Source: Fusobacteriaceae bacterium
GTDB lineage: Bacteria > Fusobacteriota > Fusobacteriia > Fusobacteriales > Fusobacteriaceae
DNA length: 39,191 nt
Reading direction: 5' to 3'
NCBI GenBank assembly: GCA_031272945.1
Contig: JAISST010000086.1
Span: 1 to 39,191 of the forward strand
Under the pieces are notes generated by a model. It searched no databases, had not been told where the DNA came from, and worked only from the letters and a program-made list of their open reading frames with translations. Of the stretch, positions 1-39,191 are shown in pieces. The translations under genes were made by a program, and so were the position numbers. The number at the start of each line of letters is the position of its first letter. The stretch's first letter is position 1.

Positions 1-31
1 GCAATTAAAGAATAAAACCGGAGGTGTGGCC

Positions 32-1678
32 ATGAGAAAACTGCCGATAGGGATAGACGACTTTAAAGAATTGAGGGAACAAAATTACTTTTATGCCGAT
101 AAATCCCTGTGGATTCATCATCTCCTGGAAGATGGCGCCAAGGTCACTTTATTTACCCGGCCCAGGCGATTCGGAAAAACCCTCAACATGTCCATGCTCC
201 ATTATTTCTTTGATGTCAAAAATTCCGAAGAAAACCGAAATTTGTTCAATGGCCTGAAAATAGAAAAATCCATGCATATCTTGGAGCAGGGGAAGTTTCC
301 GACCATTTTTATTTCTTTCAAAGATTTGAGATTGAATTCCTGGGAAGAGTGCCTGATAAAAGTAATAAATTTGTTATTGAGGTGCTTTTTGGAACACGAG
401 GATCTCTACAATTCATTGTCCAAAATGAAAAAAATCAGATATGATTTATTTATCAATCGATCTGCAGATGCCGCATGGGATGACGCCTTAAAAGTTCTTT
501 CGGAATATCTGGAAGCGTATTATCAGAAAAAAGTGGTTATTTTGATTGACGAGTACGACACGCCGTTGATTTATGCGTACCAATACGGATACTACGATAA
601 GGCCGTTTCATTCTTTCGAAATCTGTACAGCGCGGCGTTGAAGAGTAATACAAGCCTTCACAAGGGAATCATGACAGGAATCACCCGTGTTGCCAAGGAG
701 GGAATCTTCTCAGGATTGAGCAACCTGACTGTCGATACGATTTTGAGTACCAAATACGCCGACTTTTTCGGTATTACGGAGGATGAACTTCAATCGGCGG
801 TAGAGGAGTATCAGATTCCGGATTCTATCGGGGATATAAGGAAATGGTACAATGGTTATCGTTTCGGCAATGTAGAAATTTATAATCCATGGTCGATCCT
901 GAATTACTTGAAAACCGGACAACTGAGCGCCTATTGGATCAATACCTCGGCCAATACCGAGATAAACCAAATATTGGATATCTCCGATGAATCCGTATTC
1001 TTGGATCTCGACAAGTTACTTGCCGGCAATACATTAACGAAATATATTTATAAAGAGATGACCTTCGAGAGTTTGAGAGATCAAAAAAAATTGTGGACGC
1101 TCCTTTTAAACAGCGGATACCTGACGGTGACGGATACATCCTCTCAAGACGGATATTATCGCCTTCGTATCCCCAACCAGGAAATTCTCTCGTTTTTCAA
1201 AGAAAATTTTATCGAACGATTTATAGGCTTGGATAACGCACATTTGCCCCAACTGTTGAAGTCGCTCAAGTCGAAAACCATAACCGGAAAAAATTCCTTC
1301 GAATCGGCCCTGAAGTCCATTTTTCTTTCCAAAATCAGCTATTTTGACGCCGCCGGTCGGGAAAGCTTTTACCATGGCTTTATGATTTGTTTATCGCTGC
1401 TGTTTCAGTCGGAATACATCGCAATATCCAATATTGAAAGCGGGTCCGGCAGACCGGATTTGGTCCTGGAACCCAGAGACAAAAAGAATCCGGGCATTAT
1501 TTTGGAATTCAAAATTGCCGGAAACAAAAAAGAGCTGGAACAAGCAGCAGAAAGTGCTTTGGCGCAAATTGAAAATGAGAAATACAGCGCCTTCTTGCAA
1601 GAACGGGGCGTCGAAGATATCCTGGCCATAGGAATCGCGTTCTGCGGGAAAGAGCTCTGCATCAAACGCCGAATTTGA
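32..1678 (+). CDS. AAA-ATPase-like protein with C-terminal PD-(D/E)XK nuclease domain
   Basis: 548-residue protein of the AAA-ATPase_like plus DUF1703 type. Near the N-terminus is the family's modified Walker A, TRPRRFGKTLN (about residues 42-52), and a Walker B, VVILIDEYDTP (about 168-178). The C-terminal third carries a PD-(D/E)XK nuclease signature: GRPDLVL (Asp about 476), ILEFK (Glu about 492, Lys about 494) and a trailing QxxxxY (about 513-518). These proteins occur in many near-identical copies in gut and oral anaerobes. Their function is not established; a mobile-element or defence role is suspected. I chose ATG 32 over the in-frame GTG 26 because GGAGG at 20-24 lies 7 bases before the ATG and only one before the GTG. 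The gene looks more A+T-rich than its neighbours, which fits acquisition by transfer. Family assignment is firm, function unknown. Confidence 0.85.
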   Translation: MRKLPIGIDDFKELREQNYFYADKSLWIHHLLEDGAKVTLFTRPRRFGKTLNMSMLHYFFDVKNSEENRNLFNGLKIEKSMHILEQGKFPTIFISFKDLRLNSWEECLIKVINLLLRCFLEHEDLYNSLSKMKKIRYDLFINRSADAAWDDALKVLSEYLEAYYQKKVVILIDEYDTPLIYAYQYGYYDKAVSFFRNLYSAALKSNTSLHKGIMTGITRVAKEGIFSGLSNLTVDTILSTKYADFFGITEDELQSAVEEYQIPDSIGDIRKWYNGYRFGNVEIYNPWSILNYLKTGQLSAYWINTSANTEINQILDISDESVFLDLDKLLAGNTLTKYIYKEMTFESLRDQKKLWTLLLNSGYLTVTDTSSQDGYYRLRIPNQEILSFFKENFIERFIGLDNAHLPQLLKSLKSKTITGKNSFESALKSIFLSKISYFDAAGRESFYHGFMICLSLLFQSEYIAISNIESGSGRPDLVLEPRDKKNPGIILEFKIAGNKKELEQAAESALAQIENEKYSAFLQERGVEDILAIGIAFCGKELCIKRRI

Positions 1679-1787
1679 TTGAGCAATATCTCTTGTCGCA
1701 TGGACATCCCGCCCATGCCCCTACCCAAAAAGCTTCCCTTGTACAACGGGCTTCCCGGCCCGTGGCCGAATCGCAATCACAAAATTC

Positions 1788-1812
1788 CCCGTGGACAGCG
1801 GGTGTTTTTTTT
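1788..1812 (+). terminator. Candidate intrinsic terminator after the AAA-ATPase/nuclease gene
   Basis: A 5-bp stem, CCCGT/GCGGG (1788-1792 with 1798-1802), with a 5-base loop is followed by TG and eight T. The stem is short, so the call is moderate. The -35 box of the next gene overlaps its left arm and loop. Confidence 0.45.
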
Positions 1813-1820
1813 GGTAAAAT
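1792..1820 (+). promoter_or_regulatory. Promoter for the macro-domain/MATE pair
   Basis: TGGACA (1792-1797), a 17-base spacer and TAAAAT (1815-1820) each match the sigma-70 consensus at five of six bases. It lies 37 bases before the macro-domain start codon and overlaps the upstream terminator. Confidence 0.5.
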
Positions 1821-1856
1821 AGGGGGAGAATTCAAAAATCAGCAAGGGGGGAATTC

Positions 1857-2936
1857 ATGCCTTTAAGTATTGTTCGTCAGGATATCACCAAAATGCAAGT
1901 TGACGCCATTGTAAACGCGGCCAATAAGGAACTTTTGCAAGGGGGCGGCGTCTGCGGCGCCATATTTCGCGCTGCCGGGAGCAGGGAACTGCAGGCGGCC
2001 TGCGACAAATTCGCGCCCATCAAAACGGGCGCTTCGGTCATCACGCCGGGTTTTGCGCTGCCCGCAAAATACGTCATCCATACGGCCGGACCCCGGTACC
2101 GGGACGGTCGGCACGGGGAAGAGGAATTGCTCCGCTCGTCCTATCAGAAAAGTCTCGCTCTGGCCGTGGAAAACGGCTGCCAAAGCGTGGCGTTCCCGCT
2201 GATTTCCAGCGGGATTTACGGTTATCCCAAAGAAGAGGCCCTGCGGGTGGCGACCGAAAGTATCCGGGATTTTCTCTTTGCGAGCGAGGCGGAACCCTTG
2301 GTTTATCTTGTTATTTTTGAGCCGGTGGAGGTTTCCCTGCCGGATTCTCTGCGGCGGGAATTGGCGTCCCGTTCTATTGCGGCGACGCCTCGCACGGAAG
2401 ATGAGTTGGTATGCGCAGAGAGCAATTCAATGGCGAAATCAATGGAAGTCGCCGCTGAGAAATATCATAACGAGCAATTCAAAGCGATGAAATCTGAGAT
2501 ACTCGAAAAAAGAAAATCAATGTCTGCGGAAATAATCGCCGCGTTTTCTCTTAACGAAATCGAAAGAAAATCCGACATGAACGACGTGGAATTGGAAAAA
2601 CCTTTTTCCACGGTCCTTCTGCAATTGATCGCAAAAAAAGGCAAAACGGATGCGGAAGTCTACAAGCGGGCAAACATCGACCGCAAGCTCTTCAGCAAAA
2701 TCAGAAATCCAAACTACACGCCGGGCAAGAAAACGGTCCTGGCCTTGATCGTGGCCTTGGAATTGTCGCCCGACGAGGCCGAGGATCTTATGCGGCGGGC
2801 GGGTTTCGCCTTTTCAGGGAGCATTTTGCTTGACGTCATCGTGAAAAAATACATCGCCATGAAAAAATATGATATTTTTGAGATCAATAACATTCTTTTT
2901 TATTATAAAGCGCCGCTGTTGGGCGTAGTCGAATAG
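1857..2936 (+). CDS. Macro-domain (ADP-ribose-binding) protein with helical C-terminal domain
   Basis: 359 residues. Residues 1-175 form a macro domain of the kind that binds ADP-ribose and often removes O-acetyl or protein-linked ADP-ribose. Visible signatures are VDAIVNAAN (15-23), the glycine loop QGGGVCGAI (28-36) and the second ligand loop SSGIYGYP (117-124). A charged linker (about 180-245) leads to a compact helical domain (about 248-359) containing VYKRANIDRKLFSKIR and KTVLALIVALELSPDEAEDL, which looks like a lambda-repressor-type helix-turn-helix. From memory, this macro-plus-helical architecture recurs in gut Firmicutes, so it is a known but poorly characterised family. The ATG follows an AAGGGGGG ribosome site. 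The MATE gene follows after 23 bases, probably co-transcribed. The C-terminal half is more A+T-rich than the macro half. Hydrolase activity and DNA binding are both inferred. Confidence 0.88.
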   Translation: MPLSIVRQDITKMQVDAIVNAANKELLQGGGVCGAIFRAAGSRELQAACDKFAPIKTGASVITPGFALPAKYVIHTAGPRYRDGRHGEEELLRSSYQKSLALAVENGCQSVAFPLISSGIYGYPKEEALRVATESIRDFLFASEAEPLVYLVIFEPVEVSLPDSLRRELASRSIAATPRTEDELVCAESNSMAKSMEVAAEKYHNEQFKAMKSEILEKRKSMSAEIIAAFSLNEIERKSDMNDVELEKPFSTVLLQLIAKKGKTDAEVYKRANIDRKLFSKIRNPNYTPGKKTVLALIVALELSPDEAEDLMRRAGFAFSGSILLDVIVKKYIAMKKYDIFEINNILFYYKAPLLGVVE

Positions 2937-2959
2937 AGAGAACCACCGGAGGAACGGAC

Positions 2960-4291
2960 GTGCAAAGTGATTACCTGATTCAAAAAAAGCCGCTTCAGGC
3001 GTTGCTTGTTTTTTCTCTGCCCATGATCATCGGCAATCTGTTTCAACAGACGTATACGATGGCGGATTCGGCCATTGTGGGCCGCTTTGTCAGCGAGCAG
3101 GCGCTGGCGGCCGTCGGCGCTTCCAACGCTTTGACGAATATTTTCATCTGTATCGCCATAGGCGGAGGCATCGGCGCTTCCGTCATCGTGAGCCGATATT
3201 TCGGCGGAGGAAAATACCGCAAAATGAGATCGTCCATATTCACGGCGATTCTGTCTTTCCTTCTGGTCAGTGTCGTTCTGGGCGGCTTCGGACTTCTGTT
3301 CAGCAAGGACATTATGGCGCTTTTGAATACGCCCGCGGACTGTCTCGGTATGGCTGTGGAATATCTGAACATCTATTTTATGGGATTGCCTTTTCTTTTT
3401 ATGTACAATGTGCTTTCCGCCATGTTCAACGGGCTTGGAAAATCGAAAATCCCCTTGTTTTTCCTGATTTTTTCCTCGGTTTTCAATGTGTTCCTCGACT
3501 ATATCCTTGTGACCCGTTTTCATCTGGGTATCGCGGGCGTCGCATGGGCGACCCTGATCGCTCAGGGAATTTCCGCGATTCTTTCGTTCGCCGTTCTGAT
3601 GCGCACGTTGCGAAAACTTGACAGCGCCCGCGTTTCGCTCTTTGACAGGGGCGATCTCTCGGCTATGACAAAAATCGCCCTTCCTTCCATCTTTCAGCAA
3701 TCCACGGTTTCCATCGGCATGATGCTTGTCCAGTCGGTCGTCAACAGTTTCGGCTCGGAAGCGCTGGCCGGTTATTCGGCCGCAATGCGGGTGGAATCCA
3801 TTTGCGTCGTGCCGATGTTGGGGTTCGGAAATGCCGTATCCTCCTATACGGCCCAAAATATTGGCGCGAAAAAGCATGACCGCGTTGTCGAAGGATACCA
3901 CGCCTCCGTAAAAATGGTCATCGTATGCGGGGCGCTGCTTTGCATAGGGCTGGAATTTTTCAATCGCCGGATTATCCGGTTGTTTCACGGGTCCGGCGCT
4001 TCTTCCGTCGCCCTTGCCACAGGAGAAAGTCTGCTTACATTTTTAGGATGGTTTCTGTGCATTATCGGTTTCAAGACGACGGTAGACGGCGTACTGCGGG
4101 GCGCGGGAGACATGAAGATGTTCACCGTTGCGAATTTTGTAAACCTTTTTATTCGCGTGGCGCTGGCCGTTTTGCTTGCGCCGCGGTTCGGGATGCCTTT
4201 TATCTGGTACGCTGTACCTGTGGGATGGTTCGCCAATTGGGCGATTTCTTACGGTCGGTACAGGACCGGGAAGTGGAGGGAGCGAGGATGA
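2960..4291 (+). CDS. MATE-family multidrug/toxin efflux transporter
   Basis: 443-residue inner-membrane protein with about twelve hydrophobic helices in two related halves. The start of the first half (PLQALLVFSLPMIIGNLFQQ, then YTMADSAIVGRFV) is diagnostic of the DinF/NorM-like MATE exporters, which move cationic drugs or metabolites outward using Na+ or H+. The second half repeats the pattern around IALPSIFQQSTVSIGMMLV. The start codon is GTG at 2960, set by GGAGGA at 2948-2953. It follows the macro-domain gene by 23 bases with no promoter visible between them, so the two are likely one transcript. The stop codon overlaps a possible 14-codon micro-ORF (ATGA). Substrate cannot be read from sequence. 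Confidence 0.93.
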   Translation: MQSDYLIQKKPLQALLVFSLPMIIGNLFQQTYTMADSAIVGRFVSEQALAAVGASNALTNIFICIAIGGGIGASVIVSRYFGGGKYRKMRSSIFTAILSFLLVSVVLGGFGLLFSKDIMALLNTPADCLGMAVEYLNIYFMGLPFLFMYNVLSAMFNGLGKSKIPLFFLIFSSVFNVFLDYILVTRFHLGIAGVAWATLIAQGISAILSFAVLMRTLRKLDSARVSLFDRGDLSAMTKIALPSIFQQSTVSIGMMLVQSVVNSFGSEALAGYSAAMRVESICVVPMLGFGNAVSSYTAQNIGAKKHDRVVEGYHASVKMVIVCGALLCIGLEFFNRRIIRLFHGSGASSVALATGESLLTFLGWFLCIIGFKTTVDGVLRGAGDMKMFTVANFVNLFIRVALAVLLAPRFGMPFIWYAVPVGWFANWAISYGRYRTGKWRERG

Positions 4292-4332
4292 ATTCTATAA
4301 AGCGCAATAAGTTGCAAAATCACGTCAAATAA
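4288..4332 (+). CDS. Possible 14-residue micro-ORF overlapping the MATE stop
   Basis: ATG 4288 overlaps the MATE TGA as ATGA, and purine-rich GGAGGGAGCGAGG immediately precedes it, so translational coupling is possible. It would encode MNSIKRNKLQNHVK and ends inside the TTGCAA repeat cluster. The small size makes chance likely, and I recognise no homolog. Confidence 0.2.
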   Translation: MNSIKRNKLQNHVK

Positions 4333-4384
4333 CTTGCAAAAAGTTGCAAATTGTGATATTATATAGGCGCAAAAAGTTGCAAAA
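4310..4384 (+). repeat. Four helically phased AGTTGCAAA-type repeats
   Basis: Near-identical (A)(G/C)TTGCAAA units begin at 4310, 4332, 4342 and 4375. The steps of 22, 10 and 33 bases are close to whole helical turns, so all four would lie on one DNA face. The core TTGCAA is itself palindromic. Two copies cover the -35 box and spacer of the promoter at 4334-4362 and one lies just past its expected start site, an arrangement typical of a multi-site operator. Confidence 0.6.
4334..4362 (+). promoter_or_regulatory. Promoter embedded in the TTGCAA repeats
   Basis: TTGCAA (4334-4339), a 17-base spacer and TATTAT (4357-4362) form a plausible sigma-70 promoter whose -35 box is itself a repeat unit. 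The expected start near 4369 would add a longer 5' leader to infC or make a separate short RNA. Confidence 0.5.
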
Positions 4385-4466
4385 CATACTGTAATTTCGA
4401 AAAGATCACATACCTGCCGTTGTATATGGCTATGCTGCTGTGATATCAGCTCCCAAAACTTATCGC

Positions 4467-4495
4467 TTGACTTTTTCCGCATTTACTGCTATAAT
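4467..4495 (+). promoter_or_regulatory. Main promoter of the infC-rpmI-rplT operon
   Basis: TTGACT (4467-4472), exactly 17 bases, then TATAAT (4490-4495): near consensus. Transcription from about 4502 would give a leader of about 200 bases before infC. Confidence 0.8.
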
Positions 4496-4570
4496 AATAG
4501 AGCCGGAAAAATATTGCCGGAAAACGTATTATTTTAAATATCATATTTCAAGAAGAAACGCCTGTTTCTC

Positions 4571-4682
4571 ACCCTGTGGCCTGTGAGGCTGCACAGGGTT
4601 CCATACGCCGAAAACCCGTTTTTACGGTAGTTTTCTTGACGTGATCGTTGTTTTGACGCAGGGTTTCTATGCCCTGTTTTTT
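4571..4682 (+). promoter_or_regulatory. infC leader: attenuator-like structure, probably L20-responsive
   Basis: A hairpin ACCCTGTG/CACAGGGT (4571-4578 with 4592-4599) precedes an intrinsic terminator CAGGG/CCCTG (4659-4663 with 4672-4676) plus TTTTTT (4677-4682), which ends 8 bases before the infC ribosome site. CCCTG at 4572-4576 could instead pair with CAGGG at 4659-4663, giving an alternative fold that destroys the terminator. In Bacillus subtilis the equivalent operon is attenuated by ribosomal protein L20 binding its leader. The same logic is inferred here from position and structure. Confidence 0.6.
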
Positions 4683-4700
4683 AGTTCAATGGAGGTGTGT

Positions 4701-5210
4701 ATTATTTCTGATAAGGTTCGAATCAACGACAAAATCAAAGGTAGGGAACTCCGGATTATTTCTTCCACCGGAGCGCAATTGGGAATTATGGATTCCGCCG
4801 CCGCTCTGGAACTGGCTGCGGATCAGGGGTTTGACCTCGTGGAAATCGCTCCCAACGCCAATCCTCCCGTATGCAAAATCATGGACTTTGGCAAATTCAA
4901 ATACGAACAGACCCGGAAAGCCAAAGAGGCCAGAAAAAACCAGAAGCAGGTCGTTGTAAAAGAAGTGAAGGTAACCGCAAGAATTGACGCCCATGACCTG
5001 GAAACCAAAACAAACATGATTGAGAAATTTTTGTCGAAGGATAACAAGGTGAAAGTGACGCTGATGCTGTATGGACGCGAACGGATGCACGCGGCCCTGG
5101 GCGAACTGACACTGAATGAAATCGCGGAAAAATTTCAGGAAGTTGCTGAAATTGATAAAAAATATAATGAAAAACAGAAATACCTTATGCTCACGCCGAA
5201 AAAGGCATAA
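4701..5210 (+). CDS. infC: Translation initiation factor IF-3
   Basis: About 169 residues. IF-3 binds the 30S subunit, keeps it free of 50S and checks start codon-initiator tRNA pairing. The N-domain begins SDKVRINDKIKGRELRI, with LELAADQGFDLVEIAPNANP and the family signature CKIMDFGKFKYEQ. The linker KEARKNQK leads to the C-domain, which includes KVTLMLYGRERMH. The frame is open further upstream, but the ribosome site GGAGGTG (4691-4697) points to ATT at 4701 (or the next ATT at 4704); the only nearby ATG (4689) overlaps that site and cannot be used. An ATT start is the hallmark of infC autoregulation, since IF-3 discriminates against it. First gene of infC-rpmI-rplT. Confidence 0.95.
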   Translation: MISDKVRINDKIKGRELRIISSTGAQLGIMDSAAALELAADQGFDLVEIAPNANPPVCKIMDFGKFKYEQTRKAKEARKNQKQVVVKEVKVTARIDAHDLETKTNMIEKFLSKDNKVKVTLMLYGRERMHAALGELTLNEIAEKFQEVAEIDKKYNEKQKYLMLTPKKA

Positions 5211-5240
5211 GGAAATCATTGCACTGAGGAGGATAACACC

Positions 5241-5447
5241 ATGCCAAAAATGAAGACCCACAGAGGGGCCAAGAAACGAATCAAAGTGACGGGGACCGGG
5301 AAATATGTGATCAAGCATTCCGGCAAATCCCACATTCTGACAAAGAAAGACAGAAAGCGCAAAAATACGCTCAGAAAAGACTATGTGGTAGGAGAAACGC
5401 TGAAAGAGCACATGAAGGGACTTTTGCCCTACGGAGAAGGAAGATAA
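5241..5447 (+). CDS. rpmI: 50S ribosomal protein L35
   Basis: 68-residue highly basic protein beginning MPKMKTHRGAKKRIKVTGTG, the conserved L35 N-terminus, with the later HILTKKDRKRKNTLRK stretch. It is a late-assembly 50S component lying within 23S rRNA. Preceded by GAGGAGG and 30 bases after infC, with rplT 20 bases downstream: the standard infC-rpmI-rplT order. Length is normal for the family. Confidence 0.97.
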   Translation: MPKMKTHRGAKKRIKVTGTGKYVIKHSGKSHILTKKDRKRKNTLRKDYVVGETLKEHMKGLLPYGEGR

Positions 5448-5467
5448 ATCTTTAGGAGGTTGTAATC

Positions 5468-5818
5468 ATGAGAGTAAAGACAGGTATTGTCAGAAAAAGA
5501 AAACATAAAAAAGTGCTGGAACAGGCAAAGGGTTTCCGGGGCGCGTCGGGAGACGTCATCAAGCAGGCGAAACAGGCTACATTGAGAGCGATGGCCTATT
5601 CGACGAGAGACAGAAAAGTCAACAAACGAAAGATGCGGCAGCTGTGGATCATCCGGATCAATTCCGCCGCGAGAATCAACGGGATTTCTTATTCCACCTT
5701 CATCAACGGATTGAAAAAAGCGGGCATTATCCTGGACCGGAAAGTCCTTGCCGATATCGCCCTCAATAACGCGGCCGAATTCGCGAAATTGGTGGACAAC
5801 GCCAAGGCGGCTCTGTAA
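5468..5818 (+). CDS. rplT: 50S ribosomal protein L20
   Basis: 116-residue basic protein. It starts MRVKTGIVRKRKHKKVLEQA, continues KGFRGASGDVIKQAKQATLR, and has the C-terminal globular part with RQLWIIRINSAARINGISYS. L20 binds 23S rRNA early in 50S assembly and, in several bacteria, represses its own operon by binding the mRNA leader; the leader described at 4571-4682 is the candidate target. Good AGGAGG before the ATG. Last gene of the operon, followed by a terminator. Confidence 0.97.
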   Translation: MRVKTGIVRKRKHKKVLEQAKGFRGASGDVIKQAKQATLRAMAYSTRDRKVNKRKMRQLWIIRINSAARINGISYSTFINGLKKAGIILDRKVLADIALNNAAEFAKLVDNAKAAL

Positions 5819-5835
5819 CTTCAAAAACACAAAAC

Positions 5836-5883
5836 AAACACTCCCCCGTCTGGATTTTTTCTGACTTCGGGAAGTGTTTTTAA
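5836..5883 (+). terminator. Terminator of the infC-rpmI-rplT operon
   Basis: AAACACT (5836-5842) pairs with AGTGTTT (5873-5879), and CCCG with CGGG inside it, separated by a small internal loop. A T-rich tail follows directly. Confidence 0.75.
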
Positions 5884-5889
5884 TTTTTT

Positions 5890-5918
5890 TTGTAATTTTT
5901 CGGAAAATGTGCTATAAT
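5890..5918 (+). promoter_or_regulatory. Promoter of the glucosaminidase gene
   Basis: TTGTAA (5890-5895), 17 bases, TATAAT (5913-5918). It starts just after the rplT terminator and 41 bases before the start codon. Confidence 0.75.
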
Positions 5919-5958
5919 ATGATACAGGATATTGAAAACGTATCGGAGGAGGTCTTTT

Positions 5959-6903
5959 ATGAAAAGAAGAACGGTTTTGTATTTTCTGCTTTTTGCTTGT
6001 TCTCTTTTCGCGTTCTCTTCCTTTTACGCGGCGTACCATCTAAAAGCTGCCAATTATCAAGTTTTTTATGTAAACATCCTCAAAAAAATCGAAGACAAGG
6101 GGCCGCGAAAGATTCCGGCGATTCAAGAGAAAAAGATCAAAGCGGATCAAGCAAAAGAAAACAAAATAAATGCGCATAAGATTCAAGAAAAAAAATCCGC
6201 CGCGAAATCCCAAAATGACAAATTCCAAGTCTTTCATTCGGGAACCGGAAAAGCGCATAAATATTATACATTTTCCGTAAAAGCCCGCCCCGCCACAAAA
6301 ATCATCCAGGTCAAAGACCTGAAGCACATCGCGGGCAGAAGCCGGAAAGAGGTCTTCATCAAAACCCTTGTCCCCATCATCGAGGAAATCCACAGAGATA
6401 TCCGTCAGAACCGCTCCCGGGTGGAGAAAATCGCCCAAAAGCGAACCCCCGGCAAAAGCGACGAAATCTTTCTCAAAGAAATGTATCTTCTCTACAAAGT
6501 CGACGACAAAAATATCCAAAAATTGCTGAACAAGCTCGTCTTGATCCCCACCTCCCTCGTACTGGCCCAGGCTTCGCTCGAAAGCGGCTGGGGGACGTCC
6601 AAAGTGGCGCTCGGCGCAAACAATCTCTTCGGCATGAAATCCTTTGCCAGGGATCATCGCGGCTACAAGTCCGGAAAAAGTTATTACAAGCGCTACAGTT
6701 CCATCCAGGACTCCGTGGAGGACTATATGCTGACGCTGGCGCGGCACAGCGCCTACGGCAATTTACGAAGCGCCATTCACAAAGGGGAAAAATCCGAGCA
6801 TCTCGTCAGACACCTGAACAGTTATTCGGAACTCAAGGCCGAATACGGACGCAAAGTAAGCATTATCATCCGCGCCAACAACTTGTCCGGCTATGACGCA
6901 TAG
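5959..6903 (+). CDS. Membrane-anchored or secreted Bax/FlgJ-type glucosaminidase
   Basis: 314 residues. The start MKRRTVLYFLLFACSLFAF is a signal sequence or uncleaved anchor. A lysine- and glutamine-rich spacer (about 45-95) with repeated IQEKK follows. The C-terminal half is a glucosaminidase domain (PF01832 type) related to Bax: LAQASLESGWGTSK (about 202-215, catalytic Glu about 208), NNLFGMKSF, and YKRYSSIQDSVEDYMLTL. Such enzymes cut the N-acetylglucosaminyl bonds of peptidoglycan in the periplasm, for wall growth or turnover. ATG 5959 is chosen for GGAGGAGG at 5945-5952; a TTG 27 bases earlier lacks a site. It stands alone, with its own promoter upstream and a new promoter after it. Confidence 0.85.
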   Translation: MKRRTVLYFLLFACSLFAFSSFYAAYHLKAANYQVFYVNILKKIEDKGPRKIPAIQEKKIKADQAKENKINAHKIQEKKSAAKSQNDKFQVFHSGTGKAHKYYTFSVKARPATKIIQVKDLKHIAGRSRKEVFIKTLVPIIEEIHRDIRQNRSRVEKIAQKRTPGKSDEIFLKEMYLLYKVDDKNIQKLLNKLVLIPTSLVLAQASLESGWGTSKVALGANNLFGMKSFARDHRGYKSGKSYYKRYSSIQDSVEDYMLTLARHSAYGNLRSAIHKGEKSEHLVRHLNSYSELKAEYGRKVSIIIRANNLSGYDA

Positions 6904-6960
6904 AATACTTTGTAAATAAAAATACTCGCATATGAAAATAGCCCCGCCGCAAAATTTCTC

Positions 6961-6989
6961 TTGACGAATCGCAAAATTTAGTATACACT
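6961..6989 (+). promoter_or_regulatory. Promoter of the ferredoxin gene
   Basis: TTGACG (6961-6966), 17 bases, TACACT (6984-6989). It lies 44 bases upstream of the ferredoxin start. Confidence 0.7.
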
Positions 6990-7033
6990 AATTATGATTC
7001 ACCTAAAAACCAAATTATATTTAGGAGGTAAAA

Positions 7034-7204
7034 ATGCACGTAATAGATAAGGATGCTTGTATCGGATGCGGAGCCTGTGAAGGAACGTGTCCCGTTGGAG
7101 CAATTGCGGCAACCGATGACGGTAAATACGGTATCGGCGACGCTTGCATCGATTGCGGCGCTTGCGCGGGGGGTTGTCCCGTTTCCGCGATAAAGGCCGG
7201 ATAA
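7034..7204 (+). CDS. 2[4Fe-4S] ferredoxin, clostridial type
   Basis: 56-residue soluble electron carrier. Two cysteine clusters are present: C9-x2-C12-x2-C15-x3-C19-P and C38-x2-C41-x2-C44-x3-C48-P, each ligating a [4Fe-4S] centre in the classic crossed pattern. It starts MHVIDKDACIGCGACEGTCP after TTAGGAGG (7021-7028). Small ferredoxins like this are the low-potential electron carriers of strict anaerobes, serving pyruvate:ferredoxin oxidoreductase, hydrogenase and Rnf; the particular partner is not shown here. It has its own promoter and terminator, so it is probably made as an abundant single-gene transcript. Confidence 0.97.
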   Translation: MHVIDKDACIGCGACEGTCPVGAIAATDDGKYGIGDACIDCGACAGGCPVSAIKAG

Positions 7205-7222
7205 AACAAGTTTGAATCAGAG

Positions 7223-7244
7223 GGAGCCGGATGGCTCCTTTTCT
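7223..7244 (+). terminator. Terminator of the ferredoxin gene
   Basis: GGAGCC (7223-7228), GGAT loop, GGCTCC (7233-7238), then TTTTCT. It separates the ferredoxin from pgeF, though read-through into pgeF is possible because no promoter is evident between them. Confidence 0.7.
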
Positions 7245-7260
7245 CTATGGGGGGATTTTT

Positions 7261-7995
7261 ATGTGGATTGATCACGGCAAATATCTTGAACAGGAAGCGT
7301 TTTCGCGTTTGGGCGCGACCGCCCTCTGCGCGGGAAAATCTTTCGGCGACGCCAAATCGCTTACACCGGATCAGGTTACGGCCGCCCTCGAACTCGGAGG
7401 ACGCGTTCTCATTTCCACTTCTCAGACGCACGGAGACGCCATCGTGGCGGTCCGATCCCGGGAAAGAACTTTTTTCCCGGACTGCGACGGCTTATTGACC
7501 GACATGCCCGATGTCATCCTCTATATGAAATTTGCCGACTGTCTCCCGATTTTTTTTCTGGATCCCGAAAAACAGGTGATCGGAATCGTTCACGCCGGTT
7601 GGAAGGGAACCCTGGCCGAAATCGGGATCAAGGCCCTGGCGCTTATGGAAAGCGAATACCGCTGCGACAGAAGCAAAATCCTGATCGCCTTCGGCGTCGG
7701 CATTTCCGGAAGAAATTATGAGGTTTCCCCGGATTTTTACGGGAACTTCGCTTCGGAATTCGGAAAGACCTTTGCCGACCTCTCTTTTCTGTATTTCAAA
7801 AAAAAATTATACTTTGACAATCAAAAATTCAACCGTCTCAATTTCTTGAGAGCCGGAATACCGCCGGAACACATTTTTTCCAATGATCGCTGTACTTTTG
7901 CGGATCCCCGTTTCTTCTCCTATCGAAGAGAAAAAAACAATCCCGGCAGAAACGCGGGGATTATTTACAGAACGGATCTATCGGGAGAGCGGTAG
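7261..7995 (+). CDS. pgeF: Laccase-domain protein PgeF/YfiH (peptidoglycan editing factor)
   Basis: 244 residues of the multi-copper polyphenol oxidase (YfiH) family. The three conserved metal ligands are visible: His57 in SQTHGD, Cys94 in FADCLPIFF and His111 in HAGWKG. In E. coli, PgeF limits misincorporation of non-canonical amino acids into peptidoglycan precursors. Relatives are also reported as purine nucleoside phosphorylases, so the precise reaction is open. I start at ATG 7261 because a G-rich ribosome site (7249-7254) lies just upstream; the in-frame ATG 7231 would sit inside the ferredoxin terminator. Its end converges with yigZ, with an 8-base gap. Confidence 0.9.
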   Translation: MWIDHGKYLEQEAFSRLGATALCAGKSFGDAKSLTPDQVTAALELGGRVLISTSQTHGDAIVAVRSRERTFFPDCDGLLTDMPDVILYMKFADCLPIFFLDPEKQVIGIVHAGWKGTLAEIGIKALALMESEYRCDRSKILIAFGVGISGRNYEVSPDFYGNFASEFGKTFADLSFLYFKKKLYFDNQKFNRLNFLRAGIPPEHIFSNDRCTFADPRFFSYRREKNNPGRNAGIIYRTDLSGER

Positions 7996-8005
7996 AAAGG
8001 CTCTC
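7985..8005. terminator. Hairpin shared by convergent pgeF and yigZ ends
   Basis: GAGAGC (7985-7990) and GCTCTC (8000-8005) form a 6-bp stem spanning both stop codons. There is no T-run, so it may be a 3'-end stabilising structure rather than a terminator. Confidence 0.35.
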
Positions 8006-8582
8006 ACAACTCCAGCAAAAAAATATTTTTGACGTTGCGCAATCTTTCCAGCGCCTCCGGGGAAATTTTGACTTTGTAGGCAACATTTTCCGCAAATCCT
8101 TTTTCCAGGACCTCCGCGGCGTCCTCCCGCAGGATTCCCTCGACCTCTTCCACCTTGTCATAAGGTATTTCCAGAAGCCAGACGCTTTTTTCGATATAGT
8201 CGCGGATTCCGGCCTCCTGTACGGCCATTTTCGCGCAGCGGGCGTAACTCCGGATCAAGCCGCCGGCGCCCAGTTTGATTCCGCCGAAGTACCGCGTCGC
8301 GACCAGAACCACATTGCCGACCTCCATCCGGGTCAACACGTCTCCCATGGGCTTTCCCGCCGTACCCGAAGGCTCTCCGTCATCGTCCGTTTTATAATAT
8401 TCCTGTCCCTTCTCCACAAGCCGATAGACGCTGCAATGATGCGTAGCATCCGGGTAAATTGCCCTTACGGAAGCTAAAAATTGCTCCGCTTCGTCTCTTG
8501 TGGCGACGGATTTGACCGATCCGATAAACTTTGATTTTCTTTCCTCAAAATAAACGCGGGCCTCTTTTCCCACAGTTTTCAC
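8004..8582 (-). CDS. yigZ: YigZ/IMPACT family protein
   Basis: 192 residues of the UPF0029/IMPACT family, with YFEERKSKFIGSV at the N-terminus, DDDGEPSGTAGKPM and VLVATRYFGGIKLGAGGLIR in the first domain, and the typical second ferredoxin-like domain after residue about 130. Eukaryotic IMPACT regulates Gcn2; the bacterial members are thought to act in translation-related control but are not well defined. The start is GTG at 8582, given by AAGGAGGT five bases upstream. The start codon overlaps the comEC-like stop by four bases (GTGA), so translation is probably coupled to that gene. Confidence 0.92.
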   Translation of the reverse strand: MKTVGKEARVYFEERKSKFIGSVKSVATRDEAEQFLASVRAIYPDATHHCSVYRLVEKGQEYYKTDDDGEPSGTAGKPMGDVLTRMEVGNVVLVATRYFGGIKLGAGGLIRSYARCAKMAVQEAGIRDYIEKSVWLLEIPYDKVEEVEGILREDAAEVLEKGFAENVAYKVKISPEALERLRNVKNIFLLEL

Positions 8583-9946
8583 GATGGACCTCCTTTCCCG
8601 TCTTTGACCACAAGCCCCTCTCCGCGGAACCTGATGTTTTCCTCTTTATATTTGCGGTAAAAAATGAAAGCAAAAAGCGCTCCGTAAAAACCCCAAAGAG
8701 CAAAATCCGGCATTTGAAACGGCGCATTCAGCGTAAGCCAGGGCAGGCGGTGAAAGCGCTGCAACAGCCACATAAATATGGCGTAAGCCGGTTCCGCAAG
8801 GGGGATGAGGAGTTGTCCCAGACCGAAGTTCGAAAGCAGCAGACAGCCGAAGGCAAGGGATATAAAGACGCTCCCCACCGGCAACATCACAAGATTCGTC
8901 AAAAAGGCCAGAAAAGGAATCGCCTCAAATTCCCGGATCAGAATCGGGGTCAGAAAAAACTGGATGGTCAGCGTGAGACAGACAAAGTTCAACCATTTCG
9001 CTTTTCCGATTCGCGCGGTTTTTTTCACGAGCGGATAGAAACTTACGATGGCCGCCACCGCCAGATAGGATAATTTGAGGGATACTTCCCGTAAAACCGG
9101 CGGGTTGATGAACATACCCAAAAGCAGACTTGCCGCCAGGGATTTTTCCGTATCCACATTTTCGTAGAGCAATTTTCCGAGGGTTGTGATCACAACCATG
9201 GTCCATGCGCGGCTGAGGGAAGGGGAATTTTTCACCCCGGCGAAATAGACCGTAATGGCCGCGAGGACCAGTAAATAACGCTTGTTGCGCATAATGGGCA
9301 ATTTACTCGCGGCGAAGAGCATAAAGGTAAAGACAAGCCCGATGTGAAGCCCTGAAAGAGCCAGCAGATGAGAGGTTCCCGTATAGGAGAACAACGCCCG
9401 GGTATCCCTGTCCAGACGGCCCGCATCGCCCAGCACGACGGCCATAAAAAGATTCCGGAAGGCCAGGGTCGTGTTTTCCGTGAGAGATTCCGCTTTCCGG
9501 ATAAAATAGCGGGCGACAGGGTTGGGCGGACGAAGCGCCGCTTCCTCTTTCGCGATCGTATAAGTGAGCGTATCGGCGAAACGCTCTATTTTCGTGACGG
9601 ATCCCGTGATGTCGTAACGGCCGTCCCGTATATAGGCCACTTTGCAATAACTCTTCCGCAGGGGAACCTTGCCATGCATCTTTTCGATCCGTCCGCGCCC
9701 GTCGGCCAGATCCGCCAGAACCGATATCCTCTCGCCCACGGCGTAAGAAGCGTCGCTGACCAGGGTCAGCAACCGCAGGCAAAATAAAACGGGGGCGAAA
9801 AAAAGGAGGATTCTGTTTTTTTTCAGGCCGAGCGCGCAGAAAAGCCCGGAAAGCAGGCTGAAAGCAATTCCGGCGTAGAAGCCGCCGTAATGGAAGGCGA
9901 CAAAAGAGAAAAAACATTCCAATGACAGGATGTAGATAAGTTCCAT
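8579..9946 (-). CDS. ComEC/Rec2-family membrane protein lacking the nuclease-like domain
   Basis: 455-residue polytopic membrane protein. A short N-terminal soluble part (about residues 80-150, DUF4131/OB-like) is followed by the Competence domain, with the hallmark SYTGTSHLLALSGLHIGLVF (about 190-210) and many helices to the end. ComEC forms the inner-membrane channel for single-stranded DNA in natural transformation. Full-length ComEC is usually 700-800 residues with a C-terminal metallo-beta-lactamase domain; that domain is absent here and the protein ends normally, so it resembles the short ComEC relatives. It follows the symporter gene by 36 bases with a weak GAGG site, and overlaps yigZ. 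A transformation role is inferred, not shown. Confidence 0.85.
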   Translation of the reverse strand: MELIYILSLECFFSFVAFHYGGFYAGIAFSLLSGLFCALGLKKNRILLFFAPVLFCLRLLTLVSDASYAVGERISVLADLADGRGRIEKMHGKVPLRKSYCKVAYIRDGRYDITGSVTKIERFADTLTYTIAKEEAALRPPNPVARYFIRKAESLTENTTLAFRNLFMAVVLGDAGRLDRDTRALFSYTGTSHLLALSGLHIGLVFTFMLFAASKLPIMRNKRYLLVLAAITVYFAGVKNSPSLSRAWTMVVITTLGKLLYENVDTEKSLAASLLLGMFINPPVLREVSLKLSYLAVAAIVSFYPLVKKTARIGKAKWLNFVCLTLTIQFFLTPILIREFEAIPFLAFLTNLVMLPVGSVFISLAFGCLLLSNFGLGQLLIPLAEPAYAIFMWLLQRFHRLPWLTLNAPFQMPDFALWGFYGALFAFIFYRKYKEENIRFRGEGLVVKDGKGGPS

Positions 9947-9982
9947 GATACCCTCACTTGGATTCGTCTGATTTTGTTGCTA

Positions 9983-11311
9983 TCATTCCTCATAATTATA
10001 ATAAAACACAAAGGAAATAATGAAAGCCGCCGCCGATACCAGCGTCGTCAGATAGATGCCGCTTTTCTCCACATTGGCCCCCACGCCTGTAACCGCTTCC
10101 CGAAGCCCCGCGCCGCCTCCCGATACCAGGAGGATCGGAAGAACCAGGATCGACAACATGAACGCCATCTTGAGAAAGAAACCCTGAATCCCGAAACAAA
10201 CCCCTTCGATATGGTAGCCGCTCGTTTTGCTGATCCTGGCGCCGATCTCGCTCAGCATGGCCGGCGGAAATATGAAGGCCGCCCCGGCGATGGGGATTCC
10301 CATCAGCGCAAAGAGGACAAATCCGTATTTTCCCGGAAATACCTTCCCCAAGAAGAACAAAAGCACGGTAAATCCGGTCAAAAGCGTCAGGCAAATCAGC
10401 ATGATCCGGCGATAGCCGTATTTTTTGGAAAGCCGGTTTGTGGGATAAAAGAACAGCGCCGACATACCGAATAAAATCGCGGAGGCCAGGGTGATGGCCC
10501 CTTTTCCGTATCCCATAATATCCTCGACGATATAGTTCATGACCGCCCGCAAATTGTTGAAGCCCACAAAGAAAAACAAGAGGCCGAAGAGATAGAATAT
10601 AAAAGCCCGGTTGCGGAAGAGGACGCCCATGGTTTCCCTGAAACTGGCGGAAGAAGCGCTTCCCGTCGAATACTTGCGTTCGGGGACTTTCCAGACCGTG
10701 ACGAGCCCGCCCATAAGACAGAGGACGCAAAGGGCGCCCACCATCCCCCGGATCCCGAATGCGACGTCATTTCCGCCGATGATTTTAATCAAAACCCCCG
10801 GCAGGATCATGGCGATTGCCGTGTAAACGAGCCGGAAAATGGACTGCCACGTGGAAAGATTGAGTCTTGTCTCCGGCGTATTGCCGATTTCCGGGATCAA
10901 GGCGTTATAGGGCGCTCCTACGATCGTATAGAACGTGAAAAAGAGGGAACCCGTCGCGGCCAGATACAGAAAACGCATGGTCTCATTCCCCGCGGGCGGA
11001 TAAAAGAAGGCCGCCGTCGTCACCGCCAGCGGCAGAGAACCGACGGCAATAAATGGAATCCGTCTGCCCCAGCGACTGTTGAATTTATCCGACAAAAAAC
11101 CCACGAGAGGGTCCGTCACCATATCCACGAAACGGGATATCACAAGGGCGAGAGAAATCAAGATCGGCGCCATGACCGGTTTCAATCCGGAATTTTCCGG
11201 CGGCAGATAAAAATACAACAGCCATTGGGAAAAAATCTGATCCACAATGGCGTAACTGACGCCGATCCCGTAAAAAATCTGCACGCTGAGCGGTACTTTT
11301 TTCAGTTCCAT
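9983..11311 (-). CDS. GPH-family (MFS_2) sugar/cation symporter
   Basis: 442-residue inner-membrane transporter with about twelve helices. The N-terminal half has DQIFSQWLLYFYLPP and the conserved loop FVDMVTDPLVGFLSDKFNSR followed by WGRRIPF, typical of glycoside-pentoside-hexuronide:cation symporters such as MelB. Substrate cannot be assigned, and no glycosidase or regulator is adjacent. ATG 11311 has AAGGAGG within the end of tmcAL, and the two genes overlap by 10 bases, so they are one operon. An odd partner for a tRNA-modifying enzyme, but such overlaps often reflect compact organisation only. Confidence 0.88.
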   Translation of the reverse strand: MELKKVPLSVQIFYGIGVSYAIVDQIFSQWLLYFYLPPENSGLKPVMAPILISLALVISRFVDMVTDPLVGFLSDKFNSRWGRRIPFIAVGSLPLAVTTAAFFYPPAGNETMRFLYLAATGSLFFTFYTIVGAPYNALIPEIGNTPETRLNLSTWQSIFRLVYTAIAMILPGVLIKIIGGNDVAFGIRGMVGALCVLCLMGGLVTVWKVPERKYSTGSASSASFRETMGVLFRNRAFIFYLFGLLFFFVGFNNLRAVMNYIVEDIMGYGKGAITLASAILFGMSALFFYPTNRLSKKYGYRRIMLICLTLLTGFTVLLFFLGKVFPGKYGFVLFALMGIPIAGAAFIFPPAMLSEIGARISKTSGYHIEGVCFGIQGFFLKMAFMLSILVLPILLVSGGGAGLREAVTGVGANVEKSGIYLTTLVSAAAFIISFVFYYNYEE

Positions 11312-12468
11312 CGCGAATCCTCCTTAAAACAAGTCTCTTCTATCGTTTTATAAATAATCTCCGCTGTTCTTGAAAAACGCAGCAGTCTAAGTTGCTTGGC
11401 CGAAAGCTTTTTCGTGATATTCCGATAAGTTGTGAAAAGGATCGGAAGTTGCCCATGTTTCGATTGTCCGGATGGTCTTGATCGTTTTAATTCACGCAGA
11501 TAGGCCTGCCCGATATGGTCCCAAGCCAGAATGCGCACATAGGGGATTTCTTCCCGGGCAAGATCCGTCAATTCCCGCGTCAGTCCCGTAAGCGCATGGG
11601 TCAAAATCCGTTGGGTCCTTCCGATCGTCAGTCTTTTCGTCAAAATTTCCCGAAAAAACGTTTGGTAATCAGTAGCTTTCCAGGCGGCTTCGTAAAGCCT
11701 GTTCCCGTAGCCTTCCTCCACATCCTGAATAAAGGGCAGGGCGTCAGGGTCTTTTAGGATCCGCAGTCGGAGAAAGGGGTACAGGAAGCGCCAGTTCATC
11801 CAGGGTCTTTTTAGAAGGGCATGGGAGATTTCGGGAAGAAAATCCCGCGGATCCTCTCCCTTTTCTTTCATTGCCCGGATACTGAACCCGCTCGCGAATT
11901 TTTCCGCCCGATTCAAGTCATAGCAGCCGTTTTTTTCCCTTTTGATGACCGCTGCTTCCATAGGGCTTTGAAGTCTTTCAAGCGCCCGCAGGTACTCCAC
12001 GCCCAGGATGTCGTTTGACAGCAGGGGAAGTCCGCCGTCGGCGGCGGCAAAAGCGTCGGGATAAGAGACGCCTTCTTTGAGGGCGTTCCGCAGCTTTGTC
12101 CGGAAGGCCTCCGTTTCCGCGAAACGCGCTTTTTCCCGCAACAATGTCAAATCCGCCGTTTCCGATCCGAACACGAAGCGCGCGCAACCCAGGGCGTCCA
12201 GAATGCCGACTGCTCCAAAAGCAAATATTTCCGCGCTTTGCGTCGAATAAAAGGGGGGAAGCTCCGCCACGAGATTCACGCCCGCCTCCACGGCAAGCCC
12301 GGCCCGCAGTTCTTTGCAAGCGATTGCCGGTTCTCCCCGCTGCACAAAGTCTCCGCTCATGACGGCAACGAGCACGGCGTCCTGATTGGCGGCTCTTGCC
12401 TTTTGTAAATGAAAGAGATGTCCTTTATGAAGGGGGTTGTATTCAACGATAATGCCCGTGGCTTCCAC
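11302..12468 (-). CDS. tmcAL: tRNA(Met) cytidine acetate ligase TmcAL (YlbM family)
   Basis: 388 residues. It begins MEATGIIVEYNPLHKGHLFH, containing the nucleotidyltransferase HxGH motif (HKGH, residues 14-17). AVMSGDFVQRGEPAI, NLVAELPPFYSTQSAEIFAFG and LSNDILGVEYLRAL follow, all characteristic of TmcAL. The enzyme adenylates acetate and transfers it to C34 of elongator tRNA-Met to make ac4C, in the cytoplasm. The open frame extends upstream through a tRNA gene, but GGAGGCG directly before GTG 12468 and the family's N-terminus fix the start there. It overlaps the symporter gene by 10 bases. Any transcript entering from the tRNA gene must pass a terminator. Confidence 0.93.
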   Translation of the reverse strand: MEATGIIVEYNPLHKGHLFHLQKARAANQDAVLVAVMSGDFVQRGEPAIACKELRAGLAVEAGVNLVAELPPFYSTQSAEIFAFGAVGILDALGCARFVFGSETADLTLLREKARFAETEAFRTKLRNALKEGVSYPDAFAAADGGLPLLSNDILGVEYLRALERLQSPMEAAVIKREKNGCYDLNRAEKFASGFSIRAMKEKGEDPRDFLPEISHALLKRPWMNWRFLYPFLRLRILKDPDALPFIQDVEEGYGNRLYEAAWKATDYQTFFREILTKRLTIGRTQRILTHALTGLTRELTDLAREEIPYVRILAWDHIGQAYLRELKRSRPSGQSKHGQLPILFTTYRNITKKLSAKQLRLLRFSRTAEIIYKTIEETCFKEDSRWN

Positions 12469-12486
12469 AGCGCCTCCGATATTGCC

Positions 12487-12515
12487 AAAAAAATGCCGGT
12501 TTAAAGAAAACCGGC
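12487..12515 (-). terminator. Terminator of the tRNA-Glu gene
   Basis: On the minus strand GCCGGTTT pairs with AAACCGGC (8 bp, 5-base loop; 12495-12502 with 12508-12515) and is followed by seven T (12487-12493). Strong intrinsic terminator. Confidence 0.85.
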
Positions 12516-12530
12516 GTATGATAGCGGTAT

Positions 12531-12605
12531 TGGTAGCCCCAAGGGGAGTCAAACCCCTGTCTGCAGAGTGAGAATCTGCCGTCCTAATCGCTAGACTATG
12601 GGGCC
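12531..12605 (-). tRNA. tRNA-Glu (anticodon CUC)
   Basis: 75 bases including an encoded CCA. The acceptor arms GGCCCCA and TGGGGCT pair over seven positions with a terminal G-T. The anticodon arm is GCAGA-TTCTCAC-TCTGC, giving anticodon CTC (GAG codons). The T arm is CAGGGGTTTGACTCCCCTT-like. Discriminator base is A. It has its own promoter and terminator and stands alone, not in a tRNA cluster. Confidence 0.95.
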
Positions 12606-12634
12606 ACATCAATATTTTTTGTCCAGCGAATTAT

Positions 12635-12663
12635 ATTATACACTATTTTTGAGATCTTGTAAA
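12635..12663 (-). promoter_or_regulatory. Promoter of tRNA-Glu
   Basis: On the minus strand TTTACA (12658-12663), 17 bases and TATAAT (12635-12640), about 30 bases before the tRNA 5' end. Confidence 0.75.
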
Positions 12664-12941
12664 ATCTTTTCTGCTTAATTTTGCATATTTTTACATATTT
12701 TTACATTTTTTTATTTTTTCCCCGGATTGAGGACGCGCAATGGGCGCCCCACAGTTGATCCGTAATTTGCTTATAGAAAACAATAGACTCGTTTGCGAAC
12801 AAGTCTATTGTTTTTAAAAGATACTATATTAAAGCGTGTGAGAGCTTCCGGATGGATCGCTTCATATGAGCAAGGTAACGCCATTTCATAATTAAAGACT
12901 ATCACATCTGCGCGCGAAAGTCAATAAAGAAATGGAAATTT
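12664..12941. other. Intergenic region between rpsT and tRNA-Glu
   Basis: No ORF with a ribosome site. It holds T-rich tracts at 12664-12720, a short G+C-rich patch around 12722-12755, the hairpin at 12777-12814, and about 127 bases (12815-12941) between that hairpin and the rpsT stop. This last segment could be an unusually long rpsT 3' UTR or a small RNA; I see no promoter for it on the plus strand. Confidence 0.5.
12777..12814. terminator. Perfect 13-bp hairpin, probable rpsT terminator
   Basis: AAAACAATAGACT (12777-12789) pairs perfectly with AGTCTATTGTTTT (12802-12814) around a 12-base loop. The stem's own ends supply T-runs on both strands, so it could terminate in either direction. 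rpsT is the nearest gene reading into it. Confidence 0.65.
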
Positions 12942-13214
12942 TTATCGGGCCGCGCCAATTGCGTTGACTTTGGCCGCCAGTCTGGACTTTTTTCGCGAAG
13001 CGGTATTCTTCTTCAAGATCCCTTTGCTGACCGCTTTGTCCAACTCTTTATAAGCAATGGATAAAGCGGCGTTGGAAGCTTCCGTATCATTTGTCCCTAC
13101 GGCTGCCACCACTTTCTTCGCCATGGTCTTTACCCGTGTCTTGACCGCCTGATTTCTCACTCTGTGCTTTTCTGCAGTCACGATTCTCTTTTTAGCGGAT
13201 TTGGAATGTGCCAA
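12942..13214 (-). CDS. rpsT: 30S ribosomal protein S20
   Basis: 90-residue basic protein, mostly helical: MAHSKSAKKRIVTAEKHRVR at the start, then LDKAVSKGILKKNTASRKKS, the conserved S20 segment. S20 binds 16S rRNA early in 30S assembly. The start codon is TTG at 13214, with AGGAGG at 13221-13226 and no nearby alternative. E. coli rpsT also uses TTG, and there the weak codon takes part in autoregulation; the same is plausible here. Single-gene transcript with a good promoter at 13329-13357 and a hairpin downstream. Confidence 0.97.
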   Translation of the reverse strand: MAHSKSAKKRIVTAEKHRVRNQAVKTRVKTMAKKVVAAVGTNDTEASNAALSIAYKELDKAVSKGILKKNTASRKKSRLAAKVNAIGAAR

Positions 13215-13328
13215 AACAAACCTCCTGTATTGATCTTTCTTTTCATAACATCATAAAACAAACAAACCTCGCATTTGTCTGCCTTAAGTTACAAAGAAAC
13301 ACTTTTTTTTGTACAATGGACCAAACAT

Positions 13329-13357
13329 ATTCTATCATATTTTTTAAAAAAAGTAAA
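13329..13357 (-). promoter_or_regulatory. Promoter of rpsT
   Basis: On the minus strand TTTACT (13352-13357), 17 bases and TAGAAT (13329-13334). The spacer is a T6A6 tract, which may bend the DNA. The 5' leader would be about 105 bases. Confidence 0.65.
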
Positions 13358-13396
13358 ATATTTTCTTATTTTTTCCTGTTTTTTCCTATTTTTTTC

Positions 13397-14524
13397 CTAT
13401 TTTTTCAGAGCCAGCGGCATGACGATGTAGATGTATTTTTTGGCGGGACTCGTGATCCGTACCGATGTGCCGGCGTTTACCATTTCCATGATGATCGTGT
13501 CGTCTTTGTCGAGATTTTGCACAAAGTCCAGGATGAACTTCGTGTTGAGGGCGATTTTGATGGGCTCCCCTTCGTAGGCCACCTTGACGGTTTCCGTGAT
13601 TTTCGCGAGATCGTTGGCGCCCTCGATGAGCATCTCGTCGCCGTTAAAGTCCAGGGTTGCGCCGTATCTGGATTCCTGGTTATTCCGGACGAAAATCAGT
13701 ACCCGGCGCAAAAGCATGGAAAAATCTATATTTTTGATCGTCAATTTTTTGTCGTAGCTTCCGTTGTCCAGGATCTGGCGATAGTTGGGAAAACTCATGT
13801 CCACCATCCGACTGATGGTCAGGGTAACGCCGAGTTTGAAAAAGATCTTTCCATCGATAGCGTAAAATTTGACTTCCGTATCCTCATTGCTCCGGAAGAG
13901 TTTTACGAGGGAATCCACTGTGGAATAGGGAATGCTGAGACTTACGGGCTCGTTGACGGCCTCGAGGGCGTTTTCTATATAGGTCATCCGGAACGTATCC
14001 GTCGAAATAAACTTGATGACATTGTCCTCGCTCTCGACCCGCACGCAGTTGATGGCGATATTTTCGGAGGAAACGGAGGCGGAAAACTTTACTTTTTCCA
14101 GGATATCCGCCAGATCTTTCGCTTTGGCGCTGAAATTTTCTTTGTTTTGATCAAAATCCACGTCGACGGGAATTTTGGGATAATCATCCGGATTCATCAG
14201 CGTAAATTCCGAGGAAGAATCCTCGTTCTCAATCAGAAGATTGTTTTCATTGAAACTCAGGGTGATCTCGGCGTCATTCAGTTCATTGACATACTCGTAC
14301 ACCATCTGGTGCTGGAAGACGATCCGTCCTTCCTCGATGACGTCATCGCAGGGGACGACAGTCGTTATGGTCGTTTCCAGATTTGTGCCGCAAAAAAACA
14401 GTTCGTTTTTTCTTGTTTCCATGTACGTACAGGAAATAATGGGTTTGACTTTGTTCTCAACGATCGCTTTCTCCACGGTTCGGATTCCGTTTAAAAAACC
14501 TGCCCTGCTCACTTTTAATATCAC
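13397..14524 (-). CDS. dnaN: DNA polymerase III beta subunit (sliding clamp)
   Basis: 375 residues, the usual length. Three clamp domains: the N-terminal MILKVSRAGFLNGIRTVEKA, the middle with FSASVSSENIAINCVRVE and ISTDTFRMTYIE, and the C-terminal one ending YIYIVMPLAL, the conserved end that contributes to the partner-binding pocket. The dimeric ring tethers the replicase and repair factors to DNA. Start is GTG 14524 after AGGAGG. It is last in a run headed by the HsdR-like gene, 49 bases after the sigma-factor gene, and is not next to dnaA; I see no cluster of DnaA boxes here. Three TAGGAAAAAA-like units follow the stop. Confidence 0.96.
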   Translation of the reverse strand: MILKVSRAGFLNGIRTVEKAIVENKVKPIISCTYMETRKNELFFCGTNLETTITTVVPCDDVIEEGRIVFQHQMVYEYVNELNDAEITLSFNENNLLIENEDSSSEFTLMNPDDYPKIPVDVDFDQNKENFSAKAKDLADILEKVKFSASVSSENIAINCVRVESEDNVIKFISTDTFRMTYIENALEAVNEPVSLSIPYSTVDSLVKLFRSNEDTEVKFYAIDGKIFFKLGVTLTISRMVDMSFPNYRQILDNGSYDKKLTIKNIDFSMLLRRVLIFVRNNQESRYGATLDFNGDEMLIEGANDLAKITETVKVAYEGEPIKIALNTKFILDFVQNLDKDDTIIMEMVNAGTSVRITSPAKKYIYIVMPLALKK

Positions 14525-14573
14525 TTTTTTTCCTCCTGAAAATCTTTTTTCATTCCTTTATCAGTCTTGCCGC

Positions 14574-15395
14574 TTAAAGCATCCGTTCCTGCAATTCCTT
14601 GGAGTATTTGCTCCGGAGCTTTTGCAGCGTCCGTTTTTCGATCTGCCGCACGCGCTCCCGGGTGATATTGAATTCATTGCCGATTTCTTCAAGCGTATGA
14701 ATCTCATAGCCGTCCAGCCCGAAACGCAGTTTCAATATTTCCTTCTCCCGTTCATTCAGGGCGTTTACCATGTCAATGACCTGTTTTCTGCCCATTTCCT
14801 CGATGACCTTGTCTTCGAGGGAACTCCCTTCCTCGTTGATCAGCGTATCTTCCAAAAAAATGTCTTCCCCGATGGACATATTGAGCGACATGGTATCCTG
14901 AAAATCCAGCAGGATTTTTTCCACCTTGGAAGGATTGATGTCCAGATCGCCGGAAATCCGGTCAATGGAGGGGTAGAATCCGTCTTCTTTTATTTTCGCC
15001 ATGATGTAGCGGTTGACGCGGTTTAACAAGTCATGCCGGTAGGAGGGAATCCGGATATCCCTGCCTTTGTTAATGACCGCCTTGCTGATGGCCTGTTTGA
15101 TCCACCAGACCGCGTAGGTGGAAAAGCGGAAGCCCTTCCGGATATCAAATTTTTCTATGGCGTGAATTAAGCCGAAATTCCCTTCGCTGATCAAATCAAT
15201 AAAACTCATGCCCTTTTTCGTATAGCCTTTCGCGATATTGACCACAAGACGTAAATTCGATAAAATAAGCTGGTTCTTGGCCTCCGGATCTCCCTCTCTT
15301 ATTTTTTTCAACAAATCCAACTCTTCGTCTTTGTCAAGAACTCTGTATTTTCTGATATCTTCCAGATAAAGGGAAATCAAGTCCCGTTCTTCCAT
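14574..15395 (-). CDS. RpoD/SigA-related sigma-70 family factor (short, no region 1.1)
   Basis: 273 residues. It has region 1.2 (DLISLYLEDIRKYRVL), a full region 2 (NLRLVVNIAKGY, FIDLISEGNFGLIHAIEKFD, FRFSTYAVWWIKQAI), region 3 and a region 4 helix-turn-helix (LEEIGNEFNITRERVRQIEK). It lacks the acidic region 1.1 and the long non-conserved insert of large primary sigma factors. This could be the organism's primary factor in reduced form or a group 2 (RpoS-like) alternative factor; the -35 and -10 boxes seen in this window fit either. ATG 15395 lies 3 bases after the gpsA stop, with AAAGGGG as ribosome site, so it is co-transcribed with gpsA. Confidence 0.93.
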   Translation of the reverse strand: MEERDLISLYLEDIRKYRVLDKDEELDLLKKIREGDPEAKNQLILSNLRLVVNIAKGYTKKGMSFIDLISEGNFGLIHAIEKFDIRKGFRFSTYAVWWIKQAISKAVINKGRDIRIPSYRHDLLNRVNRYIMAKIKEDGFYPSIDRISGDLDINPSKVEKILLDFQDTMSLNMSIGEDIFLEDTLINEEGSSLEDKVIEEMGRKQVIDMVNALNEREKEILKLRFGLDGYEIHTLEEIGNEFNITRERVRQIEKRTLQKLRSKYSKELQERML

Positions 15396-15398
15396 AGC

Positions 15399-16412
15399 CT
15401 ACCCCTTTTTCTCATAGAATTCTTCCTTTGTGCTTCTGCGCATCAGTCCTTCCACGACATTGCGGGGGTCCACGTTGTTGTAGATCACGTCATAGATCCC
15501 GTTCACAAGGGGCATGGAGACCCCTAATTTTTTCGCGGATTCGTAAATGGCCTTGACGGTGGGCACTCCTTCCGCCACCATGATCATCCGGGAAAGAATC
15601 TGCTCGATTTTTTCCCCTTTGCCCAAAAGCTCCCCGACATGGCGGTTTCTGCTGTGGCGGCTCGTGCAGGTCACGACGAGGTCCCCGATTCCGCTCAGGC
15701 CTGAAAATGTCGTTTCTTTGGCCCCGAGGGCCTTTCCGTAACGGATCATTTCCGCAATACCCCGGGTAATCAGGGCCGCTTTCGTATTGTCCCCGAAACC
15801 CAGCCCGTCCGTGATTCCCGCTCCGATGGCGAGGCAGTTTTTCACGGCGGCACCCAGTTCGACGCCGATGATATCGTCGTTGATATAGATCCGGAAACGA
15901 TCGCTGTTGAGAAGTCTCTGTACTTTTTTCGCCTTGGCCGGATCCCCGGCGGCCACGATGGCGCTCGGAAGCCCGACAGCCACTTCTTCGGCGTGGGTGG
16001 GACCCGAAAGCACCACAATATTTCTGTGGTATTTTCCCAGGATTTCATCCTTCATCACTTCCGAAAGACGCATTCCGCTCAAAATTTCGATTCCCTTGGC
16101 CGTATTGACGAGAATTGTGCGGTCCGAAATCTGACCGGAAAATTTCCGAACCACTTCCCGGAGTTTCTGGGAAGGCACGGAAAAAATCACATATTGGATT
16201 CCTTTCAGCAATCCTTCGGCTTCTCCTGTCACATGAACCGTCTCGGGAAATTTCACCTGAGGAAGGTAACGCGTGTTTTCTCTGGCCGCTTCTATGGCAT
16301 CCGCCCTGTCTTTCTTGTAATCCCAGATCGAGACCCTGTGTCCTTTTCTGCCGAGCAATATCCCTAGGGCGCTGCCCCAACTGCCCGCTCCCAATATCAC
16401 TGCTTTTTCCAA
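15399..16412 (-). CDS. gpsA: Glycerol-3-phosphate dehydrogenase [NAD(P)+]
   Basis: 337 residues. Cytoplasmic enzyme reducing dihydroxyacetone phosphate to sn-glycerol 3-phosphate, the backbone for phospholipids. The Rossmann motif is at the N-terminus (VILGAGSWGSALG, about 5-17), VLSGPTHAEEVAVGLPSAIV lies in the middle, and the catalytic region GAAVKNCLAIGAGITDGLG and GLSGIGDLVVTCTSRHSRN follow. The start is TTG at 16412, with AGGAGG five bases before it and no better codon. It sits between plsY (63 bases upstream) and the sigma gene, so supply of glycerol 3-phosphate and its acylation are encoded side by side. Confidence 0.96.
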   Translation of the reverse strand: MEKAVILGAGSWGSALGILLGRKGHRVSIWDYKKDRADAIEAARENTRYLPQVKFPETVHVTGEAEGLLKGIQYVIFSVPSQKLREVVRKFSGQISDRTILVNTAKGIEILSGMRLSEVMKDEILGKYHRNIVVLSGPTHAEEVAVGLPSAIVAAGDPAKAKKVQRLLNSDRFRIYINDDIIGVELGAAVKNCLAIGAGITDGLGFGDNTKAALITRGIAEMIRYGKALGAKETTFSGLSGIGDLVVTCTSRHSRNRHVGELLGKGEKIEQILSRMIMVAEGVPTVKAIYESAKKLGVSMPLVNGIYDVIYNNVDPRNVVEGLMRRSTKEEFYEKKG

Positions 16413-16475
16413 GAATTCCTCCTGTATTTTTCCGCGGCCTGCGCCCCGTTCAGAGAGCGGACGCCTTTTGTTCCG

Positions 16476-17078
16476 CTATACCTTGAACTTGTTTTCCTTT
16501 CCTTCCCGAAGCCGCTGGATATTGGTCCTGTGTTTATAAATCACGAAAATTCCCGCGATCAGTGTGACCATGAGAATCGGCCCTCTTGTGATCCCCAGCC
16601 GCCCCGGCGGCAGAAACCACGTCAGGATCGGCAATAACCCGGCGCAGAGAATCGATCCGAGGGAAATATATCGGCTGATGAAAACCGTCACGATAAAGAT
16701 GATCAAAAGAATGAACGTGACCCGCGGAATCAGAAACAAAAATACTCCGAGACTGGTGGCTACGCCCTTTCCGCCTTTAAACCCGAGAAAACAGGAAAGC
16801 GTGTGTCCGATGATGGCCGTGAGTCCGATGATGACGAGAATATTCCCCGAGACTCCGCAACGGCTTGCCAGAAACGGCGGCAGAAAACCTTTGAGCGCGT
16901 CCATCACGAGGACGAGCATTCCGAAACGGGCCCCCAGTACGCGGTACGCGTTGGTCGTCCCGGTATTTTTACTCCCGTGTTCCCGGATATCAATGCCTTT
17001 GAAATATTTTCCGATCCATACCCCGCTGGGGATGGATCCCATAAAGTACGCGATGACCACAAACAACAAAGCTTTCAT
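16476..17078 (-). CDS. plsY: Acyl-phosphate:glycerol-3-phosphate acyltransferase
   Basis: 200-residue inner-membrane protein. PlsY transfers an acyl group from acyl phosphate to glycerol 3-phosphate, the first committed step of phospholipid synthesis. The three family motifs are visible: YFMGSIPSGVWIGK near the N-terminus, DIREHGSKNTGTTNAYRVLG, and FLGFKGGKGVATSLGVF. About five hydrophobic helices. The ORF could extend 13 codons upstream, but AGGTGG lies just before ATG 17078 and the family begins there. The gene follows the small membrane protein gene by 10 bases and precedes gpsA. Confidence 0.95.
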   Translation of the reverse strand: MKALLFVVIAYFMGSIPSGVWIGKYFKGIDIREHGSKNTGTTNAYRVLGARFGMLVLVMDALKGFLPPFLASRCGVSGNILVIIGLTAIIGHTLSCFLGFKGGKGVATSLGVFLFLIPRVTFILLIIFIVTVFISRYISLGSILCAGLLPILTWFLPPGRLGITRGPILMVTLIAGIFVIYKHRTNIQRLREGKENKFKV

Positions 17079-17088
17079 TCTGCACCAC

Positions 17089-17424
17089 CTATTTGAAAAA
17101 GAGTTTGACGGATCCAAGTAAATCGGAAATATATGTGAAGATCTTTGTTGCGGGAACCTGGAGATAATAGCTCATATAGCCGTAAAGATACAGGGCGTGC
17201 AACAATAGCGCGATGAAACGGAATTTTCTGTTTTTGGAAAACAGAAAGCGGAAGAAAGAGAACACAAAGCCGATTCCGGCCACGATTCCCGTGAAAAACA
17301 TGATGTTTCCGCTGAAAACCCTTTCCCGCAATACGCTCATATAGCCGCCTGCTTCATTTTCCGGCATTTTATGGATAATAAAGTAACAGATGCCGTAGAC
17401 ATACTCCAGAAAACATAAAAACAT
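17089..17424 (-). CDS. Small membrane protein of unknown function
   Basis: 111 residues, not recognised. Hydrophobic segments lie at about 1-17, 40-62 and 69-87, separated by a basic loop (LFSKNRKFRF). A strong AGGAGG precedes ATG 17424, and the gene starts 11 bases after the HsdR-like stop and ends 10 bases before plsY, so it is translated within that operon. The alternative start at Met29 would remove the first hydrophobic stretch but has no comparable ribosome site. Being locked between an HsdR-like pseudoenzyme and plsY, it could belong functionally with either; nothing in the sequence decides this. Confidence 0.75.
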   Translation of the reverse strand: MFLCFLEYVYGICYFIIHKMPENEAGGYMSVLRERVFSGNIMFFTGIVAGIGFVFSFFRFLFSKNRKFRFIALLLHALYLYGYMSYYLQVPATKIFTYISDLLGSVKLFFK

Positions 17425-17435
17425 GGCTACCTCCT

Positions 17436-20400
17436 TCAGCGTTTGTATTTGGAAAACGCGTTGCCGTTGATTGCTTTCAGAATCCCTGTGATTTTTTCCT
17501 GGCGGCCCTCGTCAAACAACACGTTGAAGCGGCTGAATTCTTCGTTTTCGAAGGAAAAGGAATCACAATTTTCCACATACCCGTTTTCAATGACATAATT
17601 CTTCAGCTTGCTTAAAAAGTTTTTCTGCTCCTCGTTGAGGGTCTTATCCTGAGATACTGGGAAAAAGGCCACTTTGATCTGCTCCGGATCCATTTTGGCA
17701 ATCCTTCGTACAAGCAGGCCCACGGGCAGTTCCCCATAGGCGTCCTCGTAATCCTTTTTGCTGCCGAGACGCTTGAAGAATACTTTTTCGAGGGAATTGA
17801 AATCCTCGGGCATGAGGTTGAAATTGGACCGCAGTTTCCAGATGGCGGCCTGATTGGGGTTGCTCCGGATAAATTCCGAGACCTGGTTCTGATACTCCCG
17901 GATTCGCTTCATTTTTTCCCTTTCCCCGGCGTTCTCTTCCGTTTCCGGCGTCACGTCCGCAGTGGTTTCCGGATTTTCCGTTTCCGTCGCGCCGGAATTT
18001 TTGACTTCGGCGGATTTGTCCCCGGGTTTGTTCTGCTCCTGTTTTCCCTCGGGCGCCGATGAAAAAATATACTGTATCAGTTTTCTCAATTTAATGCGAA
18101 CCTGTTCCAATTCCAGTACGGAGCTGTTATCAATGAATTTGCTGCTGCCGTAATACTTGATATAGTCCAGTTCGCTCCGGATCTCGGGAATATGCTCATT
18201 TTTCAATAACATATTGCATATGCTGGCAAGTTGTTTTTTGGCTCGGATCAAAAATGGCTTCGCTTCTACCTGGGCCAGCATGATCCCGTAAATAAAGTTG
18301 TCAAATTGAAGACAATATTCGTCTCCTTTTATTTTTACAAGCGGTGCGATCTGTACCTCCAGGGTGTTTTTGTCTTCTACGCTGAGCCCCGTGGCGTAGA
18401 CCGTCCGCCGGGTATAGCGCTCGATATTGGCAAACTGGGGCAGGACGCTTGTGAGTTCCGTGCTGACGCCTTTTACCAGCGCGACAATAAAATCAATCAT
18501 CCGATCCGAAAAGGCCAGGTAATCCTTGTCGATGAGTTTGGTATTCTGGATGTGATACACGAGTCCCACGCATTTTACGAAAATATCCTCCGATATATTC
18601 CGGAGTTCCAGCGCGTCCTCGCTGTTTTTGTCCTCATTGAAAAAGTCGAAATTTCCGAGATAATCGAAAATATAGTAACGCTTTTTTCCGACATAGACCC
18701 CTTCTTTGGGTTCTATGCACGTGATATTGGGGCAAGCCGCGTTTCCAAGACTCATCATTTGATGAAATTCAAACTTGGAGTAGACCTTCTTGAAAAGAAC
18801 GATATTGAGGATCTCCGGAATCACCATGCCCATGGAGGCCAGACCGACATCCACGAGGATGTTGACTGTTCCCGCGGGTTCGCAGAAATCATCGAGGGAA
18901 TCCCTGTCGTTGAAAAGGGCCAGCTTGATGAAGTCGTTTCCGTAGCCCGGATAGTTCATCCGGAACCGCTGTACGATCAGCTCTCCGTGATTTTTGTTCT
19001 GGGCGAAAATGATGGTCTTTCCGATGGTTTCGCTTCTGGATTCTTTGATCCCGCTTTTCATGATATCTTTCAATACCTTGTCGATGGTGGCCGTACTCAT
19101 CAGGTATTCCTCGACCATGGTATTGTTGGGAACCCATTTGAGCATTTTGGCGGGATCGTCCGTATAGGTGTTTTCGCAGAGATTTTTATATTCGACAGGC
19201 AGCTGGTCGTAACTCGTATAGTTTTCAAGAACTTTGTTCCCGATGGTCACGACGCTGTAGGGCACGATGATCCTGTCTTTCTGCAGGGCCTCCTCGTAAT
19301 GGTAAATAAAACGGCTGCTGTCATCCCGGCTTGTGCCGAAAAATTGAAGGATTTCGGGATCCAGGTCGTCCCTTGGCAGGGAGGATACGCCGACGATTGC
19401 CGAATGGAAATAGCGGAACAGTTTTTTATAGGATACGATCATATTCCAGCAGACATTGTCGACGACGATCAAATCAAATTCTCCCGGGGAGAAATATTTT
19501 TCTCCGCTCCCGGTGGTGTGTCCCAGTTCCTTGGCAATATCCGCGGGGGTAGAGAGCAGAAGCCTTCCGCTTTCGTCGCCGTATTTTGTGTATTCGCCTA
19601 CGGACATACTCAAAATCAGCCGCTTCAGCATTTTTTTCATGGCTTTCAGTTTCGCGTCCCTGCCGATCAGGTAGAGAATATTCGTTGCGTAATTGGCCCG
19701 GGACAAGAGGTCAATCAACCCCGCCAGCGCCTGATCCTGCGCGCTGCCGCTCGTCATGAAAACCAGGCTTCGCGTCTTGTTTTCGATAAAATCCGCCGTG
19801 ATGGTCTTGATGGCCTCGATCTGATAAGGTTGCGACGCGATTCTGCTGTCTATGGGGACCGTAATGAGATTTTTCTTGCTCTTTGTCAGATTCTTGATCC
19901 GATGCAAGTCCTCGAGACCGAATATCCCCGCGATTTTTCGGGGAACGGAATTCAGGTTTTCCATGTAATAAAAGGACCCGCCGTGAACGAGAAAAATGGC
20001 CGGCGCCCTTCTGGTGTCACTCCCGATATTTGCCGCGTATTTGATTGCCTGTCTTCTTCCGTATTCAAGATCCTCCAGACTGTAACGGCCCTCTATGATC
20101 GCCAGCGGCAACCCGTCCTTTCCCAGCAGCAGGTAATCAATGGACACTTTCTCCCGGCCTTCCGCCCGGTTTCTGATCACGTATTCCACATCTTTTTTGA
20201 TGTCCCGTTCGGGATCCCAGCCCGCGAATTTCAAATCGAGGTCGATGTAGAACTCCCGTACCCGCATCCTGTAAAAATCGGCCGGTTTGAAAATCCTGAT
20301 TTTCCGGTTGACGTCCTTTCTGACGAGAAAATACTTTCTGACGCCATAAATAAGTTCCTCCAGCCGTTTGTTCTCTTTTTCCTCCCGGAATATCAGGCTC

Positions 20401-20870
20401 CTTTTTTCAAAAGCCCTGTCCTTGTTGAGGACCGTGATCAGACCGACCGGGATATCTTCCTCCCGGAATTCTCTTTCCTCGTAACTGAGGCCATAGATAT
20501 AATCTATCCAGTCCACAAATTCAAAAACGATGGAAAGGGCCAGGACCGCGTCGTCCTTTGTCAGATCGTCTTCGGAACGGAGCGTAAATTTCCACAGTTT
20601 GATGATATAGGGCAGCTTCAAACGGATCTGTTCGTCCACAAGGGTGGTGAACAGAGGGTCCGAAATGAACTGTTCCAGGGTCTTGTATCTGTCCCTGTTG
20701 GGAATATCTTCGACGATAAAAAGCCATTTGACCGCAAAAGCAAGCGCTTCGTAACTTCCCATGACGCCCAGCGCAAGTGAGGTGGAGAGAATATTTTCCG
20801 TTTCTATGCAGACATCCGAAAACAGGGTATATTCCTTTTTATTTTTTAAATATTCAAAATTTGTAGGCAT
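17436..20870 (-). CDS. HsdR-like protein with degenerate motor and nuclease motifs (pseudoenzyme)
   Basis: 1144 residues with the order of an EcoEI-type type I restriction R subunit: a DUF4145-like N-terminus (about 25-125), a PD-(D/E)XK domain (about 200-285), an SF2 helicase motor (about 340-740) and an HsdR C-terminal region (WKLRSNFNLMPEDFNSLEKV, about 1011-1030) after an acidic, low-complexity linker (940-985). The active sites are ruined. Walker A reads MTSGSAQDQA (372-381) where MATGTGKTRT is usual, the DEAH box reads VVDNVC (469-474), TATP reads SSLP (496-499), and motif VI reads QMMSLGNAACP (704-714) where QMIGRGTRLCP is usual. The nuclease keeps D245, E260 and Q274/Y278 but has Arg262 for the catalytic Lys. 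No hsdM or hsdS is nearby. The intact 3.4-kb frame argues for selection for a non-catalytic role. It heads a six-gene run to dnaN. Confidence 0.85.
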   Translation of the reverse strand: MPTNFEYLKNKKEYTLFSDVCIETENILSTSLALGVMGSYEALAFAVKWLFIVEDIPNRDRYKTLEQFISDPLFTTLVDEQIRLKLPYIIKLWKFTLRSEDDLTKDDAVLALSIVFEFVDWIDYIYGLSYEEREFREEDIPVGLITVLNKDRAFEKRSLIFREEKENKRLEELIYGVRKYFLVRKDVNRKIRIFKPADFYRMRVREFYIDLDLKFAGWDPERDIKKDVEYVIRNRAEGREKVSIDYLLLGKDGLPLAIIEGRYSLEDLEYGRRQAIKYAANIGSDTRRAPAIFLVHGGSFYYMENLNSVPRKIAGIFGLEDLHRIKNLTKSKKNLITVPIDSRIASQPYQIEAIKTITADFIENKTRSLVFMTSGSAQDQALAGLIDLLSRANYATNILYLIGRDAKLKAMKKMLKRLILSMSVGEYTKYGDESGRLLLSTPADIAKELGHTTGSGEKYFSPGEFDLIVVDNVCWNMIVSYKKLFRYFHSAIVGVSSLPRDDLDPEILQFFGTSRDDSSRFIYHYEEALQKDRIIVPYSVVTIGNKVLENYTSYDQLPVEYKNLCENTYTDDPAKMLKWVPNNTMVEEYLMSTATIDKVLKDIMKSGIKESRSETIGKTIIFAQNKNHGELIVQRFRMNYPGYGNDFIKLALFNDRDSLDDFCEPAGTVNILVDVGLASMGMVIPEILNIVLFKKVYSKFEFHQMMSLGNAACPNITCIEPKEGVYVGKKRYYIFDYLGNFDFFNEDKNSEDALELRNISEDIFVKCVGLVYHIQNTKLIDKDYLAFSDRMIDFIVALVKGVSTELTSVLPQFANIERYTRRTVYATGLSVEDKNTLEVQIAPLVKIKGDEYCLQFDNFIYGIMLAQVEAKPFLIRAKKQLASICNMLLKNEHIPEIRSELDYIKYYGSSKFIDNSSVLELEQVRIKLRKLIQYIFSSAPEGKQEQNKPGDKSAEVKNSGATETENPETTADVTPETEENAGEREKMKRIREYQNQVSEFIRSNPNQAAIWKLRSNFNLMPEDFNSLEKVFFKRLGSKKDYEDAYGELPVGLLVRRIAKMDPEQIKVAFFPVSQDKTLNEEQKNFLSKLKNYVIENGYVENCDSFSFENEEFSRFNVLFDEGRQEKITGILKAINGNAFSKYKR

Positions 20871-20919
20871 CTTTTCCCCTTACGGTTCCTCGGAGCAATT
20901 GAAAAACATTTTCTTCCTC

Positions 20920-20949
20920 ATTATACAATAAAACGCTCAAACTTGTCTA
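20920..20949 (-). promoter_or_regulatory. Promoter of the HsdR-like operon
   Basis: On the minus strand TAGACA (20944-20949), 18 bases and TATAAT (20920-20925). The start site should lie near 20913, about 43 bases before the start codon. Confidence 0.65.
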
Positions 20950-20961
20950 TAGGTTAGACAA
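20943..20961. promoter_or_regulatory. Perfect inverted repeat over the -35 box: candidate operator
   Basis: TTGTCTA (20943-20949), 5-base spacer, TAGACAA (20955-20961): a perfect 7-5-7 palindrome that contains the whole -35 hexamer. A dimeric repressor bound here would block the promoter. No regulator gene is adjacent. Confidence 0.6.
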
Positions 20962-20984
20962 TTATTTTTCCCCGATAGTCTCAT

Positions 20985-21021
20985 AAAAAATTCTATTGAT
21001 GTTTGCCGCACCAATAGAATT
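20985..21021 (-). terminator. Terminator of dacA
   Basis: AATTCTATTG (20989-20998) pairs perfectly with CAATAGAATT (21012-21021). On the minus strand a T-run follows (20985-20990). It ends dacA before the HsdR-like promoter. Confidence 0.8.
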
Positions 21022-21058
21022 ATTACTTTTTATGTCAATATTAAGTTTCGGGGCGCAT

Positions 21059-22348
21059 TCAAAAGGCCAACTTCAATTTGACGTCGTCCCGGGCCTTGAG
21101 ATTCCCCTCCAGTATTTTCCTGTTTTGGATATAAATCGCGTAACTTCCCAATATTTCGTCTTTTTCCACGGGCGCCACGACTTTCGCGCTCCGTTTTATT
21201 TTGATGTTGACATTGTCGTTGACATTGACGACCTTCCCGAAATTCTGGTCGGGATACAGCTCCACAAATTCCTTCGCGCCGTGAATCACAGGAATTTGTA
21301 CGAGAGACGTGGACTTGTCCAGAATTTGCTTGACGGCAAAATGACTGTCGAAGGAATCCAGATAAGCGAGGGCCACGGCGTCCCGCTCCCGGAAGGATTT
21401 TCCCCCGAAAACCACCGTAATGATCTTCAGCCCGTTCCGCTCGGTCACAACGGCAATGTTGTAACCCGATTTGGAGTGATACCCGGTCTTAATGCCGTAA
21501 ATGCCGCTTTCTCCGATCAGCCTGTTCCGGTTTGTCAAAAGGATTTTTCCGTTGTGGATGCTCTCTTTTTTCGTCCCGGCCACTTCGATCAATTTTTGTT
21601 TTTTGATGAATTCCAGGGACAGCTTGTAGATTCCGTAGGCCGTGCCCATATCCATTTCTTTTTTCGTAATATGTTTGGGAAGCCCCGCGGGCGTATGAAA
21701 TTCCAGTTCCGACTCGAGCCCCAGTTCTTTCGCCTTGGCGTTCATTTTGACCACAAAGGCGTCCACGCCGCCTCCCACATAGTCGGCCAGCGCGTAAATG
21801 GCATTGTTTGCCGAATAAATCCCGGCGGCCTTGATCAGATCGTCCACCGTAAAATTTTCCCCTTCTTTCATGGGAATTCCGCTGCCGTCTACCCCCACGG
21901 CCGCCTTGGGCGTCGCGACCACATCCGAGAGGGAAATCTCCCCCGCTTTGAGCGCGTCATAGACCACTAAGAGCGACATCATTTTTGTGAGGGAAGCCAG
22001 CGGCCATTTGACGTTGCTGTTTTCCGAATAATAGACCTCGCCGCTCTCATCGCCTAACAGCACCGCGGAATACAGTTTTTCGGCGGAGGCGATACTATCC
22101 GATACCCCGGTTTCTCCGCTTTCCGTATCTTCCTTTTCGCTGTCGGGTACGGGAATGATGTCGAGCTTGACCGGCGGTGGAGGGGCTTTCTTTGCCTTTT
22201 TTTTCACGCTTTTTTTCGCGGGCGCCTTTGTCTCATTCTGCGTCGCCGCGGGCTTTTTTTCCGCCGGGGCGGCTTTGGGCTCAACGCCGTGAACAAACGT
22301 TCCCGCAAGCCAAAACAACATCCCGAGGAGAATTGCACATTTTTTCAT
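21059..22348 (-). CDS. dacA: D-alanyl-D-alanine carboxypeptidase (PBP5-like)
   Basis: About 429 residues. Signal peptide MKKCAILLGMLFWLAG, then a long Lys/Ala/Pro-rich spacer (about 25-65), then the S11 serine peptidase domain with SLTK (nucleophile Ser about 119), SANN (about 179-182) and KTG (about 287-289). A C-terminal beta-rich domain follows. The enzyme trims the terminal D-Ala from peptidoglycan stem peptides in the periplasm. I start at ATG 22348 because GGAGCAGGAA precedes it; ATG 22360, four codons earlier, lacks a site. The low-complexity spacer between signal and enzyme is unusual for PBP5 and may reach through the wall or bind it. Own promoter and terminator. Confidence 0.93.
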   Translation of the reverse strand: MKKCAILLGMLFWLAGTFVHGVEPKAAPAEKKPAATQNETKAPAKKSVKKKAKKAPPPPVKLDIIPVPDSEKEDTESGETGVSDSIASAEKLYSAVLLGDESGEVYYSENSNVKWPLASLTKMMSLLVVYDALKAGEISLSDVVATPKAAVGVDGSGIPMKEGENFTVDDLIKAAGIYSANNAIYALADYVGGGVDAFVVKMNAKAKELGLESELEFHTPAGLPKHITKKEMDMGTAYGIYKLSLEFIKKQKLIEVAGTKKESIHNGKILLTNRNRLIGESGIYGIKTGYHSKSGYNIAVVTERNGLKIITVVFGGKSFRERDAVALAYLDSFDSHFAVKQILDKSTSLVQIPVIHGAKEFVELYPDQNFGKVVNVNDNVNIKIKRSAKVVAPVEKDEILGSYAIYIQNRKILEGNLKARDDVKLKLAF

Positions 22349-22431
22349 TTCCTGCTCCATAACAAATACAAGATACCAAAACAGACTCCGTTTTCCGTAC
22401 TTAATTTTTTGTATCCTTGCAACTCATATTC

Positions 22432-22459
22432 ATTATAGCATAAATTTGAAAATTTTCAA
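22432..22459 (-). promoter_or_regulatory. Promoter of dacA
   Basis: On the minus strand TTGAAA (22454-22459), 16 bases and TATAAT (22432-22437). The -35 box overlaps the nifU stop codon. Confidence 0.65.
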
Positions 22460-22836
22460 TGTTTTTGCGATTTTTTGCTTAAATAATCTTCAATGGCCAG
22501 TTTGATGGCCTCTTCGGCCAAAACCGAACAGTGCATTTTGACGGCCGGAAGCCCGCCCAGCTCCTCCACGACTTTTTTATTGGTCAGCTGCAGCGCCTCC
22601 TTGATGGACTTTCCTTTGACCAACTCCGTGGAAATGGAGGAGCTGGCGATGGCCGAGGCGCAGCCGAACGTCCGGAATTTCACGTCAGTGATCACATCAT
22701 CATCGACTTTCATGAAAATCTCCATGATGTCTCCGCAGGAGGGATTGCCGACCTTCCCGTAGCCGTCCGGGTTTTCGATGATCCCGACGTTTTTCGGATT
22801 CATAAAATGTTCCATTACTTTTTCCGTATATTGCAT
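22456..22836 (-). CDS. nifU: Iron-sulfur cluster scaffold protein (IscU/NifU N-domain)
   Basis: 126 residues. It begins MQYTEKVMEHFMNPKNVG and has the three scaffold cysteines Cys34 (NPSCGD, with Asp36), Cys59 (FGCASAIASSS) and Cys103 (KMHCSVLAEEA). [2Fe-2S] and [4Fe-4S] clusters are assembled on these with sulfur from the upstream desulfurase and handed to apo-proteins. The usual chaperone-binding LPPVK motif appears as LPAVK (about 96-100). It lies 13 bases after nifS, so the two form a minimal operon. No Fdx, HscA/HscB, IscA or SUF genes are present. The name nifU versus iscU is a matter of convention. Confidence 0.95.
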   Translation of the reverse strand: MQYTEKVMEHFMNPKNVGIIENPDGYGKVGNPSCGDIMEIFMKVDDDVITDVKFRTFGCASAIASSSISTELVKGKSIKEALQLTNKKVVEELGGLPAVKMHCSVLAEEAIKLAIEDYLSKKSQKH

Positions 22837-22849
22837 GATTCTCTCCTTT

Positions 22850-24025
22850 TTATTTTTGTCCGCTTTTAAATTCGTTCCAGAGAGGGGAAAGGTTCCGGAG
22901 CCGCTCCACGATTTCCGCCAGCGCGTTCACCACATAGTCGATTTCCTCTTTCGTATTGTATTTTCCCAGAGAAAAGCGGATGGTTCCGTGGGCGAATTTT
23001 GGATCAATCCCCATGGCAAGCAACACATGGGAAGCCTGCAGATCGTCGGATGAGCAGGCGGATCCCGAGCTTACCGCGATTCCTTTCATACTCAGGGACA
23101 AAAGAATCGATTCCCCTTCCAGATATTTGAACGTCACGCTGGACGTACCCGCCAGGCGTTTGACGCCTTTGGCGTTGATTACAATCTCCGGGATTTTTTT
23201 CAAAATCTCGCGCTCAAAATAATCCCGCAGTTCCTCCTCCCGCCGAAACTCTTCCTTCATTCCGGCCACGGCCTTTTTCAAAGCGGCTGCCAGCCCCACC
23301 ATGGACGCGACGTCGGATGTCCCCGGTCGGCGATGCCGCTCCTGGTTTCCGCCGGTGAGCGTATTGGCAAAGCGGACGCCGTTTCTCCAATAGAGGCCGC
23401 CAATGCCTTTGGGACCGTAAAATTTGTGGGCGGAAAACGAAAGCAGGTCGATTCCCGTTTCTTTGGGCTTGATTTCCACTTTTCCCATGGTCTGGACCGC
23501 GTCGACATGAAATACGATCTTATGCGCGCGGGCGATCCGGGCGATTTCTTCTACCGGTTGAAACGTCCCTACTTCGTTGTTTGCGTGCATTACGGAAATC
23601 AGGATCGTATCTTCCCGGATGGCTTCCTCCAGCGCCTTCAGATCCACGACGCCGTTTTGATCCACCGGCAGTTCCGTAATCTCGTAGCCTTCGTTGGCGA
23701 GATCCTTCAGGGTATTTTTGACGGCGTGGTGTTCAATGGTACTGGAAATCAAATGTTTTCCTCTGTTCCGGTAGGCTTTGGCAATCCCCCGCAGAGCCAT
23801 ATTGTCGGCCTCGCTGCCCGAAGCCGTAAAAATAATCTCTTCTCCGGAGACGCCGAGGATTTCCGCTACGGTTTCCCGCGCTTTATTCATTGCTTCTGTC
23901 GTTTCTTTTGAAAACAGATGCAGGCTGGAAGCGTTTCCGTAATATTCTGTCAAATACGGCGTCATGGTTTTAAAGACTTCGTCATCCAGCTTTGTTGTGG
24001 CATTATTGTCCAGATATACTCTCAT
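22850..24025 (-). CDS. nifS: Cysteine desulfurase (NifS/IscS)
   Basis: 391 residues. A pyridoxal-phosphate enzyme that takes sulfur from cysteine, leaving alanine, for Fe-S and thio-cofactor synthesis. It starts MRVYLDNNATTKLDDEVF. IEHHAVKNTL and HANNEVGTFQPVEEI bind the cofactor, the PLP lysine is Lys201 in SFSAHKFYGPKG, and the mobile-loop nucleophile is Cys324 in SSGSACSSDDLQ. I choose ATG 24025; a TTG three codons upstream is also open and about as well placed behind AGGAAG. First gene of nifS-nifU, with a near-consensus promoter at 24082-24110. Confidence 0.95.
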   Translation of the reverse strand: MRVYLDNNATTKLDDEVFKTMTPYLTEYYGNASSLHLFSKETTEAMNKARETVAEILGVSGEEIIFTASGSEADNMALRGIAKAYRNRGKHLISSTIEHHAVKNTLKDLANEGYEITELPVDQNGVVDLKALEEAIREDTILISVMHANNEVGTFQPVEEIARIARAHKIVFHVDAVQTMGKVEIKPKETGIDLLSFSAHKFYGPKGIGGLYWRNGVRFANTLTGGNQERHRRPGTSDVASMVGLAAALKKAVAGMKEEFRREEELRDYFEREILKKIPEIVINAKGVKRLAGTSSVTFKYLEGESILLSLSMKGIAVSSGSACSSDDLQASHVLLAMGIDPKFAHGTIRFSLGKYNTKEEIDYVVNALAEIVERLRNLSPLWNEFKSGQK

Positions 24026-24081
24026 TTGCAACACTTCCTGTATTTTAAAATGATGATGCGGTTCTTTTCAGGGCCGTTTAT

Positions 24082-24110
24082 ATTGTATCATTTCTTATTT
24101 TTTTTGTCAA
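24082..24110 (-). promoter_or_regulatory. Promoter of nifS-nifU
   Basis: On the minus strand a perfect TTGACA (24105-24110), 17 bases and TACAAT (24082-24087). I see no obvious IscR-like palindrome over it. Confidence 0.85.
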
Positions 24111-24160
24111 GATTAAAATTCCCGCGGGTCGAAATAATTTCATGCGTGTTTTGTATGGGC

Positions 24161-24907
24161 TCAGATTCGCTTTCCGTTTTGATAAACAAATTCCTCCCGG
24201 GCGCCGTCCCCACGGATCAAAACCGCTTTTCCCTCTTTTTCTCCCCGAATGTAAGTGAAACGGATTTTATTTCCCTTGACGTCAAAGGCGTGGGCTTTTC
24301 CTTCTTTGACTCCGTTGATATAAGTGTATTCCTCGGCGGATCCGTCATTGCCATAGAAGGTGGCTCTCCCGTTTTTTTTGCCGCGCTCATAGCTGAATTC
24401 CTCCCGGTCTCCGTTGGCGAAATAACATTGGGCTTCCCCGTCCCGTTCTCCCTGGACGTAAATGTATTGCAACAAGTCTCCATTGGCGCAATACAGCTGG
24501 GCTTTCCCGTTTTTGCTCCCGTTGAAATATTCGGCTTCCTCCCGGTCTCCGTTGGCGTAAGTCGTCCGGGTCTTTCCGGTTTTTATCCCGTTTTCATAGA
24601 AAAACTGTTCTTTGTCTCCGTTGCGCCAATAATAGACGGCTCTCCCGTTTTTTTTGCCTTGGACCCGCTCCACTTCTTCTCTGTCGCCGTTATCGAAGTG
24701 AATGACTCCGGCCGACTCCCCGGCCCCCGGAGGAGAATCGGCTCTTTTGGAAAGCCCTCCGGCTTTTCTCCCGGTTTTTTTGATGAGAGAATATGCAAGA
24801 AGCGCCAGTACCCCTGATACGATAGCGATCACAAGCGTTCTTTTGTTGTATAAAGCCTCCAAAGTCGGCAATTTCAAATTCGAGAGGAAATTTTGAAACG
24901 CGTCCAT
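24161..24907 (-). CDS. Membrane-anchored MORN-repeat protein
   Basis: 248 residues. A single transmembrane segment (about 26-43, VIAIVSGVLALLAYSLI) is followed by a short basic spacer and then about seven tandem repeats of 23 residues (about 70-248) with consensus xNGDREExxYxNGxKNGKAxxY, the MORN_2 type. Such repeats form extended beta-hairpin solenoids. From memory, fusobacteria carry many MORN-variant proteins, mostly of unknown role, perhaps in surface or envelope interactions. The repeats run to the last residues with no other domain. GGAGG precedes ATG 24907 and the gene has its own weak promoter. An enzymatic role is unlikely, because no conserved catalytic residues are apparent. Confidence 0.85.
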   Translation of the reverse strand: MDAFQNFLSNLKLPTLEALYNKRTLVIAIVSGVLALLAYSLIKKTGRKAGGLSKRADSPPGAGESAGVIHFDNGDREEVERVQGKKNGRAVYYWRNGDKEQFFYENGIKTGKTRTTYANGDREEAEYFNGSKNGKAQLYCANGDLLQYIYVQGERDGEAQCYFANGDREEFSYERGKKNGRATFYGNDGSAEEYTYINGVKEGKAHAFDVKGNKIRFTYIRGEKEGKAVLIRGDGAREEFVYQNGKRI

Positions 24908-24944
24908 GTAAAGTCGCCTCCGTCTCCCATTTCACTTTCCTTAC

Positions 24945-24973
24945 AGTATAGCATACAATGGGGATAGTTTAAA
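24945..24973 (-). promoter_or_regulatory. Promoter of the MORN-repeat gene
   Basis: On the minus strand TTTAAA (24968-24973), 17 bases and TATACT (24945-24950). The -35 box is weak. Confidence 0.5.
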
Positions 24974-24984
24974 GCGTTTCCGCT
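24971..24984 (-). terminator. Weak hairpin after hslU
   Basis: On the minus strand AAGCG-GAAA-CGCTT (tetraloop) is followed only by TAAAC. It may be a weak end signal for the long lpx-hslU transcript; it overlaps the next promoter. Confidence 0.3.
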
Positions 24985-24998
24985 TGAATTCCGATATA

Positions 24999-26336
24999 TT
25001 ACAGTATAAATTTGTCCAGATTTTCTCCGGCGGTTTCGTCTTTGAAGATCTTCTTTACGAATTTCGCGTCGATGGTGATTTTTTCCTCTTTGCCATAGGG
25101 CGCCTCGAAAAGGATGTCCTTCAGAATCTGCTCCACCACGGTGGTCAATCGCCGGGCGCCGATATTCTCCACGCTGTCATTGAGTTTCACCGCAATTTCC
25201 GAGATGGTCTCGATGGCATTCTTCGTGAAATTCAACGTGACGCGGTCCGTCCGGAGCATGGCCTTGTACTGGTCCAGGAGGTTGTATTCGACCTCCGTCA
25301 GGATTTTTATGAAATCCTCCTTGTCGAGACTCTTCAATTTGACCCGGATCGGAAATCTTCCCTGCAATTCGGGCATCAAATCCGAGGGCGAACTCTGGGT
25401 GAAGGCGCCGGCAGCGATAAAAAGGATATGATCGGTTTTGACAGGACCGTAAGGGGTCATGATCGTGCTGCCTTCGATAATCGGCAGAATATCCCGCTGT
25501 ACGCCCTGCCTCGAGACGTCTCCCCTGTCAAAGCCGCCGCGTTCGGCGATTTTATCGATTTCATCGATAAAAACGATCCCGTTGTTTTCGACGTTTTCGA
25601 TGACTTTTTCTTTGAGCAGTTCCATATTCAGATGTTTTTCGAGATCTTCCTCAATATAGCGCTTCAATCCGTCTTTGACGCTGGTCTTGAGTTTTTCCTT
25701 GCCGTTGGCGGTTCCCGCCTCCAGATTGCCGATCATCTGTTCAAAGACGCTGCCGATGCTGCCGTTCTCGTCGACGCTTCCCCCGACGATCTCAATAATC
25801 GGCATGGGGATCGGCCGTATTTTTCTGTCGATCTCGATTTCGTGGGTGTCATATTTTCCCGCCTCAATCTCGCCGATAAGTTTCGTCTTCTCTTTTTCGT
25901 TCAGGCTGTCATGGGGCTTCAAGGCCTTGACGATCTTATCGAAGGCTCTTTTCTTTGACTTTTCCCGCATCTCGTTGTACATTTCCTCTTTCATTTTCCG
26001 GAAAGTGATCTCCACCAGATCCCGGATGATGCTCTCCACATCTTTCCCGACATAGCCTACTTCCGTGTATTTTGTCGCTTCCACCTTGATAAAGGGCGCG
26101 TTTACAATCCGCGCGATCCGCCGGGCGATTTCCGTCTTCCCGACGCCCGTGGGACCGATCAGGATCACATTTTTCGGCGTGATCTCATTTTTCATATTGG
26201 GATCTTTCACGTTCTTCCGCCGGTCCCTGTTCTTCAGAGAGATGGCCACGTACTTTTTCGCTTCTTCCTGAGAAATAATAAACTTGTCCAACTCCCCGAC
26301 GATTCCCTTGGGGGTCAGCTCGATTTTTCTACGCAT
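24999..26336 (-). CDS. hslU: ATP-dependent protease ATPase subunit HslU (ClpY)
   Basis: 445 residues. Hexameric AAA+ unfoldase that feeds proteins to the HslV peptidase. Visible features are Walker A GPTGVGKT (61-68), the pore loop GYVG (94-97), an intermediate domain rich in charged residues (about 105-230), Walker B IVFIDEID (about 253-260), sensor region GAFTQSSPSDLMPELQGRFP, and a C-terminus LDKFIL resembling the hydrophobic tail that docks into HslV. No hslV is adjacent, either here or upstream where it normally lies; the neighbour is rdgB, 9 bases away. The preserved docking tail suggests that HslV is encoded elsewhere. Confidence 0.95.
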   Translation of the reverse strand: MRRKIELTPKGIVGELDKFIISQEEAKKYVAISLKNRDRRKNVKDPNMKNEITPKNVILIGPTGVGKTEIARRIARIVNAPFIKVEATKYTEVGYVGKDVESIIRDLVEITFRKMKEEMYNEMREKSKKRAFDKIVKALKPHDSLNEKEKTKLIGEIEAGKYDTHEIEIDRKIRPIPMPIIEIVGGSVDENGSIGSVFEQMIGNLEAGTANGKEKLKTSVKDGLKRYIEEDLEKHLNMELLKEKVIENVENNGIVFIDEIDKIAERGGFDRGDVSRQGVQRDILPIIEGSTIMTPYGPVKTDHILFIAAGAFTQSSPSDLMPELQGRFPIRVKLKSLDKEDFIKILTEVEYNLLDQYKAMLRTDRVTLNFTKNAIETISEIAVKLNDSVENIGARRLTTVVEQILKDILFEAPYGKEEKITIDAKFVKKIFKDETAGENLDKFIL

Positions 26337-26345
26337 ATCCCGCTC

Positions 26346-26942
26346 CTAATTGTTTTCCAAAAATTTTTGTAGATTGCTTTTTAAAAGGGAAAGCGCCTTT
26401 CCCCTGTGGCTCACGGCGTTTTTCTCTTCCGGGCTCATTTCCGCCATGGTTTTCCCCATGGATTTCAGGAAAAAATGCGGGTCGTAACCGAATCCGTTTT
26501 CACCCCGGGGAACGTCTGTGATCTCGCCGGAAACCTCTCCCCGAAATGTGACGTATTGCCCGTCGGGCTTGCCGACGCAAATGACGCAGACAAATTTCGC
26601 GCTTCTGTCCGCCGCACCCTTCAAATTCCCGATCAATTTTTTATTGTTATCCCGGTCGTTTCCGTGGACGCCCGCATAGCGGGCCGAGTGAATGCCCGGC
26701 TCCCCCTTCAGCGCCGCCACTTCCAGGCCCGAATCGTCGGCAATCACTGTCATATTGAGATATTTCGCGATCCCCAGCGCTTTTTTGATGGCGTTTTCCT
26801 CAAAACTGTTCCCGTCTTCGATAATTTCCGGGATTCGGATCCCGTCTCTCACCGAGAGGATGTCTACCCCCGGCGGAGAATCCAGAATCCTGATCATTTC
26901 CTCTACTTTATGGACGTTTCCCGTCGCAAGAAAGAGTTTCAT
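26346..26942 (-). CDS. rdgB: dITP/XTP pyrophosphatase (RdgB/HAM1)
   Basis: 198 residues. House-cleaning nucleotidase that hydrolyses non-canonical purine triphosphates such as dITP and XTP to monophosphates. Family motifs are FLATGNVHKVEEM at the N-terminus, VIADDSGLEVAALKGEPGIH with SARYAG, and GFGYDPHFF and MSPEEKNAVSHRGKAL toward the end. The start codon abuts the rph stop without a gap, the familiar rph-rdgB pairing, and hslU follows after 9 bases. Length normal. Confidence 0.96.
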   Translation of the reverse strand: MKLFLATGNVHKVEEMIRILDSPPGVDILSVRDGIRIPEIIEDGNSFEENAIKKALGIAKYLNMTVIADDSGLEVAALKGEPGIHSARYAGVHGNDRDNNKKLIGNLKGAADRSAKFVCVICVGKPDGQYVTFRGEVSGEITDVPRGENGFGYDPHFFLKSMGKTMAEMSPEEKNAVSHRGKALSLLKSNLQKFLENN

Positions 26943-27665
26943 TTATATCCCGCCGATGGCTTTATTTTGTTGCCGGATGATTTTACGGATCGCGTTTTCC
27001 GCCAGTTCCAGGAGGGCGTTCATCTCCCGGCGCGTAAAGGTGTTCTTTTCTCCGGTCCCCTGGATCTCGATAAATTCCCCTTTGTCGTTCATGGCCACAT
27101 TCATGTCCACATCGGCCATAGAGTCTTCCGAGTACTTCAGATCCACCATCTGTTCGCCCTGGAGGATTCCCACGCTGACGGAAGCCACGTTTGCGATCAG
27201 GGGATTTTCCTCTATGACGCCGTCTTCCAGGAGTTTTTTGACCGCAAGGGCAAGGGCGATGTACCCGCCTGTGATGGCGGTGGTTCTTGTCCCGCCGTCG
27301 GCCTGAATCACGTCGCAATCAATGGTGATGACCCTTTCTCCTAAAATCTCGGGATCAATGGCCGCCCGGAGCGATCGTCCGATGATCCTCTGGATTTCCA
27401 TGGTCCTTCCGGACAGTTTTCCCCGGACGGCTTCCCGGGCGTTCCGTTCCGCCGTGGCCCGGGGCAGCATGGAATATTCCGCCGTGACCCAGCCTTTTCC
27501 GCTGTTTTTCAAAAAAGACGGGACTTTTTCCGATACGGTCGCCGTACAGATGACTTTGGTGTTGCCGCATTCGATCAGTACCGACCCTTCGGCGTGCATA
27601 TTGACATTTTTCGTGATTTTCAATTTTCTTGTTTCGTCGTTCTTTCTTCCGTCTTCCCTAACCAT
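26943..27665 (-). CDS. rph: Ribonuclease PH
   Basis: About 240 residues. Phosphorolytic 3'-5' exoribonuclease that trims tRNA 3' ends. It begins [17 protein letters not shown], has [20 protein letters not shown], the phosphate-binding and active region [20 protein letters not shown], and [19 protein letters not shown]. Two adjacent ATG codons (27668 and 27665) lie behind GAGGTG; I choose the second because it matches the family N-terminus and gives 8-base spacing. Directly followed by rdgB. It follows the MsbA-type gene by about 50 bases. Confidence 0.95.
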
Positions 27666-27715
27666 CATAAACACCTCTTTCCGAATCTTTTGAACGCATA
27701 TTGGATCCCTTTTGT

Positions 27716-29497
27716 CTATTCCGGGTAATATTGCAATTCCTGACCGTTAAACTGTATGTCATAGTAATATTTGTACAAGCCGCCCTTTTTCAGCAGTTCT
27801 TCATGTCTTCCCGTTTCCTTGATCCGGCCTTCCTCCATGACGAGGATCAGATCGGCCTTGAGGATTGTGGACAGCCTGTGGGCGATTACAAATGTCGTCC
27901 TGTTTTTCATGAGCTTGTCGAGGGCGTCCTGCACCAGGCGCTCCGATTCCGTATCGAGGGATGAGGTCGCTTCGTCGAGAATCAGGATTTTCGGATCCTT
28001 AATGAGGGCTCTGGCTATGGCTATCCGCTGCTTCTGCCCTCCCGACAGAAACGTCCCTTTTTCCCCGACTTCCGTGTCCATTTTTTCCGGGAACTCGTCG
28101 ATAAAGTCCCAGGCGTTGGCGAGGCGGGCCGCCTGTTCTATTTCCGCGGGATCGGCGTCTTCTTTTCCGAAGGCGATGTTGTCGGCGATGGTCCCGCTGA
28201 ACAGAAAACTTTCCTGTGGGACGACCCCGATCAGGCTCCGGTAGGCGTGCAGGGAATAGCGGCGGATATCTTCGCCGTTTACGTAAATGCCCCCCTCCGT
28301 CACATCATAGAAGCGCGGGATCAGATTCACCAGCGTCGTCTTGCCGCTGCCGCTTTTTCCGACGAGGGCCACCACGTCGCCTGTTTTTACCCGGAGATTG
28401 ATGTCATGAAGCGTATTGCTCTCCTGGTCGTCGTAGTGAAAACAAACATGCCGGAATTCCATATGGCGGATTTCTTTTCCGGGTTCGGGCGCTTCGCCCC
28501 GGACTTCCGGTTCGGGAATTTCATCAAAAATCTCGATGATCCGGTCCGCCGAAGGTAAGGCTTCCTGCAGGTCGTTGTTTTTGGTGATGAAGCGTTTGAG
28601 CGGCTGATGCATCAGACCCAGGGCCGTTACAAAGGAAGCCAGGTCCCCCGACGTAATGCGCTTGTTCATCACAAGATACCAGCCGTAGGCCGCTACGAGA
28701 CCGATCATCAGCGTTGTGATCACTTCGTTGATGGGATTTACTTTTGCCTTGATCTTTCTGCTCCGGTAAGCCTTTTCAAATTCCGTCTGACTGATTTCTT
28801 TATATTTCTTGATCATCCTTTCTTCATTGTGAAAGGCTTTGATGACGTAAATCCCCGAGAGCGCCTCCTGAATAAAGGCGGTCACGGAGCCCGCCGTATC
28901 CTGGCGGATACGGCCGGATTTCCTGATTTTTTTCGTGTAATTCCGCACAACGCTGATCAGAACCGGCATGATGATGAGGCTGATCAAAGTCAAGGCCAGA
29001 TCCACCTGAAACAGTCTCACCGTAAGAGCCAGCACCGCCAAAAATTCCTTCAGCATATCAAACAGGTGAAATCCGATATGGCCCAGCGTCTGGGCGTCGC
29101 CTGAAAGTCTCGCCATCAGGTCTCCCATTTTGTTTTTTTTGTAAAAGCGGATCGGCAGCGACTGCAGATGACAAAAGATGTCCCGGCGGATATCCCGGAT
29201 GATGGTTTCCGTCACCCGGCTCGAAAAAATACTGGCCAGATAGGCCGTGACGACTTTTACGGCCGTGGTGATCACATAGGCCAGCAGAATGTACACGACC
29301 ATTTTGCTGTCTTCCTTGACCAGTACGTCGTCCACGAAATACTTGCTGAGCCAGGCGGGTATGGCGCCGAAAACCGAAGAACAAACGGACATCAGGAGGA
29401 CGCCGATCATGATCCATTTGTAGTGCATGCTGTATTTTAACAATGTTTTCAGGGATCTGTTGTTGTACATCCTGAATTTTTCCGTAATTGTATTCAT
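27716..29497 (-). CDS. msbA: MsbA-like ABC exporter (probable lipid A flippase)
   Basis: 593 residues. A half-transporter with six transmembrane helices (about 20-305) fused to a nucleotide-binding domain: Walker [12 protein letters not shown]-loop [12 protein letters not shown], signature LSGGQKQR, Walker [13 protein letters not shown] and the H-loop VIAHRLSTI. As a homodimer it would move a lipid across the inner membrane. Its position directly after lpxB in a lipid A operon makes core-lipid A the likely cargo, but multidrug exporters of this shape cannot be excluded from sequence alone. The start is ATG 29497 behind AAGGAAG; the frame is open 10 codons further upstream without a site. Confidence 0.9.
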
Positions 29498-29565
29498 TAT
29501 CCGCTTCCTTTTTAATTTTTGATACAATGCATGGCTATATCCATCATTCTAAATATATCCGTATT

Positions 29566-30678
29566 TCAGTGATTCAATATATAAGCTCCATAACTTTCCA
29601 CGATATGCGTGTTCCCGTTTTGCAGCTTGGCCCGAACTTCGGCCATATCCTCCGTCACTTTTGCCTGCCGCGCCGGATTATCCGAGAGTTCCGAGAGTTC
29701 CCGCCCGATATTTTCCGCCGTACATTTTTCCTGCAAAAGCTCCGGATAGACTTCCCGGTTTATGGTAAGATTCGGCAGGGACACAAAGCCCAGAGACAGA
29801 AAAAGACGGATGATGACCGCGTTGATCAGACCCACTTTATAGATCACCACAGCGGGAATCCCCATGAGGCAGAGTTCCAACGTCACGGTGCCCGAAGCGC
29901 AGCAAGCGACCCGGCACCGGGCCACGCAGGCCTCAAGGCTTTTCTCCGCGGTAATTTCCAGATTCTCCGGCAATTTTTCCCCGCCCGTCAATTGCTCTAT
30001 CCATGTCCGATGGGATTCTTCCGACAGTTTCAGCAGAAATCTCTTTTCCGGAAACTGCCTGACCACCGCCAACTGTACGGGGAAAAGACCGGTAACTTCC
30101 TGCTTTCGGCTGCCCGGCAGCAGCAGGATCTGGTCCCCCCGGTTTTCGACAACCCGGTATTTTTCCGTAAAAGGGTTGCCGTAATACACGGTTTCCACAT
30201 TTTGTTTTTTATAAAAATCCACTTCCCAGGGAAAAATCACGAGAATGCGGTCCGCCAGGACGAGTTTTTTCAGGCGGCTTTTTCCCCAGATCCAGAGTTT
30301 CGGCGGAATATAATAATAGACCTTTACTTCCGGCAGCTCTTTTTTCAAGAGCGCCAGAAACTTCAAGTGAAATCCGCCGTAATCCACGAGAATCACTTTC
30401 CGGATTTCCTCTTTTTTTATAAAACTCAGGTATTCCCGGGCTTTGCCTTTTAAAAACCCGTATTTCCGGAGGGCTTCCGTAAAGCCCATGACCGCAAGGT
30501 CCCGGATATCCTGCAGAATCTTCACGCCGGCTTTTCTGCCGTACACGCCCGCGACGCCGTAAAAAGAAGCTTCCGGATCCAATTTCCGGGCGGCCTCCAC
30601 GATGTAAGACAAGTGCAGATCTCCCGACGTTTCCCCGGTTGAGACAAAAAATTTTTGCCCCGCCTCGCGCTGTTCCAT
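29566..30678 (-). CDS. lpxB: Lipid-A-disaccharide synthase
   Basis: 370 residues. Glycosyltransferase (GT19) that joins 2,3-diacylglucosamine 1-phosphate to its UDP-activated form, making the beta-1,6 disaccharide of lipid A at the inner face of the inner membrane. Motifs are FVSTGETSGDLHLSYIVEA at the N-terminus, YYIPPKLWIWGKSRLKKL in the middle, LLLPGSRKQEV for nucleotide binding, and ASGTVTLELCLMGIPAVVIY with SLPNLTINREVYPELLQ toward the C-terminus. AAGGGG precedes ATG 30678. It follows lpxI by 24 bases. Confidence 0.96.
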   Translation of the reverse strand: MEQREAGQKFFVSTGETSGDLHLSYIVEAARKLDPEASFYGVAGVYGRKAGVKILQDIRDLAVMGFTEALRKYGFLKGKAREYLSFIKKEEIRKVILVDYGGFHLKFLALLKKELPEVKVYYYIPPKLWIWGKSRLKKLVLADRILVIFPWEVDFYKKQNVETVYYGNPFTEKYRVVENRGDQILLLPGSRKQEVTGLFPVQLAVVRQFPEKRFLLKLSEESHRTWIEQLTGGEKLPENLEITAEKSLEACVARCRVACCASGTVTLELCLMGIPAVVIYKVGLINAVIIRLFLSLGFVSLPNLTINREVYPELLQEKCTAENIGRELSELSDNPARQAKVTEDMAEVRAKLQNGNTHIVESYGAYILNH

Positions 30679-30702
30679 ATTATACCCCTTGGTTCTATAC
30701 TA

Positions 30703-31500
30703 TTAGACGCCTATAATAAACATATTGTTTTCTTCCGCGATCCGGATGCAGTCCGCTTCATCGAGAAGCATCATTTTCCCGGATTCGCCGACGACGCCCC
30801 GGGCCTTGACGGCGGCGGCCGTTCGTACCGTTTCGATTCCGATGACCGGAACATCCACCTTCATGTTTTGCTGCGGCCGGGCCATTTTTACCACAATGGT
30901 CCCCGCTCCCGCCAGTTCCCCGCCGCGCCGGATACAACGGTCGGTGCCCTCGATTCCTTCCAGAGCCACGACGCTTCTGTCCTTGCATATGACGCATTGC
31001 CCCGCGTCGACCCTGCTCAGGGCCTTGGCGGCCTCCACGCCCGTTTTTATCGTCAGAAGGTCCGTTTCATCGGGCGCCTGCTTCGTATAACGCTTTTTTT
31101 TCAGCAGAAATTCTTCGATAAATTTTGTCTGGTCCAACACCCGGATCCCGTTTAAACGCAAAAAACTGATCACTCCAAAAAGAAGCGTCTCGTCTTTTCT
31201 GTCGGGTAATTTTTTCAGAAGTTCCTCCCCAAATGAATCGAGTTGCAAATCTTGAAAAATCAGCCGCTTTTCCACTTTACCCAGCAGAATCAACTCCCGC
31301 ACATCCCGGAGAAGAAAATACTTGACGATATCTCCTACCTGCCCGATATTAAAAGCCCGAAAACGCCTGTCTTTTTTGACGACCTCATCAATTGTATCGA
31401 AAAGACCCACGGGAAAGACTTCCAGATCCCTGTCGGCGGCTTTTTCCAAAAAATACCGCGGCAACAGGCCGTTTCCCACGATGAGTCCTATTTTCCTCAT
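30703..31500 (-). CDS. lpxI: UDP-2,3-diacylglucosamine pyrophosphatase LpxI
   Basis: 265 residues of the LpxI (DUF1009) family, which hydrolyses UDP-2,3-diacylglucosamine to lipid X and UMP. It is the non-homologous replacement for LpxH of E. coli. It begins MRKIGLIVGNGLLPRYFLEK. GQVGDIVKYFLLRDVRELIL marks the N-domain, and the C-domain holds DLLTIKTGVEAAKALSRVDA, EGIEGTDRCIRRGG and VPVIGIETVRTAAA. It overlaps the lpxA end by one base and precedes lpxB, so substrate and product enzymes are adjacent. Confidence 0.95.
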   Translation of the reverse strand: MRKIGLIVGNGLLPRYFLEKAADRDLEVFPVGLFDTIDEVVKKDRRFRAFNIGQVGDIVKYFLLRDVRELILLGKVEKRLIFQDLQLDSFGEELLKKLPDRKDETLLFGVISFLRLNGIRVLDQTKFIEEFLLKKKRYTKQAPDETDLLTIKTGVEAAKALSRVDAGQCVICKDRSVVALEGIEGTDRCIRRGGELAGAGTIVVKMARPQQNMKVDVPVIGIETVRTAAAVKARGVVGESGKMMLLDEADCIRIAEENNMFIIGV

Positions 31501-32273
31501 CAGCGCGCAATCCCCCTCCGGCTGTTCCGGATAAAATTCACCAGGTACATGACGTGTTCATCCTGTCCAAGGCTTTCTTCCACCTGTTTCAGAGCCTCCT
31601 GCAAAGGAAGGCCGCTCCGGAAAATCAAGCGGTAGGCTTTTTTCAGGTTCGACAGATCCCCATCGGTAAACCCGTGACGCCGAAGCCCGATGCTGTTTAA
31701 TCCATGCATTTGCGCATGGTTTCCTTCGGCGAGACAAAAAGGACAAATATCCTGCGCGATGCCGCTGTTCCCCCCCGTCATGGAATAAGCGCCGATTCTC
31801 GTGAATTGATGAGCCGGCGTCAGACCTCCGATGATGGCGAAATCTTCCATGACCACATGACCCGCCAGCGTCACGCTGTTGGCGAGAATACACCCGTTCC
31901 CGATGATGCAGTCATGCGCCACATGCACATAGGCCATCAGGAGGTTGCCGCTGCCGATCCGGGTCTCCCAGCGATCGTCGGTGCCCCGGTGGATCGTAAC
32001 GGACTCCCGGATTTTATTGTGGTCGCCGATGATGGTTTTCGTCGGCTCTCCTTTGTATTTCAGGTCCTGGTTGGCCAGTCCGATGGAGGCAAAGGGGAAA
32101 ATCTCATTGCCTTCTCCGATTTCCGTAATCCCGCCGACGACCACATGGGAAATCAAGCGGGTATTTTTTCCGATTTTTACATCTTTTCCGATAAAGCAAT
32201 AGGGTCCAATTTTTACCCCATCTTCGAGAACCGCCCCTTCTTCCACGGTGGCGGTTTTATCAATTTCTGCCAA
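31500..32273 (-). CDS. lpxA: UDP-N-acetylglucosamine O-acyltransferase
   Basis: 257 residues. First enzyme of lipid A synthesis, adding a 3-hydroxyacyl chain from ACP to UDP-GlcNAc. The N-terminal two thirds are a left-handed beta helix of hexapeptide repeats. The catalytic region is AYVHVAHDCIIGN, with His117 and His120 matching the His122/His125 pair of E. coli. FAIIGGLTPAHQFTRIGAYS and the C-terminal helical tail with GLRRHGF follow. Starts 19 bases after fabZ. Hydroxyacyl-chain length cannot be told reliably from sequence. Confidence 0.96.
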   Translation of the reverse strand: MAEIDKTATVEEGAVLEDGVKIGPYCFIGKDVKIGKNTRLISHVVVGGITEIGEGNEIFPFASIGLANQDLKYKGEPTKTIIGDHNKIRESVTIHRGTDDRWETRIGSGNLLMAYVHVAHDCIIGNGCILANSVTLAGHVVMEDFAIIGGLTPAHQFTRIGAYSMTGGNSGIAQDICPFCLAEGNHAQMHGLNSIGLRRHGFTDGDLSNLKKAYRLIFRSGLPLQEALKQVEESLGQDEHVMYLVNFIRNSRRGIAR

Positions 32274-32292
32274 GGTAACGCCCCCTCCGGTC

Positions 32293-32721
32293 TTATTTAT
32301 CGGCGATACAAAATGTAAACGTCGCCTCGCAGGCCAGTTCTCCGTCGACTTTCGCTGTACCGTGAGCCTTTACAATGTTGAGCTTCTGTTTTTCCACGCT
32401 GACCTCGTATTCCAGCCTGTCGCCGGGTCGTACGGGTCTTTTGAATTTTGCCGATTCTATCGCCGCGAAATACGGCAATTTCTCCCCTTCCAACCCGTCC
32501 ATCACGAGTACGCCCAGACACTGGGCCATACTTTCTATGATCAAAACGCCGGGCATAATCGGATGACCCGGAAAATGTCCCTGGAAGAATTCCTCATTGA
32601 TCGTGACATTTTTGATCCCCCGGGCAGTTTTCGTCTCTTTATCCATTTCAAGCACTTTATCCACCAGCAGGAAGGGATATCTGTGGGGTATTCTCTTCAT
32701 GATTTCCAAAACATCTAACAT
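32293..32721 (-). CDS. fabZ: 3-hydroxyacyl-[ACP] dehydratase FabZ
   Basis: 142 residues with the hot-dog fold. It dehydrates 3-hydroxyacyl-ACP in fatty-acid elongation. The active-site helix reads GHFPGHPIMPGVLIIESMAQ, with catalytic His49 and Glu63; IPHRYPFLLVDKVL lies at the N-terminus. FabZ competes with LpxA for 3-hydroxyacyl-ACP, which is why the two genes are commonly paired, as here (19 bases apart). First gene after an extended -10 promoter, so likely the head of the fabZ-lpxA-lpxI-lpxB-msbA transcript. Confidence 0.96.
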   Translation of the reverse strand: MLDVLEIMKRIPHRYPFLLVDKVLEMDKETKTARGIKNVTINEEFFQGHFPGHPIMPGVLIIESMAQCLGVLVMDGLEGEKLPYFAAIESAKFKRPVRPGDRLEYEVSVEKQKLNIVKAHGTAKVDGELACEATFTFCIADK

Positions 32722-32765
32722 GATACGCAGCCTCCGCTTTCTATTTTTTTTGTAATACCATTGTT

Positions 32766-32774
32766 ATTATACCA
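32766..32774 (-). promoter_or_regulatory. Extended -10 promoter before fabZ
   Basis: On the minus strand TGGTATAAT: a perfect TATAAT (32766-32771) with TG one base upstream (32773-32774). No good -35 box at 16-18 bases, as expected of an extended -10 promoter. Confidence 0.65.
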
Positions 32775-32830
32775 TATTTCTCGGAATCGTTCCTGTTTTT
32801 TTTTCGGAAAGATTCCCTCCCCTTCGTACG

Positions 32831-33658
32831 CTACAGATTCTCCAACAGTTTCGCGAAGGCGATATCGAGCTCATGCCCCGCTTTGACGGCGATCACATGC
32901 CCCTTGATCGGTCTGTTCAACACTTTTAAATCCCCGATGATATCCAGCATCTTGTGCCGGACAAATTCATCGGGCCAGCGCAGTCCTTCGGGATTCAACA
33001 CGCCCGTTTCCGTAATAACCACAGCGTTTTCCAGCGAGCCGCCCAGGGCAAGATTGTTTTTTTTGAGGTACGCCACTTCGTAGTCAAAGCCGAAGGTCCG
33101 GGCCGAAGCGATTTCCTTTTCGTAGGTTTCCGGGGTGATCTCAAATTCCGCCAGTTGAGATTTCAGGAACGCGTGCTCGAAACGGATCGCATAGGTTATT
33201 TTATATCCCTCATAGGGAAGGATCACGAGGGTCTTATCCCCTTTTTGCAGCCAGACCGGGGTATTGATGACCAAATCCCTCGCCTCCGCGTCCAGTTCCC
33301 GGATTCCGGCGCGCCGGAAAAGCTCCAGGAAATGTCGCGTACTGCCGTCTCCGATCGGAAGCTCATTCCCGTCCAGTTCCACCATGAGGTCGCTGATTTC
33401 CGCGGCCGCCAGAGCCGAAAGAAAATGCTCAATCGTATAAACGGCTGCGCCTTCCTCATTTTTGATATTTGTCCCCCGGGTCAGATCGAAAGTATTGGCC
33501 AAGCTCAGTTTTATTTCGTTTTTTCCGGGTTCAAGGTCCGCCCTCCGGAAAAGGATCCCGTCGCTTTCACGGGGTATCAGCCGCATTGTGACCGGCAGTC
33601 CTTTGTGAAGCCCGATCCCCTCACAGCATATCTCTTGCGCGACTGTTTTTCGCTTCAT
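32831..33658 (-). CDS. lpxC: UDP-3-O-acyl-N-acetylglucosamine deacetylase
   Basis: 275 residues. Zinc metalloenzyme performing the committed step of lipid A synthesis. Zinc ligands are His78 (TIEHFLSALAA), His235 and Asp239 (FVRHKMLDIIGDL), with catalytic Glu77 and His262 (AGHELDIAFA). It starts MKRKTVAQEICCEGIGLHKG. It lies 27 bases after pcrA and 109 bases before fabZ; a new promoter starts in between, so lpxC is probably read with pcrA as well as feeding the lpx cluster by read-through. Confidence 0.97.
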   Translation of the reverse strand: MKRKTVAQEICCEGIGLHKGLPVTMRLIPRESDGILFRRADLEPGKNEIKLSLANTFDLTRGTNIKNEEGAAVYTIEHFLSALAAAEISDLMVELDGNELPIGDGSTRHFLELFRRAGIRELDAEARDLVINTPVWLQKGDKTLVILPYEGYKITYAIRFEHAFLKSQLAEFEITPETYEKEIASARTFGFDYEVAYLKKNNLALGGSLENAVVITETGVLNPEGLRWPDEFVRHKMLDIIGDLKVLNRPIKGHVIAVKAGHELDIAFAKLLENL

Positions 33659-33685
33659 ATCCCGACGCCTCCCGTCAAATTTTTC

Positions 33686-35923
33686 TCATATTTTCTGTAA
33701 AAACTTGTCCGCCACCACAAGGGCGATTTCTTTTGTACCATCCACAAAATCAATCTCGACTTTTCGCGACGATATGTCCCGTACGACGCCGAGTCCGAAT
33801 TTTTTGTGCATGACCTTGTCGCCGACCGCATAGGGAAAATCTCCCGCCGCGCGGTTCAAATCCGCCGCTGTGATCGCCTTTCGGAAAGCGGGAGCATATC
33901 CGCTGTTTCCCGCTGTTTCCGCAACATTTCTCGATTCCGTTCTCCCGGTTTGCCAGCGGTTTTCTCCCGTTTTTTCTTCCGGGAGCCCAGCGGTTTTTTC
34001 TTCCAAATCCAGGATGGATTCCGGGATTTCACCCAAAAATCGGGAGCGGGTCCGCCAGGACAATTCGCCGTAAAGATAACGCATTTTGGCCCAGGAGAGG
34101 TAGAGTTTTTCTTCGGCCCGGGTGATGGCCACATAGCAAAGCCGCCGTTCCTCCTCAAGGTCCGAGAGGGAGAAGGCCGCCTTTTTTCCGGGAAAAATCT
34201 CCTCTTCCATGCCGCACACAAAAACAACGGGAAATTCCAGTCCCTTGGCGTTATGGATCGTCATGAGCTTCAAATAATCCTTTTCTTCGTTGAGATCGTC
34301 CGTGGCGCTGACGAGGGATACATTTTCCAGGTACTCCCGCAGGGACATCGTCTCGATGACCCGTTCCAGTTCGATGATGGAATTGTACAATTCGTCCACA
34401 TTTTCGAGGCGCCCCTCTCCGTCGTCATAGTTGTCCAGCACGTAGTCCCGGAATCTGATCCGGCTCAGCAGTTCGTCAAAAAGCTTTGATACCGGCAGCT
34501 CTTCCGACAAGGCGATCATCTGCCGGAGCAGGGCGAACAATTCCCGCAATTTTTCCCGGACCCCCTGACTCAATCCGCCGATGGCGTCGCATTCCCCGAC
34601 GGCCGTGTAGAGGGAAATTCCTTTCGCCTCGCGGTATTCCGTGATTTTTTCGATGGTCTTTTCCCCGATTTTTCTTTTGGGAACATTGATGATCCGTAAA
34701 AAATTGATATTGTCCGAAGTGTTGTTGATCACGGACAGCCAGGCCAGCAGGTCCTTGATTTCAGCCCGCTGATAAAACTGCATGCCGCCGAACACTTTGT
34801 AAGGAATGTTGTTGCGCAGGCATCCTTCCTCAAAGAGTCTCGACTGGGCGTTTGTCCTGTAGAGAACCGTAAAGTCCCGGTACTTTTTTCCTTCCTGTTT
34901 GCCTTTCAACACTTCGTCGAGGATTCTCCCTACTTCCTCCCTTCCGTCCTCACAGGCGAAAAGAGAGATTTGCGCGCCGCTCTTCTTCCTTGTCCAGAGG
35001 GTCTTGTCCTTGGAGCTCGTGTTGTTCCGGATCACATGGTTGGCGGCCTCGAGAATGACCGGGGTCGAACGGTAGTTTTCCTCCAGTTTGACCACAACGG
35101 CGTCGGGGTAATCCCGCTCAAAATCCAGGATATTCCGGATATTGGCGCCCCGGAACCCGTAGATGCTCTGGTTTTCGTCGCCCACAACGCAGATGTTCCG
35201 GTATTTTTCAGCCACAAGATGTATAATGTCATATTGGATTTTATTGGTGTCCTGGTATTCGTCGACCATGATGTAGCGAAATTTGTCCCGGGCTTTTTCC
35301 AATACCTCTTTGTATTGAAGAATTTTCCAGGTGTTGAGCAGAATATCGGAAAAATCCATGGCGTTATTTTCCTTCAAAATCCGGTTGTATCGCACATAGA
35401 CGTCGCCGATCAGCTGCTCGTTCTCGTCGAAGCGGGCATAGCCTTCATTGTAGCTTTCCGGGGACGTTCCCTCCTCTTTGAGCCTGGAAATGGCGGAGAC
35501 CAGCATTCCTTCCGTCAGGGCTTTGTTTACGGAATGCATACTTTTCAGGATGCTTTTGACGGCCCTTTTCTGGTCGTCGGTATCATAGATGGTAAAATTG
35601 GCCCCGTAGCCGAGTTTGACGGCATACAGGCGCAAAAGGCGCAGGCCGAAGGAATGGAAGGTGGAAATGAGGGCCCGGTTGGCGTCCTCTCCCACGAGAT
35701 CCACGACTCTTTCCTTCATTTCCCGGGCCGCCTTGTTTGTAAACGTCACCGCGAGGATATGATAGGGGGAAATTCCACAATTCCTGATCATATGGGCGAT
35801 CCTGTAGGTGAGGGTTCTGGTTTTTCCGGAACCGGCCCCCGCCAGGATCAGAAGGGGACCTTCGGTCTTCCGGCAGGCTTCCTGCTGTTTGTCGTTTAAT
35901 TTATTCAGAATCTCCGCATTCAT
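33686..35923 (-). CDS. pcrA: UvrD/PcrA-type SF1A DNA helicase
   Basis: 745 residues. 3'-5' helicase for repair and for clearing proteins from DNA. The order of motifs is Q-motif LNDKQQEACRKTEG, Walker A AGAGSGKTRTLTYR (about 28-41), FTNKAAREMKERV, Walker B FRYIMVDEYQDTNKIQ, VGDENQSIYGFRGA, LEENYRSTP, VFVCGMEEEIFP and YVAITRAEEKLYLSWA. The C-terminus VGDKVMHKKFGLGVVRDISS is the Tudor-like domain known to touch RNA polymerase. GGAG precedes ATG 35923; the open frame extends six codons further. Followed by lpxC. Confidence 0.96.
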   Translation of the reverse strand: MNAEILNKLNDKQQEACRKTEGPLLILAGAGSGKTRTLTYRIAHMIRNCGISPYHILAVTFTNKAAREMKERVVDLVGEDANRALISTFHSFGLRLLRLYAVKLGYGANFTIYDTDDQKRAVKSILKSMHSVNKALTEGMLVSAISRLKEEGTSPESYNEGYARFDENEQLIGDVYVRYNRILKENNAMDFSDILLNTWKILQYKEVLEKARDKFRYIMVDEYQDTNKIQYDIIHLVAEKYRNICVVGDENQSIYGFRGANIRNILDFERDYPDAVVVKLEENYRSTPVILEAANHVIRNNTSSKDKTLWTRKKSGAQISLFACEDGREEVGRILDEVLKGKQEGKKYRDFTVLYRTNAQSRLFEEGCLRNNIPYKVFGGMQFYQRAEIKDLLAWLSVINNTSDNINFLRIINVPKRKIGEKTIEKITEYREAKGISLYTAVGECDAIGGLSQGVREKLRELFALLRQMIALSEELPVSKLFDELLSRIRFRDYVLDNYDDGEGRLENVDELYNSIIELERVIETMSLREYLENVSLVSATDDLNEEKDYLKLMTIHNAKGLEFPVVFVCGMEEEIFPGKKAAFSLSDLEEERRLCYVAITRAEEKLYLSWAKMRYLYGELSWRTRSRFLGEIPESILDLEEKTAGLPEEKTGENRWQTGRTESRNVAETAGNSGYAPAFRKAITAADLNRAAGDFPYAVGDKVMHKKFGLGVVRDISSRKVEIDFVDGTKEIALVVADKFLQKI

Positions 35924-35943
35924 AATTTTCTCCATAAACAAAA

Positions 35944-36054
35944 GTCACAAAGACAAGAATTACCCACACCCGCGATAATACCTTAGCGCTGCTTCCTTCC
36001 GGACCTGACGCGGTTCGATACGACCACGCCGCAAGAATCCCGTATCTCTGTGAC
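35944..36054 (-). ncRNA. ffs: Small signal recognition particle RNA (4.5S type)
   Basis: The minus strand carries the universal SRP apical loop GTCAGGTCCGGAAGGAAGC (around 35990-36010), which binds Ffh. The ends GTCACAGAGA and TCTTTGTGAC pair over ten positions with one G-T, giving the expected single long hairpin of about 111 bases, and TTTTGTTT after it acts as terminator. Ends are estimated from the pairing and from the promoter. Confidence 0.93.
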
Positions 36055-36061
36055 ATTTTTC

Positions 36062-36090
36062 ATTATAGCATGAAACTTCTTTTTCGTCAA
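36062..36090 (-). promoter_or_regulatory. Promoter of the SRP RNA
   Basis: On the minus strand TTGACG (36085-36090), 17 bases and TATAAT (36062-36067), placing the RNA start near 36054. Confidence 0.85.
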
Positions 36091-36098
36091 TAGCAACC

Positions 36099-37118
36099 TC
36101 AAAGAGAAGCTTGCAGATTTTCCAGCACAAGCAACGTCGTATCCAAAATTTCGGTTGTCCCGTTATTTTCCGCGGCCAGTCTGTTTTCGATCTCGCCGGG
36201 AATGAGTATTTCCCTCGCGCTTTTCCTGCGGGGAGAGGATTTCAGCCTGTCAAACCATTTTTCGACCCGCTCCCTGAAAAGCGCCGGGTCCGTGAAGGCG
36301 TCAAGGCGCAACACGCAGGCGAAATGTCCGATTTCCGATTTGGACGTCTTGTCAAACATGGTGGCCGCCTCATAACTCAAGCGCGCGCCGCCCAGGAGTC
36401 CGCAGAGCATATCGGTAATCATGGCCATCCCGTAACCCTTGTGTCCGGCCATGGGGAGCATGCCGCCCGCCTGGGCGGCAACGGGGTCCGTCGTATCGTT
36501 TCCCTCCGAATCCACCGCCCATCCCTCGGGAATCGGCTTGCCCTGTTTCTCACAGAGCGTTATTTTTCCGAGGGCGACGGCGCTCACGGCTACGTCCAGC
36601 GTAAAGGTTCCGTATTTCCCGGCTGGGAAAGATACCGTGAAGGGATCGGTCCCCAGCATGGGTTTTCTTCCGCCGAAGGGGACCATGACGGGACCGCCGT
36701 TGCTTGTGACATAGGCGATATAACCTTTTTCGGCGGCATAGCGGGAAAAGTATCCCGCCGCTCCGAAATTGTTGCTGTTTTTGACCGCGGCGACGGCGCA
36801 GCCCGATTGGTCGGCGATCCCGAAGCAGCGATCCAGGGTCTCCCTCAGGATGATCTGCCCGAAGCCGTTCCCGCCGTCCACTTTCAAGATGCAACCGGTA
36901 CTGGTGGTTTTTATGTCAGGATCGGGTGAAATGAGGCCTCTGCGAACTTTGTCCGCATAGGCCGGCAGGCGGATGAAACCGTGGCTCTCGACGCCGCGAA
37001 TTTCCGCATCCATGAGGGATTCGGCCAGGACGGCCGCGTGGGGCGCGGGTAAGCCCAATTTTTCCAATATGGCGGCCGCGACGCGGGTGATTTCCTCGTT
37101 TCTGACTCTTGTTTTCAC
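36099..37118 (-). CDS. Ldh-family (malate/lactate-type) NAD(P)-dependent oxidoreductase
   Basis: 339 residues of the Ldh_2 family, unrelated to classical LDH/MDH. It starts with a helical region ending DAEIRGVESHGFIRLPAYAD (catalytic His in the ESHG motif); VKNSNNFGAAGYFSRYAAEK and TSNGGPVMVPFGGRKPMLGT follow, the last contributing to NAD binding, and MAGHKGYGMAMITDMLCGLL lies toward the C-terminus. Family members oxidise malate, sulfolactate, ureidoglycolate, 2,3-diketogulonate or related 2-hydroxy acids; the substrate is not determined here. Start GTG 37118 behind AAGGAG. Own promoter at 37155-37183. No pathway neighbours. Confidence 0.9.
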   Translation of the reverse strand: MKTRVRNEEITRVAAAILEKLGLPAPHAAVLAESLMDAEIRGVESHGFIRLPAYADKVRRGLISPDPDIKTTSTGCILKVDGGNGFGQIILRETLDRCFGIADQSGCAVAAVKNSNNFGAAGYFSRYAAEKGYIAYVTSNGGPVMVPFGGRKPMLGTDPFTVSFPAGKYGTFTLDVAVSAVALGKITLCEKQGKPIPEGWAVDSEGNDTTDPVAAQAGGMLPMAGHKGYGMAMITDMLCGLLGGARLSYEAATMFDKTSKSEIGHFACVLRLDAFTDPALFRERVEKWFDRLKSSPRRKSAREILIPGEIENRLAAENNGTTEILDTTLLVLENLQASL

Positions 37119-37154
37119 GTTAGCTCCTTGTGGGTATTCGGGTTTTTATACCCT

Positions 37155-37183
37155 ATTTTACAACAATTTTCCATAAGAATCAA
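37155..37183 (-). promoter_or_regulatory. Promoter of the Ldh-family gene
   Basis: On the minus strand TTGATT (37178-37183), 17 bases and TAAAAT (37155-37160). Confidence 0.55.
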
Positions 37184-37264
37184 TAAGAATCCTTTTGCTA
37201 TCATGAAAAAATTGTTCCAAAACCGAACAATATTTTAATTTGTCATTCCCGACAAAAAAATAAC

Positions 37265-37293
37265 TTGAAATTTTGTGAAAAATAGCATAAGAT
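37265..37293 (+). promoter_or_regulatory. Promoter of the substrate-binding protein gene
   Basis: TTGAAA (37265-37270), 17 bases and TAAGAT (37288-37293), giving a leader of about 70 bases. Divergent from the Ldh promoter, about 80 bases apart. Confidence 0.55.
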
Positions 37294-37366
37294 AATTTCA
37301 TAGTTTATTTGACTGAACATACGGTACTTTCTTATCACACTACATCCTATAACCCGGGGGGTTCCC

Positions 37367-38875
37367 ATGAAATTTTTTTTAAAACGCTTACTTTATTCCT
37401 TTATCGTCCTGCTTCTCTTTACGGCGCCGGCTTTCTCCAAATCGCTGCCCGCCACCCTGATCGTCGCCCAGCAGACGGATCCCAAGACGCTGGATCCCGC
37501 CGCTTCCAACGACGTCTACTCCCACAATGTCTCCGTGCAGATCTATGACAGACTCTTCGAATGGTCCGATCAAATGCAGATCGAACCGAGCCTTGCCGAG
37601 TCCTGGACGCAGAAAGACCCGCTGACCTTGAACGTCAAGCTGAAAAAAGGCGTGAAATTCCATAACGGTGATGATTTTACCGCTGAGGACGTGAAGTTTT
37701 CACTGGAAAGATCCTCCAAAGCGCCCGGAGGCATGACGTATTTCGGCAATTTGGACCGGGTGGACATCATCAATCCCTATGAAGTGGATATCGTGACAAA
37801 AAGTCCCTACGGACCCATGTTATCGTCCCTCGCCCACGGCAGCGGATCCATTCTCAACAAAAAATATGTCGAAAACGGCGACAAGGAAGTGTTCTTCGAA
37901 CCGATCGGGACCGGCCCCTTTATTTTTGAATCCTGGAAGTCGGGCGACAGGATTGTCATGAAAGCAAACAAAGACTATTTTGCCGGAGCGCCCGCCACAG
38001 ACGGGATCATTTTCCGGAATATTCCCGAAACCACCAGCAGAACCATCGCGCTGGAAACAGGGGAAATCGACATGGTTCTCTCCGTGGACCCCATTGACAT
38101 GACGCCCATCGAGGAGAACCCCAACCTGGTTCTCGTGGCCAAACCGTCGGTCGCCCTGAATTACATCGGATTCAACAACGAAAAAGGACCGACCAGCGAT
38201 ATCCGCGTGCGGCAGGCCATTGCCCTGGCAATCAATCAGACGGACATCGTGGACACGGCTTTTGTAAAGCGCGCGATTCAGACCGTCTCCGTGATTCCTC
38301 CGAGTATCCTGGGTTATGAGGAAATCCCGCCTTACGAAATCAATATAGAAAAAGCGAAAAAACTCCTGGCGGAAGCGGGCTATCCCGACGGATTCAAGCT
38401 TCGGTTCTGGACAAATGAAAACCAGTCCCGGAAAGATACGGCCGTCATCTTGCAGGAACAGCTGAAGGCCATCAATGTGGACATGTCCATCGAAATTCTC
38501 GAATGGTCCGCCTATCTGGAAAAACTGGGCAAAGCCGAGCACGACATCTATATGCTGGGCTGGCCGGGTTCCGCTGATCCCGACGGCTGCGTATATCCGC
38601 TGTTCCATTCCAAAAGCAGCGGTACCGCCGGAAATATGGCCTTTTATAAAAACGCCCGCGTAGACGAGCTTCTGGACAAGGGCCGGGCTTCCGTCGATCC
38701 GGCGGAAAGGGCCGCCGCCTACAAAGAGGCCGCAAGAATCATCCACGATGAGGTGGGCGTCTACGTATTGGCCATCCCGCCGGTATCTTTGGGATATCAG
38801 AAGTATATCGAAGGCTTCTTTGCCTATCCGACCTTTGTGCATTTTTTCAGAAAGGTCAAAAAGAACTTGAAATAA
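37367..38875 (+). CDS. Peptide/nickel-type ABC transporter substrate-binding protein (family 5)
   Basis: 502 residues. Signal peptide MKFFLKRLLYSFIVLLLFTA with likely cleavage after AFS (about residue 24). There is no lipobox cysteine, so the product should be free in the periplasm as expected for a diderm. The SBP_bac_5 domain includes QQTDPKTLDPAASNDVYSHN, PSLAESWTQKDPLTLNVKLK and KGVKFHNGDDFTAEDVKFSL; YIGFNNEKGP and RVRQAIALAINQTDIV follow. It would deliver oligopeptides or similar ligands to a permease, but no permease or ATPase gene adjoins it, and a strong terminator follows directly. Ligand unknown. The start ATG 37367 has a G-rich GGGGGG site. Confidence 0.93.
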   Translation: MKFFLKRLLYSFIVLLLFTAPAFSKSLPATLIVAQQTDPKTLDPAASNDVYSHNVSVQIYDRLFEWSDQMQIEPSLAESWTQKDPLTLNVKLKKGVKFHNGDDFTAEDVKFSLERSSKAPGGMTYFGNLDRVDIINPYEVDIVTKSPYGPMLSSLAHGSGSILNKKYVENGDKEVFFEPIGTGPFIFESWKSGDRIVMKANKDYFAGAPATDGIIFRNIPETTSRTIALETGEIDMVLSVDPIDMTPIEENPNLVLVAKPSVALNYIGFNNEKGPTSDIRVRQAIALAINQTDIVDTAFVKRAIQTVSVIPPSILGYEEIPPYEINIEKAKKLLAEAGYPDGFKLRFWTNENQSRKDTAVILQEQLKAINVDMSIEILEWSAYLEKLGKAEHDIYMLGWPGSADPDGCVYPLFHSKSSGTAGNMAFYKNARVDELLDKGRASVDPAERAAAYKEAARIIHDEVGVYVLAIPPVSLGYQKYIEGFFAYPTFVHFFRKVKKNLK

Positions 38876-38887
38876 AGGATATTAAAA

Positions 38888-38923
38888 AGAACCGTCGCAT
38901 CAGCGACGGTTCTTTATTTTTAT
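38888..38923. terminator. Strong bidirectional terminator between SBP gene and tuf
   Basis: AGAACCGTCGC (38888-38898), ATCA loop, GCGACGGTTCT (38903-38913): 11 perfect pairs, with T-runs following on the plus strand (38913-38923) and, reading the other way, on the minus strand (38884-38888). Confidence 0.93.
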
Positions 38924-38930
38924 CATTGTC

Positions 38931-39191
38931 CTACTTGATGATTTCAGCCACAACGCCCGACGCAACGGTCCGGCCGCCTTCGCGAATGGCGAAACGCAGC
39001 TGGGTTTCCATGGCGATGGCGTGGATCAGTTTGATCGTCATCGTGATGTTGTCGCCCGGCATTACCATTTCCACGCCTTCAGGCAGGTTTACTTCGCCGG
39101 TGATGTCCGTGGTCCGGAAATAGAACTGGGGTTTGTATCCCGTAAAGAAAGGCGTATGCCGTCCTCCCTCTTCTTTCGTCAATACGTACAC
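38931..39191 (-). CDS. tuf: Elongation factor Tu, C-terminal part (gene runs off the window)
   Basis: The last 86 residues of EF-Tu, which carries aminoacyl-tRNA to the ribosome. The segment begins [16 protein letters not shown] and continues [37 protein letters not shown] and [18 protein letters not shown], all conserved domain III. The 5' part lies beyond base 39191. The stop is TAG at 38931-38933, just before the shared terminator. I cannot tell from here whether this is the str-operon copy or a second tuf. Confidence 0.97.

Follow-up and report, generated by a model that had tools for sequence, protein, structure and literature searches.

Restriction enzymes are thought to be quickly gained, lost and broken, orphan methyltransferases being familiar survivors. 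What, then, is to be made of a complete restriction subunit that appears to have lost its catalysis and not its frame? The window, which is the 39,191-nucleotide stretch of Fusobacteriaceae DNA analysed here, carries on the minus strand (20870 down to 17436) a single intact open reading frame of 1144 codons with no internal stops, whose product (X) resembles HsdR, the R subunit of type I restriction systems. A preliminary description of the locus had proposed that X is repurposed rather than decayed. Our comparison with two further species of the genus suggests that this genus of Fusobacteriales keeps a motor-dead HsdR as a strongly conserved gene, and that a defence enzyme has become a non-catalytic housekeeping protein. 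The open-access literature yielded no account of an R subunit that persists as a core gene, conserved yet non-catalytic, in line with the preliminary description, which knew of no system of this kind.

Homology and domain layout

The HsdR domain order and the EcoEI-type C-terminus had first been recognized from the sequence alone, and full-length profile, Pfam, NCBIfam and PADLOC matches bear them out. X is homologous to HsdR of the EcoAI/EcoEI type along its entire length, in the order nuclease, first RecA, second RecA, helical and C-terminal domain, and every one of the six domains, in X as in its two orthologues, is matched by profiles of bona fide R subunits at an E-value of 2e-23 or better (Table 1). 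The top-scoring Pfam domain is EcoEI_R_C (PF08463, 3e-13), ResIII matches at 1.5e-6 and PADLOC REase_I at 1.6e-64. The NCBIfam model for the EcoAI R subunit (NF046051) matches at 1.9e-23, yet with 82.8 bits against a cut-off of 550 bits, so that X is far from scoring as an equivalog. Indeed, X and its orthologues are only 24–29% identical to the nearest true HsdRs; a phmmer search of the PDB with the X sequence gave zero matches, a profile being required to reach 3h1t, and viral contigs searched with X itself as query gave none. The N-terminal domain occupies the position of the DUF4145/HEPN-like domain of true R subunits, and the C-terminal domain is preceded by an acidic linker (aa 936–985) that is predicted with low confidence (AF2, pLDDT <50). 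A shadow ORF on the plus strand (18231–20780, 849 aa), antiparallel to X, was not taken as a gene because the orthologues and the family matches belong to the minus frame.

An AF2 model from 7 alignment rows was poor (pLDDT 64); one from 21 rows had a pLDDT of 80 and a pTM of 0.62. In the 21-row model the nuclease, both RecA, the helical and the C-terminal domains are well formed, the model leaning towards the HsdR fold because the alignment includes true HsdRs. Its top matches in the PDB are HsdR structures, first the fragment from Vibrio vulnificus (3h1t), which is also the best profile match of X, and next EcoR124I (2w00/6h2j), which the preliminary description had named for comparison. The arrangement of the domains differs, which keeps the overall TM-scores low (0.26 by query), and it superposes poorly. 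Unlike X, both proteins are subunits of type I systems, and the identity is about 12–18%.

Table 1. Position of gene X, its domains and motifs, and neighbouring features in the window (aa, residues of X)
Feature	Position	Strand	Basis or remark
dnaN	13397–14524	−	Pfam, synteny
sigma-70-family factor	14574–15395	−	Pfam, synteny
gpsA	15399–16412	−	Pfam, synteny
plsY	16476–17117	−	Pfam, synteny
111-aa hydrophobic protein	17089–17424	−	directly 3' of X; 3/3 genomes of the genus vs 0/58 others; hydropathy maxima
gene X, probable pseudo-HsdR, 1144 aa	17436–20870	−	open frame, family matches, orthologues in G001 and G002
N-terminal helical domain, aa 1–150	20421–20870	−	N-terminus profiles of true R subunits match X/orthologues, 1.6e-23 to 2.2e-26
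PD-(D/E)xK nuclease domain, aa 199–330	19881–20276	−	D245, E260, QxxxY kept; K262 to R (EGR, 20085–20093)
First RecA-like motor domain, aa 331–560	19191–19880	−	ResIII match; motifs I, II, III lost
Second RecA-like motor domain, aa 561–760	18591–19190	−	GKTIIFAQN kept (18996–19022); motifs V, VI lost
Helical domain, aa 761–935	18066–18590	−	profile match 5.6e-24; AF2 helices
EcoEI_R_C C-terminal domain, aa 986–1144	17439–17915	−	Pfam PF08463
Motif I, TG[TS]GKT to SGSAQD (read MTSGSAQDQA)	19728–19757	−	key residues invariant in references
Motif II, DExH to DNVC	19449–19460	−	key residues invariant in references
Motif III, TATP to SSLP	19374–19385	−	key residues invariant in references
Motif V, DTGID to SMGMV	18822–18836	−	key residues invariant in references
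Motif VI, QMIGRGTR to QMMSLGNA	18738–18761	−	key residues invariant in references
Ribosome-binding site AAGGGG of X	20876–20881	−	AAGGGGAAAA same in three species
Sigma-70-type promoter TAGACA-18-TATAAT	20920–20949	−	11/12 matches; conserved in three species
Palindrome TTGTCTA-N5-TAGACAA, 19 bp, operator-like	20943–20961	−	overlaps −35 element
Terminator-like hairpin between dacA and X	20989–21021	−	sequence

Loss of the motor motifs

The SF2 motifs for ATP-driven translocation (I, II, III, V and VI) were compared with those of a reference set drawn from Fusobacteriales, viral contigs and one Dojkabacteria genome (29 true R subunits). Motifs I, II, III and VI read in X exactly as the preliminary description had given them, motif V, which it had passed over, is lost too, and GKTIIFAQN is retained as claimed. 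Residues K378, T379, E472, H474, T496, T498, D683 and R708, all invariant in the 29 R subunits, are lost in all three orthologues. The 30 motif positions, two of which vary conservatively, are otherwise invariant in 29/29 references; the three orthologues retain 11 of these residues (37%). Of 90 further near-invariant positions, 51–57 (57–63%) are unchanged in X and its orthologues. In a leave-one-out control the corresponding values for true R subunits are 99.8% and 97%, respectively. The substitutions, which the preliminary description had held to be confined to catalytic sites, are thus not so confined, since 37–43% of the other near-invariant positions have changed as well; the losses are preferential only. 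X is almost certainly unable to hydrolyse ATP or to translocate, judged from its residues, because the Walker lysine, the DExH glutamate and the first arginine of motif VI are gone.

The HEPN domain DUF4145 occurs fused to restriction endonuclease/SF2 helicase (PMC3710099), and the N-terminus of X aligns with the DUF4145 N-terminus found in its true relatives within the phylum. In X, however, the conserved N and H are lacking: GNxAVH of the GNxxxH motif reads WKFTLR (20577–20594), with N94K and H98R/Q/N across the orthologues. In R subunits GNxxxH stands for the Rx4-6H-type motif of HEPN ribonucleases, which X thus lacks, and a search for DUF4145 found no match in X, whereas the canonical HsdR N-terminus does match.

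Orthologues, partner subunits and selection

X is present in all three genomes of the genus examined (G000, to which X belongs, G001 and G002), which represent three species and are drafts, 92.6–99% complete. The orthologues are 72% and 65% identical to X, their frames are intact, and all three proteins have lost the same motor motifs; the recurrence of these degenerate motifs next to plsY-gpsA, which the preliminary description had asked about, is therefore seen in each of these genomes. Among 98 genomes of the phylum an X-like protein was found in these three only. Six other close full-length matches (in G051, G049, G033, G063, G078 and G010) are canonical with every motif kept, and in the neighbourhoods inspected the true HsdRs of the phylum are adjoined by hsdM and hsdS.

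A search for HsdS (PF01420) gave a match in 0/3 genomes of the genus, whereas the controls were detected, and a search of the same genomes for HsdM gave no convincing candidate, the N6_Mtase matches being weak. On these drafts X appears to be without an HsdM and HsdS of its own genome to work with and thus an orphan, as had been supposed; the case for missing hsdS and hsdM is strong but not absolute because all three genomes are drafts. The sole N6_Mtase match common to the three is an Eco57I/TaqI-like methylase, which was considered as a split partner of X and rejected: it occurs in most of the family, including where X is absent. In G000 this lone DNA methyltransferase gene lies beside murJ (contig C100, locus L025, 1477–3021), and with its retention in most family genomes it is a candidate lineage-specific orphan methyltransferase.

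X is under purifying selection. Between G000 and G001 its dN/dS is 0.093 (NG86), most like that of plsY (0.101) among its neighbours (dnaN 0.053, gpsA 0.117, dacA 0.172), values that are only rough because dS is near or beyond saturation. In G002 almost every synonymous site of X differs from those of the congeners (GC3 0.25 vs 0.63), and the protein, at 65% identity, is still above dacA (60%). This species shows an extreme composition shift within the genus, with a third-codon GC of about 0.17–0.29 vs 0.56–0.76 in its congeners.

Simple decay had been expected to leave stops, and this expectation holds: a neutral simulation over the synonymous distance of G000 and G001 left 8% identity and introduced 42 stops or more, vs no internal stop in the three species. 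Of the signs of a pseudogene, namely stops, frameshifts and a dN/dS near 1, none was found; the same catalytic loss in orthologues under purifying selection is what characterizes a pseudoenzyme. Orthologues without intact GKT or DEAH, the low dN/dS and the presence in 3/3 genomes agree with the proposed repurposing. Real decay is seen in another Fusobacteriales genome (G046, g17), where, in contrast to X, a truncated hsdR (L020, 9498–10568) has a 356-aa ORF and a match with an in-frame stop, and adjoins hsdS-like fragments. In the tree the X orthologues group in a single clade (100/100), whose stem measures 2.07 and whose tips measure 0.15–0.19, a long stem with short tips being the shape expected of change in a burst followed by renewed constraint.

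Origin and possible function

In our opinion X is probably an exapted pseudo-HsdR, that is, a pseudoenzyme that arose by domestication of a restriction subunit into a non-catalytic protein. The ancestor of the genus would have captured an EcoAI/EcoEI-type R subunit in front of the plsY-gpsA-sigma-dnaN operon; the subunit would have parted from HsdM and HsdS, or never have had them, would have lost ATP-driven translocation, and would then have been kept in its new state by purifying selection. With the type IB HsdRs (EcoAI/EcoEI; NF046051, PF08463) X shares full-length domain order, fold and the EcoEI_R_C C-terminus; it differs from them in being without ATPase motifs, in its altered nuclease, in the lack of a detected HsdM or HsdS, and as a core gene of the genus at a chromosomal housekeeping locus, far under the equivalog cut-off. 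If confirmed, this would mean that domestication can retain the large motor-nuclease scaffold of a defence enzyme and dispense with its catalysis, that X offers a natural set of residues by which ATP hydrolysis can be told apart from fold or binding, and that the labels "DEAD/DEAH box helicase" and "restriction enzyme" are wrong for X-like proteins, which should be a warning in annotation.

With respect to function we are more tentative. X may act as an ATP-independent nucleic-acid-binding scaffold, a reading that we hold with somewhat less than even confidence because constraint peaks in the nuclease-like (70% identical columns among the three orthologues, the highest value), second motor and N-terminal domains, and the former ATP-site loops drift (48% identical vs 66% in the remaining motor, p 0.02). 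Mechanistically, the nearest precedent for such a mode of action is Utp25, which belongs to the eukaryotic SSU processome and is a pseudohelicase whose SF2 fold is essential and whose helicase motifs are dispensable (PMC9539457); it is, however, of an unrelated family, is involved in RNA/ribosome assembly and has no nuclease domain.

Alternatively, X could be an anti-restriction decoy that docks on the M2S methyltransferase core and, as a dominant-negative R subunit, blocks an incoming type I system. That the best-scoring Pfam domain of X, EcoEI_R_C, is the one with which R subunits dock on M2S, and that no resident type I system was found that X would inhibit, would fit such a role. We nevertheless consider it improbable: no folded region is less conserved than the C-terminal domain (42% identical columns, compared with 62–70% for the nuclease and the motor domains), and this domain carries a net charge of +3 to +4 in X and its orthologues where true R subunits have −1 to −8. 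Decoys facing variable partners usually evolve fast, whereas X evolves like plsY.

The nuclease domain calls for more caution than the motor, its death being less certain because D245, E260 and either the lysine or the glutamine persist. The ExK motif reads EGR in X, K262 being arginine in G000 and G001 and lysine in G002, and in G002 it is Q274 of QxxxY that has become leucine; all three proteins retain D245, E260 and Y278. The lysine reported as lost is therefore lost in two species only, and the QxxxY reported as kept is kept in X and not in the G002 orthologue. It is conceivable, although we think it slightly less probable than the decoy, that X is a nuclease with a dead translocase, recruited by another route and still cutting, for which the retained residues and the high conservation of the domain would speak. 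Against this, all 29 reference R subunits keep both K262 and Q274, whereas the PD-(D/E)xK triad plus QxxxY is incomplete in each orthologue, and the mutation K167A in HsdR of EcoR124I abolished cleavage (PMC2602864).

Locus, operon and promoter

In all three genomes the gene order is dacA, X, a small hydrophobic gene, plsY, gpsA, sigma, dnaN. The last four form a conserved operon downstream of X, where the preliminary description had noted a chromosomal operon; in other genera TRAM/tRNA (uracil-5-) methyltransferase-like or other genes, not X, precede it. The small gene, which encodes a 111-aa protein without a Pfam match, always lies between X and plsY, separated from X in G002 by an ankyrin-repeat gene. 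It is a probable operon partner of X, and its product is the first candidate for a partner of the X protein. Together the two might form a genus-specific complex in which the dead motor, anchored to the membrane, would attach to the chromosome close to its own operator, or at it, and would link phospholipid synthesis with the sigma factor and the sliding clamp; this we regard as unlikely, and if true, a defence enzyme would have become a regulator of the nucleoid-membrane or operon level.

The frame, ribosome-binding site and promoter of X, rightly described as intact, are conserved in the three species, the promoter block in 25–26 of 27 bases. The palindrome over the −35 element has 0, 0 and 1 mismatches in the three species, is the only site with <2 mismatches in each genome, and was absent from 20 sister loci. 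When a regulon was sought in each genome, none could be read because only the X site exceeds chance. Upstream of iscS-nifU (24034–24160) there is another promoter block, TCTTGACAAAAAAAATAAGAAATGATA, 26/27 identical between G000 and G002 despite their very different base composition, which is probably a regulated Fe-S promoter.

A palindrome that is conserved, unique in each genome and limited to X loci, in an operon that appears to have no DNA-binding regulator besides the sigma factor, could point to X binding its own palindrome and autoregulating the X-plsY-gpsA-sigma-dnaN operon. This is still less probable than the alternatives above, as R subunits do not recognize a specific sequence, which is the task of the S subunit, and as the block at iscS shows that a strongly conserved promoter is not by itself peculiar to X, a separate regulator being just as possible. 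Finally, two further readings are refuted. That an ordinary hsdR has recently decayed in a single strain would explain the lost motifs and the partners not found, but the loss is common to three species with intact frames, the dN/dS is low, and dozens of stops would be expected from neutral decay. A frame intact only through an assembly or coding artefact is conceivable with drafts, but three separate assemblies agree on length, start, promoter and locus.

At the edge of the window (26–1678) an AAA-ATPase_like plus PDDEXK_9 protein is encoded.
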